A stretch of DNA of 44,284 bases from positions 1-44,284 of the forward strand of contig NW_026516432.1 of NCBI RefSeq assembly GCF_025602895.1. Reading direction: 5' to 3'. This DNA comes from Polychytrium aggregatum (Eukaryota; Chytridiomycota; Chytridiomycetes; Polychytriales). This document shows, in pieces, positions 1 to 44,284 of the stretch. The notes beneath the pieces are model-generated. The model saw nothing but the letters and a program-made list of their open reading frames with translations, was not told the DNA's origin and did not search any database. The number at the start of each line of letters is the position of its first letter. The stretch's first letter is position 1. Both the position numbers and the translations under genes were made by a program.

Positions 1-1
1 G

Positions 2-1314
2 TCCCCAGCCGAGTCCCCAGCCGAGCCCGAGATCCTCCCTGCCTTGCCTCCTGCCGTGCCCAAGCCCAGTCCTGCCTTGCCTCCTGCCGTCCCAAAGACC
101 AAGACCAAGACCCAGTCCCTGCCCAGCGTCAGCCTGATCGGCAGCATCCCCTTCCAGCACGCCGTCCAGAAGGAAGGCCTGGAAGTGTTCCTCTTGGATG
201 CCGCCCGAGTCCTGTCCCTCTGCTCCGTCGACGCTGGAGCCAAGCCCAAGGCCGAGCCCTCTGTCCCCTCCAAGTACTCGTCCTTTGCCAAGGTGTTTTC
301 CAAGTCCGAGGCCGACAAGCTCCCCCAGCACAGCCCTTACGACCACACGATCCCGTTGTCGAAGGTGCGTCTCCGTCGTTTGGGCCCGTCTACAACCTCT
401 CCAAGCCGGAGATGGACGCCCTCCACACCTACATCCAAGAGAACTTGTCCAAGGGTTTCATCCGCCGTTCCGAGTCCCCTGCCGGTGCCCCGGTCCTGTT
501 CGTCAAGAAGAAGGATGGCTCCCTCCGTCTCTGCGTCGACTACCGGGCCCTGAACAAGATCACCGTGCCGAACCGTTGTCCCTTGCCCCTGATTGCCGAG
601 ACGTTCGACAACCTCGGCAAGGCCAAGATCTTCACCAAGCTCGACATGCGAGGCGCATACAACCTCTTGCGCATCGCTGAAGGTGAAGAATGGAAGACGG
701 CTTTCCGCTGCCGCTACGGCCACTTCGAGTACAACGTCATGCCGTTCGGCTTGACCAACGCTCCTGCCTCGTTCCAAGCCTTCGTCAACGATGTCCTCCG
801 AGAATACCTTGACCAGTTCGTGGTCGTCTACCTGGACGACATCCTGATCTACTCCTCCGATCCTGCCGAGCACGAGGCTCATGTCAAGAAAGTCCTGACC
901 AAGCTCCAAGACGCCGGACTCTCACTCAAGCTTGAAAAGTGTGAGTTCGACCAGTCCTCCGTCGCCTTTCTCGGGTTCATCATCTCGCCCGATGGAATCT
1001 CCATGGATCCTGACAAGGTCAAGGCCATCCAGGAGTGGGAGATCCCCCGATCTGCCCACGACATCCAAGTCTTCCTCGGCCTGGCGAACTTCTACCGTCG
1101 GTTCGTCAAGGATTATTCCAAGATCGCCACCCCGCTGACGGACCTCCTGAAGAAGGACATCAAGTTCTCCTGGTCTCCCTCGGCTCAAACGTCATTCCTG
1201 AAGCTTAAGGAATGCCTGAGCACCGGTCCTGTCCTCCGCCACTTCGACCCCGAGCGTCAGTGCGTCATCGAAGCCGACGCATCTGACTATGCTCTTGGCG
1301 CTGTTCTCAGTCAG
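2..1314 (+). pseudogene. pol: Element A pol, left part: reverse transcriptase and start of RNase H (frameshifted, truncated)
   Basis: The reading frame is open from the first bases of the window, so the start is outside. A Pro-rich linker (1-160) leads into the region before the reverse transcriptase. Around 358-362 the frame changes by -1 (one-base deletion): the upstream part reads up to the DHTIPLS motif and the downstream part resumes at GPVYNLSKPEMDAL. The RT then reads through [29 protein letters not shown] and the catalytic YLDDILIYS near 830-855. RNase H begins with the DASDYALGAVLSQ motif and is cut at 1314 by the LTR of element B. The frameshift, truncation and missing RNase H make this copy non-functional. 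The long open frame that continues into B is a read-through artefact. Confidence 0.85.
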
Positions 1315-1551
1315 TGTAATGGGCACGCGGACAGGGAGCTCCGGGACGACCCGGAAGGCATCCCGAGGGGGCTTAGCCCGCGCCAAGGAGCGCAGGCAAG
1401 CCGGTCCGCTACCCCCCAGGGATGTAAATGCAAGGCGTCGCCCGCCGAAAATAAACCGGCGAGACGACAACACCGTCCTTCGCCTAGTAAACCAGTCGTT
1501 ACCCGCTCACTCCAGTCCGTCCGCTCTCGTCCAGTCCCCAGTCCTGTTACA
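1315..1551 (+). repeat. Element B 5' LTR (237 bp)
   Basis: TGTAATGGGC...CTGTTACA. It matches the 30123-30359 copy over its full length by eye. A weak TATA-like TGTAAATG lies at 1424-1431. AATAAA lies at 1450-1455 in the loop of a GC stem (CGCCG/CGGCG). The sequence GAGACGACAA at 1461-1470 is the candidate self-primer. Confidence 0.9.
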
Positions 1552-1553
1552 GT

Positions 1554-1563
1554 TTGTCGTCTC
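1554..1563 (+). promoter_or_regulatory. Element B primer-binding site, complementary to its own LTR (self-priming)
   Basis: TTGTCGTCTC begins two bases after the LTR end. Its reverse complement GAGACGACAA occurs in the LTR at 1461-1470, about 36 bases downstream of a TATA-like element and so near the expected mRNA 5' end. This is the arrangement known from Tf1/Sushi-type elements, where the folded transcript primes its own reverse transcription. No TGG-type tRNA primer site is present here. Confidence 0.6.
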
Positions 1564-1571
1564 CCCTCCTT

Positions 1572-1661
1572 TTGCCTTGCCTTGCCTTGCCTTGCCTTGC
1601 CTTGCCTTGCCTTGCCTTGCCTTGCCTTGCCTTGCCTTGCCTTGCCTTGCCTTGCCTTGCC
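1572..1661 (+). repeat. (TTGCC)18 pentanucleotide microsatellite in element B leader
   Basis: Eighteen perfect TTGCC units lie between the primer site and gag, followed by short TGTGCCC repeats. A 5-base unit shifts frame each copy, so it is not coding; it lies in the untranslated leader. Confidence 0.95.
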
Positions 1662-1692
1662 CTGTGCCCTGTGCCCTGTCTCTCTGTTAACC

Positions 1693-2673
1693 ATGTACAA
1701 TCCCGACGTCCCGCCGATGGAGGCTGAAGCTCCTCCTCCCCCCGATGCCAACCAACTGTTCGCTGCCTATCAGCAACTGCACGAGCAGTTCGGTCAGTTG
1801 CAGCACGCATACGCTGCCCTCCAGCAAGCCCAAGTTCCCAATGCCCAGCAGCACGCCGCGCTGGGCAACTTCCTCGCCCAACTTCCCCAGGCTCCCAACG
1901 AGCCACGGATGGCTGACCCACCCATGTTCTCGGGTCGCCGTTCGGAGACTCGTTCGTTCTTGAACCACCTGCGCTTGATTTACTCGGTCCAACCTCGCCG
2001 CTACAGCACCGAGCGCCTCAAGGTCATGTTCGCTGCCAGTTTCCTTCGCGAAACTGCAGCAGCATGGTTCGCTCCGGTGCTGGAGCGCAACGACGCCATG
2101 GTGCTGGACAACTTCGAGGAGTTTGTCCGCCGCCTCGACGCCTCGTTCGGTGACCCCGATCGAACCAAGTCAGCCGAGAGAGCCCTAGACACGCTCACCC
2201 AAGGAACCCGATCGGCCGCCAGCTACATCGCCGAGTTCCGTCGCCTCGCAGTCGACACGGACTGGAACGACGCGGCCCTCCGCTTTGCCCTCCGCCGTGG
2301 TCTGCACCCAGAGGTCAAGGACGAGCTCGCCAAGTCCCGAGAGCCGTTCAACCTCGACGACCTTGTCGAACACATAATATCGATCGACAACCGCCTGTAC
2401 GAGCGCCGTCAAGAACAACGTGCAGAGCGCCGCTACCAGCCCGCCCCCCGCGCAAGCTCAAGATTCCCGACCAACGCCTACGCCTCGGCCGAACCCACTC
2501 CAATGGAAGTGGACGCCTTAAAGGCACCTCTTGGCCCGCAGCCCGCAGCGAAGGGTAAGCTGGCCATCGACGAGCGCGACCGACGTCGTCGCTTGGGCCT
2601 CTGCCTCTATTGTGGAGGCAAAGGCCATATCGCAAAGCACTGCCCTGAGAAGCAACAGCAGGGTTTTCGCTGA
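1693..2673 (+). CDS. gag: Element B Gag (capsid and nucleocapsid)
   Basis: 326 residues. The start is the first ATG after the leader (GTTAACCATGT); the frame is open further upstream only because it reads through the LTR and element A. A Pro/Gln-rich N-terminus is followed by the retrotransposon Gag core (PPMFSGRRSETRSFLNHL, then the WF and FVRRLDASFGD segments) and a canonical CCHC zinc knuckle (CLYCGGKGHIAKHC, C-X2-C-X4-H-X4-C) close to the C-terminus. It packages element RNA into virus-like particles. The stop TGA at 2671-2673 lies at the base of a hairpin just after the slippery GGGTTTT, so a fraction of ribosomes should continue into pol. The gene is intact. Confidence 0.9.
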   Translation: MYNPDVPPMEAEAPPPPDANQLFAAYQQLHEQFGQLQHAYAALQQAQVPNAQQHAALGNFLAQLPQAPNEPRMADPPMFSGRRSETRSFLNHLRLIYSVQPRRYSTERLKVMFAASFLRETAAAWFAPVLERNDAMVLDNFEEFVRRLDASFGDPDRTKSAERALDTLTQGTRSAASYIAEFRRLAVDTDWNDAALRFALRRGLHPEVKDELAKSREPFNLDDLVEHIISIDNRLYERRQEQRAERRYQPAPRASSRFPTNAYASAEPTPMEVDALKAPLGPQPAAKGKLAIDERDRRRRLGLCLYCGGKGHIAKHCPEKQQQGFR

Positions 2674-2707
2674 GTCCGGCGGCTGCATCAGGAGCCCCGC
2701 CGGACTC
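2661..2707 (+). promoter_or_regulatory. Element B -1 ribosomal frameshift signal (GGGTTTT plus hairpin)
   Basis: GGGTTTT at 2661-2667 is in the X XXY YYZ phase relative to gag (CAG GGT TTT). After 4 bases (or about 7 if the stem base frays) an 11-bp GC-rich stem pairs 2672-2682 with 2697-2707 around a 14-base loop. The gag stop TGA overlaps the stem base. The -1 frame is open from the slippery site into the protease. Confidence 0.75.
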
Positions 2708-3381
2708 CAACAACAAACCTCCTGACCCTACCCATGCAGAGCGTGCACTCATCAGCAGCCTCTCGAGTGGTACTTCACCAATGTGCTTTGAGATTCCCGT
2801 ATCTTGCCAATCCCAAGAGTCCCAGTTTACCGCCAAGGCCTTCATCGACTCTGGGGCCCAGCTGAACTGCATGGATGCTGACTTTGCCCAACGCCACCAA
2901 GTTCCACTCCGATGCTTGGACAGCCCCATTGATGGACGGGCCATCGATGGCCAACCACTCACATCCGGGGGCATCTCGCACGAGACCTTGCCCCTTGTGA
3001 TGGACATCGATAGCCACAAGGAAGTCATCACCTTCAAGATCATCAAGTCCCCATACCACCAAGTTATCCTGGGCTACCCGTGGCTGCAATCCCACGAGCC
3101 TTGGATACGTTGGGGCAAGAAGATCATCCGATTCACATCCAGTCATTGCCAAGAGGTGTGTCGGTCCGAAACCGTATCGCTCCCAACGGAGCCAAGTCAG
3201 TCGTTGCCTCCGGACTCTGCACCCTCCGAGCCAGATACCGAGAGCGCACAAGACGCTCCGAGCGTGCCCACCTTGCCTCATGTGTCGTTCGTCAGCGCCG
3301 CGGGCCTCAAGAGAATGCTCAAGCGGGGCCAGCCAGTCCTGATTGGAGCCTTGAGCACCGCAACTCCGGAAACAGACCTCC
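2667..3381 (+). pseudogene. pol: Element B pol, part 1: protease (split by D1)
   Basis: This is the -1 frame after the GGGTTTT site. Early text reads SLSPAAASGAPPDSNNKPP, then a retropepsin-like protease with the active-site DSGA motif (AFIDSGAQLNCMD near 2840-2880) and the later HQVILGYPWLQ segment. The region after the protease is Ser/Pro-rich. The frame is cut at 3381 inside an LPLPDKYEDYNDVFS motif by the LTR of D1; CCTCC is duplicated on both sides (3377-3381 and 15263-15267). The apparent stop just after 3381 comes from the LTR. Nothing in this part is damaged other than the insertion. Confidence 0.85.
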
Positions 3382-3690
3382 TGTAACGTCCACTACTGGG
3401 ACGTTGGGGCAAGACGGGGAGGGAGGGGGTACAAGACAAGACAGGACGGGGCAGAACAGGGCGGTGCTAGGCTACTCTAGCGGACGGGTGAGCTCGGGGA
3501 GCACTTACGTTTATTCACGATAAAACCGAACTCCAGACAAACGGGGGGAACGGGGGCAACCCGCAGGTATACCCTGCGGTGGCCTGCCTGCGGTGCGTGA
3601 AAACGCAAAGCGCAGCACAGGTCACGACCCACTGCGCCGCGCAGTACGCGCAGTACGCGCAGCACAGCGTCGGAGATACCATCTCCTACA
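3382..3690 (-). repeat. Element D1 3' LTR (309 bp)
   Basis: On the - strand it starts TGTAGGAGAT and ends GGACGTTACA. Both ends fold: GGAGAT-GGT-ATCTCC at the 5' end and AACGTCC/GGACGTT at the 3' end. A 9-bp unit GCGCAGTAC is repeated three times (third copy GCGCAGCAC) at 3639-3665 on the + strand. The - strand carries AATAAA in GTGAATAAACG. The four D LTRs in the window look identical by eye. Confidence 0.95.
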
Positions 3691-3699
3691 CTCCCACAC

Positions 3700-4025
3700 T
3701 TAAGAAGGCTTCCTGCGAGGAGCCCTGCGTGTGCTCTTTATTTGGGGCTCCTCGAGGTGTTTACCGTATTTACTCAGCTCCTCGGGTGCATGGGACAAGT
3801 CCTCCAGTGTTTGCCATGTGTTGCCCGAGTGTGGGTAACCAACCCACTTGACATAAAACCGAAGTGACCCATCAGCCACTTTCTTGTGCCTCACGATCCT
3901 TTCGACTTCATATTCTTGAGTATAGTATTGTCCGAGGTCGTCTTCCAGTGGTGCGTCGTCCGGGACACCTTCGTCGGCGTCGGGGAACTGTGCTGGACTG
4001 CGGGTCGTGTGGCGACGCAGCTTGG
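3700..4025 (-). pseudogene. pol: Element D1 pol, part 2: chromodomain tail
   Basis: The C-terminal piece of D1 pol beyond C1. It begins [16 protein letters not shown], then an acidic segment and a chromodomain ([11 protein letters not shown]..., [17 protein letters not shown]). The stop TAA is at 3700-3702, followed on the - strand by a G-rich tract (GTGTGGGAG) that abuts the 3' LTR and is the likely polypurine primer. Confidence 0.9.
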
Positions 4026-4816
4026 TGTTAGGGATAGCTTCTGCTTGTTCTCCACTTTGACTGCACACTTGGCTGTTCTTTTGCCTTTCTGTTTGTTTGT
4101 GTGTAGCTTTGCAGTTCCCCTCCAATTTTCCGCCTTTTGCCTGCCATTTCCGCTCCTTCCGCACTTCCGTTTCCCCGCGCTGCTCCGCTTCCTTTGTCTT
4201 CTTCGCACGCGCCGGTTTGTTTGTGCACGCGCCTTGCTGCGATTGGTTGCAATTCGGCTGCCGGTCATGTGTCCCACCACCGGTGACTCATGACCTGCCT
4301 GACCGCCCCGATCTCTTGTTCATCTCGCATGCATTTGCCCCAACCTTATACTTGACCAATCCGCTTCTTGGACGTTGAGTCACATTGCTTCGCCTTTGCA
4401 CGTTTCTCCTGCCAGGTGCTTCGCTTTTGCTTGCGCCTCCCTCGCTTTGGTTCTCTGCCTGTCTCGGTGGTCCTTCTCGGCCCTCGTTCGTGCATCGCCC
4501 CCTTCGCCCTGCTCGATCGCCCACTTTTCCCTCCCTTGGCCGCCCTTCGCTGCCAAGTCCGGACTTGTCTATAAATAGCCTGACCCCCGCGATGTGTAGT
4601 CGAACCTCAGCGTTCAAAATAGGACTAAATAAAGTGCCTTCTACTTTATTCTCTGAGTGTTCCTCACGTCTCATTTCGAGACAAGTCTTATCTTGAACGG
4701 ATCTTTGCTTCCCTCGCTCCCTCTCCGAGTCCACTTCGGACTTTACCCTTGCCTTCCCTGAGCTCACTTCGAGCTCACTTCTTCTTTTGCCGTTGAGTCC
4801 CCTTCGGACTCTAACA
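4026..4816 (+). repeat. Element C1 5' LTR (791 bp)
   Basis: Ends TGTTAG...CTAACA. TATA box TATAAATAG at 4570-4578. The self-primer AGCGTTCAAAAT lies at 4609-4620. AATAAA sits in a perfect 8-bp hairpin (4628-4635 with 4643-4650). Downstream, four short hairpins with nearly the same loop ([AC][CT]TTC) lie at 4668-4682, 4728-4742, 4760-4776 and 4795-4811. Apparent ORFs on both strands here are spurious. Confidence 0.92.
4570..4578 (+). promoter_or_regulatory. TATA box of element C1 promoter
   Basis: TATAAATAG, 39 bases upstream of the self-primer sequence. Transcription is expected to start near 4600-4609, putting the self-primer close to the mRNA 5' end. Equivalent boxes occur in the other C LTRs. 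Confidence 0.7.
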
Positions 4817-4818
4817 TC

Positions 4819-4830
4819 ATTTTGAACGCT
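4819..4830 (+). promoter_or_regulatory. Element C1 self-priming primer-binding site
   Basis: ATTTTGAACGCT starts two bases after the LTR. Its exact reverse complement AGCGTTCAAAAT is at 4609-4620 in the LTR, just downstream of the TATA box. Twelve consecutive paired bases in that position fit Tf1-type self-priming rather than tRNA priming. Confidence 0.75.
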
Positions 4831-4887
4831 CCCTCTTGGCTTCCCGGCCTTTCTTCTTCTTTCGCCTCTCTTTCCCTCGTCGATCCG

Positions 4888-5841
4888 ATGGCTGAGCCTG
4901 CTGCACCCCCTGCAGACCTCAACGCGTATCTGGCGCGCATGGAGGAGCGTATGAACGCCCTCATGACCCAGAACGCTGCTCTCCATCGTCAGATCCAAGA
5001 TCTGCAAGCTCCCGCCGCCGCTCCCCGCCAGGTCTACCAGGTCAACAAGCCCAAGGAGTTCCTAGGTTCCCGCGATGAAACGACGGCCTTCCTCGCCCAG
5101 TGCCACCTGGTTTTCCTCGCCGATCCTGCCTTCTTCGCGCCCGAGCGCCAGAAGGTCCTGTACGCCACCTCCTTCCTCCGCGGTGAAGCCTTCAAGTGGT
5201 ACGAGGCCGCCTTCTACATGGCCAACCGCTTCCCGGCTTCCTTCGCGGATTTTGAAGTTGCCCTCAAGTCGACCTTCGGTGAGGACACGGCCTCCTCGCA
5301 AGATAAGGCCTTGAACGACCTCAAGCGCTTGGTCCAGCTCAAGTCCTGCCAAGCCTTCGCCACCCGCTTCGTCCAGCTCGCCGCCCGCGTCCAGACTGAT
5401 GAACCCACCAAGATGCACTTCTTCAAGGAGGGTTTGAAGTCTGAGGTCAAGTTCCACCTCATCGGTCTCCGCCCCGCTCCCGCTTCCCTGCCTGAGTTGA
5501 TCAAGGCAGCGGTCGAGTACGACGATGCCCTCCATCGTCTCAAGATCTCCTCCCGTTCCCAACCTCCTCCTCCTTCTTCTCGCTCTGCTCCCCATCACCA
5601 CCATTCTCCCGCGCATGTTTCTTCTTCCTCCTCTTCTGCACCCACTCCCATGGACCTTGACTCTGTCTCGGTCCGCCCTGCTAAGCTCTCCGACGTCGAG
5701 AAAAAGCGACGTCGTGAGCAGGGTCTCTGCCTGTACTGCGGGGAAAAGTCTTGTCCCGGCAGTCGCGATGTTCAGCAGTGCCCGGTTCTGGTCAAACGGA
5801 ACTCGGGAAATGCCCACAGCCGAGCAGCACCTCGCAAGTAA
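4888..5841 (+). CDS. gag: Element C1 Gag
   Basis: 317 residues from the first ATG (ATGGCTGAGCCTG) after the leader; an in-frame upstream extension has no ATG. An N-terminal coiled-coil-like stretch (ARMEERMNALMTQNAALHRQI) leads into the Gag core (KEFLGSRDETTAFLAQ, FLRGEAFKWYEAAF, DFEVALKSTFGED). The Ser/His/Pro-rich linker contains a short poly-His run and PTPMDLDSV. The C-terminal zinc knuckle is atypical: CLYCGEKSCPGSRDVQQC has four cysteines but no histidine in the usual place, unlike the CCHC knuckles of B and D. The stop TAA at 5839-5841 lies in the loop of the frameshift hairpin. Confidence 0.92.
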   Translation: MAEPAAPPADLNAYLARMEERMNALMTQNAALHRQIQDLQAPAAAPRQVYQVNKPKEFLGSRDETTAFLAQCHLVFLADPAFFAPERQKVLYATSFLRGEAFKWYEAAFYMANRFPASFADFEVALKSTFGEDTASSQDKALNDLKRLVQLKSCQAFATRFVQLAARVQTDEPTKMHFFKEGLKSEVKFHLIGLRPAPASLPELIKAAVEYDDALHRLKISSRSQPPPPSSRSAPHHHHSPAHVSSSSSSAPTPMDLDSVSVRPAKLSDVEKKRRREQGLCLYCGEKSCPGSRDVQQCPVLVKRNSGNAHSRAAPRK

Positions 5842-5860
5842 GCGAGGTGGTCTGTTCGGC
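5805..5860 (+). promoter_or_regulatory. Element C1 -1 ribosomal frameshift signal (GGGAAAT plus 17-bp hairpin)
   Basis: GGGAAAT at 5805-5811 is in phase G|GGA|AAT with gag. A 7-base spacer (5812-5818) precedes a long stem: 5819-5827 pairs with 5852-5860 (9 bp, one G-T), then 5828-5835 pairs with 5842-5849 (8 bp). A 2-base bulge lies on the 3' side and a 6-base loop AAGTAA holds the gag stop. Spacing and phase match classical -1 frameshift sites. Confidence 0.85.
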
Positions 5861-8800
5861 GATACGAACATCTTCCCCCTCTGACTCGTCATTATCGGAC
5901 GATAAGCTTCTTCTTCCGGCCACCCTTGTCGTCATGAGTCTTTCTGGCCCGGTCTCCATCTCCCTTTCTGTCTTTATTGATGATGGATGCACCGCTCTTG
6001 CCCTCATTGATCCTGCCTTTGCGGATCTCCATAAACTCTCTCTTATCCCTCTTTCTACTCCCTACTCCGTTTCCCTTGCTGATGGTTCTTCGGCCGGTTT
6101 CATTCGTTTCCAAACCGTTCCTGTGACGTTGACCATTGGTTCCCACACCGAGTCGATTTCTTTTCTTGTGACTCGACTCTCCACCACTCCCATCACTCTT
6201 GGTCTTCCCTGGATGCGCTTGCATAATCCAGTTGTCAATTGGAAGTCCCTCTCCCTTTCGTTCTCCGATCCCTCTTGCCTTGCTGATGGACACATCCTCG
6301 CGGATGTCTCTGCTTCCTCCTTGGACACTTCGTCCCCTTCCGGCTATTCGCCTCCCCCTTCGGGCACTTCGCCTTTGACTCCTCCCTCCGGTCCTTCCCT
6401 TACACCGGTTCCCTCCTTTGGCACTTCGCCTTCCCTTTCTTCCCGCCTTGACTCTGCTTCGCTTTCTGAAGAGCCAACGGCTTTATCTTCGCCCGACATT
6501 GAGCTCGTTAATGCGGCGAGTCTTCTCCGTCTTGCACGGGAAGACAAGCTCGACATTTTCGCTGCCCAAATGGATATCCGTCCTCCTTCGCCGGAGACGT
6601 ATCCTACGGTGTCGATAAGGTCCGTGCTCACGACGAAGGTGTATGCCGAGTCTGGCACCCCTGTTGACTCTCGAGGTGTCCCGCTCAAATACAATGAGTT
6701 TGGCGACGTTTTCAGCCTCAAGTCTGACCCTCCTTCTTCCTTGCCTCCTCACCGTCCGTATGACTTGTCTATTGAGTTTGTACGGACCGAGGATGGAAAG
6801 GAACCTCGTTTGCCAAAGCCGGGGAAAGTCTATCCTTTGTCCCCGGCCGAGGAATCTGCTCTTTCGGAGTATCTGACCAACGCCCTCGCACGTGGTTGGA
6901 TCTCCAAATCCTCTTCTCCCGTTGGTGCTCCCTGCTTCTTCGTGAAGAAGCCCAATGGTGGTCTTCGCCTTTGCGTCGACTACCGGGGCCTCAATGCCAT
7001 CACGAAGAAGAACCGCTACCCTCTTCCCCTCTTCCAGGATCTTCTGGATAAACTTTCTTCTGCCCGCGTCTTCTCACACCTTGACCTTCCTGATGCTTAC
7101 CACTTGGTTCGTGTCAAGAAGGGCGATGAGTGGAAGACTGCTTTTGTTTGCAAATCTGGCTCTTACGAGTACAATGTTATCCCCTTTGGTCTTTCGAATG
7201 CCCCCGCTGCTTTTCAGTTTTTTATGAACGACATCTTCTCGGACCTCCTTGGTGTCTGTGTTGTCATTTATCTTGACGACATCCTGATCTTCTCAAAAGA
7301 TCCCCTGGAGCATGAGGAGCATGTTAAGCTTGTTCTTTCTCGCCTTCGTGAACACTCTCTTAAGGTCAATCCGGCCAAGTGTTCTTTTGACCTTTCTGAA
7401 GTTGACTTTCTCGGCATGATCATTTCTGCCGATGGCATTAAAATGGACCCTGCCAAGGTCGAGGCCGTTTCCCTTTGGCCTGTTCCCTCTTCTGCTCGCG
7501 ACATCCAAGTTTTTATTGGTTTCGCAAACTTTTACCGCCGCTTCGTCAAGGACTTTTCCGCACTTGCTCGTCCTTTGACTTCACTCACCACCAAATCCTC
7601 CACCTTCTCTTGGTCTCCCGAGGCCCAAGAGGCTTTTGATTCTCTTAAACGTTCATTCACTTCCGCACCTATTCTTCGTTACTTTGATTTCTCCAAACCC
7701 GCTGTCATCGAGCCCGATGCTTCTGACTTTGCTCTGGGTGCCGTCCTTTCCCAGTTTGACCCTGACGGCGCTCTTCACCCCGTTGCTTTTCACTCTCGGC
7801 AATTCCGTCCCGCCGAGGTGAATTATGACACCCACGACAAAGAGCTCCTTGCTATTGTCGATTCCTTTACTGCCTGGCGTCATTACTTGATGGCTGCCGA
7901 CCCCGATCATCCCACTCTTGTTTTCTCTGATCACCAGAACCTCACCCGGTTCACTTCCGCTTCCCAACTTTCTCGCCGCCAGTTCCGGTGGGCCCAATTC
8001 CTTTCTGATTTTGCTTTTCGCATTTACCACCGCCCTGGTCGCCTCAACACCAAAGCCGATGCTCTCAGTCGCCGTTCTGACTTTGAGATAAAGCCTGGTG
8101 ACTCCCTCCACTCCACCAACTTCCTTCAGCTGTTCGAGTCTATTTCTCTCGACAGCATCACCGTTATCGGCTCGAACCCCGATTTTCTTTCCGAGATTCG
8201 AGCTGCCACCCTTTCTTGTTCCCTTCTTTCTGACTTCAACGCCAAACGTCTTGATGGCGATTACTCCTTCCGTGACGGTCTCCTTTACTTTAAAGACCTG
8301 ATCGTTGTCCCTTCCCCCGAGCTCCAGCTCAAAGTGTTTGAGCAACGTCACTGCTCCGCTGCCGCTGGTCACTTTGGTCTTGCCAAGACCGTTGAGCTCA
8401 TCTCCCGGGACTTTCACTGGCCCCGGCTTCGTAAGTCTGTGCGTCGCTTCATTGCTAATTGTGAAGCGTGCCAGCGAGCCAAGCCGTCCCGTCACTCCCC
8501 TTATGGTTTACTTCACCCTCTCCCCGTTCCTTCCGAACGTTGGTGGGACCTGTCGATGGACTTCATCACGGATCTCCCACCTTCGAACGGCTTTGACTCC
8601 ATCTTCGTGGTTAAGGACCGCCTGTCCAAACAAGCACACTTTGTGCCCACCACGAAGACGGTTACAGGCGAGCAAACCGCCGAACTCTTCCTCTCCCACA
8701 TCTTCCGCTTGCATGGTTGTCCCCGGTCTATTGTTTCGGACCGAGGAACTCAGTTTACTTCGGCCTTCTGGAGGCGCTTCAATGAGCTTCTGAAGACGAA

Positions 8801-9626
8801 GATTTCCCTTTCTTCTGCCTTCCACCCCGAGACCGACGGTTCGACCGAGGTTCTCAACCAGGTCATCGAGCAGTATTTGCGTATCCATTGCAATTACCTG
8901 CAAGACGACTGGACCCTTCACCTTCCCCTTGCCGAGTTCACTTACAACAACTCGGAAAACACCTCCACTGGCATGACTCCCTTCTTTGCAGTCCATGGCC
9001 ATCACCCCATTTTTGATCCCTCCATCATCCGTGATCCTTCTGTTGTGCCCTCTGCCGAAGAACGTGTCGACCGACTTCAGACCGTTCTCGAGGATCTCAA
9101 GGCCAACCTCCGGGTTGCCCAAGAGTCCTACACTTTGCAGGCCAACAAATCCCGTCTCCCCACTCCCGACATCTCCGTTGGCGACCTCGTTTTTCTTGAT
9201 CGTCGCCACATCCGCACCCTTCGTCCCTCCAACAAGCTTGATCAGAAAAAGCTTGGCCCCTTTAAAGTTCTTCGCCGCATCAACCCCGTTGCCTTTGAAC
9301 TTAAACTCCCTTCCACACTCAAAGTCCACCCCGTCTTTCATGTATCCCTCCTTGAACCCCGAACGAAGGACATTGTTCCCGAGTTCACCCAACCCGAACC
9401 TCCACCCATTCTTGTTGACTCCCAGGAAGAGTTTGAGGTCGAGACTGTTCTCGATTCTCGGCTCTTCCGTGGTCGCTTACAGTACTTGGTTCAGTGGAAG
9501 GGCTATTCCGAGACTGACCGGTCTTGGGAGCCCGCTGCCAATGTTTCCCACGCCACTGATCTTGTTGCTGACTTCCACCTTCGCTATCCCTCAAAGCCGA
9601 AGGCGACGCCCGGAGTTCGTCGCTAA
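5811..9626 (+). CDS. pol: Element C1 Pol polyprotein (protease, RT, RNase H, integrase, chromodomain)
   Basis: Made as a Gag-Pol fusion by -1 frameshifting; the open frame runs from the overlap to TAA at 9624-9626. Protease: VFIDDGCTALALID, where the usual D-S/T-G is DDG, an atypical active site. A long Ser/Pro-rich linker follows. RT: FFVKKPNGGLRLCVDYRGLN, LDLPDAYHLV (instead of the common LRGAY), IPFGLSNAP and the catalytic YLDDILIFS. RNase H: PDASDFALGAVLSQ, KELLAIV, SDHQNL. Integrase: RHCSAAAGHFG and CEACQR, MDFITDLP, SDRGTQF, Glu in DGSTEVLN. Chromodomain: EEFEVETVLDSR..., YLVQWKGY, near the C-terminus. A purine tract (GGAAGGGGATGA) precedes the 3' LTR. No internal stop or frameshift. 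Confidence 0.93.
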   Translation, partial: CPQPSSTSQVSEVVCSAIRTSSPSDSSLSDDKLLLPATLVVMSLSGPVSISLSVFIDDGCTALALIDPAFADLHKLSLIPLSTPYSVSLADGSSAGFIRFQTVPVTLTIGSHTESISFLVTRLSTTPITLGLPWMRLHNPVVNWKSLSLSFSDPSCLADGHILADVSASSLDTSSPSGYSPPPSGTSPLTPPSGPSLTPVPSFGTSPSLSSRLDSASLSEEPTALSSPDIELVNAASLLRLAREDKLDIFAAQMDIRPPSPETYPTVSIRSVLTTKVYAESGTPVDSRGVPLKYNEFGDVFSLKSDPPSSLPPHRPYDLSIEFVRTEDGKEPRLPKPGKVYPLSPAEESALSEYLTNALARGWISKSSSPVGAPCFFVKKPNGGLRLCVDYRGLNAITKKNRYPLPLFQDLLDKLSSARVFSHLDLPDAYHLVRVKKGDEWKTAFVCKSGSYEYNVIPFGLSNAPAAFQFFMNDIFSDLLGVCVVIYLDDILIFSKDPLEHEEHVKLVLSRLREHSLKVNPAKCSFDLSEVDFLGMIISADGIKMDPAKVEAVSLWPVPSSARDIQVFIGFANFYRRFVKDFSALARPLTSLTTKSSTFSWSPEAQEAFDSLKRSFTSAPILRYFDFSKPAVIEPDASDFALGAVLSQFDPDGALHPVAFHSRQFRPAEVNYDTHDKELLAIVDSFTAWRHYLMAADPDHPTLVFSDHQNLTRFTSASQLSRRQFRWAQFLSDFAFRIYHRPGRLNTKADALSRRSDFEIKPGDSLHSTNFLQLFESISLDSITVIGSNPDFLSEIRAATLSCSLLSDFNAKRLDGDYSFRDGLLYFKDLIVVPSPELQLKVFEQRHCSAAAGHFGLAKTVELISRDFHWPRLRKSVRRFIANCEACQRAKPSRHSPYGLLHPLPVPSERWWDLSMDFITDLPPSNGFDSIFVVKDRLSKQAHFVPTTKTVTGEQTAELFLSHIFRLHGCPRSIVSDRGTQFTSAFWRRFNELLKTKISLSSAFHPETDGSTEVLNQVIEQYLRIHCNYLQDDWTLHLPLAEFTYNNSENTSTGMTPFFAVHGHHPIFDPSIIRDPSVVPSAEERVDRLQTVLEDLKANLRVAQESYTLQANKSRLPTPDISVGDLVFLDRRHIRTLRPSNKLDQKKLGPFKVLRRINPVAFELKLPSTLKVHPVFHVSLLEPRTKDIVPEFTQPEPPPILVDSQEEFEVETVLDSRLFRGRLQYLVQWKGYSETDRSWEPAANVSHATDLVADFHLRYPSKPKATPGVRR

Positions 9627-9638
9627 GGAAGGGGATGA

Positions 9639-10429
9639 TGTTAGGGATAGCTTCTGCTTGTTCTCCACTTTGACTGCACACTTGGCTGTTCTTTTGCCTT
9701 TCTGTTTGTTTGTGTGTAGCTTTGCAGTTCCCCTCCAATTTTCCGCCTTTTGCCTGCCATTTCCGCTCCTTCCGCACTTCCGTTTCCCCGCGCTGCTCCG
9801 CTTCCTTTGTCTTCTTCGCACGCGCCGGTTTGTTTGTGCACGCGCCTTGCTGCGATTGGTTGCAATTCGGCTGCCGGTCATGTGTCCCACCACCGGTGAC
9901 TCATGACCTGCCTGACCGCCCCGATCTCTTGTTCATCTCGCATGCATTTGCCCCAACCTTATACTTGACCAATCCGCTTCTTGGACGTTGAGTCACATTG
10001 CTTCGCCTTTGCACGTTTCTCCTGCCAGGTGCTTCGCTTTTGCTTGCGCCTCCCTCGCTTTGGTTCTCTGCCTGTCTCGGTGGTCCTTCTCGGCCCTCGT
10101 TCGTGCATCGCCCCCTTCGCCCTGCTCGATCGCCCACTTTTCCCTCCCTTGGCCGCCCTTCGCTGCCAAGTCCGGACTTGTCTATAAATAGCCTGACCCC
10201 CGCGATGTGTAGTCGAACCTCAGCGTTCAAAATAGGACTAAATAAAGTGCCTTCTACTTTATTCTCTGAGTGTTCCTCACGTCTCATTTCGAGACTAGTC
10301 TTATCTTGAACGGATCTTTGCTTCCCTCGCTCCCTCTCCGAGTCCACTTCGGACTTTACCCTTGCCTTCCCTGAGCTCACTTCGAGCTCACTTCTTCTTT
10401 TGCCGTTGAGTCCCCTTCGGACTCTAACA
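9639..10429 (+). repeat. Element C1 3' LTR (791 bp)
   Basis: Same as 4026-4816 except for one base noticed by eye (GAGACT here, GAGACA in the 5' copy). Followed by the duplicated CGCAGCTTGG. Confidence 0.95.
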
Positions 10430-13400
10430 CGCAGCTTGGACACATGGAAGACAGGATGGAGCTTGCTTCCAGGTGGCAAGTCCAACAGGTAGTTGAGGGG
10501 ACTGGGTCGGGCCGCTATCTTGAACGGTCCTCGGTACTTGGGCAACAACTTCTTTGACTGGGCTTCGGGGACCTTGATGTTGTCGGCGTCCAGGTAGACA
10601 AGGTCTCCAACTTCAAAGGAGACATCCTGGTGTCGGCGGTCGTAGTACTTCGCCATCACTTGTTGCGCATCCGTGAGCGCGTCGGCGATCATCTTGTGTC
10701 GGACTTGATGATCTTTGACAAAGGCACTTGGTTTGGGAGGCAATCCAGCCGTGGACTCGGTCAGTGTCAAGGAGGTGGGAACATCAGGCTGGAATCCGTA
10801 GAGCGCCTCAAAGGGGCTCAAGCCAGTTGTGCTCGACTTGGCGGTGTTGTATGCAAACTCTGCATGACTCAGCTGTATGTCCCAGTCGTCTTGGCTGGTC
10901 GAGGCGTATGTCCTCAGGTATTGCTCGAGGGTGCGGATCGTCCGCTCGGACTGTCCATCCGTTTGTTGGTGGTGCGAGGTTGACATGTTCAGCTTGGTGC
11001 CGAGATGGTCGAACAGACTTGTCCAAAACAAGGAGGTGAATCGGGGGTCTCGATCACTGACGATGGACTTTGGGAGGCCGTGGTGCTTGAACACATGCTT
11101 GAAGAACAGCAGTGCAAGGTCAGGCGCGGAGCATGTCGTCTGGCACGGCACAAAGTGTGCCATCTTGCTGAACCTGTCGACAAAGACAGCGATTGCATCG
11201 TGGTCCAACTTGGTCGTCGGTAGATGCGTGATGAGATCCATGGACATGCTGGTCCAGGGGCGGTCGGGAACAGGCAGGGGTTGCAGCAATCCTTGCTCTC
11301 GGGTCGTGCGTGACTTGACCATCTTGCAGGTATGGCAGGACTCGATGTACTTCTCGACGGTGCGCTTCATTCCAGGCCAGTATGCGACTTTGGCCAGTCG
11401 GTCGTATGTCTTCTCGACTCCAAAGTGTCCAGCGAGGGGCGAGTCGTGGACCTCTTGGAGCAACTTGGTCTTCAACGACGGAATGTCCGGCACACAGACA
11501 CGGCTGTCCTTCTTCAGGAGGAGCAGGCCATCACGCACTGTGTACTCGGATGATTCGTCGTCCTTGGGGAGCTTAGACACCTTTCGGAACAGTTCTCCGA
11601 ACTGTTTGTCGTTGGCGATGTTGTCTCGGACAACATCCAGCATCGTGTTGTCGACACTGACAGTCGACTCGTACAGTGACGCCAATTGGTAGTCGGGGCG
11701 TCGGGACAGTGCGTCAGGCACCACATTGAGTTTGCCTTTCTGGTATACAACCTCGTAGTTGTACTCGGCGAGGAACTCCATCCATCGCGCTTGGCGTCGG
11801 CTCAGGTTCTTCTTGGTGTCGAGGTAACGCAGTGACTGGTGGTCCGTCACAATCTTGAAGGGCTTGGCGGTACCGTGGAGGTACACTCGGAACTTCTGCA
11901 GCGCGTAGATGATCGCAAGCTGCTCCTTCTCGTGCACGGGATAGTTGATCTCGTGTTGGGACAGTTTGCGCGACTCGAAGGCAACGGGCCTTCCCTCCTG
12001 CATCAAAACAGCTCCCACCGCAAAGTCGGAGGCGTCGGTGTGCACGGAGACATCCGTGTTCGGGTCGAACACAGCGAGGACAGGAGCGTTCGTCAAGGCG
12101 TGCTTGAGGGTCTCGAACGCTTGGCGTTGTGGGTGGTCCCACACGAAGGGGCACTCTTTGCGGAGTAGGTCTGTGAGTGGACCGGCAGTGCGCGCCAGAT
12201 CGGGGATGAATCGGCGGTAGTAGTTGACGAGACCGAGAAACGACTGCACGTCAGAGACGCATGCGAGCGGCGGCCACTCGACCACAGACTTGACCTTGGC
12301 GGGGTCGACTTCGATTCCTCTTCCTGAGACAACGTGTCCCAGGAACGGGACTTGATTCTTGAAGAACTCACACTTGGACAGTTTGGCATACAACTTGTGC
12401 TCGCGTAGCTTGGCCAGCACGCGGGCGACATGACCTTCATGGGTCGCTTCATCCTTGCTGTACACAAGGATATCATCCAGGTACACGATGACAGAGTTGT
12501 CGAGCTCTTGGCGGAACACATCGTTCATCAGCTGCATGAACGTGGCAGGTGCGTTCGTCAATCCGAACGGCAGCACTAGGAACTCGTACAGTCCGTAGCG
12601 AGTCCTGAAGGCGGTCTTGTGGACATCATCCTCGTGGATGCGGATCTGATGGTAGCCTGAGCGGAGGTCTATCTTGCTAAAGACCTTTGCTCCACTCAGA
12701 CGATCCATCAACTCGTCGATCCTGGGCAACGGGTAGGTGTTCTTGATGGTCTGTTTGTTTAGTGCGCGATAGTCGACGCACATCCTGAGATCACCTTCTT
12801 TCTTCTTGACAAAGAGCACTGGTGCACCATACGGTGACTGGCTCGGGCGGATGAACCCATGGGCGAGGAGGTCATCCAACTGGCGCTTGAGTTCGTCCAT
12901 CTCCGTCAGCGACAGTTGGTACGTCGGTCTTGACGGAGGCGACGAGCCTGGTTCGATGTCGATGCGATGATCGACGGTGCGTTGGGGTGGCAGGCATTGT
13001 GGCAACTGGTCGGGGAATACGTCCTTGTACTCGTCGAGCAGCTTGGTCACCACAGGCGGGGGACCGGGACCGGCTTGGTCGGTGTCGTCGACCTCACGCA
13101 CGACACAGAGGAACGACGTGTCCTTCTTGATCAGCCTCTTGAATTGCATGGCTGAGAGGAGAGGTGGCATGTTGGGTGAGGCCATGCCCTGCAGGACAAT
13201 GTCAGGGCCAACACGGACAGTGCGGCCTTTCCAGTCGACGACTGGAGTCGGCTCGGCACGAGCAAGCCAGCTCATGCCGAGGATGGCATCGAACTTGGTG
13301 TCGATCACTTGGAACAACAGGACAGGATGGTACTTGGGATGGAGGGCCACTCGCAGGACCACTTGGTGTGTGCACTGCTGCACACGATCGTCTGCAAGCG

Positions 13401-14025
13401 CCACACTCATCGGCGACTTCTTCTTGGTTGCATGTATGTTGAGCTCCTGGAGCAAGCGTCTGCTGACAAAGTTGCAGCTTGCTCCAGAGTCCACCATCAT
13501 TCGGACGGTGTGACCTTGGACGGTGGCAGGGAGGTACAGCAGGGACTCTTCATGGTCCTCCTGCACAGCCTCCTGCACCATGACTTGACTTGGGGGAACG
13601 GGCGACACTTGGTCTTGGTTGGCTTCATCACGGCCACTCGGACATTTTGGATAGGGTTCGGCCATTGCGGGGGCCTGCGGCGTCAGCACGCCATTGCACA
13701 CGACGTCCACGGCTTGCGGACACATGTCGGAAGCATCCGACACACACGACTTGACAGGGGTGAGGGCACAGGCGGTCCTGTCCCTCAAGGGTTCTTGATT
13801 TTCTTTTTTGTTTTGGTTTTCAATTTTGGTTTTCTCTTCACGTTCGTGGAGAGGCAGGCGGCTTGCGCCACCATGCACCTCTCGCACGACGCACAACACT
13901 TGGTTTGTTTCTCCTTCGGGGGAGGGGGCGAGGTGAACTTCCTCTGGAGACGCGTGGACTGCATTGAGCAATCCACGGCGTTGGTCTCCTACTAGGGCTC
14001 CAGAGCCACCTAGTAGGGTCGGCCG
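10430..14025 (-). pseudogene. pol: Element D1 pol, part 1: protease, RT, RNase H, integrase (split by C1)
   Basis: In the -1 frame from the slippery site. Order: a charged linker, protease with [14 protein letters not shown] ([29 protein letters not shown], catalytic YLDDILVYS), RNase H ([22 protein letters not shown], then [10 protein letters not shown]), integrase ([11 protein letters not shown] and CHTCKM zinc site, [15 protein letters not shown], Glu in DGQSERTI) and the HPVFHVSKL segment. At 10430 the C1 3' LTR replaces the continuation; CGCAGCTTGG is duplicated at 4016-4025 and 10430-10439. The apparent open frame that runs on to 9901 reads into the C1 LTR and is not part of the gene. 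No other damage was seen. Confidence 0.9.
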
Positions 14026-14031
14026 TTTCCC
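13988..14031 (-). promoter_or_regulatory. Element D1 -1 ribosomal frameshift signal (GGGAAAC plus hairpin)
   Basis: On the - strand GGGAAAC (14031-14025) is in phase G|GGA|AAC with gag. After 7 bases a stem forms: CCTACTAG pairs with CTAGTAGG (8 bp), a 2-base bulge, then GGCTC pairs with GAGCC. The gag stop TAG is inside the stem. Pol continues in the -1 frame. Confidence 0.8.
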
Positions 14032-14831
14032 GACTTCATGGGGCACTCCTTGGCCTGGTGTCCCGGTCGGTGACAGAAGAAGCAGGAACCATGGCGGAGG
14101 TCCTCCTGCTTCTGTCTGTCCTTGGGGGAGACAGTGGCAGCTTGCTGGAACCGGGAGCGGGGAGGGCCACGAGCCTCCATGGCGTTGACGTCAACGTCCA
14201 TGGGCTCAGGCATGGGTCTTGCGGGCGGGGCCGGGCGAGGCGGACGGGCTGGGACGTGATGAGACCGATGGCCGCCTGCCAGCTGCGGGTAGAACTGGCG
14301 GCCATGGTACTGGACGTTGTCGAGGTTCTCGGCAACGTCCATCATCACGTCCAGGGACTTGCGGGCATCAGGGTTGCTGGCGATGTACTCTCTGATCTTG
14401 GGCTTGAGGCCCTTCTGGAAGAGGTACATCGCATCAGCAGAGCCCAGCTCCTCAATCTGGGAGGAGAGGTCTTCAAACTCCTCGATGTAGCGGGTCACAG
14501 AACCACGCTGCACGAGAGAGTATAGCTTGTCACGGGCAATGAGTTCAGCATTGGGGCTGCCGAAGCGGCGACGGAGGCGGTCCTTGAAGTCGTCAAACAC
14601 ACCTTCGCTCTGCTCGTCGAACCCTTGGCGGCGGTACCAACGGTACGCCTGGTCCTTTAAGCAGAGCTTGGCGGCGACGATGTGGTGGGTGGGGGCGACT
14701 TGGGCAGCATCGAGGTAGTCCTCGAGTTGCTGCAGCCAGTCCTCCACCGAGGAGGAGCGGCTCTTCCCAGTAAACACTGGGGCACGGAAGGTCTTGAGGA
14801 AGGCTTCCGGAAGTGGGCGGGGGTTGCTCAT
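14010..14831 (-). CDS. gag: Element D1 Gag
   Basis: 273 residues, starting at the first ATG after the leader. Seen: Gag core ([45 protein letters not shown]), a Pro/Arg-rich linker with [12 protein letters not shown], then a canonical CCHC knuckle ([14 protein letters not shown]) near the C-terminus. The stop TAG at 14010-14012 lies in the arm of the frameshift hairpin. The gene is intact and its twin in D2 is at 28000-28821. Confidence 0.92.
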
Positions 14832-14940
14832 GGCAGGGGCAGGCTCCAGGGACAGAGAGGAGAGTCGGTCGGCAAGAGAGGCGGGATCCAGCTTGAGGAT
14901 CTAGAAAGAGGACAAACAGGACGAAAACAAGACGAGGATT

Positions 14941-14953
14941 TCCGATGCTACCA
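14941..14953 (-). promoter_or_regulatory. Element D1 primer-binding site (TGGTAGC tRNA type)
   Basis: Read on the - strand, TGGTAGCATCGGA follows the LTR with no gap. TGGTAGC is the complement of a tRNA end GCTACCA, as in initiator methionine tRNA; the implied acceptor stem AGCATCG/CGATGCT has the A1-U72 pair of eukaryotic initiators. The exact host tRNA is not in the window. Confidence 0.65.
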
Positions 14954-15262
14954 TGTAACGTCCACTACTGGGACGTTGGGGCAAGACGGGGAGGGAGGGG
15001 GTACAAGACAAGACAGGACGGGGCAGAACAGGGCGGTGCTAGGCTACTCTAGCGGACGGGTGAGCTCGGGGAGCACTTACGTTTATTCACGATAAAACCG
15101 AACTCCAGACAAACGGGGGGAACGGGGGCAACCCGCAGGTATACCCTGCGGTGGCCTGCCTGCGGTGCGTGAAAACGCAAAGCGCAGCACAGGTCACGAC
15201 CCACTGCGCCGCGCAGTACGCGCAGTACGCGCAGCACAGCGTCGGAGATACCATCTCCTACA
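14954..15262 (-). repeat. Element D1 5' LTR (309 bp)
   Basis: Same 309-bp sequence as 3382-3690. The primer-binding site follows it directly on the - strand. Confidence 0.95.
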
Positions 15263-17373
15263 CCTCCCGCTCCCAGACAAATACGAAGACTACAACGATG
15301 TGTTCAGCAAGCAACAGGCTGACCACTTGCCCGACCACCGACCGTGGGACCACCGCGTCGAGCTGGTCGACCCGGACAAGCACCCGGTCCGTGGCCCGGT
15401 GTACCCCCTCACAGAGTTGGAGATGCAGGCACTGCAAGACTATGTCAAGGAGAACCTTGACAAGGAATTCATTCGCCGGAGCACCTCCCCGGTTGCCGCT
15501 CCAATTCTGTTCGTGAAGAAGAAATCCGGCGAGCTACGGCTGTGCGTCGACTACCGCCGTTTGAACCAAGCATGCAAGAAGCAGTTCTACCCACTCCCAA
15601 ACATTCGAGACCTGTTCAGGAAGATCCGAAGCGCCCGAGTCTTCACCAAGCTGGACCTCCGAGGGGCGTACAACCTCGTGAGGATCGCCGAGGGCCACGA
15701 GTGGCTCACCAGTTTCACTTGCCCTTTGGGGCAGTTCGAATACTTGGTGATGCCATTCGGGCTGCAAGGTGCGCCGGCCACATTCCAGGCGTTCATGGAT
15801 CATGTCATGAAGGATCTGGGACACTGTGTGGCTGTGTACTTGGATGACATTCTCATTTACTCCGAGGACCCCGAGCAACACGAAGACCATGTGCGTGCTG
15901 TCCTGGAACAGCTCCGCCGCAATGGACTGTACTGCAAGCTCGAGAAGTGCCATTTCGACACGGACGAAGTCGAGTTCCTGGGACACATTGTCAACACCGA
16001 GGGCATCAAGATGGATCCCCGCAAGGTGCAAGGTGTCCTCGACTGGGTCCCGCCCCAGTCTGTGAAGCAATTGCAGATGTTCCTGGGTCTTGCCAATTAC
16101 TACAGGACATTCATCCACGACTTCAGCAAGATAGCTACCCCACTGCACGCCCTGACGGGCAACTCGGGGAGTTTCGAGTGGTCTCCCACGGCTCAGGAAG
16201 CATTCGATCTGCTGAAGCAAGCCTTCACGACGGCACCTGTGCTCGCACACCCAGACCCGGATAAGCCATTCGTTGTTGAGACAGACGCCAGCGACTATGC
16301 TTTGGGAGCCGTGCTCTGCCAGCTTGGACCCGACGAGTCGATGCATCCGATCTCGTACATGTCACGCAAGCTGACGGCACCAGAGATCAACTACGAAGTG
16401 TACGACAAGGAGATGCTTGCCATTGTCACGGCACTCAAGGAGTGGAGGCACTTCCTCTCCGGATCCAAGCACAAGGTGGTGGTCCACAGTGACCACAAGA
16501 ACCTGGTGTACTTCACCACCAGTCGCATGCTCAACCGTCGCCAAGCGCGATGGGCGATGTTCCTGTCCGAGTTTGACTACGAGATCGTGTACAAGCCTGG
16601 AAGGGAGATGGTCGTGCCCGACGCCCTCTCCAGGAAGCCCCAGCTGGAGATCAAGCCGGACGAGCCGGCTTACACACAGCAGCGCCAAGTGCTGCTGGAT
16701 GCAAGTCGCCTCAGAATCGCTGCCCTTCAGGTGATAGCACTGTCGGCATTCGAGGAGAAGGTCAAAGCAGTTCAACAGACTGACCCCTATGCCCAGGAAG
16801 TAATCGCAAACCTGACCAACCCGCGATTCCATGCCTTCCGCCTCCGAGATGGACTCCTCTTCCGAGACGGGTTGCTGTATGTCCCGACCACCGAGCTGCA
16901 GCTTGAAGTGCTGTGGGACAGCCACGACTCGAGGACGGCGGGCCATTTTGGGAGGGAGAAAACACTGGAGCTCCTGAGCAGGAACTACTGGTTTCCCAAG
17001 ATGGCCGCCACGGTGCGCAAGTACGTGCAGTCCTGCGAGACGTGCTGCAGAGCCAAGCCAGCACGCCACGCACCATACGGACTGCTTAAGCCACTCCCGA
17101 TCCCGGAGTCACCCTGGTCGGCCGTATCCATGGACTTTGTGGTCGAACTTCCCAAGTCCGAAGGCTTCGACGCAATTGCCGTGTTCGTCGACAGGCTCAC
17201 GAAGATGGCCCACTTCCGGGCTTGCAGTACCTCCATCACGGCCGAAGAAACGGCAACGCTGTTCATGGACAGCATCTTCAGGATCCACGGGGCTCCCAAG
17301 TCCATCGTGACGGACAGGGGTCCGCAGTTCAAGTCCACCTTCTGGCGACGATTCCATGAGCTTCTGGGCACTT
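15263..17373 (+). pseudogene. pol: Element B pol, part 2: reverse transcriptase, RNase H, most of integrase (between D1 and D2)
   Basis: Continues part 1 in frame after D1. RT motifs in order: LFVKKKSGELRLCVDYRRLN, MPFGLQGAP and the catalytic YLDDILIYS (about 15836-15862). RNase H starts at ETDASDYALGAVL and includes KEMLAIV and SDHKNL. Integrase follows: DSHDSRTAGHFG and CETCCR zinc residues, then MDFVVELP and TDRGPQF of the catalytic triad. The frame is cut within FHELLGT by the D2 LTR, with CACTT duplicated at 17369-17373 and 29253-29257. No frameshift or internal stop was seen, so B was intact when the D copies landed. Confidence 0.9.
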
Positions 17374-17682
17374 TGTAACGTCCACTACTGGGACGTTGGG
17401 GCAAGACGGGGAGGGAGGGGGTACAAGACAAGACAGGACGGGGCAGAACAGGGCGGTGCTAGGCTACTCTAGCGGACGGGTGAGCTCGGGGAGCACTTAC
17501 GTTTATTCACGATAAAACCGAACTCCAGACAAACGGGGGGAACGGGGGCAACCCGCAGGTATACCCTGCGGTGGCCTGCCTGCGGTGCGTGAAAACGCAA
17601 AGCGCAGCACAGGTCACGACCCACTGCGCCGCGCAGTACGCGCAGTACGCGCAGCACAGCGTCGGAGATACCATCTCCTACA
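17374..17682 (-). repeat. Element D2 3' LTR (309 bp)
   Basis: Same sequence as the D1 LTRs by eye, including the end hairpins and the triple 9-bp repeat. Confidence 0.95.
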
Positions 17683-17691
17683 CTCCCACAC

Positions 17692-20600
17692 TTAAGAAGG
17701 CTTCCTGCGAGGAGCCCTGCGTGTGCTCTTTATTTGGGGCTCCTCGAGGTGTTTACCGTATTTACTCAGCTCCTCGGGTGCATGGGACAAGTCCTCCAGT
17801 GTTTGCCATGTGTTGCCCGAGTGTGGGTAACCAACCCACTTGACATAAAACCGAAGTGACCCATCAGCCACTTTCTTGTGCCTCACGATCCTTTCGACTT
17901 CATATTCTTGAGTATAGTATTGTCCGAGGTCGTCTTCCAGTGGTGCGTCGTCCGGGACACCTTCGTCGGCGTCGGGGAACTGTGCTGGACTGCGGGTCGT
18001 GTGGCGACGCAGCTTGGACACATGGAAGACAGGATGGAGCTTGCTTCCAGGTGGCAAGTCCAACAGGTAGTTGAGGGGACTGGGTCGGGCCGCTATCTTG
18101 AACGGTCCTCGGTACTTGGGCAACAACTTCTTTGACTGGGCTTCGGGGACCTTGATGTTGTCGGCGTCCAGGTAGACAAGGTCTCCAACTTCAAAGGAGA
18201 CATCCTGGTGTCGGCGGTCGTAGTACTTCGCCATCACTTGTTGCGCATCCGTGAGCGCGTCGGCGATCATCTTGTGTCGGACTTGATGATCTTTGACAAA
18301 GGCACTTGGTTTGGGAGGCAATCCAGCCGTGGACTCGGTCAGTGTCAAGGAGGTGGGAACATCAGGCTGGAATCCGTAGAGCGCCTCAAAGGGGCTCAAG
18401 CCAGTTGTGCTCGACTTGGCGGTGTTGTATGCAAACTCTGCATGACTCAGCTGTATGTCCCAGTCGTCTTGGCTGGTCGAGGCGTATGTCCTCAGGTATT
18501 GCTCGAGGGTGCGGATCGTCCGCTCGGACTGTCCATCCGTTTGTTGGTGGTGCGAGGTTGACATGTTCAGCTTGGTGCCGAGATGGTCGAACAGACTTGT
18601 CCAAAACAAGGAGGTGAATCGGGGGTCTCGATCACTGACGATGGACTTTGGGAGGCCGTGGTGCTTGAACACATGCTTGAAGAACAGCAGTGCAAGGTCA
18701 GGCGCGGAGCATGTCGTCTGGCACGGCACAAAGTGTGCCATCTTGCTGAACCTGTCGACAAAGACAGCGATTGCATCGTGGTCCAACTTGGTCGTCGGTA
18801 GATGCGTGATGAGATCCATGGACATGCTGGTCCAGGGGCGGTCGGGAACAGGCAGGGGTTGCAGCAATCCTTGCTCTCGGGTCGTGCGTGACTTGACCAT
18901 CTTGCAGGTATGGCAGGACTCGATGTACTTCTCGACGGTGCGCTTCATTCCAGGCCAGTATGCGACTTTGGCCAGTCGGTCGTATGTCTTCTCGACTCCA
19001 AAGTGTCCAGCGAGGGGCGAGTCGTGGACCTCTTGGAGCAACTTGGTCTTCAACGACGGAATGTCCGGCACACAGACACGGCTGTCCTTCTTCAGGAGGA
19101 GCAGGCCATCACGCACTGTGTACTCGGATGATTCGTCGTCCTTGGGGAGCTTAGACACCTTTCGGAACAGTTCTCCGAACTGTTTGTCGTTGGCGATGTT
19201 GTCTCGGACAACATCCAGCATCGTGTTGTCGACACTGACAGTCGACTCGTACAGTGACGCCAATTGGTAGTCGGGGCGTCGGGACAGTGCGTCAGGCACC
19301 ACATTGAGTTTGCCTTTCTGGTATACAACCTCGTAGTTGTACTCGGCGAGGAACTCCATCCATCGCGCTTGGCGTCGGCTCAGGTTCTTCTTGGTGTCGA
19401 GGTAACGCAGTGACTGGTGGTCCGTCACAATCTTGAAGGGCTTGGCGGTACCGTGGAGGTACACTCGGAACTTCTGCAGCGCGTAGATGATCGCAAGCTG
19501 CTCCTTCTCGTGCACGGGATAGTTGATCTCGTGTTGGGACAGTTTGCGCGACTCGAAGGCAACGGGCCTTCCCTCCTGCATCAAAACAGCTCCCACCGCA
19601 AAGTCGGAGGCGTCGGTGTGCACGGAGACATCCGTGTTCGGGTCGAACACAGCGAGGACAGGAGCGTTCGTCAAGGCGTGCTTGAGGGTCTCGAACGCTT
19701 GGCGTTGTGGGTGGTCCCACACGAAGGGGCACTCTTTGCGGAGTAGGTCTGTGAGTGGACCGGCAGTGCGCGCCAGATCGGGGATGAATCGGCGGTAGTA
19801 GTTGACGAGACCGAGAAACGACTGCACGTCAGAGACGCATGCGAGCGGCGGCCACTCGACCACAGACTTGACCTTGGCGGGGTCGACTTCGATTCCTCTT
19901 CCTGAGACAACGTGTCCCAGGAACGGGACTTGATTCTTGAAGAACTCACACTTGGACAGTTTGGCATACAACTTGTGCTCGCGTAGCTTGGCCAGCACGC
20001 GGGCGACATGACCTTCATGGGTCGCTTCATCCTTGCTGTACACAAGGATATCATCCAGGTACACGATGACAGAGTTGTCGAGCTCTTGGCGGAACACATC
20101 GTTCATCAGCTGCATGAACGTGGCAGGTGCGTTCGTCAATCCGAACGGCAGCACTAGGAACTCGTACAGTCCGTAGCGAGTCCTGAAGGCGGTCTTGTGG
20201 ACATCATCCTCGTGGATGCGGATCTGATGGTAGCCTGAGCGGAGGTCTATCTTGCTAAAGACCTTTGCTCCACTCAGACGATCCATCAACTCGTCGATCC
20301 TGGGCAACGGGTAGGTGTTCTTGATGGTCTGTTTGTTTAGTGCGCGATAGTCGACGCACATCCTGAGATCACCTTCTTTCTTCTTGACAAAGAGCACTGG
20401 TGCACCATACGGTGACTGGCTCGGGCGGATGAACCCATGGGCGAGGAGGTCATCCAACTGGCGCTTGAGTTCGTCCATCTCCGTCAGCGACAGTTGGTAC
20501 GTCGGTCTTGACGGAGGCGACGAGCCTGGTTCGATGTCGATGCGATGATCGACGGTGCGTTGGGGTGGCAGGCATTGTGGCAACTGGTCGGGGAATACGT

Positions 20601-20920
20601 CCTTGTACTCGTCGAGCAGCTTGGTCACCACAGGCGGGGGACCGGGACCGGCTTGGTCGGTGTCGTCGACCTCACGCACGACACAGAGGAACGACGTGTC
20701 CTTCTTGATCAGCCTCTTGAATTGCATGGCTGAGAGGAGAGGTGGCATGTTGGGTGAGGCCATGCCCTGCAGGACAATGTCAGGGCCAACACGGACAGTG
20801 CGGCCTTTCCAGTCGACGACTGGAGTCGGCTCGGCACGAGCAAGCCAGCTCATGCCGAGGATGGCATCGAACTTGGTGTCGATCACTTGGAACAACAGGA
20901 CAGGATGGTACTTGGGATGG
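17692..20920 (-). pseudogene. pol: Element D2 pol, part 2: rest of protease, RT, RNase H, integrase, chromodomain
   Basis: Continues part 1 after C2, starting in the protease ([17 protein letters not shown]) and running without interruption to the TAA at 17692. It contains the [11 protein letters not shown], RNase H, integrase H-H-C-C and D-D-E residues, HPVFHVSKL and the chromodomain that C1 separates in D1. It serves as the uninterrupted reference for the D1 junction and shows the single GACGCAGCTTGGACAC site. Part 1 plus part 2 minus the 5-bp duplication gives 3912 bases, equal to D1. Confidence 0.92.
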
Positions 20921-21711
20921 TGTTAGGGATAGCTTCTGCTTGTTCTCCACTTTGACTGCACACTTGGCTGTTCTTTTGCCTTTCTGTTTGTTTGTGTGTA
21001 GCTTTGCAGTTCCCCTCCAATTTTCCGCCTTTTGCCTGCCATTTCCGCTCCTTCCGCACTTCCGTTTCCCCGCGCTGCTCCGCTTCCTTTGTCTTCTTCG
21101 CACGCGCCGGTTTGTTTGTGCACGCGCCTTGCTGCGATTGGTTGCAATTCGGCTGCCGGTCATGTGTCCCACCACCGGTGACTCATGACCTGCCTGACCG
21201 CCCCGATCTCTTGTTCATCTCGCATGCATTTGCCCCAACCTTATACTTGACCAATCCGCTTCTTGGACGTTGAGTCACATTGCTTCGCCTTTGCACGTTT
21301 CTCCTGCCAGGTGCTTCGCTTTTGCTTGCGCCTCCCTCGCTTTGGTTCTCTGCCTGTCTCGGTGGTCCTTCTCGGCCCTCGTTCGTGCATCGCCCCCTTC
21401 GCCCTGCTCGATCGCCCACTTTTCCCTCCCTTGGCCGCCCTTCGCTGCCAAGTCCGGACTTGTCTATAAATAGCCTGACCCCCGCGATGTGTAGTCGAAC
21501 CTCAGCGTTCAAAATAGGACTAAATAAAGTGCCTTCTACTTTATTCTCTGAGTGTTCCTCACGTCTCATTTCGAGACTAGTCTTATCTTGAACGGATCTT
21601 TGCTTCCCTCGCTCCCTCTCCGAGTCCACTTCGGACTTTACCCTTGCCTTCCCTGAGCTCACTTCGAGCTCACTTCTTCTTTTGCCGTTGAGTCCCCTTC
21701 GGACTCTAACA
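20921..21711 (+). repeat. Element C2 5' LTR (791 bp)
   Basis: Same as the C1 LTRs, with T in GAGACTAGTC as in the C1 3' copy. TATAAATAG, AATAAA hairpin and four-hairpin array are present. Confidence 0.95.
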
Positions 21712-21713
21712 TC

Positions 21714-21725
21714 ATTTTGAACGCT
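21714..21725 (+). promoter_or_regulatory. Element C2 self-priming primer-binding site
   Basis: ATTTTGAACGCT, the exact complement of AGCGTTCAAAAT in the C2 5' LTR (21504-21515), as in C1. Confidence 0.75.
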
Positions 21726-21782
21726 CCCTCTTGGCTTCCCGGCCTTTCTTCTTCTTTCGCCTCTCTTTCCCTCGTCGATCCG

Positions 21783-22736
21783 ATGGCTGAGCCTGCTGCA
21801 CCCCCTGCAGACCTCAACGCGTATCTGGCGCGCATGGAGGAGCGTATGAACGCCCTCATGACCCAGAACGCTGCTCTCCATCGTCAGATCCAAGATCTGC
21901 AAGCTCCCGCCGCCGCTCCCCGCCAGGTCTACCAGGTCAACAAGCCCAAGGAGTTCCTAGGTTCCCGCGATGAAACGACGGCCTTCCTCGCCCAGTGCCA
22001 CCTGGTTTTCCTCGCCGATCCTGCCTTCTTCGCGCCCGAGCGCCAGAAGGTCCTGTACGCCACCTCCTTCCTCCGCGGTGAAGCCTTCAAGTGGTACGAG
22101 GCCGCCTTCTACATGGCCAACCGCTTCCCGGCTTCCTTCGCGGATTTTGAAGTTGCCCTCAAGTCGACCTTCGGTGAGGACACGGCCTCCTCGCAAGATA
22201 AGGCCTTGAACGACCTCAAGCGCTTGGTCCAGCTCAAGTCCTGCCAAGCCTTCGCCACCCGCTTCGTCCAGCTCGCCGCCCGCGTCCAGACTGATGAACC
22301 CACCAAGATGCACTTCTTCAAGGAGGGTTTGAAGTCTGAGGTCAAGTTCCACCTCATCGGTCTCCGCCCCGCTCCCGCTTCCCTGCCTGAGTTGATCAAG
22401 GCAGCGGTCGAGTACGACGATGCCCTCCATCGTCTCAAGATCTCCTCCCGTTCCCAACCTCCTCCTCCTTCTTCTCGCTCTGCTCCCCATCACCACCATT
22501 CTCCCGCGCATGTTTCTTCTTCCTCCTCTTCTGCACCCACTCCCATGGACCTTGACTCTGTCTCGGTCCGCCCTGCTAAGCTCTCCGACGTCGAGAAAAA
22601 GCGACGTCGTGAGCAGGGTCTCTGCCTGTACTGCGGGGAAAAGTCTTGTCCCGGCAGTCGCGATGTTCAGCAGTGCCCGGTTCTGGTCAAACGGAACTCG
22701 GGAAATGCCCACAGCCGAGCAGCACCTCGCAAGTAA
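21783..22736 (+). CDS. gag: Element C2 Gag
   Basis: 317 residues, identical to C1 Gag as far as can be read, including the coiled-coil-like N-terminus, the poly-His linker and the histidine-less CLYCGEKSC knuckle. The stop TAA lies in the frameshift hairpin loop. Intact. Confidence 0.92.
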   Translation: MAEPAAPPADLNAYLARMEERMNALMTQNAALHRQIQDLQAPAAAPRQVYQVNKPKEFLGSRDETTAFLAQCHLVFLADPAFFAPERQKVLYATSFLRGEAFKWYEAAFYMANRFPASFADFEVALKSTFGEDTASSQDKALNDLKRLVQLKSCQAFATRFVQLAARVQTDEPTKMHFFKEGLKSEVKFHLIGLRPAPASLPELIKAAVEYDDALHRLKISSRSQPPPPSSRSAPHHHHSPAHVSSSSSSAPTPMDLDSVSVRPAKLSDVEKKRRREQGLCLYCGEKSCPGSRDVQQCPVLVKRNSGNAHSRAAPRK

Positions 22737-22755
22737 GCGAGGTGGTCTGTTCGGC
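22700..22755 (+). promoter_or_regulatory. Element C2 -1 ribosomal frameshift signal
   Basis: GGGAAAT at 22700-22706, 7-base spacer, then the same 17-bp bulged stem (22714-22755) as in C1. Confidence 0.85.
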
Positions 22756-25700
22756 GATACGAACATCTTCCCCCTCTGACTCGTCATTATCGGACGATAA
22801 GCTTCTTCTTCCGGCCACCCTTGTCGTCATGAGTCTTTCTGGCCCGGTCTCCATCTCCCTTTCTGTCTTTATTGATGATGGATGCACCGCTCTTGCCCTC
22901 ATTGATCCTGCCTTTGCGGATCTCCATAAACTCTCTCTTATCCCTCTTTCTACTCCCTACTCCGTTTCCCTTGCTGATGGTTCTTCGGCCGGTTTCATTC
23001 GTTTCCAAACCGTTCCTGTGACGTTGACCATTGGTTCCCACACCGAGTCGATTTCTTTTCTTGTGACTCGACTCTCCACCACTCCCATCACTCTTGGTCT
23101 TCCCTGGATGCGCTTGCATAATCCAGTTGTCAATTGGAAGTCCCTCTCCCTTTCGTTCTCCGATCCCTCTTGCCTTGCTGATGGACACATCCTCGCGGAT
23201 GTCTCTGCTTCCTCCTTGGACACTTCGTCCCCTTCCGGCTATTCGCCTCCCCCTTCGGGCACTTCGCCTTTGACTCCTCCCTCCGGTCCTTCCCTTACAC
23301 CGGTTCCCTCCTTTGGCACTTCGCCTTCCCTTTCTTCCCGCCTTGACTCTGCTTCGCTTTCTGAAGAGCCAACGGCTTTATCTTCGCCCGACATTGAGCT
23401 CGTTAATGCGGCGAGTCTTCTCCGTCTTGCACGGGAAGACAAGCTCGACATTTTCGCTGCCCAAATGGATATCCGTCCTCCTTCGCCGGAGACGTATCCT
23501 ACGGTGTCGATAAGGTCCGTGCTCACGACGAAGGTGTATGCCGAGTCTGGCACCCCTGTTGACTCTCGAGGTGTCCCGCTCAAATACAATGAGTTTGGCG
23601 ACGTTTTCAGCCTCAAGTCTGACCCTCCTTCTTCCTTGCCTCCTCACCGTCCGTATGACTTGTCTATTGAGTTTGTACGGACCGAGGATGGAAAGGAACC
23701 TCGTTTGCCAAAGCCGGGGAAAGTCTATCCTTTGTCCCCGGCCGAGGAATCTGCTCTTTCGGAGTATCTGACCAACGCCCTCGCACGTGGTTGGATCTCC
23801 AAATCCTCTTCTCCCGTTGGTGCTCCCTGCTTCTTCGTGAAGAAGCCCAATGGTGGTCTTCGCCTTTGCGTCGACTACCGGGGCCTCAATGCCATCACGA
23901 AGAAGAACCGCTACCCTCTTCCCCTCTTCCAGGATCTTCTGGATAAACTTTCTTCTGCCCGCGTCTTCTCACACCTTGACCTTCCTGATGCTTACCACTT
24001 GGTTCGTGTCAAGAAGGGCGATGAGTGGAAGACTGCTTTTGTTTGCAAATCTGGCTCATTACGAGTACAATGTTATCCCCTTTGGTCTTTCGAATGCCCC
24101 CGCTGCTTTTCAGTTTTTTATGAACGACATCTTCTCGGACCTCCTTGGTGTCTGTGTTGTCATTTATCTTGACGACATCCTGATCTTCTCAAAAGATCCC
24201 CTGGAGCATGAGGAGCATGTTAAGCTTGTTCTCTCTCGCCTTCGTGAACACTCTCTTAAGGTCAATCCGGCCAAGTGTTCTTTTGACCTTTCTGAAGTTA
24301 ACTTTCTCGGCATGATCATTTCTGCCGATGGCATCAAAATGGACCCTGCCAAGGTCGAGGCCGTTTCCCTTTGGCCTGTTCCCTCTTCTGCTCGCGATAT
24401 CCAAGTCTTTATTGGTTTCGCAAACTTTTACCGCCGCTTCGTCAAGGACTTTTCCGCACTTGCTCGTCCTTTGACTTCCCTCACTACCAAATCCTCCACC
24501 TTCTCTTGGTCTCCCGAGGCCCAAGAGGCTTTTGATTCTCTTAAACTTTCCTTCACTTCCGCACCTATTCTTCGATACTTTGATTTCTCTAAACCCGCTG
24601 TCATCGAGCCCGATGCTTCTGACTTTGCTTTGGGTGCCGTCCTTTCTCAGTTTGACCCTGACGGCGCTCTTCACCCCGTTGCTTTTCACTCTCGGCAATT
24701 CCGTCCCGCCGAGGTGAATTATGACACTCACGACAAAGAGCTCCTCGCCATTGTCGATTCCTTTACCGCCTGGCGTCATTACTTGATGGCTGCCGACCCT
24801 GATATTCCCACTCTTGTTTTCTCTGATCATCAGAACCTTACCCGGTTCACTGCCGCTTCTCAACTTTCTCGCCGCCAGTTCCGGTGGGCCCAATTCCTTT
24901 CTGACTTTGCTTTTCGCATTTACCACCGCCCTGGTCGTCTCAACACCAAAGCCGATGCTCTCAGTCGCCGTTCTGACTTTGAGATAAAGCCTGGTGACTC
25001 CCTCCACTCCACCAACTTCCTTCAGCTGTTCGAGTCTATTTCTCTCGACAGCATCACCTGTTATCGGCTCGAATCCCCGACTTTCTTTCCGAGATTCGAG
25101 CTGCCACCCTTTCTTGTTCCCTCCTTTCTGACTTCAACGCCAAACGTCTTGATGGCGATTACTCCTTCCGTGACGGTCTCCTTTACTTTAAAGACCTGAT
25201 CGTTGTCCCTTCCCCCGAGCTCCAGCTCAAAGTGTTTGAGCAACGTCACTGCTCCGCTGCCGCTGGTCACTTTGGTCTTGCCAAGACCGTTGAGCTCATC
25301 TCCCGGGACTTTCACTGGCCCCGGCTTCGTAAGTCTGTGCGTCGCTTCATTGCTAATTGTGAAGCGTGCCAGCGAGCCAAGCCGTCCCGTCACTCCCCTT
25401 ATGGTTTACTTCACCCTCTCCCCGTTCCTTCCGAACGTTGGTGGGACCTGTCGATGGACTTCATCACGGATCTCCCACCTTCGAACGGCTTTGACTCCAT
25501 CTTCGTGGTTAAGGACCGCCTGTCCAAACAAGCACACTTTGTGCCCACCACGAAGACGGTTACAGGCGAGCAAACCGCCGAACTCTTCCTCTCCCACATC
25601 TTCCGCTTGCATGGTTGTCCCCGGTCTATTGTTTCGGACCGAGGAACTCAGTTTACTTCGGCCTTCTGGAGGCGCTTCAATGAGCTTCTGAAGACGAAGA

Positions 25701-26524
25701 TTTCCCTTTCTTCTGCCTTCCACCCCGAGACCGACGGTTCGACCGAGGTTCTCAACCAGGTCATCGAGCAGTATTTGCGTATCCATTGCAATTACCTGCA
25801 AGACGACTGGACCCTTCACCTTCCCCTTGCCGAGTTCACTTACAACAACTCGGAAAACACCTCCACTGGCATGACTCCCTTCTTTGCAGTCCATGGCCAT
25901 CACCCCATTTTTGATCCCTCCATCATCCGTGATCCTTCTGTTGTGCCCTCTGCCGAAGAACGTGTCGACCGACTTCAGACCGTTCTCGAGGATCTCAAGG
26001 CCAACCTCCGGGTTGCCCAAGAGTCCTACACTTTGCAGGCCAACAAATCCCGTCTCCCCACTCCCGACATCTCCGTTGGCGACCTCGTTTTTCTTGATCG
26101 TCGCCACATCCGCACCCTTCGTCCCTCCAACAAGCTTGATCAGAAAAAGCTTGGCCCCTTTAAAGTTCTTCGCCGCATCAACCCCGTTGCCTTTGAACTT
26201 AAACTCCCTTCCACACTCAAAGTCCACCCCGTCTTTCATGTATCCCTCCTTGAACCCCGAACGAAGGACATTGTTCCCGAGTTCACCCAACCCGAACCTC
26301 CACCCATTCTTGTTGACTCCCAGGAAGAGTTTGAGGTCGAGACTGTTCTCGATTCTCGGCTCTTCCGTGGTCGCTTACAGTACTTGGTTCAGTGGAAGGG
26401 CTATTCCGAGACTGACCGGTCTTGGGAGCCCGCTGCCAATGTTTCCCACGCCACTGATCTTGTTGCTGACTTCCACCTTCGCTATCCCTCAAAGCCGAAG
26501 GCGACGCCCGGAGTTCGTCGCTAA
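22706..26524 (+). pseudogene. pol: Element C2 Pol, broken by three single-base insertions
   Basis: Same domain order as C1 Pol. An inserted A at 24058 shifts the frame inside the RT just before YEYNVIPFG; two inserted T at 25059 and 25074, in the connection between RNase H and integrase, bring it back to the original frame. RT palm, RNase H, integrase and chromodomain are each readable but not in one frame, so no full Pol is made. Between the insertions the DNA differs from C1 at roughly 20-25 positions, mostly third codon positions, while outside it looks identical. The insertions mark the two ends of the divergent tract, which suggests recombination with a relative or an assembly error. Confidence 0.9.
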
Positions 26525-26536
26525 GGAAGGGGATGA

Positions 26537-27327
26537 TGTTAGGGATAGCTTCTGCTTGTTCTCCACTTTGACTGCACACTTGGCTGTTCTTTTGCCTTTC
26601 TGTTTGTTTGTGTGTAGCTTTGCAGTTCCCCTCCAATTTTCCGCCTTTTGCCTGCCATTTCCGCTCCTTCCGCACTTCCGTTTCCCCGCGCTGCTCCGCT
26701 TCCTTTGTCTTCTTCGCACGCGCCGGTTTGTTTGTGCACGCGCCTTGCTGCGATTGGTTGCAATTCGGCTGCCGGTCATGTGTCCCACCACCGGTGACTC
26801 ATGACCTGCCTGACCGCCCCGATCTCTTGTTCATCTCGCATGCATTTGCCCCAACCTTATACTTGACCAATCCGCTTCTTGGACGTTGAGTCACATTGCT
26901 TCGCCTTTGCACGTTTCTCCTGCCAGGTGCTTCGCTTTTGCTTGCGCCTCCCTCGCTTTGGTTCTCTGCCTGTCTCGGTGGTCCTTCTCGGCCCTCGTTC
27001 GTGCATCGCCCCCTTCGCCCTGCTCGATCGCCCACTTTTCCCTCCCTTGGCCGCCCTTCGCTGCCAAGTCCGGACTTGTCTATAAATAGCCTGACCCCCG
27101 CGATGTGTAGTCGAACCTCAGCGTTCAAAATAGGACTAAATAAAGTGCCTTCTACTTTATTCTCTGAGTGTTCCTCACGTCTCATTTCGAGACTAGTCTT
27201 ATCTTGAACGGATCTTTGCTTCCCTCGCTCCCTCTCCGAGTCCACTTCGGACTTTACCCTTGCCTTCCCTGAGCTCACTTCGAGCTCACTTCTTCTTTTG
27301 CCGTTGAGTCCCCTTCGGACTCTAACA
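26537..27327 (+). repeat. Element C2 3' LTR (791 bp)
   Basis: Matches 20921-21711 by eye; followed by the duplicated GATGG. Confidence 0.95.
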
Positions 27328-28015
27328 GATGGAGGGCCACTCGCAGGACCACTTGGTGTGTGCACTGCTGCACACGATCGTCTGCAAGCGCCACACTCAT
27401 CGGCGACTTCTTCTTGGTTGCATGTATGTTGAGCTCCTGGAGCAAGCGTCTGCTGACAAAGTTGCAGCTTGCTCCAGAGTCCACCATCATTCGGACGGTG
27501 TGACCTTGGACGGTGGCAGGGAGGTACAGCAGGGACTCTTCATGGTCCTCCTGCACAGCCTCCTGCACCATGACTTGACTTGGGGGAACGGGCGACACTT
27601 GGTCTTGGTTGGCTTCATCACGGCCACTCGGACATTTTGGATAGGGTTCGGCCATTGCGGGGGCCTGCGGCGTCAGCACGCCATTGCACACGACGTCCAC
27701 GGCTTGCGGACACATGTCGGAAGCATCCGACACACACGACTTGACAGGGGTGAGGGCACAGGCGGTCCTGTCCCTCAAGGGTTCTTGATTTTCTTTTTTG
27801 TTTTGGTTTTCAATTTTGGTTTTCTCTTCACGTTCGTGGAGAGGCAGGCGGCTTGCGCCACCATGCACCTCTCGCACGACGCACAACACTTGGTTTGTTT
27901 CTCCTTCGGGGGAGGGGGCGAGGTGAACTTCCTCTGGAGACGCGTGGACTGCATTGAGCAATCCACGGCGTTGGTCTCCTACTAGGGCTCCAGAGCCACC
28001 TAGTAGGGTCGGCCG
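27328..28015 (-). pseudogene. pol: Element D2 pol, part 1: linker and start of protease (split by C2)
   Basis: In the -1 frame from the slippery site through the charged linker to the protease active site [12 protein letters not shown] and the VVLRVALH segment. At 27328 the C2 3' LTR begins; GATGG is duplicated at 20916-20920 and 27328-27332. The frame then reads into the C2 LTR, which is an artefact. Confidence 0.9.
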
Positions 28016-28021
28016 TTTCCC
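27978..28021 (-). promoter_or_regulatory. Element D2 -1 ribosomal frameshift signal
   Basis: GGGAAAC (28021-28015 on the - strand), 7-base spacer and the same bulged stem as in D1. Confidence 0.8.
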
Positions 28022-28821
28022 GACTTCATGGGGCACTCCTTGGCCTGGTGTCCCGGTCGGTGACAGAAGAAGCAGGAACCATGGCGGAGGTCCTCCTGCT
28101 TCTGTCTGTCCTTGGGGGAGACAGTGGCAGCTTGCTGGAACCGGGAGCGGGGAGGGCCACGAGCCTCCATGGCGTTGACGTCAACGTCCATGGGCTCAGG
28201 CATGGGTCTTGCGGGCGGGGCCGGGCGAGGCGGACGGGCTGGGACGTGATGAGACCGATGGCCGCCTGCCAGCTGCGGGTAGAACTGGCGGCCATGGTAC
28301 TGGACGTTGTCGAGGTTCTCGGCAACGTCCATCATCACGTCCAGGGACTTGCGGGCATCAGGGTTGCTGGCGATGTACTCTCTGATCTTGGGCTTGAGGC
28401 CCTTCTGGAAGAGGTACATCGCATCAGCAGAGCCCAGCTCCTCAATCTGGGAGGAGAGGTCTTCAAACTCCTCGATGTAGCGGGTCACAGAACCACGCTG
28501 CACGAGAGAGTATAGCTTGTCACGGGCAATGAGTTCAGCATTGGGGCTGCCGAAGCGGCGACGGAGGCGGTCCTTGAAGTCGTCAAACACACCTTCGCTC
28601 TGCTCGTCGAACCCTTGGCGGCGGTACCAACGGTACGCCTGGTCCTTTAAGCAGAGCTTGGCGGCGACGATGTGGTGGGTGGGGGCGACTTGGGCAGCAT
28701 CGAGGTAGTCCTCGAGTTGCTGCAGCCAGTCCTCCACCGAGGAGGAGCGGCTCTTCCCAGTAAACACTGGGGCACGGAAGGTCTTGAGGAAGGCTTCCGG
28801 AAGTGGGCGGGGGTTGCTCAT
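28000..28821 (-). CDS. gag: Element D2 Gag
   Basis: 273 residues, the same protein as D1 Gag as far as can be read, with the [14 protein letters not shown] zinc knuckle and the stop TAG in the frameshift stem. Intact. Its pol partner is broken by C2, so this copy cannot make full-length Gag-Pol. Confidence 0.92.
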   Translation of the reverse strand: MSNPRPLPEAFLKTFRAPVFTGKSRSSSVEDWLQQLEDYLDAAQVAPTHHIVAAKLCLKDQAYRWYRRQGFDEQSEGVFDDFKDRLRRRFGSPNAELIARDKLYSLVQRGSVTRYIEEFEDLSSQIEELGSADAMYLFQKGLKPKIREYIASNPDARKSLDVMMDVAENLDNVQYHGRQFYPQLAGGHRSHHVPARPPRPAPPARPMPEPMDVDVNAMEARGPPRSRFQQAATVSPKDRQKQEDLRHGSCFFCHRPGHQAKECPMKSGNGRPY

Positions 28822-28930
28822 GGCAGGGGCAGGCTCCAGGGACAGAGAGGAGAGTCGGTCGGCAAGAGAGGCGGGATCCAGCTTGAGGATCTAGAAAGAG
28901 GACAAACAGGACGAAAACAAGACGAGGATT

Positions 28931-28943
28931 TCCGATGCTACCA
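28931..28943 (-). promoter_or_regulatory. Element D2 primer-binding site (TGGTAGC tRNA type)
   Basis: Same TGGTAGCATCGGA as in D1, directly next to the 5' LTR on the - strand. Confidence 0.65.
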
Positions 28944-29252
28944 TGTAACGTCCACTACTGGGACGTTGGGGCAAGACGGGGAGGGAGGGGGTACAAGACA
29001 AGACAGGACGGGGCAGAACAGGGCGGTGCTAGGCTACTCTAGCGGACGGGTGAGCTCGGGGAGCACTTACGTTTATTCACGATAAAACCGAACTCCAGAC
29101 AAACGGGGGGAACGGGGGCAACCCGCAGGTATACCCTGCGGTGGCCTGCCTGCGGTGCGTGAAAACGCAAAGCGCAGCACAGGTCACGACCCACTGCGCC
29201 GCGCAGTACGCGCAGTACGCGCAGCACAGCGTCGGAGATACCATCTCCTACA
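28944..29252 (-). repeat. Element D2 5' LTR (309 bp)
   Basis: Same sequence as the D1 LTRs by eye; CACTT follows at 29253-29257. Confidence 0.95.
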
Positions 29253-30111
29253 CACTTCGACTGACCTGTCCAGCGCCTACCACCCCGAGTCGGATGGGCA
29301 GTCGGAAAGAGTCAACAGCGTCCTCGAAACCTTCATCCGATGTTACTGCGATTACCAACAGGACGATTGGGTCTCGCTTTTGCCGTTAGCTGAGTTCGCA
29401 TACAATAACTCGGCCCACTCGAGCACCAAGAGCACACCGTTCTATGCGAACTACGGATTCCACCCTGCCTGTGACTTCAAGCTGTCGACCCAGTCCGAGG
29501 TGCCTGCAGCCGAGGAGCGCATCGAAAAAATCAAGCAGCACCTCGAACAACTCAAGACTCACCTCGCGGACGCACAGTCCAGACAGAAGGCCAACGCCGA
29601 CAGGCACCGTAAGTCTTTTGACATTGCCGTCGGATCCAAGGTCTGGTTGTCTCGTCGCAACATAAGGACGCAGCGCCCAAGCGACAAGCTGGATTGGAAG
29701 CGCCTTGGACCCTTCGAAGTCGTTAGGGCGATCAACGAGGTGGCCTTCGAACTCAAGCTGCCGAAGTCGATGGCCCGGATCCATCCGGTGTTCCATGCGT
29801 CTCTGCTGGAACCGGTCAAGCCCAATGAGCTCCCAGGACGACAGGCACCTCCTCCACCGCCGATCGAAATTGACGGCCACGAAGAATATGAGGTGCAGGA
29901 GATACTGGACTCAAGGGTAAGGGGTAATAAGTTGGAATACCTGATCCGATGGAGGGGCTACGGACCAGACGAAGACTCGTGGGAATCCGAAGAGAATTGC
30001 AGGAGCGCACCTCAAGTAGTCCAAGAATTCCATCAACGGTACCCCTTGAAGCCTCGAACGCCGACCAAGACCAAGTCCGCAAGACACCCCAGACATAGGA
30101 AGGGGGCTTAG
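29253..30111 (+). pseudogene. pol: Element B pol, part 3: integrase end and chromodomain
   Basis: Resumes after D2 in frame with STDLSSAYHPESDGQSERVN, which supplies the third catalytic acidic residue (Glu of SERVN). The GPY/F-type C-terminal integrase region (LDWKRLGPFEVV, IHPVFHASLLEPV) and a chromodomain (EEYEVQEILDSRVRGNKLEYL) follow. The stop TAG is at 30109-30111, followed by a purine-rich tract ending at the 3' LTR (30123). The chromodomain places B in the chromovirus branch of Ty3/Gypsy; chromodomains in this group usually steer integration to particular chromatin. Confidence 0.9.
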
Positions 30112-30122
30112 GAAGAGGGTGA

Positions 30123-30359
30123 TGTAATGGGCACGCGGACAGGGAGCTCCGGGACGACCCGGAAGGCATCCCGAGGGGGCTTAGCCCGCGCCAAGGAGCG
30201 CAGGCAAGCCGGTCCGCTACCCCCCAGGGATGTAAATGCAAGGCGTCGCCCGCCGAAAATAAACCGGCGAGACGACAACACCGTCCTTCGCCTAGTAAAC
30301 CAGTCGTTACCCGCTCACTCCAGTCCGTCCGCTCTCGTCCAGTCCCCAGTCCTGTTACA
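30123..30359 (+). repeat. Element B 3' LTR (237 bp)
   Basis: Same length and, by eye, same sequence as 1315-1551. It is preceded by the purine tract GGAAGAGGGTGA and followed directly by element A pol. Confidence 0.9.
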
Positions 30360-31940
30360 CCTAAGGAGGGGGGTGACTCCCGTAGCTCCCCAAACACCCA
30401 GACCCTGCTGCCACCAAAACTCTTCGTTTCCGCCCTCCGAGCTGTTCCCGTTGCCCCCGAGTCCGAGGATATCGCCGTCCTCATCAAGTCAAGCCTCAAG
30501 AAGGACTCTACCTTTGGTCCGATCCTGTCCCAAGTCCTCAAGAATCCTGCCTCCTGTCCCGGCTACTCCGTCGACAACGACCTTCTGCTCTTTGAAGGTC
30601 TCGTCTGCGTCCCCGATGTCCCCGAGCTCAAGCGCAAGATCCTCGTCGAGTGCCACGACTCGCCGACTGCCGGCCACTTCGGCGTCGCCAAGACCTTTGA
30701 GCTCGTCTCCCGGACCTTCCACTGGCCGACCATGCGTCGTTACATCAAGGAGTATGTCTCCGGATGCGACACCTGCCAGCGGAACAAGCACTCCCGTCAC
30801 AAGCCATACGGACTCCTTGCCTCGCTCCCTGTTCCCGATCGCCCTTGGTCCTCAGTCTCGGTCGACTTCATCACCCAGCTTCCCGAGTCCTCTGGACACA
30901 CAGCCATCTGTGTGTTTGTCGACCGCTTCACCAAGATGGCCCACTTCGTCCCGTCAAGCAACGAGGCCAACGCCGAGGACACTGCTCGGATGTTTGTCGA
31001 GCATGTCTTCACCAAGCACGGTCTTCCAGACGATATCGTCTCAGACCGAGGATCTACCTTTGCCTCCAAGTTCTTCCAAGCCGTCCTGACCCGCCTCAAG
31101 ATCAAGCACAAGATGTCGACTGCCTTCCATCCGCAGACCGACGGCCAGACCGAGCGGGTCAACGCCATCCTCGAGCAGTACCTCCGCTGCTTCATCAACT
31201 TCCAGCAAGACGACTGGGCCCAGCTTCTCCCTCACGCCGAGTTCACCTACAACAACACCTCTCAAGCAACCCTCGGCTGCTCCCCCTTCTTTGCCTACAC
31301 CGGCTACCACCCTCGTTTTTCCGTCGCCCTTCCCCGCACCACCAAGAATGCCTCCGTCGCCGACGATCAAGCCCGAGCCATTCACTCCCTCCACGATGAA
31401 CTCAAGTTCAACATCGCCCTTGCCCAGGACTCCCAAGCCAAGTTCTACGACCCCGGCCACTCCCCTTCCCCTCCGTTCAAGGTTGGAGACCGAGTCTGGC
31501 TCTCTGCCAAGAACATCAAGACCCAGCGACCCACGGCCAAGCTCGACCACACCAAGCTTGGGCCGTTCAAGATCGTCGCTCAAGTCGGTTCCCGCGCTTT
31601 CAAGTTGGACTTGCCCTCGTCCATGCGCATCCATCCGGTGTTCCACGTCTCCCTGCTCGAACCCGCCGCCGACGACAAGATCCCAGGTCGAACGATCCCG
31701 CCCCCTCCACCCATCCAAGTCGACGGCCACGACGAATGGGAAGTCGAACAGATCCTGGACTCCAGGCTGTTCCGAGGTAAGCTCCAGTATCTTGTGCACT
31801 GGCGTGGCTACACGGTGATGGATTGCACCTGGGAGCCCGCCAGCAATCTTGCACATTGTCCGGAGCCTGTCGCAGCCTACCACTCCTCTCATCCCTCGAA
31901 GCCTGGCCCTCTCGGAGCTCGGGCCTTGAGAGGGGGGTAG
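30360..31940 (+). pseudogene. pol: Element A pol, right part: integrase and chromodomain
   Basis: Reading starts immediately after the B 3' LTR with PKEGGDSRSS, a linker typical of the region after RNase H. It continues through the integrase zinc domain (CHDSPTAGHFG and GCDTCQR, the H-H-C-C pattern), the catalytic core (DFITQLP, SDRGSTF, and the Glu of DGQTERVN) and a C-terminal chromodomain (DEWEVEQILDSRLFRGKLQYLVHWRGY). The stop TAG at 31938-31940 abuts the LTR and forms part of a purine-rich tract (GAGAGGGGGG), the likely plus-strand primer. Compared with the left part at 1-1314, the second half of RNase H and the connection (roughly 130-150 residues by family comparison) are absent, so A pol cannot be completed by simply removing B. 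Confidence 0.85.
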
Positions 31941-32541
31941 TGTCATGAACACCCTCTGCCTTTGCCCTCTTCCTTCCTTTGCCTTTGCCCTTTCCTTTCT
32001 GTTTGCCTGTCTTAGCGTTTTCCCTTCCTTCTGTTTGTTTGTTTCCCGCGCTGTGCTGCCTTGTTGTCTGACCGCCAGCACGCGCGCTGTCTGTGTTCCG
32101 TTCCCGCTTCCTTACTGTTGGTCATGGGATACGCCCACGACGCCGCCTCGACGCCGCCTGACGCCTTGGCGCCGCCATGCCGCCGCCACTGACGCCCGCT
32201 GACTCACGGATCCCGAGTCACGGCCGCCACCTGCTTCGCTCGCTGCCTCGCCCTCCCCGCCGCTGCTTCGCCCTCCCCGCCGCTGCTTCGCTCCTGCCCC
32301 CTCGCTCTGCAGCGTCGATCCTTGGCGCTCGCATAAATAGCCCTCCGACCAGCCTCTGTCTTTTGCCTTCGTCTTGCCACTTTGTATTTTTAGTATCCTA
32401 AGCCTTGGATCTAGAATAAAACTTTGGCTTCACACTTGACACTCTGTGTCCCAGTCCAGTCCCCGCTCCTCTCCCTACGTTCGAGTCTTGCATTAGGACT
32501 CTTGCGCACTTCCCTGTTTGCCCCGTTGTCCAGTCTTGACA
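31941..32541 (+). repeat. Element A 3' LTR (601 bp)
   Basis: It starts TGTCA and ends TGACA, perfect inverted ends, and follows a polypurine tract and the pol stop directly. It has a TATA-like CATAAATAG at 32332-32340 and an AATAAA at 32415-32420. A GC-rich 20-bp unit is repeated about 2.5 times at 32241-32290. The sequence right after it (CAGCG...) is the Fanzor coding frame. The 5' LTR is outside the window, so LTR divergence and primer site cannot be judged. Confidence 0.85.
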
Positions 32542-33273
32542 CAGCGCGCCAACGAGAAGATCGTGTCGTTCTCCAACAAGGAGTACCAGCATCGAACTGG
32601 CACCAGTCAGGCGACCAAGTGGATCCAGAGCACCCACAAGGCCCTTGGTCTGCAGGAATGGATGAGCACCACACCAAGTCCCAAGATCCCTGGGTTGGCT
32701 TCATTCCTGCGATACATTCGCCATGTGTTCGATGGAGACATGCTGGAGAAACAGCTGTACTTCAACCTGACCCGGCGACGGCGATTCAAGCGACTGGATC
32801 TCCACAGCAAGCGACAGCGCACCGTCCACGAGATGTGCAAGCAAGTCATCGACCAGGCACCAAGGGAGACCGAGGTGGTGATTGCCTTTGGGAATGCATC
32901 CTGGAAACAGGGGAAGGGATATGCCTCCAGTCCCAGGAGACTCAGGTTTGCCAAGTACTTTGAGCAATTCCACCATCACCAGAGACGCCCACCAGACCCA
33001 TCCGTCTCCAAGATCCATGTGTGCTCGGTGAACGAGTTCAACACATCCCAGGTATGCTCACACTGTCGGGAAGCCAAGCGACTCGAGTCACCCGAGTATC
33101 TTGATATCGAGAAACCACACTTTGTCCGGAGCTGTGCAAGCTGCCATACGCTGTGGGATCGAGACATCAATGCAGCCAGGAACATGATCTCGGTATGCCA
33201 GTCGATCATCGCCACAGGAGATCGACCGGGTGTATTCAAGACTGTGCTTCCGGACCCACCCAAAACAAAGTGA
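32542..33273 (+). pseudogene. Fanzor (eukaryotic TnpB-like RNA-guided nuclease), C-terminal part, truncated by element A
   Basis: 243 residues remain; the frame enters directly from the element A LTR without a start of its own. Seen: an IVSFSNKEYQHRTG segment typical of the region before RuvC-II; VVIAFGNASW (RuvC-II region); VNEFNTSQVCSHC, which carries the displaced glutamate reported for Fanzors and the first half of the zinc ribbon; a second CASC pair; and WDRDINAARNM, the RuvC-III aspartate motif. The RuvC-I aspartate segment and the N-terminal guide-RNA-binding domain are missing and should lie left of element A's 5' LTR. Fanzors are transposon-encoded nucleases found in fungi, protists and large DNA viruses. 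The stop TGA is at 33271-33273. Known family features are from memory; the motif reading is direct. Confidence 0.8.
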
Positions 33274-33384
33274 TTGCCAACCAGGACGGGAAACAATCGC
33301 ACGACCTGCCCACTGGGGTCTACGGATCAGCAGACCTGTGTCGCTGATGCCAGGAAGTGACTGTCCCGTTTCTTTCTGGTTTGA
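33274..33384 (+). ncRNA. Possible Fanzor guide RNA (omega/fRNA) and right end of the element
   Basis: 111 non-coding bases downstream of the Fanzor stop. They can fold: ATCAGC pairs with GCTGAT around an 11-base loop, GACC(T) with (G)GGTC just before it, and ACGGGA near the start with TCCCGT near the end, enclosing both. In TnpB/Fanzor elements the guide RNA scaffold usually lies at or after the 3' end of the gene and the guide is the flanking DNA. The boundary is inferred from where the next reading frame opens (33385). Confidence 0.3.
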
Positions 33385-33630
33385 CTGTACTCATACTCTC
33401 GGCGAGGCATCGAGACCCGGCGACGCCTGATCCGGTATGGTGTGAGGTTTCTAGAGGTGCTGCTGGACGATGACACGCTCAACATGACAGCCTTCCTTCG
33501 CCAGAAATTCCCTAGATATGGCGTTCCGTTTTTGATCATCAAGGAGGAGCCGTGGCAGCCATCGGAAATTGACGACAGTGATTACATCAAAGCGATGAAG
33601 AATTCGTGGGAGCGGTACTACACCGTGTGA
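33385..33630 (+). pseudogene. Gene remnant, possibly thioredoxin/glutaredoxin-fold, cut at its 5' end
   Basis: The frame opens after an in-frame TGA at 33382-33384 and ends at TGA 33628-33630, 4 bases from the convergent chitinase stop. It has no good ATG near its 5' end (first ATG at 33484). It reads LYSYSRRGIETRRRLIRYGVR..., then FLEVLLDDDTLNM and FPRYGVPFLIIKEEPW. The order of a short strand, helix, strand ending in an acidic loop, and a V-P followed by a hydrophobic strand resembles glutaredoxins, but the usual CxxC is absent. The missing N-terminus next to the Fanzor end suggests the transposon landed in this gene. The identity is weak. Confidence 0.35.
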
Positions 33631-33634
33631 TCGC

Positions 33635-34813
33635 TCAGTTGATCAGCGTCCAGAGCGATTGAGTGTATATAGATGGGAACCAGGTCACAATGCTAGTATG
33701 GGCCATGCGACATACATAGGTATGCCCGGCGTAACTGACAAAATCACCGACTTTGTAATTTATCCCGGTTGTCCATGGAGTCGCGTTGCTGGGTGGAGCA
33801 GGAACAGGCGCAGGTGCAGGGGGAGGTGCAGGCACAGGAGCAGGAGTAGGAGCTGGAGTCGGAGCTGGGGATGGGGCAGGAACGGGTGAAGGAGTAGGCG
33901 ACGAACCTCCGAGAATGCTATGGGCGGTGTTCAAGAAATCAAAGTCCTTTTGAGTAATCATAGACGAACAGGCGAGACCACCCGTTTGAGAGCTCTGGTC
34001 TCGTTGCAGAGCCCAAAACGAAAATCCAGCAAGTCCGTTTTGTTTGATGTACGAGCAGAGTGTCTTGCAGTCGTCGAGAGTAAACACTGATCCATCATCA
34101 TTCTGGCCAATCATTACAACCGGCATTATCATCTTATACAATTGCTGCGACGAAAACGTTGGATACACTTGAGCAAGCTGGCCCTTCAGCCCTTCCAGAG
34201 CATTAACTGCAGCACCCCCCATATCTGTTGATACGGATTCATCGTAAAAGTCCATGGTCATTAATCGAATGGTGTCGATTCGGATACCGGATGAAATAAA
34301 TGTCTTCAAACAAGCCAGGCCATTGTTGTCGAGGCCAGTGGGTAATGATGGGAGTGTGAGAGAGAACACCATAGAAGGGTACTGTTGCTGTAGTTTTGAG
34401 AATACCGCCGCTCGCCGTTGGTTAGTGGAAGTCTCTGCGACTGCAGAGCCCTCGATATCAAAATCGAAGCCCAGAGGCTTGAGGCTTAAATACATCTGTT
34501 CGATCTGATTGCATATTTCAGTATCGGTCAATGATAGATCGAATACATCCGGAGCAGCGGCCCCTCCAAAGGAGATAATAACATTACCACCACTCTGCTG
34601 GAACGCAGCTATATCACTCTGCATCGACTCCATCAAATTATTAAAATTGCCAGTTGAATCCCCAATAACGAACGCGAGGGTAGCAGACGTCAAACCGCAT
34701 TTTTGCTTTGCATCCATTAACGACGTTACAGCATAATACTGGCTATTCCCTTCAGCCCAAGCGTAAAAATAGGGGGTTGTTACGAAGGAGTTGGTCTGCT
34801 GGGTCGATGACAT
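33635..34813 (-). CDS. GH18 chitinase-like protein with C-terminal chitin-binding module (CBM5/12)
   Basis: 392 residues. Residues 10-295 form a GH18-type barrel: ISFGG (about 80-84, the SxGG motif), GFDFDIEG (115-122, with Glu121 as the catalytic acid of DxDxE; the first Asp of the extended motif is Leu), LMTMDFYDES (about 205) and a late SFWALQRD. A Pro/Ala/Thr-rich linker (about 305-345) leads to a 45-residue module with WTTGINYKVGDFVSY, YVCRMAHTS and LWTLI, the aromatic pattern of CBM5/12. No clear signal peptide is present, which fits a virion-packaged or lysis-released enzyme better than a secreted host one. It should cleave beta-1,4-GlcNAc chains. Its start shares an 81-bp divergent promoter with the SET-like gene; its stop is 4 bases from the gene remnant. 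Confidence 0.85.
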   Translation of the reverse strand: MSSTQQTNSFVTTPYFYAWAEGNSQYYAVTSLMDAKQKCGLTSATLAFVIGDSTGNFNNLMESMQSDIAAFQQSGGNVIISFGGAAAPDVFDLSLTDTEICNQIEQMYLSLKPLGFDFDIEGSAVAETSTNQRRAAVFSKLQQQYPSMVFSLTLPSLPTGLDNNGLACLKTFISSGIRIDTIRLMTMDFYDESVSTDMGGAAVNALEGLKGQLAQVYPTFSSQQLYKMIMPVVMIGQNDDGSVFTLDDCKTLCSYIKQNGLAGFSFWALQRDQSSQTGGLACSSMITQKDFDFLNTAHSILGGSSPTPSPVPAPSPAPTPAPTPAPVPAPPPAPAPVPAPPSNATPWTTGINYKVGDFVSYAGHTYVCRMAHTSIVTWFPSIYTQSLWTLIN

Positions 34814-34824
34814 TATGGTCAGTT

Positions 34825-34844
34825 TCTAGAGGTGGACCTCTAGA
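34825..34844. promoter_or_regulatory. Perfect 9-bp palindrome in the divergent promoter of the chitinase and SET-like genes
   Basis: TCTAGAGGT-GG-ACCTCTAGA lies 11 bases upstream of the chitinase ATG and 50 bases upstream of the SET-like ATG, followed by an A-run. It could be an operator shared by both genes or form a hairpin in the transcript. The half-site TTTCTAGAGGT also occurs at 33447-33457, within the gene remnant. An ATTTTGTTTTTTGTTG tract at 34859-34874 resembles ATTTTTTGTTTTG in the other divergent promoter near 38833-38845. Confidence 0.5.
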
Positions 34845-34894
34845 AAAAAATCAACGAGATTTTGTTTTTTGTTGGACACACTGTAGCAGCAGGA

Positions 34895-36010
34895 ATGTAT
34901 AGCAATTTGTTTTCCAATCATTCATCGACGTCAAAATATCGGTTCTATTATGCAGACCCAAGTCATAAGTGGACGTGCAATCTCAGATGTCTCCCTTGCA
35001 GAGGCCACGACGTCGACGGATCACCTTGTCACAAGATTAGCTGCCTTGGTGTTCCCTTCTGCGACAAGCACCTAGCTCTGATCCAGCACTTGCGTATCCA
35101 AGGCTCTGACCCGAGTCGTATGCGGTTGTTCGCGATTCGCCCTCCACCAGAAATTAGCGGCTTTATCGATCGATTCGACTTTGACTCTGGGCCTGTGTTC
35201 GAACAGGGGCAGGTCATCATTCAATTCGAGGGAGAAGTCATCAACCATGACCAGATGGTCCAACGCTACGGAGAGACTCTAGTCGGACCGTACACAGTTC
35301 AAGCGTCCGACTCTGGAGATCGATTTATTGACGCAGCATGCCAGCGAGGCGTTGCCGCGATCGCACGGACAACCGCCCAAGAAGAACGCGCAAATGCGGA
35401 ACTGGGGCATGGCTCTGAAGGAGCCGTCCTGCGAGCAACGAGGCCGATCATGAATAAAGAAGAGATCGTCGTCTTCACCATCTACCCCCTCCATGCGGAA
35501 GTCAATGATATCAGATACGCGACAAAGGATAATCCCAGCTTCGACGAAGATGCTTTCAAGCGGCAGGAGAAGCGAGCTGAATATGAACGCGACCCGATGA
35601 AATATCTGCTCTCGCAATCGAAATCGAAATCGCGGAGAAAGCGAGACGACGATGATGATGACTATGACTTCGAAGAAGACGATGATGATGCCGATTTCTG
35701 GAAAGATATCTTTTCGAGCAAAACGAGGAAGAAATCGGCAAGTCGGTCTTCCAAGAAGAAGGGAAATATGCTTTATACTCCTGGTCACGGATTTATACAA
35801 GGAATTACAATCACCCCGGAGTCATTGGGAATCACTAAGAAGAAACGGAAGAAGGCTAATGACGATTGGGACGACTGGGATGATGACTGGGATGACGATG
35901 ATGACGAGGAAGATAAGCCACGTAAAAAACGAAAGAGCAAGAAATCAAAAAAACGGAAGAGCTCCAAAAAATCTAAGAAGACCAGCCTGGAGGACTTCTT
36001 CTCGTTCTAG
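34895..36010 (+). CDS. SET-domain-like protein with N-terminal Cys cluster and acidic/basic tail
   Basis: 371 residues from the ATG at 34895; an upstream in-frame extension has only TTG. Residues about 22-50 hold a zinc-binding-like cluster (CRGHDVDGSPCHKISCLG, FCDKH). Residues about 85-205 resemble a SET domain: GQVIIQFEGEVINHDQM, then FIDAACQRGVAAIARTT in the place of the usual GN...RFINHSC, and VLRATRPIMNKEEIVVFTIYP ending in the conserved-type Tyr. The NHSC core is degenerate, so methyltransferase activity is uncertain. The tail (from about 245) alternates Lys/Arg-rich patches with acidic DDD and DDWDDWDDDWDD runs, suggesting nuclear or chromatin binding. SET proteins of large DNA viruses (for example vSET of a chlorella virus) methylate histone H3. 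The assignment is moderate. Confidence 0.6.
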   Translation: MYSNLFSNHSSTSKYRFYYADPSHKWTCNLRCLPCRGHDVDGSPCHKISCLGVPFCDKHLALIQHLRIQGSDPSRMRLFAIRPPPEISGFIDRFDFDSGPVFEQGQVIIQFEGEVINHDQMVQRYGETLVGPYTVQASDSGDRFIDAACQRGVAAIARTTAQEERANAELGHGSEGAVLRATRPIMNKEEIVVFTIYPLHAEVNDIRYATKDNPSFDEDAFKRQEKRAEYERDPMKYLLSQSKSKSRRKRDDDDDDYDFEEDDDDADFWKDIFSSKTRKKSASRSSKKKGNMLYTPGHGFIQGITITPESLGITKKKRKKANDDWDDWDDDWDDDDDEEDKPRKKRKSKKSKKRKSSKKSKKTSLEDFFSF

Positions 36011-36092
36011 CAGGATGGACTCGTTGTTTGGGGTTTTCATGGGGTTTTTATTAAGGGATAATTCAAGATTTACAGATCAAATACAAGAAACA

Positions 36093-36317
36093 TTAGAGAT
36101 ACTGAATTCGATCGCTATTGTTATGACCGTCAAAGAAGAGCTTGATCACATGCACAGGTTGAAGGTTATACGTGGTGGGGTCAAACTCAGGGTGCAGGAT
36201 AGTGCTCATGATCTTGCGGAGAAGGCCAGTGCGTTTGTCCCAGTCATTTCTGTTGGACACCACATCTCCAACGTTCGATTTGTTTCGTCCGTCGCCTCCT
36301 ACATCCACTGTAGCCAT
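36093..36317 (-). CDS. Small hypothetical protein (74 aa), uncertain
   Basis: An ATG 17 bases inside the end of the fibre gene opens a frame (MATVDVGGDGRNKSN..., ending KLFFDGHNNSDRIQYL) to TAA at 36093. Codon third positions are about 60% G/C, like the neighbours, and the composition looks protein-like. The opposite strand also has an open frame of 104 codons (36015-36329) starting 4 bases after the SET-like stop, so only one of the two, or neither, is real. No family is recognised. The A/T-rich bases 36011-36092 look intergenic and hold nothing else seen. Confidence 0.3.
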   Translation of the reverse strand: MATVDVGGDGRNKSNVGDVVSNRNDWDKRTGLLRKIMSTILHPEFDPTTYNLQPVHVIKLFFDGHNNSDRIQYL

Positions 36318-38800
36318 CGAACCACATAGGCATCCGTGTTGCTCGTCGTGTCCAATGCCGTCTGATAATAGAATACGGGCTGAGTGCTTGCCCATGTCAT
36401 TTGTATAAACGAACCCAGTGTCGCCAGCAGCTGAATGGTGACTGATTTCGAGCCTACCGGGTTCGCTGTTTTGCAAGCTAGGTAGACACAGGAAGTTCCC
36501 GTATCAGTCGAGCAACCAATAAAGATCAAATAGCACCCCCATGTCGGACCCGAGGACATCGTAACACTCGTTCCGTTGCGAGGGATTTGGATAGTGATCT
36601 GAGTAGCTGGCTTAATGTTGTTGATGGTAGGAACTGTGATGTTGGAGGAGAATGTGGCTGCCGCAGCGACCGCCAATGTACCCGTCAAGGTGGAATTGCC
36701 TGTCACTGCCAGGGTGCCGCCGACGCTCGCTGAGCTCGAAAGATTCGCGGTTCCGGTGACGACCAAGCTTGATCCGACATTGAGATTGGTTCCGACATAG
36801 ACACTCTTAGTCACGGAGAGTCCTCCATTGGTAAAGATCGAGCCTCCGGAGAAGCTCGAGTCGGTGGTATTTGTAACGACGATTCCGCCAGCGCTGGTCA
36901 ATGCCCCGGTCAGCGTGGACGTTCCCGCCACCGAAAGCGCTCCACCGATACTGCCGTTTCCGCTTGTATTCAATGTAGTAGCGGTGACACCGAGACCAAC
37001 TGTCAAATTTTTGGCTATGCCGACCCCACCGGAGACCACCAGAGCTCCAGTGCTGGTACTACTGCTGTCTGTGGTGTTCGAGATCGCGAGCGCTCCAGTC
37101 AAGGTCAACCCCCCAGCAAGAGTCGCCATCCCCGAGACATAGAGTTGCTTTGTAATCGACATACCACCGAGGGTATATACGCTACCGCCACTGGCGGAGG
37201 CGTCGACCGTCGACGTCACATTGATACCTCCAACAGAAGTCAGTAATCCAGTCAATGAGCTGGTGCCAGTGACAGACAACGTCCCTCCATGAGATGCATT
37301 ACCAGTCGTCGACATGGTGGTGGAGTTGACACTCGTGCCAACATAAAGCGATTTTGTAATGCCCATGCCTCCAGCGATAGTCACCGAGCCCGTCGTACTG
37401 GACGTGCTGTCTGTGGTCGATGTGGTGTTTACCTGTCCGTTCGCAGTAACGCTTCCGAGAGTGGTAGCCCCGACGACTGATAGCGTGGAATTCAGCGTCA
37501 CTCCTGCATTGAAATTGCTAGTTCCGATTATATTCAAATTACCCCCTACGCCAACCGTACCAGTGGTCGCGATGGTTGCCACCGTGATTTGAGTTCCGAC
37601 CCAGAGCGATTTGGAAACCCCCACCCCTCCAGCGACTATGAGTGATCCTGATGTCGTGCTCGTTGCATCGGTGGTGTTGGAGAGAGTGATGATACCGCTC
37701 GCATTAAGAGCAGCGAGATTGGATGTCCCAGCTACCCACAGGGACTTGGCTATACCGACTCCGCCCGCGACAACCAAAGCACCAGTCGAAGAGCTAGTCG
37801 AATCTGTAGTGCTCGAGATGGTCAATGCTCCTGTGAGCGACAGGCCGCCAGAGAGAGTGGTCAACCCTGTCACAGTAAGGGTTCCTCCGATGCTAGCATT
37901 ACCAGAGGCCGTTAATGTCGTGGTAGTCGCGCCTCCTCCGACATTCAGAGCGCCAGAGACACCTGCTCCGCCAGCTACCTGAAGAGCGCCAGTGGTCGTG
38001 CTCGTCGATGCGGTACTATTGGTGATGCTAACCACACCAGAAGCCGTCAAGCCAGCCAGAGTCGATGCTCCTGTCACACCGAGCGTGGATGAGAGGGTCG
38101 TCGCTCCTGTAACACTCAACGTCCCTCCATGGCTGGCGTTGCTGGTCGTCGCCAGGGTTGCCGAGTTTACACTCGTTCCGACCCAAAGCGACTTGGCTAT
38201 CGAGGCACCGCCAGACGCACGGAGCACACCCGATGTCCCCGCTCCAGAAGTGGCATCGGTTGTATTGGTTGTTGATATTACACTTGTCGATGTGATCGCC
38301 CCCATGTTAGCAATACCTGCGACGGTCAGCCCACCCCCAATAGTCACCAGCCCTGTAGTCGACACGGTCGCAGAGTTGACCTGTCCACCGATCCACATGT
38401 TTTTTGAGACTCCGATGCCTCCAGCCACAACCAGAGCACCTGTGGAAGTACTTGTCGAGTCCGTAGTATTCGTGATCGACAGTGCTCCACTCAAGGCGAG
38501 ACCTCCATTGAGTGAAGCGAGCCCAGTCACAGTCAGCGTCCCCCCGATGACGGCATTAGACGTCACCGACAGCGTGCTCGAGTTGAGGCTAGTGCCCGCC
38601 CATATCGATTTCGAGGCTGAAATGCCTCCGAGTACGACCAAAGCTCCAGAATTCGAAGTCGCATCAATCGTACTATTGACATTCAATGTGTTGTAAACGG
38701 TCTCGGTTCCGTCCACGTAAAGATTGGCTGCACCAGTCGAATCGGCGATGATGTCCACATCACCCTGGTACTCAATGTTATCCGGTACGTGAGTCGCCAT
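36299..38800 (-). CDS. Large repetitive fibre-like protein with about ten tandem repeats
   Basis: 833 residues from ATG 38800 (MATHVPDN); an in-frame ATG at 38935 would add 45 residues of atypical sequence and overlap the NADAR start, so it was not preferred. The body is about ten repeats of roughly 70 residues, each with a core like GALVVAGGIGVSKSLWVGTSVNS after a Thr/Ser-rich NTTDSTSSST stretch and a GGTLTVTGLT stretch. It is low in charge, rich in Gly/Ser/Thr/Val and predicted all-beta, like phage tail fibres and fibre-like proteins of large DNA viruses. The last ~95 residues (IQIPRNGTSVTMSSGPTWG... to VVRWLQWM) form a separate domain shared with the 39502-40335 protein. Likely role: virion surface fibre or adhesin. 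No signal peptide or membrane segment. Confidence 0.65.
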   Translation of the reverse strand: MATHVPDNIEYQGDVDIIADSTGAANLYVDGTETVYNTLNVNSTIDATSNSGALVVLGGISASKSIWAGTSLNSSTLSVTSNAVIGGTLTVTGLASLNGGLALSGALSITNTTDSTSTSTGALVVAGGIGVSKNMWIGGQVNSATVSTTGLVTIGGGLTVAGIANMGAITSTSVISTTNTTDATSGAGTSGVLRASGGASIAKSLWVGTSVNSATLATTSNASHGGTLSVTGATTLSSTLGVTGASTLAGLTASGVVSITNSTASTSTTTGALQVAGGAGVSGALNVGGGATTTTLTASGNASIGGTLTVTGLTTLSGGLSLTGALTISSTTDSTSSSTGALVVAGGVGIAKSLWVAGTSNLAALNASGIITLSNTTDATSTTSGSLIVAGGVGVSKSLWVGTQITVATIATTGTVGVGGNLNIIGTSNFNAGVTLNSTLSVVGATTLGSVTANGQVNTTSTTDSTSSTTGSVTIAGGMGITKSLYVGTSVNSTTMSTTGNASHGGTLSVTGTSSLTGLLTSVGGINVTSTVDASASGGSVYTLGGMSITKQLYVSGMATLAGGLTLTGALAISNTTDSSSTSTGALVVSGGVGIAKNLTVGLGVTATTLNTSGNGSIGGALSVAGTSTLTGALTSAGGIVVTNTTDSSFSGGSIFTNGGLSVTKSVYVGTNLNVGSSLVVTGTANLSSSASVGGTLAVTGNSTLTGTLAVAAAATFSSNITVPTINNIKPATQITIQIPRNGTSVTMSSGPTWGCYLIFIGCSTDTGTSCVYLACKTANPVGSKSVTIQLLATLGSFIQMTWASTQPVFYYQTALDTTSNTDAYVVRWLQWM

Positions 38801-38933
38801 GTTGCAGCAAGATCGTTTGCTGGAATATAGCATCATTTTTTGTTTTGCCATAGAATCGGGTCCTGTGCCAAATGCCTGGTGCGCTGTGTGAGGCTCAAAG
38901 ATTCTCAGCACGACCCACCAGTGAGAAGCCAGC
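38801..38933. promoter_or_regulatory. Divergent promoter region between fibre-like gene and NADAR gene
   Basis: 133 bases with an A/T-rich patch near 38825-38848 (ATTTTTTGTTTTG on the + strand). A similar T-rich tract with a single G lies in the other divergent region (34859-34874). No TATA box of the host type. If the 38935 start of the fibre gene were used, the two start codons would share a CATG palindrome. Confidence 0.35.
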
Positions 38934-39476
38934 ATGACGCAGAGTGATCGATTCTGCTTCTTTTCCTACTCTCCAGATATGCCACCCGGCCAAGGCGAAT
39001 ACGAGTGCGTCGCAGATGCCAGCATCTACACCAGCCTACAGCAAACCCCGAATTGGAGACGAGTACTGAGCCACTTCCACGTCTGTCCATTCGGCTTCGA
39101 AGGAAAAACGTACAATTCAATCGAACATGCATACCATGCAGCCAAGATCTCGATCGCGAATCCAGACGCAGCATACGAATTCACTCGAGACAGTGGGAGT
39201 GCACTAGGTCGGGGCGATGGTCTGGCTGCTAGACGAGCGAGGCAGTGTGTTCGCTTGTCGAAGAAGCAGGTCGATCAATGGGAGGCCATCAAAGCAGACA
39301 GACTCTACCACATGGCAAAAGCCAAGTACACTTCATGCGCAGCTGCTCGTGAGATCCTGCGCTGCACCGGGAATGCAGAGCTCTGGCATCGTCATCGCTT
39401 CATGCCCCAGCCCGAGCGATTCTGGCATCTGGAACGAGTTCGGAGCGAGCTCCCAGCCAATGGCGAAATCTTTTGA
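38934..39476 (+). CDS. NADAR-family protein (YbiA/RibX-like)
   Basis: 180 residues. The family pattern is visible: an N-terminal FFSYSPDMP strand, LSHFHVCPFGFEGKTYNSIEHAYHAAKI (the SNF/YPSxF...EHYYQAxK region), GSALGRGDGLAARRAR, a QWEAIKADRLYHMAKAKYTSCAAAREILRCTG helix pair (the M..al..Kf...LL.TG pattern) and the end ELWHRHRF. NADAR proteins act as N-glycosidases on ADP-ribose-linked or riboflavin-pathway substrates and occur in phages and large DNA viruses, where they may reverse ADP-ribosylation or salvage NAD. The start is a clean ATG. The next gene follows after 25 bases on the same strand. Family assignment good, substrate unknown. Confidence 0.75.
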   Translation: MTQSDRFCFFSYSPDMPPGQGEYECVADASIYTSLQQTPNWRRVLSHFHVCPFGFEGKTYNSIEHAYHAAKISIANPDAAYEFTRDSGSALGRGDGLAARRARQCVRLSKKQVDQWEAIKADRLYHMAKAKYTSCAAAREILRCTGNAELWHRHRFMPQPERFWHLERVRSELPANGEIF

Positions 39477-39501
39477 TTTTGTGTGAGCAGAACGCTACGA
39501 G

Positions 39502-40335
39502 ATGTCACACACAACCACAGGCGCCTTCCTCCAAGGCAATCTCGATCTCCTCAATGACCAAGGACTCACCACGGGAGGTAGTCTGTATACAGCGGGCACC
39601 ATTCAGGTCGCATCGACAACCGATTCTACCGCCGTGGGTGTCGGCTCTGTGATCACCGCAGGTGGGCTTTCTGTGGCTAAGAACACAAATCTAGGAGGGA
39701 CACTCACTATGGCAAGCGATTTTTCCATCCCCACGTTCGTGACGCTCTCCAAGTCGCTGAAGCAAGTCTACATCACGGGCCAGACGAATTTGAATGGATT
39801 GTTACTGAATGCACTGACCACTGACTGCACAGCGCTCGGAACAGGCTCTGTCCAGTTTTCCGGCGGTCTCTCGGTCCAAAAGAATCTATATTGCGGTGGA
39901 AGCATTGTCTGCTCTGGCAACATCACTGCATCGGGTGGTCTGACTGTGACCGGTAACACCTCTCTGCAAGGCACCGTCACCGGCTCGAACGGAATCGCCA
40001 TCTCACCACTGGTATACTTTCTTTACATCCCAACCAATGGAACTACGCTTACGCTTTCCGCTGGCCCAACGTCAGGGGTGTACCTGCTGTTTATTGGCTC
40101 AGCGACCGATCAGGGCGTGTACGAGATCGCTGTGGCATGCAAGAGCAACGTCGCTGTGACTGGGCTGACTCCAGCTCCTCCAATGTACAGCACCAATGTA
40201 TTGGCTTATACGGGTCTGAAAATCAATATCGACTGGAGTGGAACATACCTCAATTTCAACTACATCACTGCAAAGCCCAACAATGGAGGGAATAGTCACG
40301 ACAGCTACACACTCAAAATGTTTACATGGAATTAG
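39502..40335 (+). CDS. Second fibre-like protein, paralogous C-terminal domain
   Basis: 277 residues. Two or three copies of the same repeat as the large fibre protein ([38 protein letters not shown]) are followed by [19 protein letters not shown] and a C-terminal domain ([25 protein letters not shown]... to YTLKMFTWN) that aligns with the end of the 36299-38800 protein, including an aromatic penultimate position. It is a short-shaft version of the same fibre. Its stop TAG overlaps the stop of the convergent lectin gene by 3 bases (TTAG at 40332-40335). Confidence 0.65.
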
Positions 40336-41297
40336 GACTGATAAACGGCCCAGGGTAGACGCCATGCCTGCGACTCCCCACCATTGCAGTCCATGACCTG
40401 GATAGCTGTTGAGTTCGCTGCTGACCCACCCGCCCGATCCACACATTTGGCTGTGTTTCCTGCAAATTGCATGGTAGATCCGCCATTAATGACGTTAAAT
40501 TGTTGACTTGGTGTCGAAGGGTTGCAAGTCTTGATCACCATCTGGGTGCCATTTTGAAGATTGCCGCCATCGAGGCATTTGCCGCTGGTAAAATCCATAA
40601 TCTGCTTGGTAGTAGGGTTATAACGGAACGATTGCCCTCCGTGACCGTGACAAGCCCACATGGCCAGATTAGTCCCGTCCGCAGTACCACCTCCCCAGAC
40701 CGAAGCACATTGTGTTGGGGTATCTGCGGCCGGGATAAGACCCCAGTTGTTGATGAAACCAGACACGGGGATGCCAGCACCGGGAGGACCGGGTTGTCCT
40801 GGAATGCCTTGCGGTCCAACAGGTCCAGCGGGTCCAGTGGGTCCAGCGGGTCCAGCCGGCCCCATAGCACCGGGAGCACCTGCAGGACCTATCGGGCCTG
40901 GTGGGCCCTGCAAATCCTGCAACCCCATAGCCCCAGGAGGACCAGTGATTCCAGTCGAACCCGCAGATGTGACAGTACTTACCAGCCCGGTCGTTGCATT
41001 GGTGCTTGTGATGGTCGGGGATATCGCGGAAACGGCAGCCGGTGTCGACGACACGATAGAGGCGGGCGCCGGTGCTGGTGCTGGTGTGGATACAGGTGTG
41101 GGTGTGGACGCAGCCGTCGATGGTGATGCAGGTGCTGCTACTTGCTCCATACGACGAGTGAATGGGTTGTATTTGTAAGCGACACCGGATCCGGTCGACG
41201 CTGGTAGAAACGACTCGACTCCCTTCTTTGTATAGTAATACATGACCATAAATCCGATAACGAATATCGCAAAGTAGACGATCGGCGTTTGGTCCAT
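40332..41297 (-). CDS. Membrane-anchored collagen-like protein with ricin-B-type lectin domain
   Basis: 321 residues from ATG 41297. The alternative upstream ATG at 41342 would add 15 residues encoded by A/T-rich, promoter-like DNA. Domains: an N-terminal membrane anchor ([19 protein letters not shown], about residues 4-22), a Pro/Ala/Thr stalk (about 50-110), about twenty collagen Gly-X-Y triplets (about 115-175, one DLQ interruption), and a C-terminal beta-trefoil lectin (about 185-315) with QxF/QxW repeats GQSFRY, SQQFNV and SQAWRL and CLDGG/CVDRAGG turns. Architecture suggests a trimeric stalk on the virion or membrane presenting a sugar-binding head. Only the lectin fold is indicated; there is no catalytic toxin chain. 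Confidence 0.75.
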
Positions 41298-41355
41298 GGG
41301 CAAAAATATTGTATTGTCATTCAGTCTCGAAAAAAAGTACATGACTCAACTTCTC

Positions 41356-44284
41356 TCACACGCCCTTTTGCCAAGCTCTCTTGCTCTGTCTAACTGTAAA
41401 TAATTCACCAGCCGCATTCAAGCGCACCGAGTCCTGCCTGATCGTCCACACCTCTTGATCGTTCATCAGCTCTAGGACTCGCTTGTGTCCTATAGCAACC
41501 TGTTCCTGACACACGCCTTTTGACGACATTTTATGCTTCTGAGTTTCGCTATCGAATGCCGAATAGAGCTTGGGCGCTAATTCCACGAGCTCTGTGCCAC
41601 TGAATTCAACCTTGAAAAGACCAGGTGTTCGTCGAGTTGATGGATCTCGCGAGAGAAATTGCTTGGCTAGCTGCTCGTACCGAAATGGATGGCATGTGAC
41701 AATATCTTCCAGCCGATCCCCCGTGATCGCCATGTACAACGAGTCCGTATCCATGTGCATCGGCATGAATCGATCCTGTGTCGTCACTTGACACAAGAAA
41801 TCATAGTAAAACTGCAGCATGCGCAGCTTGGCGTAGCTGTATACGGCCAATCCAATCTGGATCGGAGAATGATGAACGATCCTTGTACATCGCCTGGTCA
41901 CTTCGTATAAATCGTTACCGAGAGGGTGTGCCTCGACATAGCTCGGCTCCATCACATGCTTCTGGAGATGTGTTGCTTCGACAACCCTGACCCGAGAGAA
42001 ATCCTCGCGCTTCATAAGCGATCGACCATATGCCGAATTCCCAAAGAGCTTCATCGTATCCGCCAGAATCGAGTCTCCTCCTTGCTGGCGAGCCTCAGTC
42101 ACTTCGTCAACGAACGACTGAAAACATCGGTTGGGCTCGAACGATACGAGTCTGTGGATATTAGTAATCACGAGACCGTGCTCGAGATACCATCTGAGCA
42201 GAGGCGAGAAAAGAATGATTTCCTTCGCATCCATAACGGATTTGATCTTGCCCTCCTCTGCATCCTTGATAAAGATGGGTGGAAAGTGGCTGAAGTGGTT
42301 CCGAAGCGAATCGGGAACGTGAATGTCGACTTTGGCAAATCCAAAGAATGCTTCTGGGAGACGGTATCGGTATTCCGAGTCGGGTGGTATGATGCGGTCC
42401 ACATAAGCACCAGTGGGCATCTCCTGCCCAAGACACCATAGATATAGCGCATTACCGTCCATGCCGATAACCCGCTGGCAAATGCGATCTGGGTTGCCAT
42501 GGATCAGTGTTTCGCCGGCCTTGGCAAATTCGTTGAACACCAGGCTCGGCCCCCCGACTACAGAGTCGCGAAGCTCGGTGTAAAGCGCCTGATCACTTAT
42601 GAGCATGAACGATGCATGAATGTCGTCGCGCAGCGGTCGGAAGAGATATTGCTCGACCAGCCCTGGAATACTGATGGCATCTTTGAAGACATGAATGTTC
42701 TTGGAGCTGTAGAATGACATGAGTGTCTCGACCGACCGACACAGCCCCTCGGCAATGGTGGCGGTGTAGCGGTCAATGTACTCGATCACGGTTAGATTCA
42801 CATCGGCTGGATGGGTGTGCACGGGGTGATATTGCGCCGAGAGTGTCCCACGCGAAGACAGGGTTTGAATCGAAAGCTTGTGCTGACTGAGTGGGTCATG
42901 CAGCTGATCAACAGAGACCAATGTCGTCCAGGGAAATGCTGGCACCTTGATCTCCGGGTGATATGTCTCAAAGAATGTCGACAGCGTCACACCCGGTGTT
43001 AGAAAATTGGTGAGATCCAAGAAGCGTAGCTGGTCGGTAATGAGTGCTTGGTAGCGTCTGCCTTTCTTGATGATGGAAACGGAATGGTTGGGCGATGCTT
43101 GATACAGCTGCGCCACGATTTGCCGATAAAGCATTACACCGAGATTGAAGCCGACGACAGGGAGCTGCGCCAGCCACCGCTGAAGATGAACGAGATTCAC
43201 CTTTGCACTTGAATTCGATGGATCCTTGGATTGCTCTCGGAGTCTGCCCAGCAAACCACGGTACTGCTTGCGCATATGGTTCTCTGCAAGCGCCTGTAAT
43301 CCTTGCAAATATCGTACGAGATCGCGGATCATATGTTCACCGCGGAAGACTGCATGCCCCGAGAGGACCTCGCGCATGATAGAGCTTGGTGCATCGGCGG
43401 CCCGGAAATTGGTTCGGGCATGTACTTGGAAGAGGTGGTGGACGTGTGTATCGGTAGTACCGTCGTCCATATCGTCGATAGTACCTTCAGCGCGTGGCTT
43501 GCGGATATGGATGGTATCGAGCACGACAAAGAATGGATATGGGGCGAGCTCGGGGATTCGGTCAAAGGTTCCCATTGGTGGTTTGTATAGCCCCTCCTGA
43601 AAGACCTGAACATCCTGCCCACCCTTGCATATGTGGCGGTGGAGTGCGGCTGGACCCGAATAGATACGGCTACATTTCTCACATGGGAACAAGGCTGGGT
43701 GTGGATCTGGTAGAAATGAGAAATGGCGATTGTCGACGAGGATGTTGAGGGTGCGTTTGTCCTTGTACTCTGCCTTTCCATCGCGGAAGAACCGGAGCGA
43801 CTCACGGTTCATTGGGTCGCGAATCCACAGACGAACCCGCGTCTCGAAGACATCCTCCATCTGCGGGAGCTCTCTGAGTCGGATGCCGGGGTATGTCTTT
43901 GGTGACTGGTCAGGGAGAGCTTTCCTGAAATACTTCTTAGTAAGCCCCTCGATGCGGTCATATCGCACGGTCTTGTTGGATCCATTCAGCTCTTCCCACT
44001 TCTGGAGTGCGGCTAGACAGCGAAAGAAGCACAGTTTGTCGTTCTTGTGGCTCCTGAGCTCCGCATAAAAGCTGGCACCGACACGGCCATAGGACGAGTT
44101 CAAGGTTCCATCATGGTGTCCATTGAGGTCGTCGTCATTTGGGACTTGGGCGTCGCCATCGTCACCATTATCCGGTTCGGGCACCACTGCATCTGCATCA
44201 GGAGCAGCCTCGCGATCCGTATCACCCAGCACAACCACATTCGCATCGGGTCGGATGGCCGGGGTGTTGTCAAAGTTGGTGATG
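41356..44284 (-). CDS. Family B DNA polymerase, protein-primed (DNA_pol_B_2) type; N-terminus outside window
   Basis: 975 residues in the window; the frame is open to the right edge, and in-window starts are only GTG or internal ATG, so the gene is 5'-partial. Order: acidic linker; a segment with NDKLCFFRCLAAL and later NRHFSFLPD that resembles the OTU-like cysteine-protease region reported in Polinton-type polymerases; a C2H2-like finger (CEKCSRIYSG...HRHIC, about 43625-43690); exonuclease region (PFFVVLDTIHIR in the ExoI place, where the DxE glutamate is not seen; VGFNLGVMLYRQ for ExoII; FLDLTNFL); motif A MDGNALYLWCL (about 42435-42470); motif B MKLFGNSAYGRSL (about 42015-42055); motif C DTDSLYMAI (about 41730-41751); and the KLYSAFD K-x-Y motif. 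Polymerase residues are intact. It should replicate linear viral or transposon DNA primed by a terminal protein. Confidence 0.85.
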   Translation of the reverse strand, partial: ITNFDNTPAIRPDANVVVLGDTDREAAPDADAVVPEPDNGDDGDAQVPNDDDLNGHHDGTLNSSYGRVGASFYAELRSHKNDKLCFFRCLAALQKWEELNGSNKTVRYDRIEGLTKKYFRKALPDQSPKTYPGIRLRELPQMEDVFETRVRLWIRDPMNRESLRFFRDGKAEYKDKRTLNILVDNRHFSFLPDPHPALFPCEKCSRIYSGPAALHRHICKGGQDVQVFQEGLYKPPMGTFDRIPELAPYPFFVVLDTIHIRKPRAEGTIDDMDDGTTDTHVHHLFQVHARTNFRAADAPSSIMREVLSGHAVFRGEHMIRDLVRYLQGLQALAENHMRKQYRGLLGRLREQSKDPSNSSAKVNLVHLQRWLAQLPVVGFNLGVMLYRQIVAQLYQASPNHSVSIIKKGRRYQALITDQLRFLDLTNFLTPGVTLSTFFETYHPEIKVPAFPWTTLVSVDQLHDPLSQHKLSIQTLSSRGTLSAQYHPVHTHPADVNLTVIEYIDRYTATIAEGLCRSVETLMSFYSSKNIHVFKDAISIPGLVEQYLFRPLRDDIHASFMLISDQALYTELRDSVVGGPSLVFNEFAKAGETLIHGNPDRICQRVIGMDGNALYLWCLGQEMPTGAYVDRIIPPDSEYRYRLPEAFFGFAKVDIHVPDSLRNHFSHFPPIFIKDAEEGKIKSVMDAKEIILFSPLLRWYLEHGLVITNIHRLVSFEPNRCFQSFVDEVTEARQQGGDSILADTMKLFGNSAYGRSLMKREDFSRVRVVEATHLQKHVMEPSYVEAHPLGNDLYEVTRRCTRIVHHSPIQIGLAVYSYAKLRMLQFYYDFLCQVTTQDRFMPMHMDTDSLYMAITGDRLEDIVTCHPFRYEQLAKQFLSRDPSTRRTPGLFKVEFSGTELVELAPKLYSAFDSETQKHKMSSKGVCQEQVAIGHKRVLELMNDQEVWTIRQDSVRLNAAGELFTVRQSKRAWQKGV

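Follow-up and report, generated by a model that had tools for sequence, protein, structure and literature searches.

Results

The window, 44,284 nucleotides of Polychytrium aggregatum DNA, is one entire contig of an assembly that totals 64.7 Mb and has a fungal EF-1alpha. Acanthamoeba, at first considered as the host on grounds of GC content and style, was rejected: a profilin exon reaches no more than 22.4 bits against profilin II, an Acanthamoeba chain, and EF-1alpha points to a fungus. Positions 1 to 32,540 (no strand assigned) hold a nest of Ty3-type retrotransposons, recognized by near-identical direct repeats and by tblastn with three Ty3 polyproteins, whose matches span 322 to 31,904. 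This confirms the retrotransposon nest that a preliminary description of the window had placed beside a block of viral-like genes. Comparison with C96 and C127, two other contigs of the assembly, revealed that the nest inserted into the viral block at about 32,540.

Between the nest and the intact genes lies the right end of a Fanzor-carrying, IS630/mariner-like transposon (32,540 to 33,390, plus strand), which ends at TA. Its ORF at 32,662-33,273 encodes the C-terminal part of Fanzor (203 aa), with a Fanzor/TnpB-type TNB domain (6.7e-11). A whole copy is present at C24:72,539-76,329, where it has imperfect end repeats, is flanked by TA on both sides and carries a DDE transposase (DDE_3, 2.8e-24). 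The matching site near C96:40,852, where the sequence is slightly diverged, lacks the transposon. Fanzor had been listed among the viral content of the block. Since there is a whole transposon copy on C24 and the corresponding C96 site is without it, we rejected Fanzor as a viral gene and assign it to a passenger TA-inserting transposon that was itself cut by retrotransposons. Immediately downstream, at 33,391 to 33,630 (plus strand), about 79 codons remain from the end of a viral gene that the transposon interrupted. This tail is missing in C96 and C127, in both of which the transposon ends 228 nt farther along.

From 33,635 to 44,283, seven uninterrupted genes occupy both strands with a coding density of 96%, and the gaps between neighbours are 81, 288, -2, 25, -4, and 13 nt. 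Thus, the nine or ten intronless genes originally counted become seven, plus the 203-aa Fanzor piece and the cut-gene tail, while the uninterrupted, two-stranded arrangement holds. The 4-nt gap at 33,630/33,635 exists, but what it borders is the cut-gene tail, which had been taken as an uncertain small ORF and is no separate gene. The longest ATG-initiated ORFs of the block are 878, 834, 392, 371, 336, and 277 aa. When the block was simulated 100 times with a second-order Markov model, the longest ORF of a run had a mean of 208 aa and never surpassed 456 aa. Judged on length, just the 878- and 834-aa ORFs exceed every simulation. Support for the others rests on domains, copies and selection.

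The first gene (33,635 to 34,813, minus strand) encodes a chitinase with GH18 (3e-9) and CBM5/12 (2.5e-11) domains. It is followed by a gene for a SET-like protein with a charged tail (34,895 to 36,010, plus strand). Its SET match reaches only 0.028, and a paralogue, P0023 (29% identity, E=2e-13), adjoins an A22-type resolvase gene. Next come a long repetitive fibre-like protein (36,299 to 38,935, minus strand, putative start), which matches phrog_697 (4.8e-15) and has copies elsewhere in the assembly, and a NADAR-domain protein (38,934 to 39,476, plus strand; PF08719, 3e-6, below the Pfam curated cut-off). A second fibre-like protein (39,502 to 40,335, plus strand) also matches phrog_697, a phage structural PHROG, at 4.7e-5. 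Its gene overlaps that of an anchored collagen-stalk ricin-B lectin (40,332 to 41,342, minus strand; ricin-B lectin 3.7e-17, collagen 6.3e-8; also with copies), and the overlapping stops noted earlier at 40,332-40,335 account for the gap of -4 nt.

Every gene function named for the block is a predicted one. Judging from domains, the two fibres and stalked lectin of a living virus would hold on to the host surface, and its chitinase, equipped with a chitin-binding module, would breach the host wall. Together, the four proteins make a consistent set of candidates for getting through a chitin wall. The earlier proposal of a virus built for a chitin-walled host, which likewise draws on domains, fits the fungal host.

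The seventh gene (41,356 to 44,283, minus strand), cut by the contig end, encodes the C-terminal 975 residues of a Polinton-type polymerase; the C96 copy is 1250 aa. Its DNA_pol_B_2 match (4.7e-5, 22.9 bits) is under the Pfam cut-off of 25.8. In the sequence we located motifs A (42,436-42,465), B (42,025-42,069), and C (41,734-41,754), an OTU-like D-K-L-C box (44,020-44,043) and a C2H2-like finger (43,627-43,683), all on the minus strand, which we take to be features of such an enzyme. A phmmer search of PDB with the window polymerase returned a single, uninformative match (E=0.58), and AlphaFold without an alignment gave mean pLDDT values of 33.1 (975 aa) and 38.7 (161 aa of the N-terminal part).

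Further copies of the block, about 89-100% identical, are found on C96, C24, and C127. To the right of the window end, the C96 and C24 copies run into an rve-type integrase gene, an RPB1 gene without the CTD (Rpb1_1, 1e-80), and genes for an A22-type resolvase (Pox_A22, 2.1e-6) and D5-type helicases, including a D5-type primase-helicase on C24 (AEP_C962R, 2.5e-5; DUF5906, 1.4e-5). To the left, C96 adds an A32 packaging ATPase (PF04665, 27.2 bits) and VLTF3 (PF04947, 159 bits), both above cut-off and each found once in the genome. The remark that no packaging ATPase or integrase is visible is therefore correct for the window but not for its copies, as A32 is on C96 and the integrase on both C96 and C24.

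The viral stretch spans at least 39 kb on C96 (5.8-45.1 kb) and 44 kb on C24 (46.7-91 kb). On C24 (1.04 Mb), viral DNA extends to about 91 kb and is followed by Ty3 elements and, from about 100 kb, by host-like genes; the viral stretches contain the same Ty3 elements as this junction. Provided that the assembly is correct, the viral block is continuous with a host chromosome. The preliminary description regarded the block as viral rather than a host gene cluster and named ordinary host flanks lacking viral hallmarks as the contrary finding. Instead, A32, VLTF3, RPB1, the A22-type resolvase, and the D5-type genes come before host genes are reached (about C24:100 kb). The window contig itself is without a host gene, as it would be if free virus DNA had been mixed into the assembly. 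That explanation, like a host gene cluster, is very improbable, given 96% coding density without introns, core viral genes in the flanks, and the joining of viral DNA, shared Ty3 elements and host-like genes on C24.

We determined whether the genes are under selection. Across 10 gene pairs, dN/dS was 0.03-0.40. In a binomial test of seven of these pairs (nominal 0.75, p values uncorrected), the purifying signal had p<0.05 in five. Ratios were 0.117 for the chitinase (window versus C96, p=1.6e-17), 0.03 for the second fibre-like gene (p=6e-7), and 0.157 for the polymerase (p=2e-5); neither the NADAR gene (0.344, p=0.057) nor the lectin gene (0.265, p=0.071) reached significance. The kinase pair has a dS of 1.07, with silent sites near saturation. 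The set leaves out the first fibre-like gene, the window SET-like gene, the integrase, RPB1 and resolvase genes, and all C127 copies. C24 and C96 share their gene order over the span between the chitinase and a D5-like gene, with identities of 73-99% and dN/dS of 0.09-0.40 in five gene pairs, so that for the most part they diverged as working viruses.

The integrase gene adjoins the polymerase gene on C96, and its C-terminal frame overlaps RPB1 by 26 nt. Its rve match (PF00665, 7.1e-5, 23.4 bits) is under the cut-off of 32.6, an IS481 transposase match (5.1e-5) is far under its own, and the third acidic residue is D rather than E. Neither gene has a detectable genome copy outside this block. 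As a whole-genome PF03175 search found only a polymerase on C189 and missed that of the window, other divergent Polinton polymerases may be present.

These data bear on whether the stretch from chitinase to integrase (C96:16.5-31.9 kb) is an element in its own right, a Polinton-like virus, virophage or satellite that entered the genome of a giant virus and either lost its capsid genes or never had recognizable ones. A Polinton-type polymerase adjoins an rve integrase, and about 15 kb is a Polinton-like size. Moreover, the seven window genes and the integrase gene have GC3 values of 0.48-0.62, lower than the 0.66-0.85 of the eight further viral genes that we measured, a difference that could mark an inserted element. 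However, apart from retroelement and Fanzor repeats, no inverted repeats of at least 18 nt flank the pair in C96, the 26-nt overlap leaves no room for an element end, no capsid, packaging ATPase or protease gene was recognized within the stretch, and the pair occurs in the genome only within this block. We consider such an insertion unlikely; the pair probably belongs to the virus itself.

A giant-virus major capsid protein (PF16903) is encoded on contigs C5, C63, and C326 (the C63 copy also matches PF04451), and a classical viral-type PolB on C189. C96, C24, C127 and the window yielded no PF16903 capsid gene. Among the genes scanned, several of which have no assignment, Pfam recognized no Polinton-type major capsid protein, minor capsid protein or protease. 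The capsid and classical polymerase genes could thus come from a different, true giant virus, leaving C96 and C24 with a single virus of middle size, intermediate between giant and Polinton-like viruses, whose sole polymerase is the Polinton-type enzyme. Polinton-related viruses with giant-virus genes have been published: according to the portions available, OmPLV has pPolB, a resolvase, A32 and a collagen-like protein (PMC12721341), and VLTF3 is present in an adintovirus-like element from Amoebidium. Yet RPB1, VLTF3, and D5-type genes over such spans are many for a Polinton-like virus, and C5 holds relatives of the block's fibre and anchored lectin, tying a capsid contig to its style. This explanation seems slightly less probable still than an inserted element.

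Discussion

We favor, at roughly 60%, a model in which the block represents part of a Nucleocytoviricota giant virus, endogenized in the fungal genome in several related copies that would now be in decay and invaded by Ty3 retrotransposons and the Fanzor transposon. Gene content, copies, colinearity and selection on the genes are direct observations. In favor of the model, the block runs into giant-virus core genes on C96 and C24, SET-like paralogues lie in both block and flank, and on C96 neither inverted repeats of at least 18 nt nor a gap before RPB1 marks an element boundary. Against it are the lower GC3, the joining of A32 and VLTF3 to the block on C96 only and across a transposon, the location on other contigs of capsid and classical polymerase genes that may stem from another virus, and the sub-threshold polymerase and integrase scores with the D residue. 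Of the Polinton-like or giant-virus lineage, or part of one, first suggested, the giant-virus part is supported; with core genes in the flanks, a free-standing Polinton is unlikely to be the whole story.

A Polinton-type PolB is commonly a feature of small self-inserting viruses. With a protein as primer, the polymerase would replicate linear DNA, and the integrase would insert it into host DNA; together they would account for repeated endogenization, although no insertion ends were found. More tentatively, we suggest a fungal virus lineage with giant-virus core genes and its own Polinton-type pair, an rve integrase and a protein-primed PolB that has an OTU-like box, used for repeated insertion into its host. 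Such a lineage, if real, would be a natural hybrid of two virus kinds that theories of giant-virus origin seek to connect. We found no published description of this pair in gene order with giant-virus core genes. Our scans of viral_contigs (queried with PolB, VLTF3, A32, integrase, an RPB1 piece, MCP, D5, and a PolB motif pattern) confirmed no relative, a weak silence as they depend on short exact motifs.

Endogenous giant viruses of fungi are already known. The available text of the reports describes islands in Gonapodya and Allomyces (PMC5294986), a 1.5 Mb region in Rhizophagus (PMC10640383), and the 'Mycodnaviridae' of zoosporic fungi (via PMC12993054). As here, core genes reside in the fungal genome, with a chitinase adjoining the MCP in Gonapodya and with VLTF3, PolB and RNA polymerase in Rhizophagus. 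Unlike here, a Polinton-type PolB or rve integrase goes unmentioned in the accessible parts of PMC5294986 and PMC10640383, and the words 'integrase' and 'polinton' are absent from the Rhizophagus paper. Phaeoviruses similarly carry a DDE transposon with Fanzor within giant-virus DNA, as far as the available portion of PMC13236599 relates; those belong to the IS4 family and make an 8-nt duplication, whereas ours is IS630/mariner-like and targets TA. Polintons/Mavericks, adintoviruses and Polinton-like viruses have a pPolB to which the candidate polymerase of the block corresponds, and Polintons also an rve integrase like the candidate one here; OmPLV resembles our case further in its A32, resolvase and collagen-like protein (PMC12721341, in part). 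The pair described here differs in lying amid RPB1, VLTF3, D5-type genes, and kinases, and neither Polinton capsid genes nor terminal repeats were recognized.

To our knowledge, little is understood about the way giant viruses get into the genomes of their hosts. Candidates named in the literature available are a tyrosine recombinase in phaeoviruses and a retroviral-like integrase in punuiviruses. The punuiviruses of Chlamydomonas resemble our case in that they are thought to integrate through that integrase, perhaps virophage-derived (PMC13236599, PMC12993054). They differ in having terminal inverted repeats and target duplications, ends that we did not find, and in that the available parts of those papers mention no Polinton-type PolB. 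A fungal Polinton-type PolB and rve integrase lying next to each other amid giant-virus core genes would suggest an integration route in fungi and a direct instance of genes passing between giant and Polinton-like viruses.

A viral gene block beside recent retroelements

The window is a complete contig of an assembly of 64,678,306 bases in 418 contigs. At 33635-44283, 96% of the DNA is coding, in seven uninterrupted genes on both strands. These encode a GH18 chitinase with a CBM5/12 module (domain match), a SET-like protein (weak match, SET 0.028), a long fibre-like protein (fibre1), a NADAR protein, a second fibre-like protein (fibre2), a ricin-type lectin on a collagen stalk and, truncated to its C-terminal 975 residues, a DNA_pol_B_2-type polymerase (PolB); the NADAR and PolB scores are below the Pfam curated cut-offs. 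PolB contains GMDGNALYLW, KLFGNSAYG and MDTDS, which we take to be motifs A, B and C, as well as a finger of C2H2-like form and a D-K-L-C box consistent with the beginning of an OTU-type domain. One account describes vOTU domains in Polinton-type polymerases (PMC12721341).

A preliminary description had reported a compact, intronless viral-like block beside a retrotransposon nest. The nest was borne out, as the left 32.5 kb consists of Ty3-type retrotransposons, and the block stands as the seven genes above; the Fanzor gene is a transposon piece and the small ORF a split-gene tail. Since 300-nt retroelement segments sampled from 3382-29243 have as many as four occurrences at 99-100% identity, a large part of the nest is recent.

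A complete copy of the transposon, containing Fanzor and an IS630/mariner-like DDE transposase, lies at C24:72539-76329 (C24, C96 and C127 are the contigs bearing other copies of the block), with imperfect inverted ends and TA on both sides. The DDE_3 match in the C96 transposon copy is 2.8e-24. At the place on C96 matching the C24 insertion, near 40852, the transposon is absent and the sequence differs slightly. In the window only the Fanzor end survives, retroelements having cut it at 32540, and the small ORF that stops at 33630 is the remaining tail of a gene split by the transposon. In the C96 and C127 copies, the transposon ends 228 nt further on, at a different TA. At C96:12083-16479, a second, inverted piece of the Fanzor end (about 600 nt, 96% identity) lies beside the transposon and may be left over from one insertion nested in another.

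Host and haplotypes

EF-1alpha scores 897 bits against PDB chain 1f60 and 862 bits against 5lzs_jj, which we take to be the yeast and mammalian proteins, and bears, in its fungal form, an insertion typical of animals and fungi. From this sequence, we read the host as a fungus; both EF-1alpha and profilin speak against Acanthamoeba, an earlier candidate. Because EF-1alpha has equal top scores on three contigs, the assembly appears to hold more than one haplotype, and contigs are therefore not necessarily separate loci. Window positions 29253-34866 are 100% identical to C24:43387-49000 over 5,614 bases, and the window and C24 may be alternative haplotypes.

Two related copies are flanked by giant-virus genes

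PolB, fibre and lectin genes are present on the window, C96, C24 and C127, with DNA identity of about 89-100% per aligned piece. PolB is open in the window and C96, lies in three frames on C24, and is reduced on C127 to its last 83 residues, at the contig end. Stops lie inside the fibre pieces of C24 and C127; both copies are partly broken, and retroelements are plentiful.

C96 has, left of the block, a VLTF3 gene (1.2e-46), one for an A32 packaging ATPase (3.3e-6) and some unassigned genes. Searches by protein for A32 and by family for VLTF3 found one copy of each in the genome, both on C96. To the right, the C96 PolB (1250 aa) adjoins, in divergent orientation, an rve-type integrase (7.1e-5, below the Pfam cut-off), which occupies two frames on C96 (27748-31017 and 30935-31873) and, on C24, a single frame open for 1410 aa. 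The third acidic residue of such integrases is usually E; here it is D, with a long spacer between it and the second, making activity doubtful. An RPB1-like gene without CTD follows on C96 in three frames, and then, to 45.1 kb, genes for a kinase, an SH3-bearing membrane protein, a dual-specificity phosphatase, an A22-type resolvase, a second SET-like protein (SET2) and a D5-like fragment (primase C-terminal 4.5e-10, below that model's cut-off). C24 continues with an AEP primase-helicase (81.4-85.8 kb) and a third SET-like gene (88.7 kb; SET 8e-9). Its viral series extends to about 91 kb, followed by Ty3 elements and, from about 100 kb, host-like genes, both named by eye from sequence. The RPB1-like frame breaks differ in place between C96:31848-35962 and C24:60001-66000, as if each copy had decayed separately, with assembly errors possible. 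The earlier statement that no packaging ATPase or integrase is visible holds for the window but not for C96, and the rightward extension proposed there yielded integrase, RPB1, resolvase and D5-type genes in the C96 and C24 flanks.

The giant-virus major capsid protein (MCP) family PF16903 has matches on three further contigs, C5, C63 and C326. The C63 gene also matches PF04451, and its best match is MCPv1 of PDB entry 8h2i (334 bits). An RNase III gene adjoins MCP. The same IS630/mariner-like transposase reading in the short locus around MCP on C63 and C326, not seen in the C5 MCP locus, points to a probable spread of the Fanzor transposon to the vicinity of the capsid gene too. A family B DNA polymerase of classical viral type (986 aa, open frame) stands alone at C189:28418-31759, flanked by window-type retroelement copies. 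At C5:80477-84969, a fibre-like gene lies next to two anchored ricin-type lectins, kin of the window's surface module.

Copies diverged mostly while their genes worked

C96 and C24 keep the same gene order from chitinase through the D5-like gene, interrupted by insertions in C24. Identity is 99% in the integrase, 82-86% in the kinase and membrane protein (one short piece 79%), 95% in the phosphatase, 98.6% in the resolvase and SET gene, and 73% in the D5-like gene; this unevenness would fit exchange between strains. dN/dS is 0.03-0.34 in five window-C96 pairs and 0.09-0.40 in five C24-C96 pairs. Binomial tests of nonsynonymous changes against a nominal 0.75 gave uncorrected p values of 1.6e-17 (chitinase), 1.3e-7 (phosphatase), 6e-7 (fibre2), 2e-5 (PolB), 0.03 (SET2), 0.057 (NADAR) and 0.071 (lectin), five of the seven below 0.05. 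From the low dN/dS and these results, we conclude that the differences arose mostly in working genes of related virus strains and not after a neutral duplication in the fungus.

Origin of the block

The best reading is that the block is an endogenized fungal giant virus, present in several related, decaying copies. Of the earlier interpretation, which is supported in part, the giant-virus origin is kept; we assign the block to endogenous giant viruses and not to Polintons. The surprising feature is a Polinton-type PolB and an rve integrase within giant-virus gene order. We consider this pair native to the virus (about 65%), as the C96 integrase's last frame overlaps the end of the convergent RPB1-like gene by 26 nt, SET-like paralogues occur both in the block and in the flank, fibre and lectin relatives lie some 50-65 kb from MCP on C5, and no inverted repeat of at least 18 nt surrounds the pair on C96. 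The less favoured possibility, that chitinase to integrase (C96:16.5-31.9 kb) is an inserted element, draws on the Polinton size of this stretch and on GC3: the integrase and all seven window genes fall at 0.48-0.62, against 0.66-0.85 for the other eight viral genes examined. In an active virus, the fibres and stalked lectin would grip the host surface, the chitinase would open the wall, the polymerase would copy linear DNA from a protein primer and the integrase would insert DNA.

Comparison with known systems

In searches of an open-licence library, no title or abstract described a giant virus with Polinton-type PolB and rve integrase together; as only this library was covered, we make no claim of priority. 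A 2017 paper describes giant-virus islands in fungal genomes, one of them carrying both MCP and chitinase (PMC5294986), a 1.5 Mb Rhizophagus region is described with PolB, RNA polymerase and VLTF3 (PMC10640383), and another paper refers to fungal 'Mycodnaviridae' through a preprint by Myers et al. (PMC12993054). The gene sets of OmPLV, which is described as joining pPolB, resolvase, A32 and a collagen-like protein (PMC12721341), and of an adintovirus-related Amoebidium element, described as carrying VLTF3, lead us to keep a third, unlikely reading, in which a virus of middle size stands between the Polinton-like and the giant viruses. Viral insertions in Acanthamoeba are described as being without mobility functions in the authors' search (PMC12210455), and an A. 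griffini insertion as having MCP, GIY-YIG and an integrase of retroviral type (PMC11702301). One account proposes a retroviral-like integrase for punuiviruses and a tyrosine recombinase for phaeoviruses, and describes a Fanzor transposon in Ectocarpus insertions (PMC13236599).
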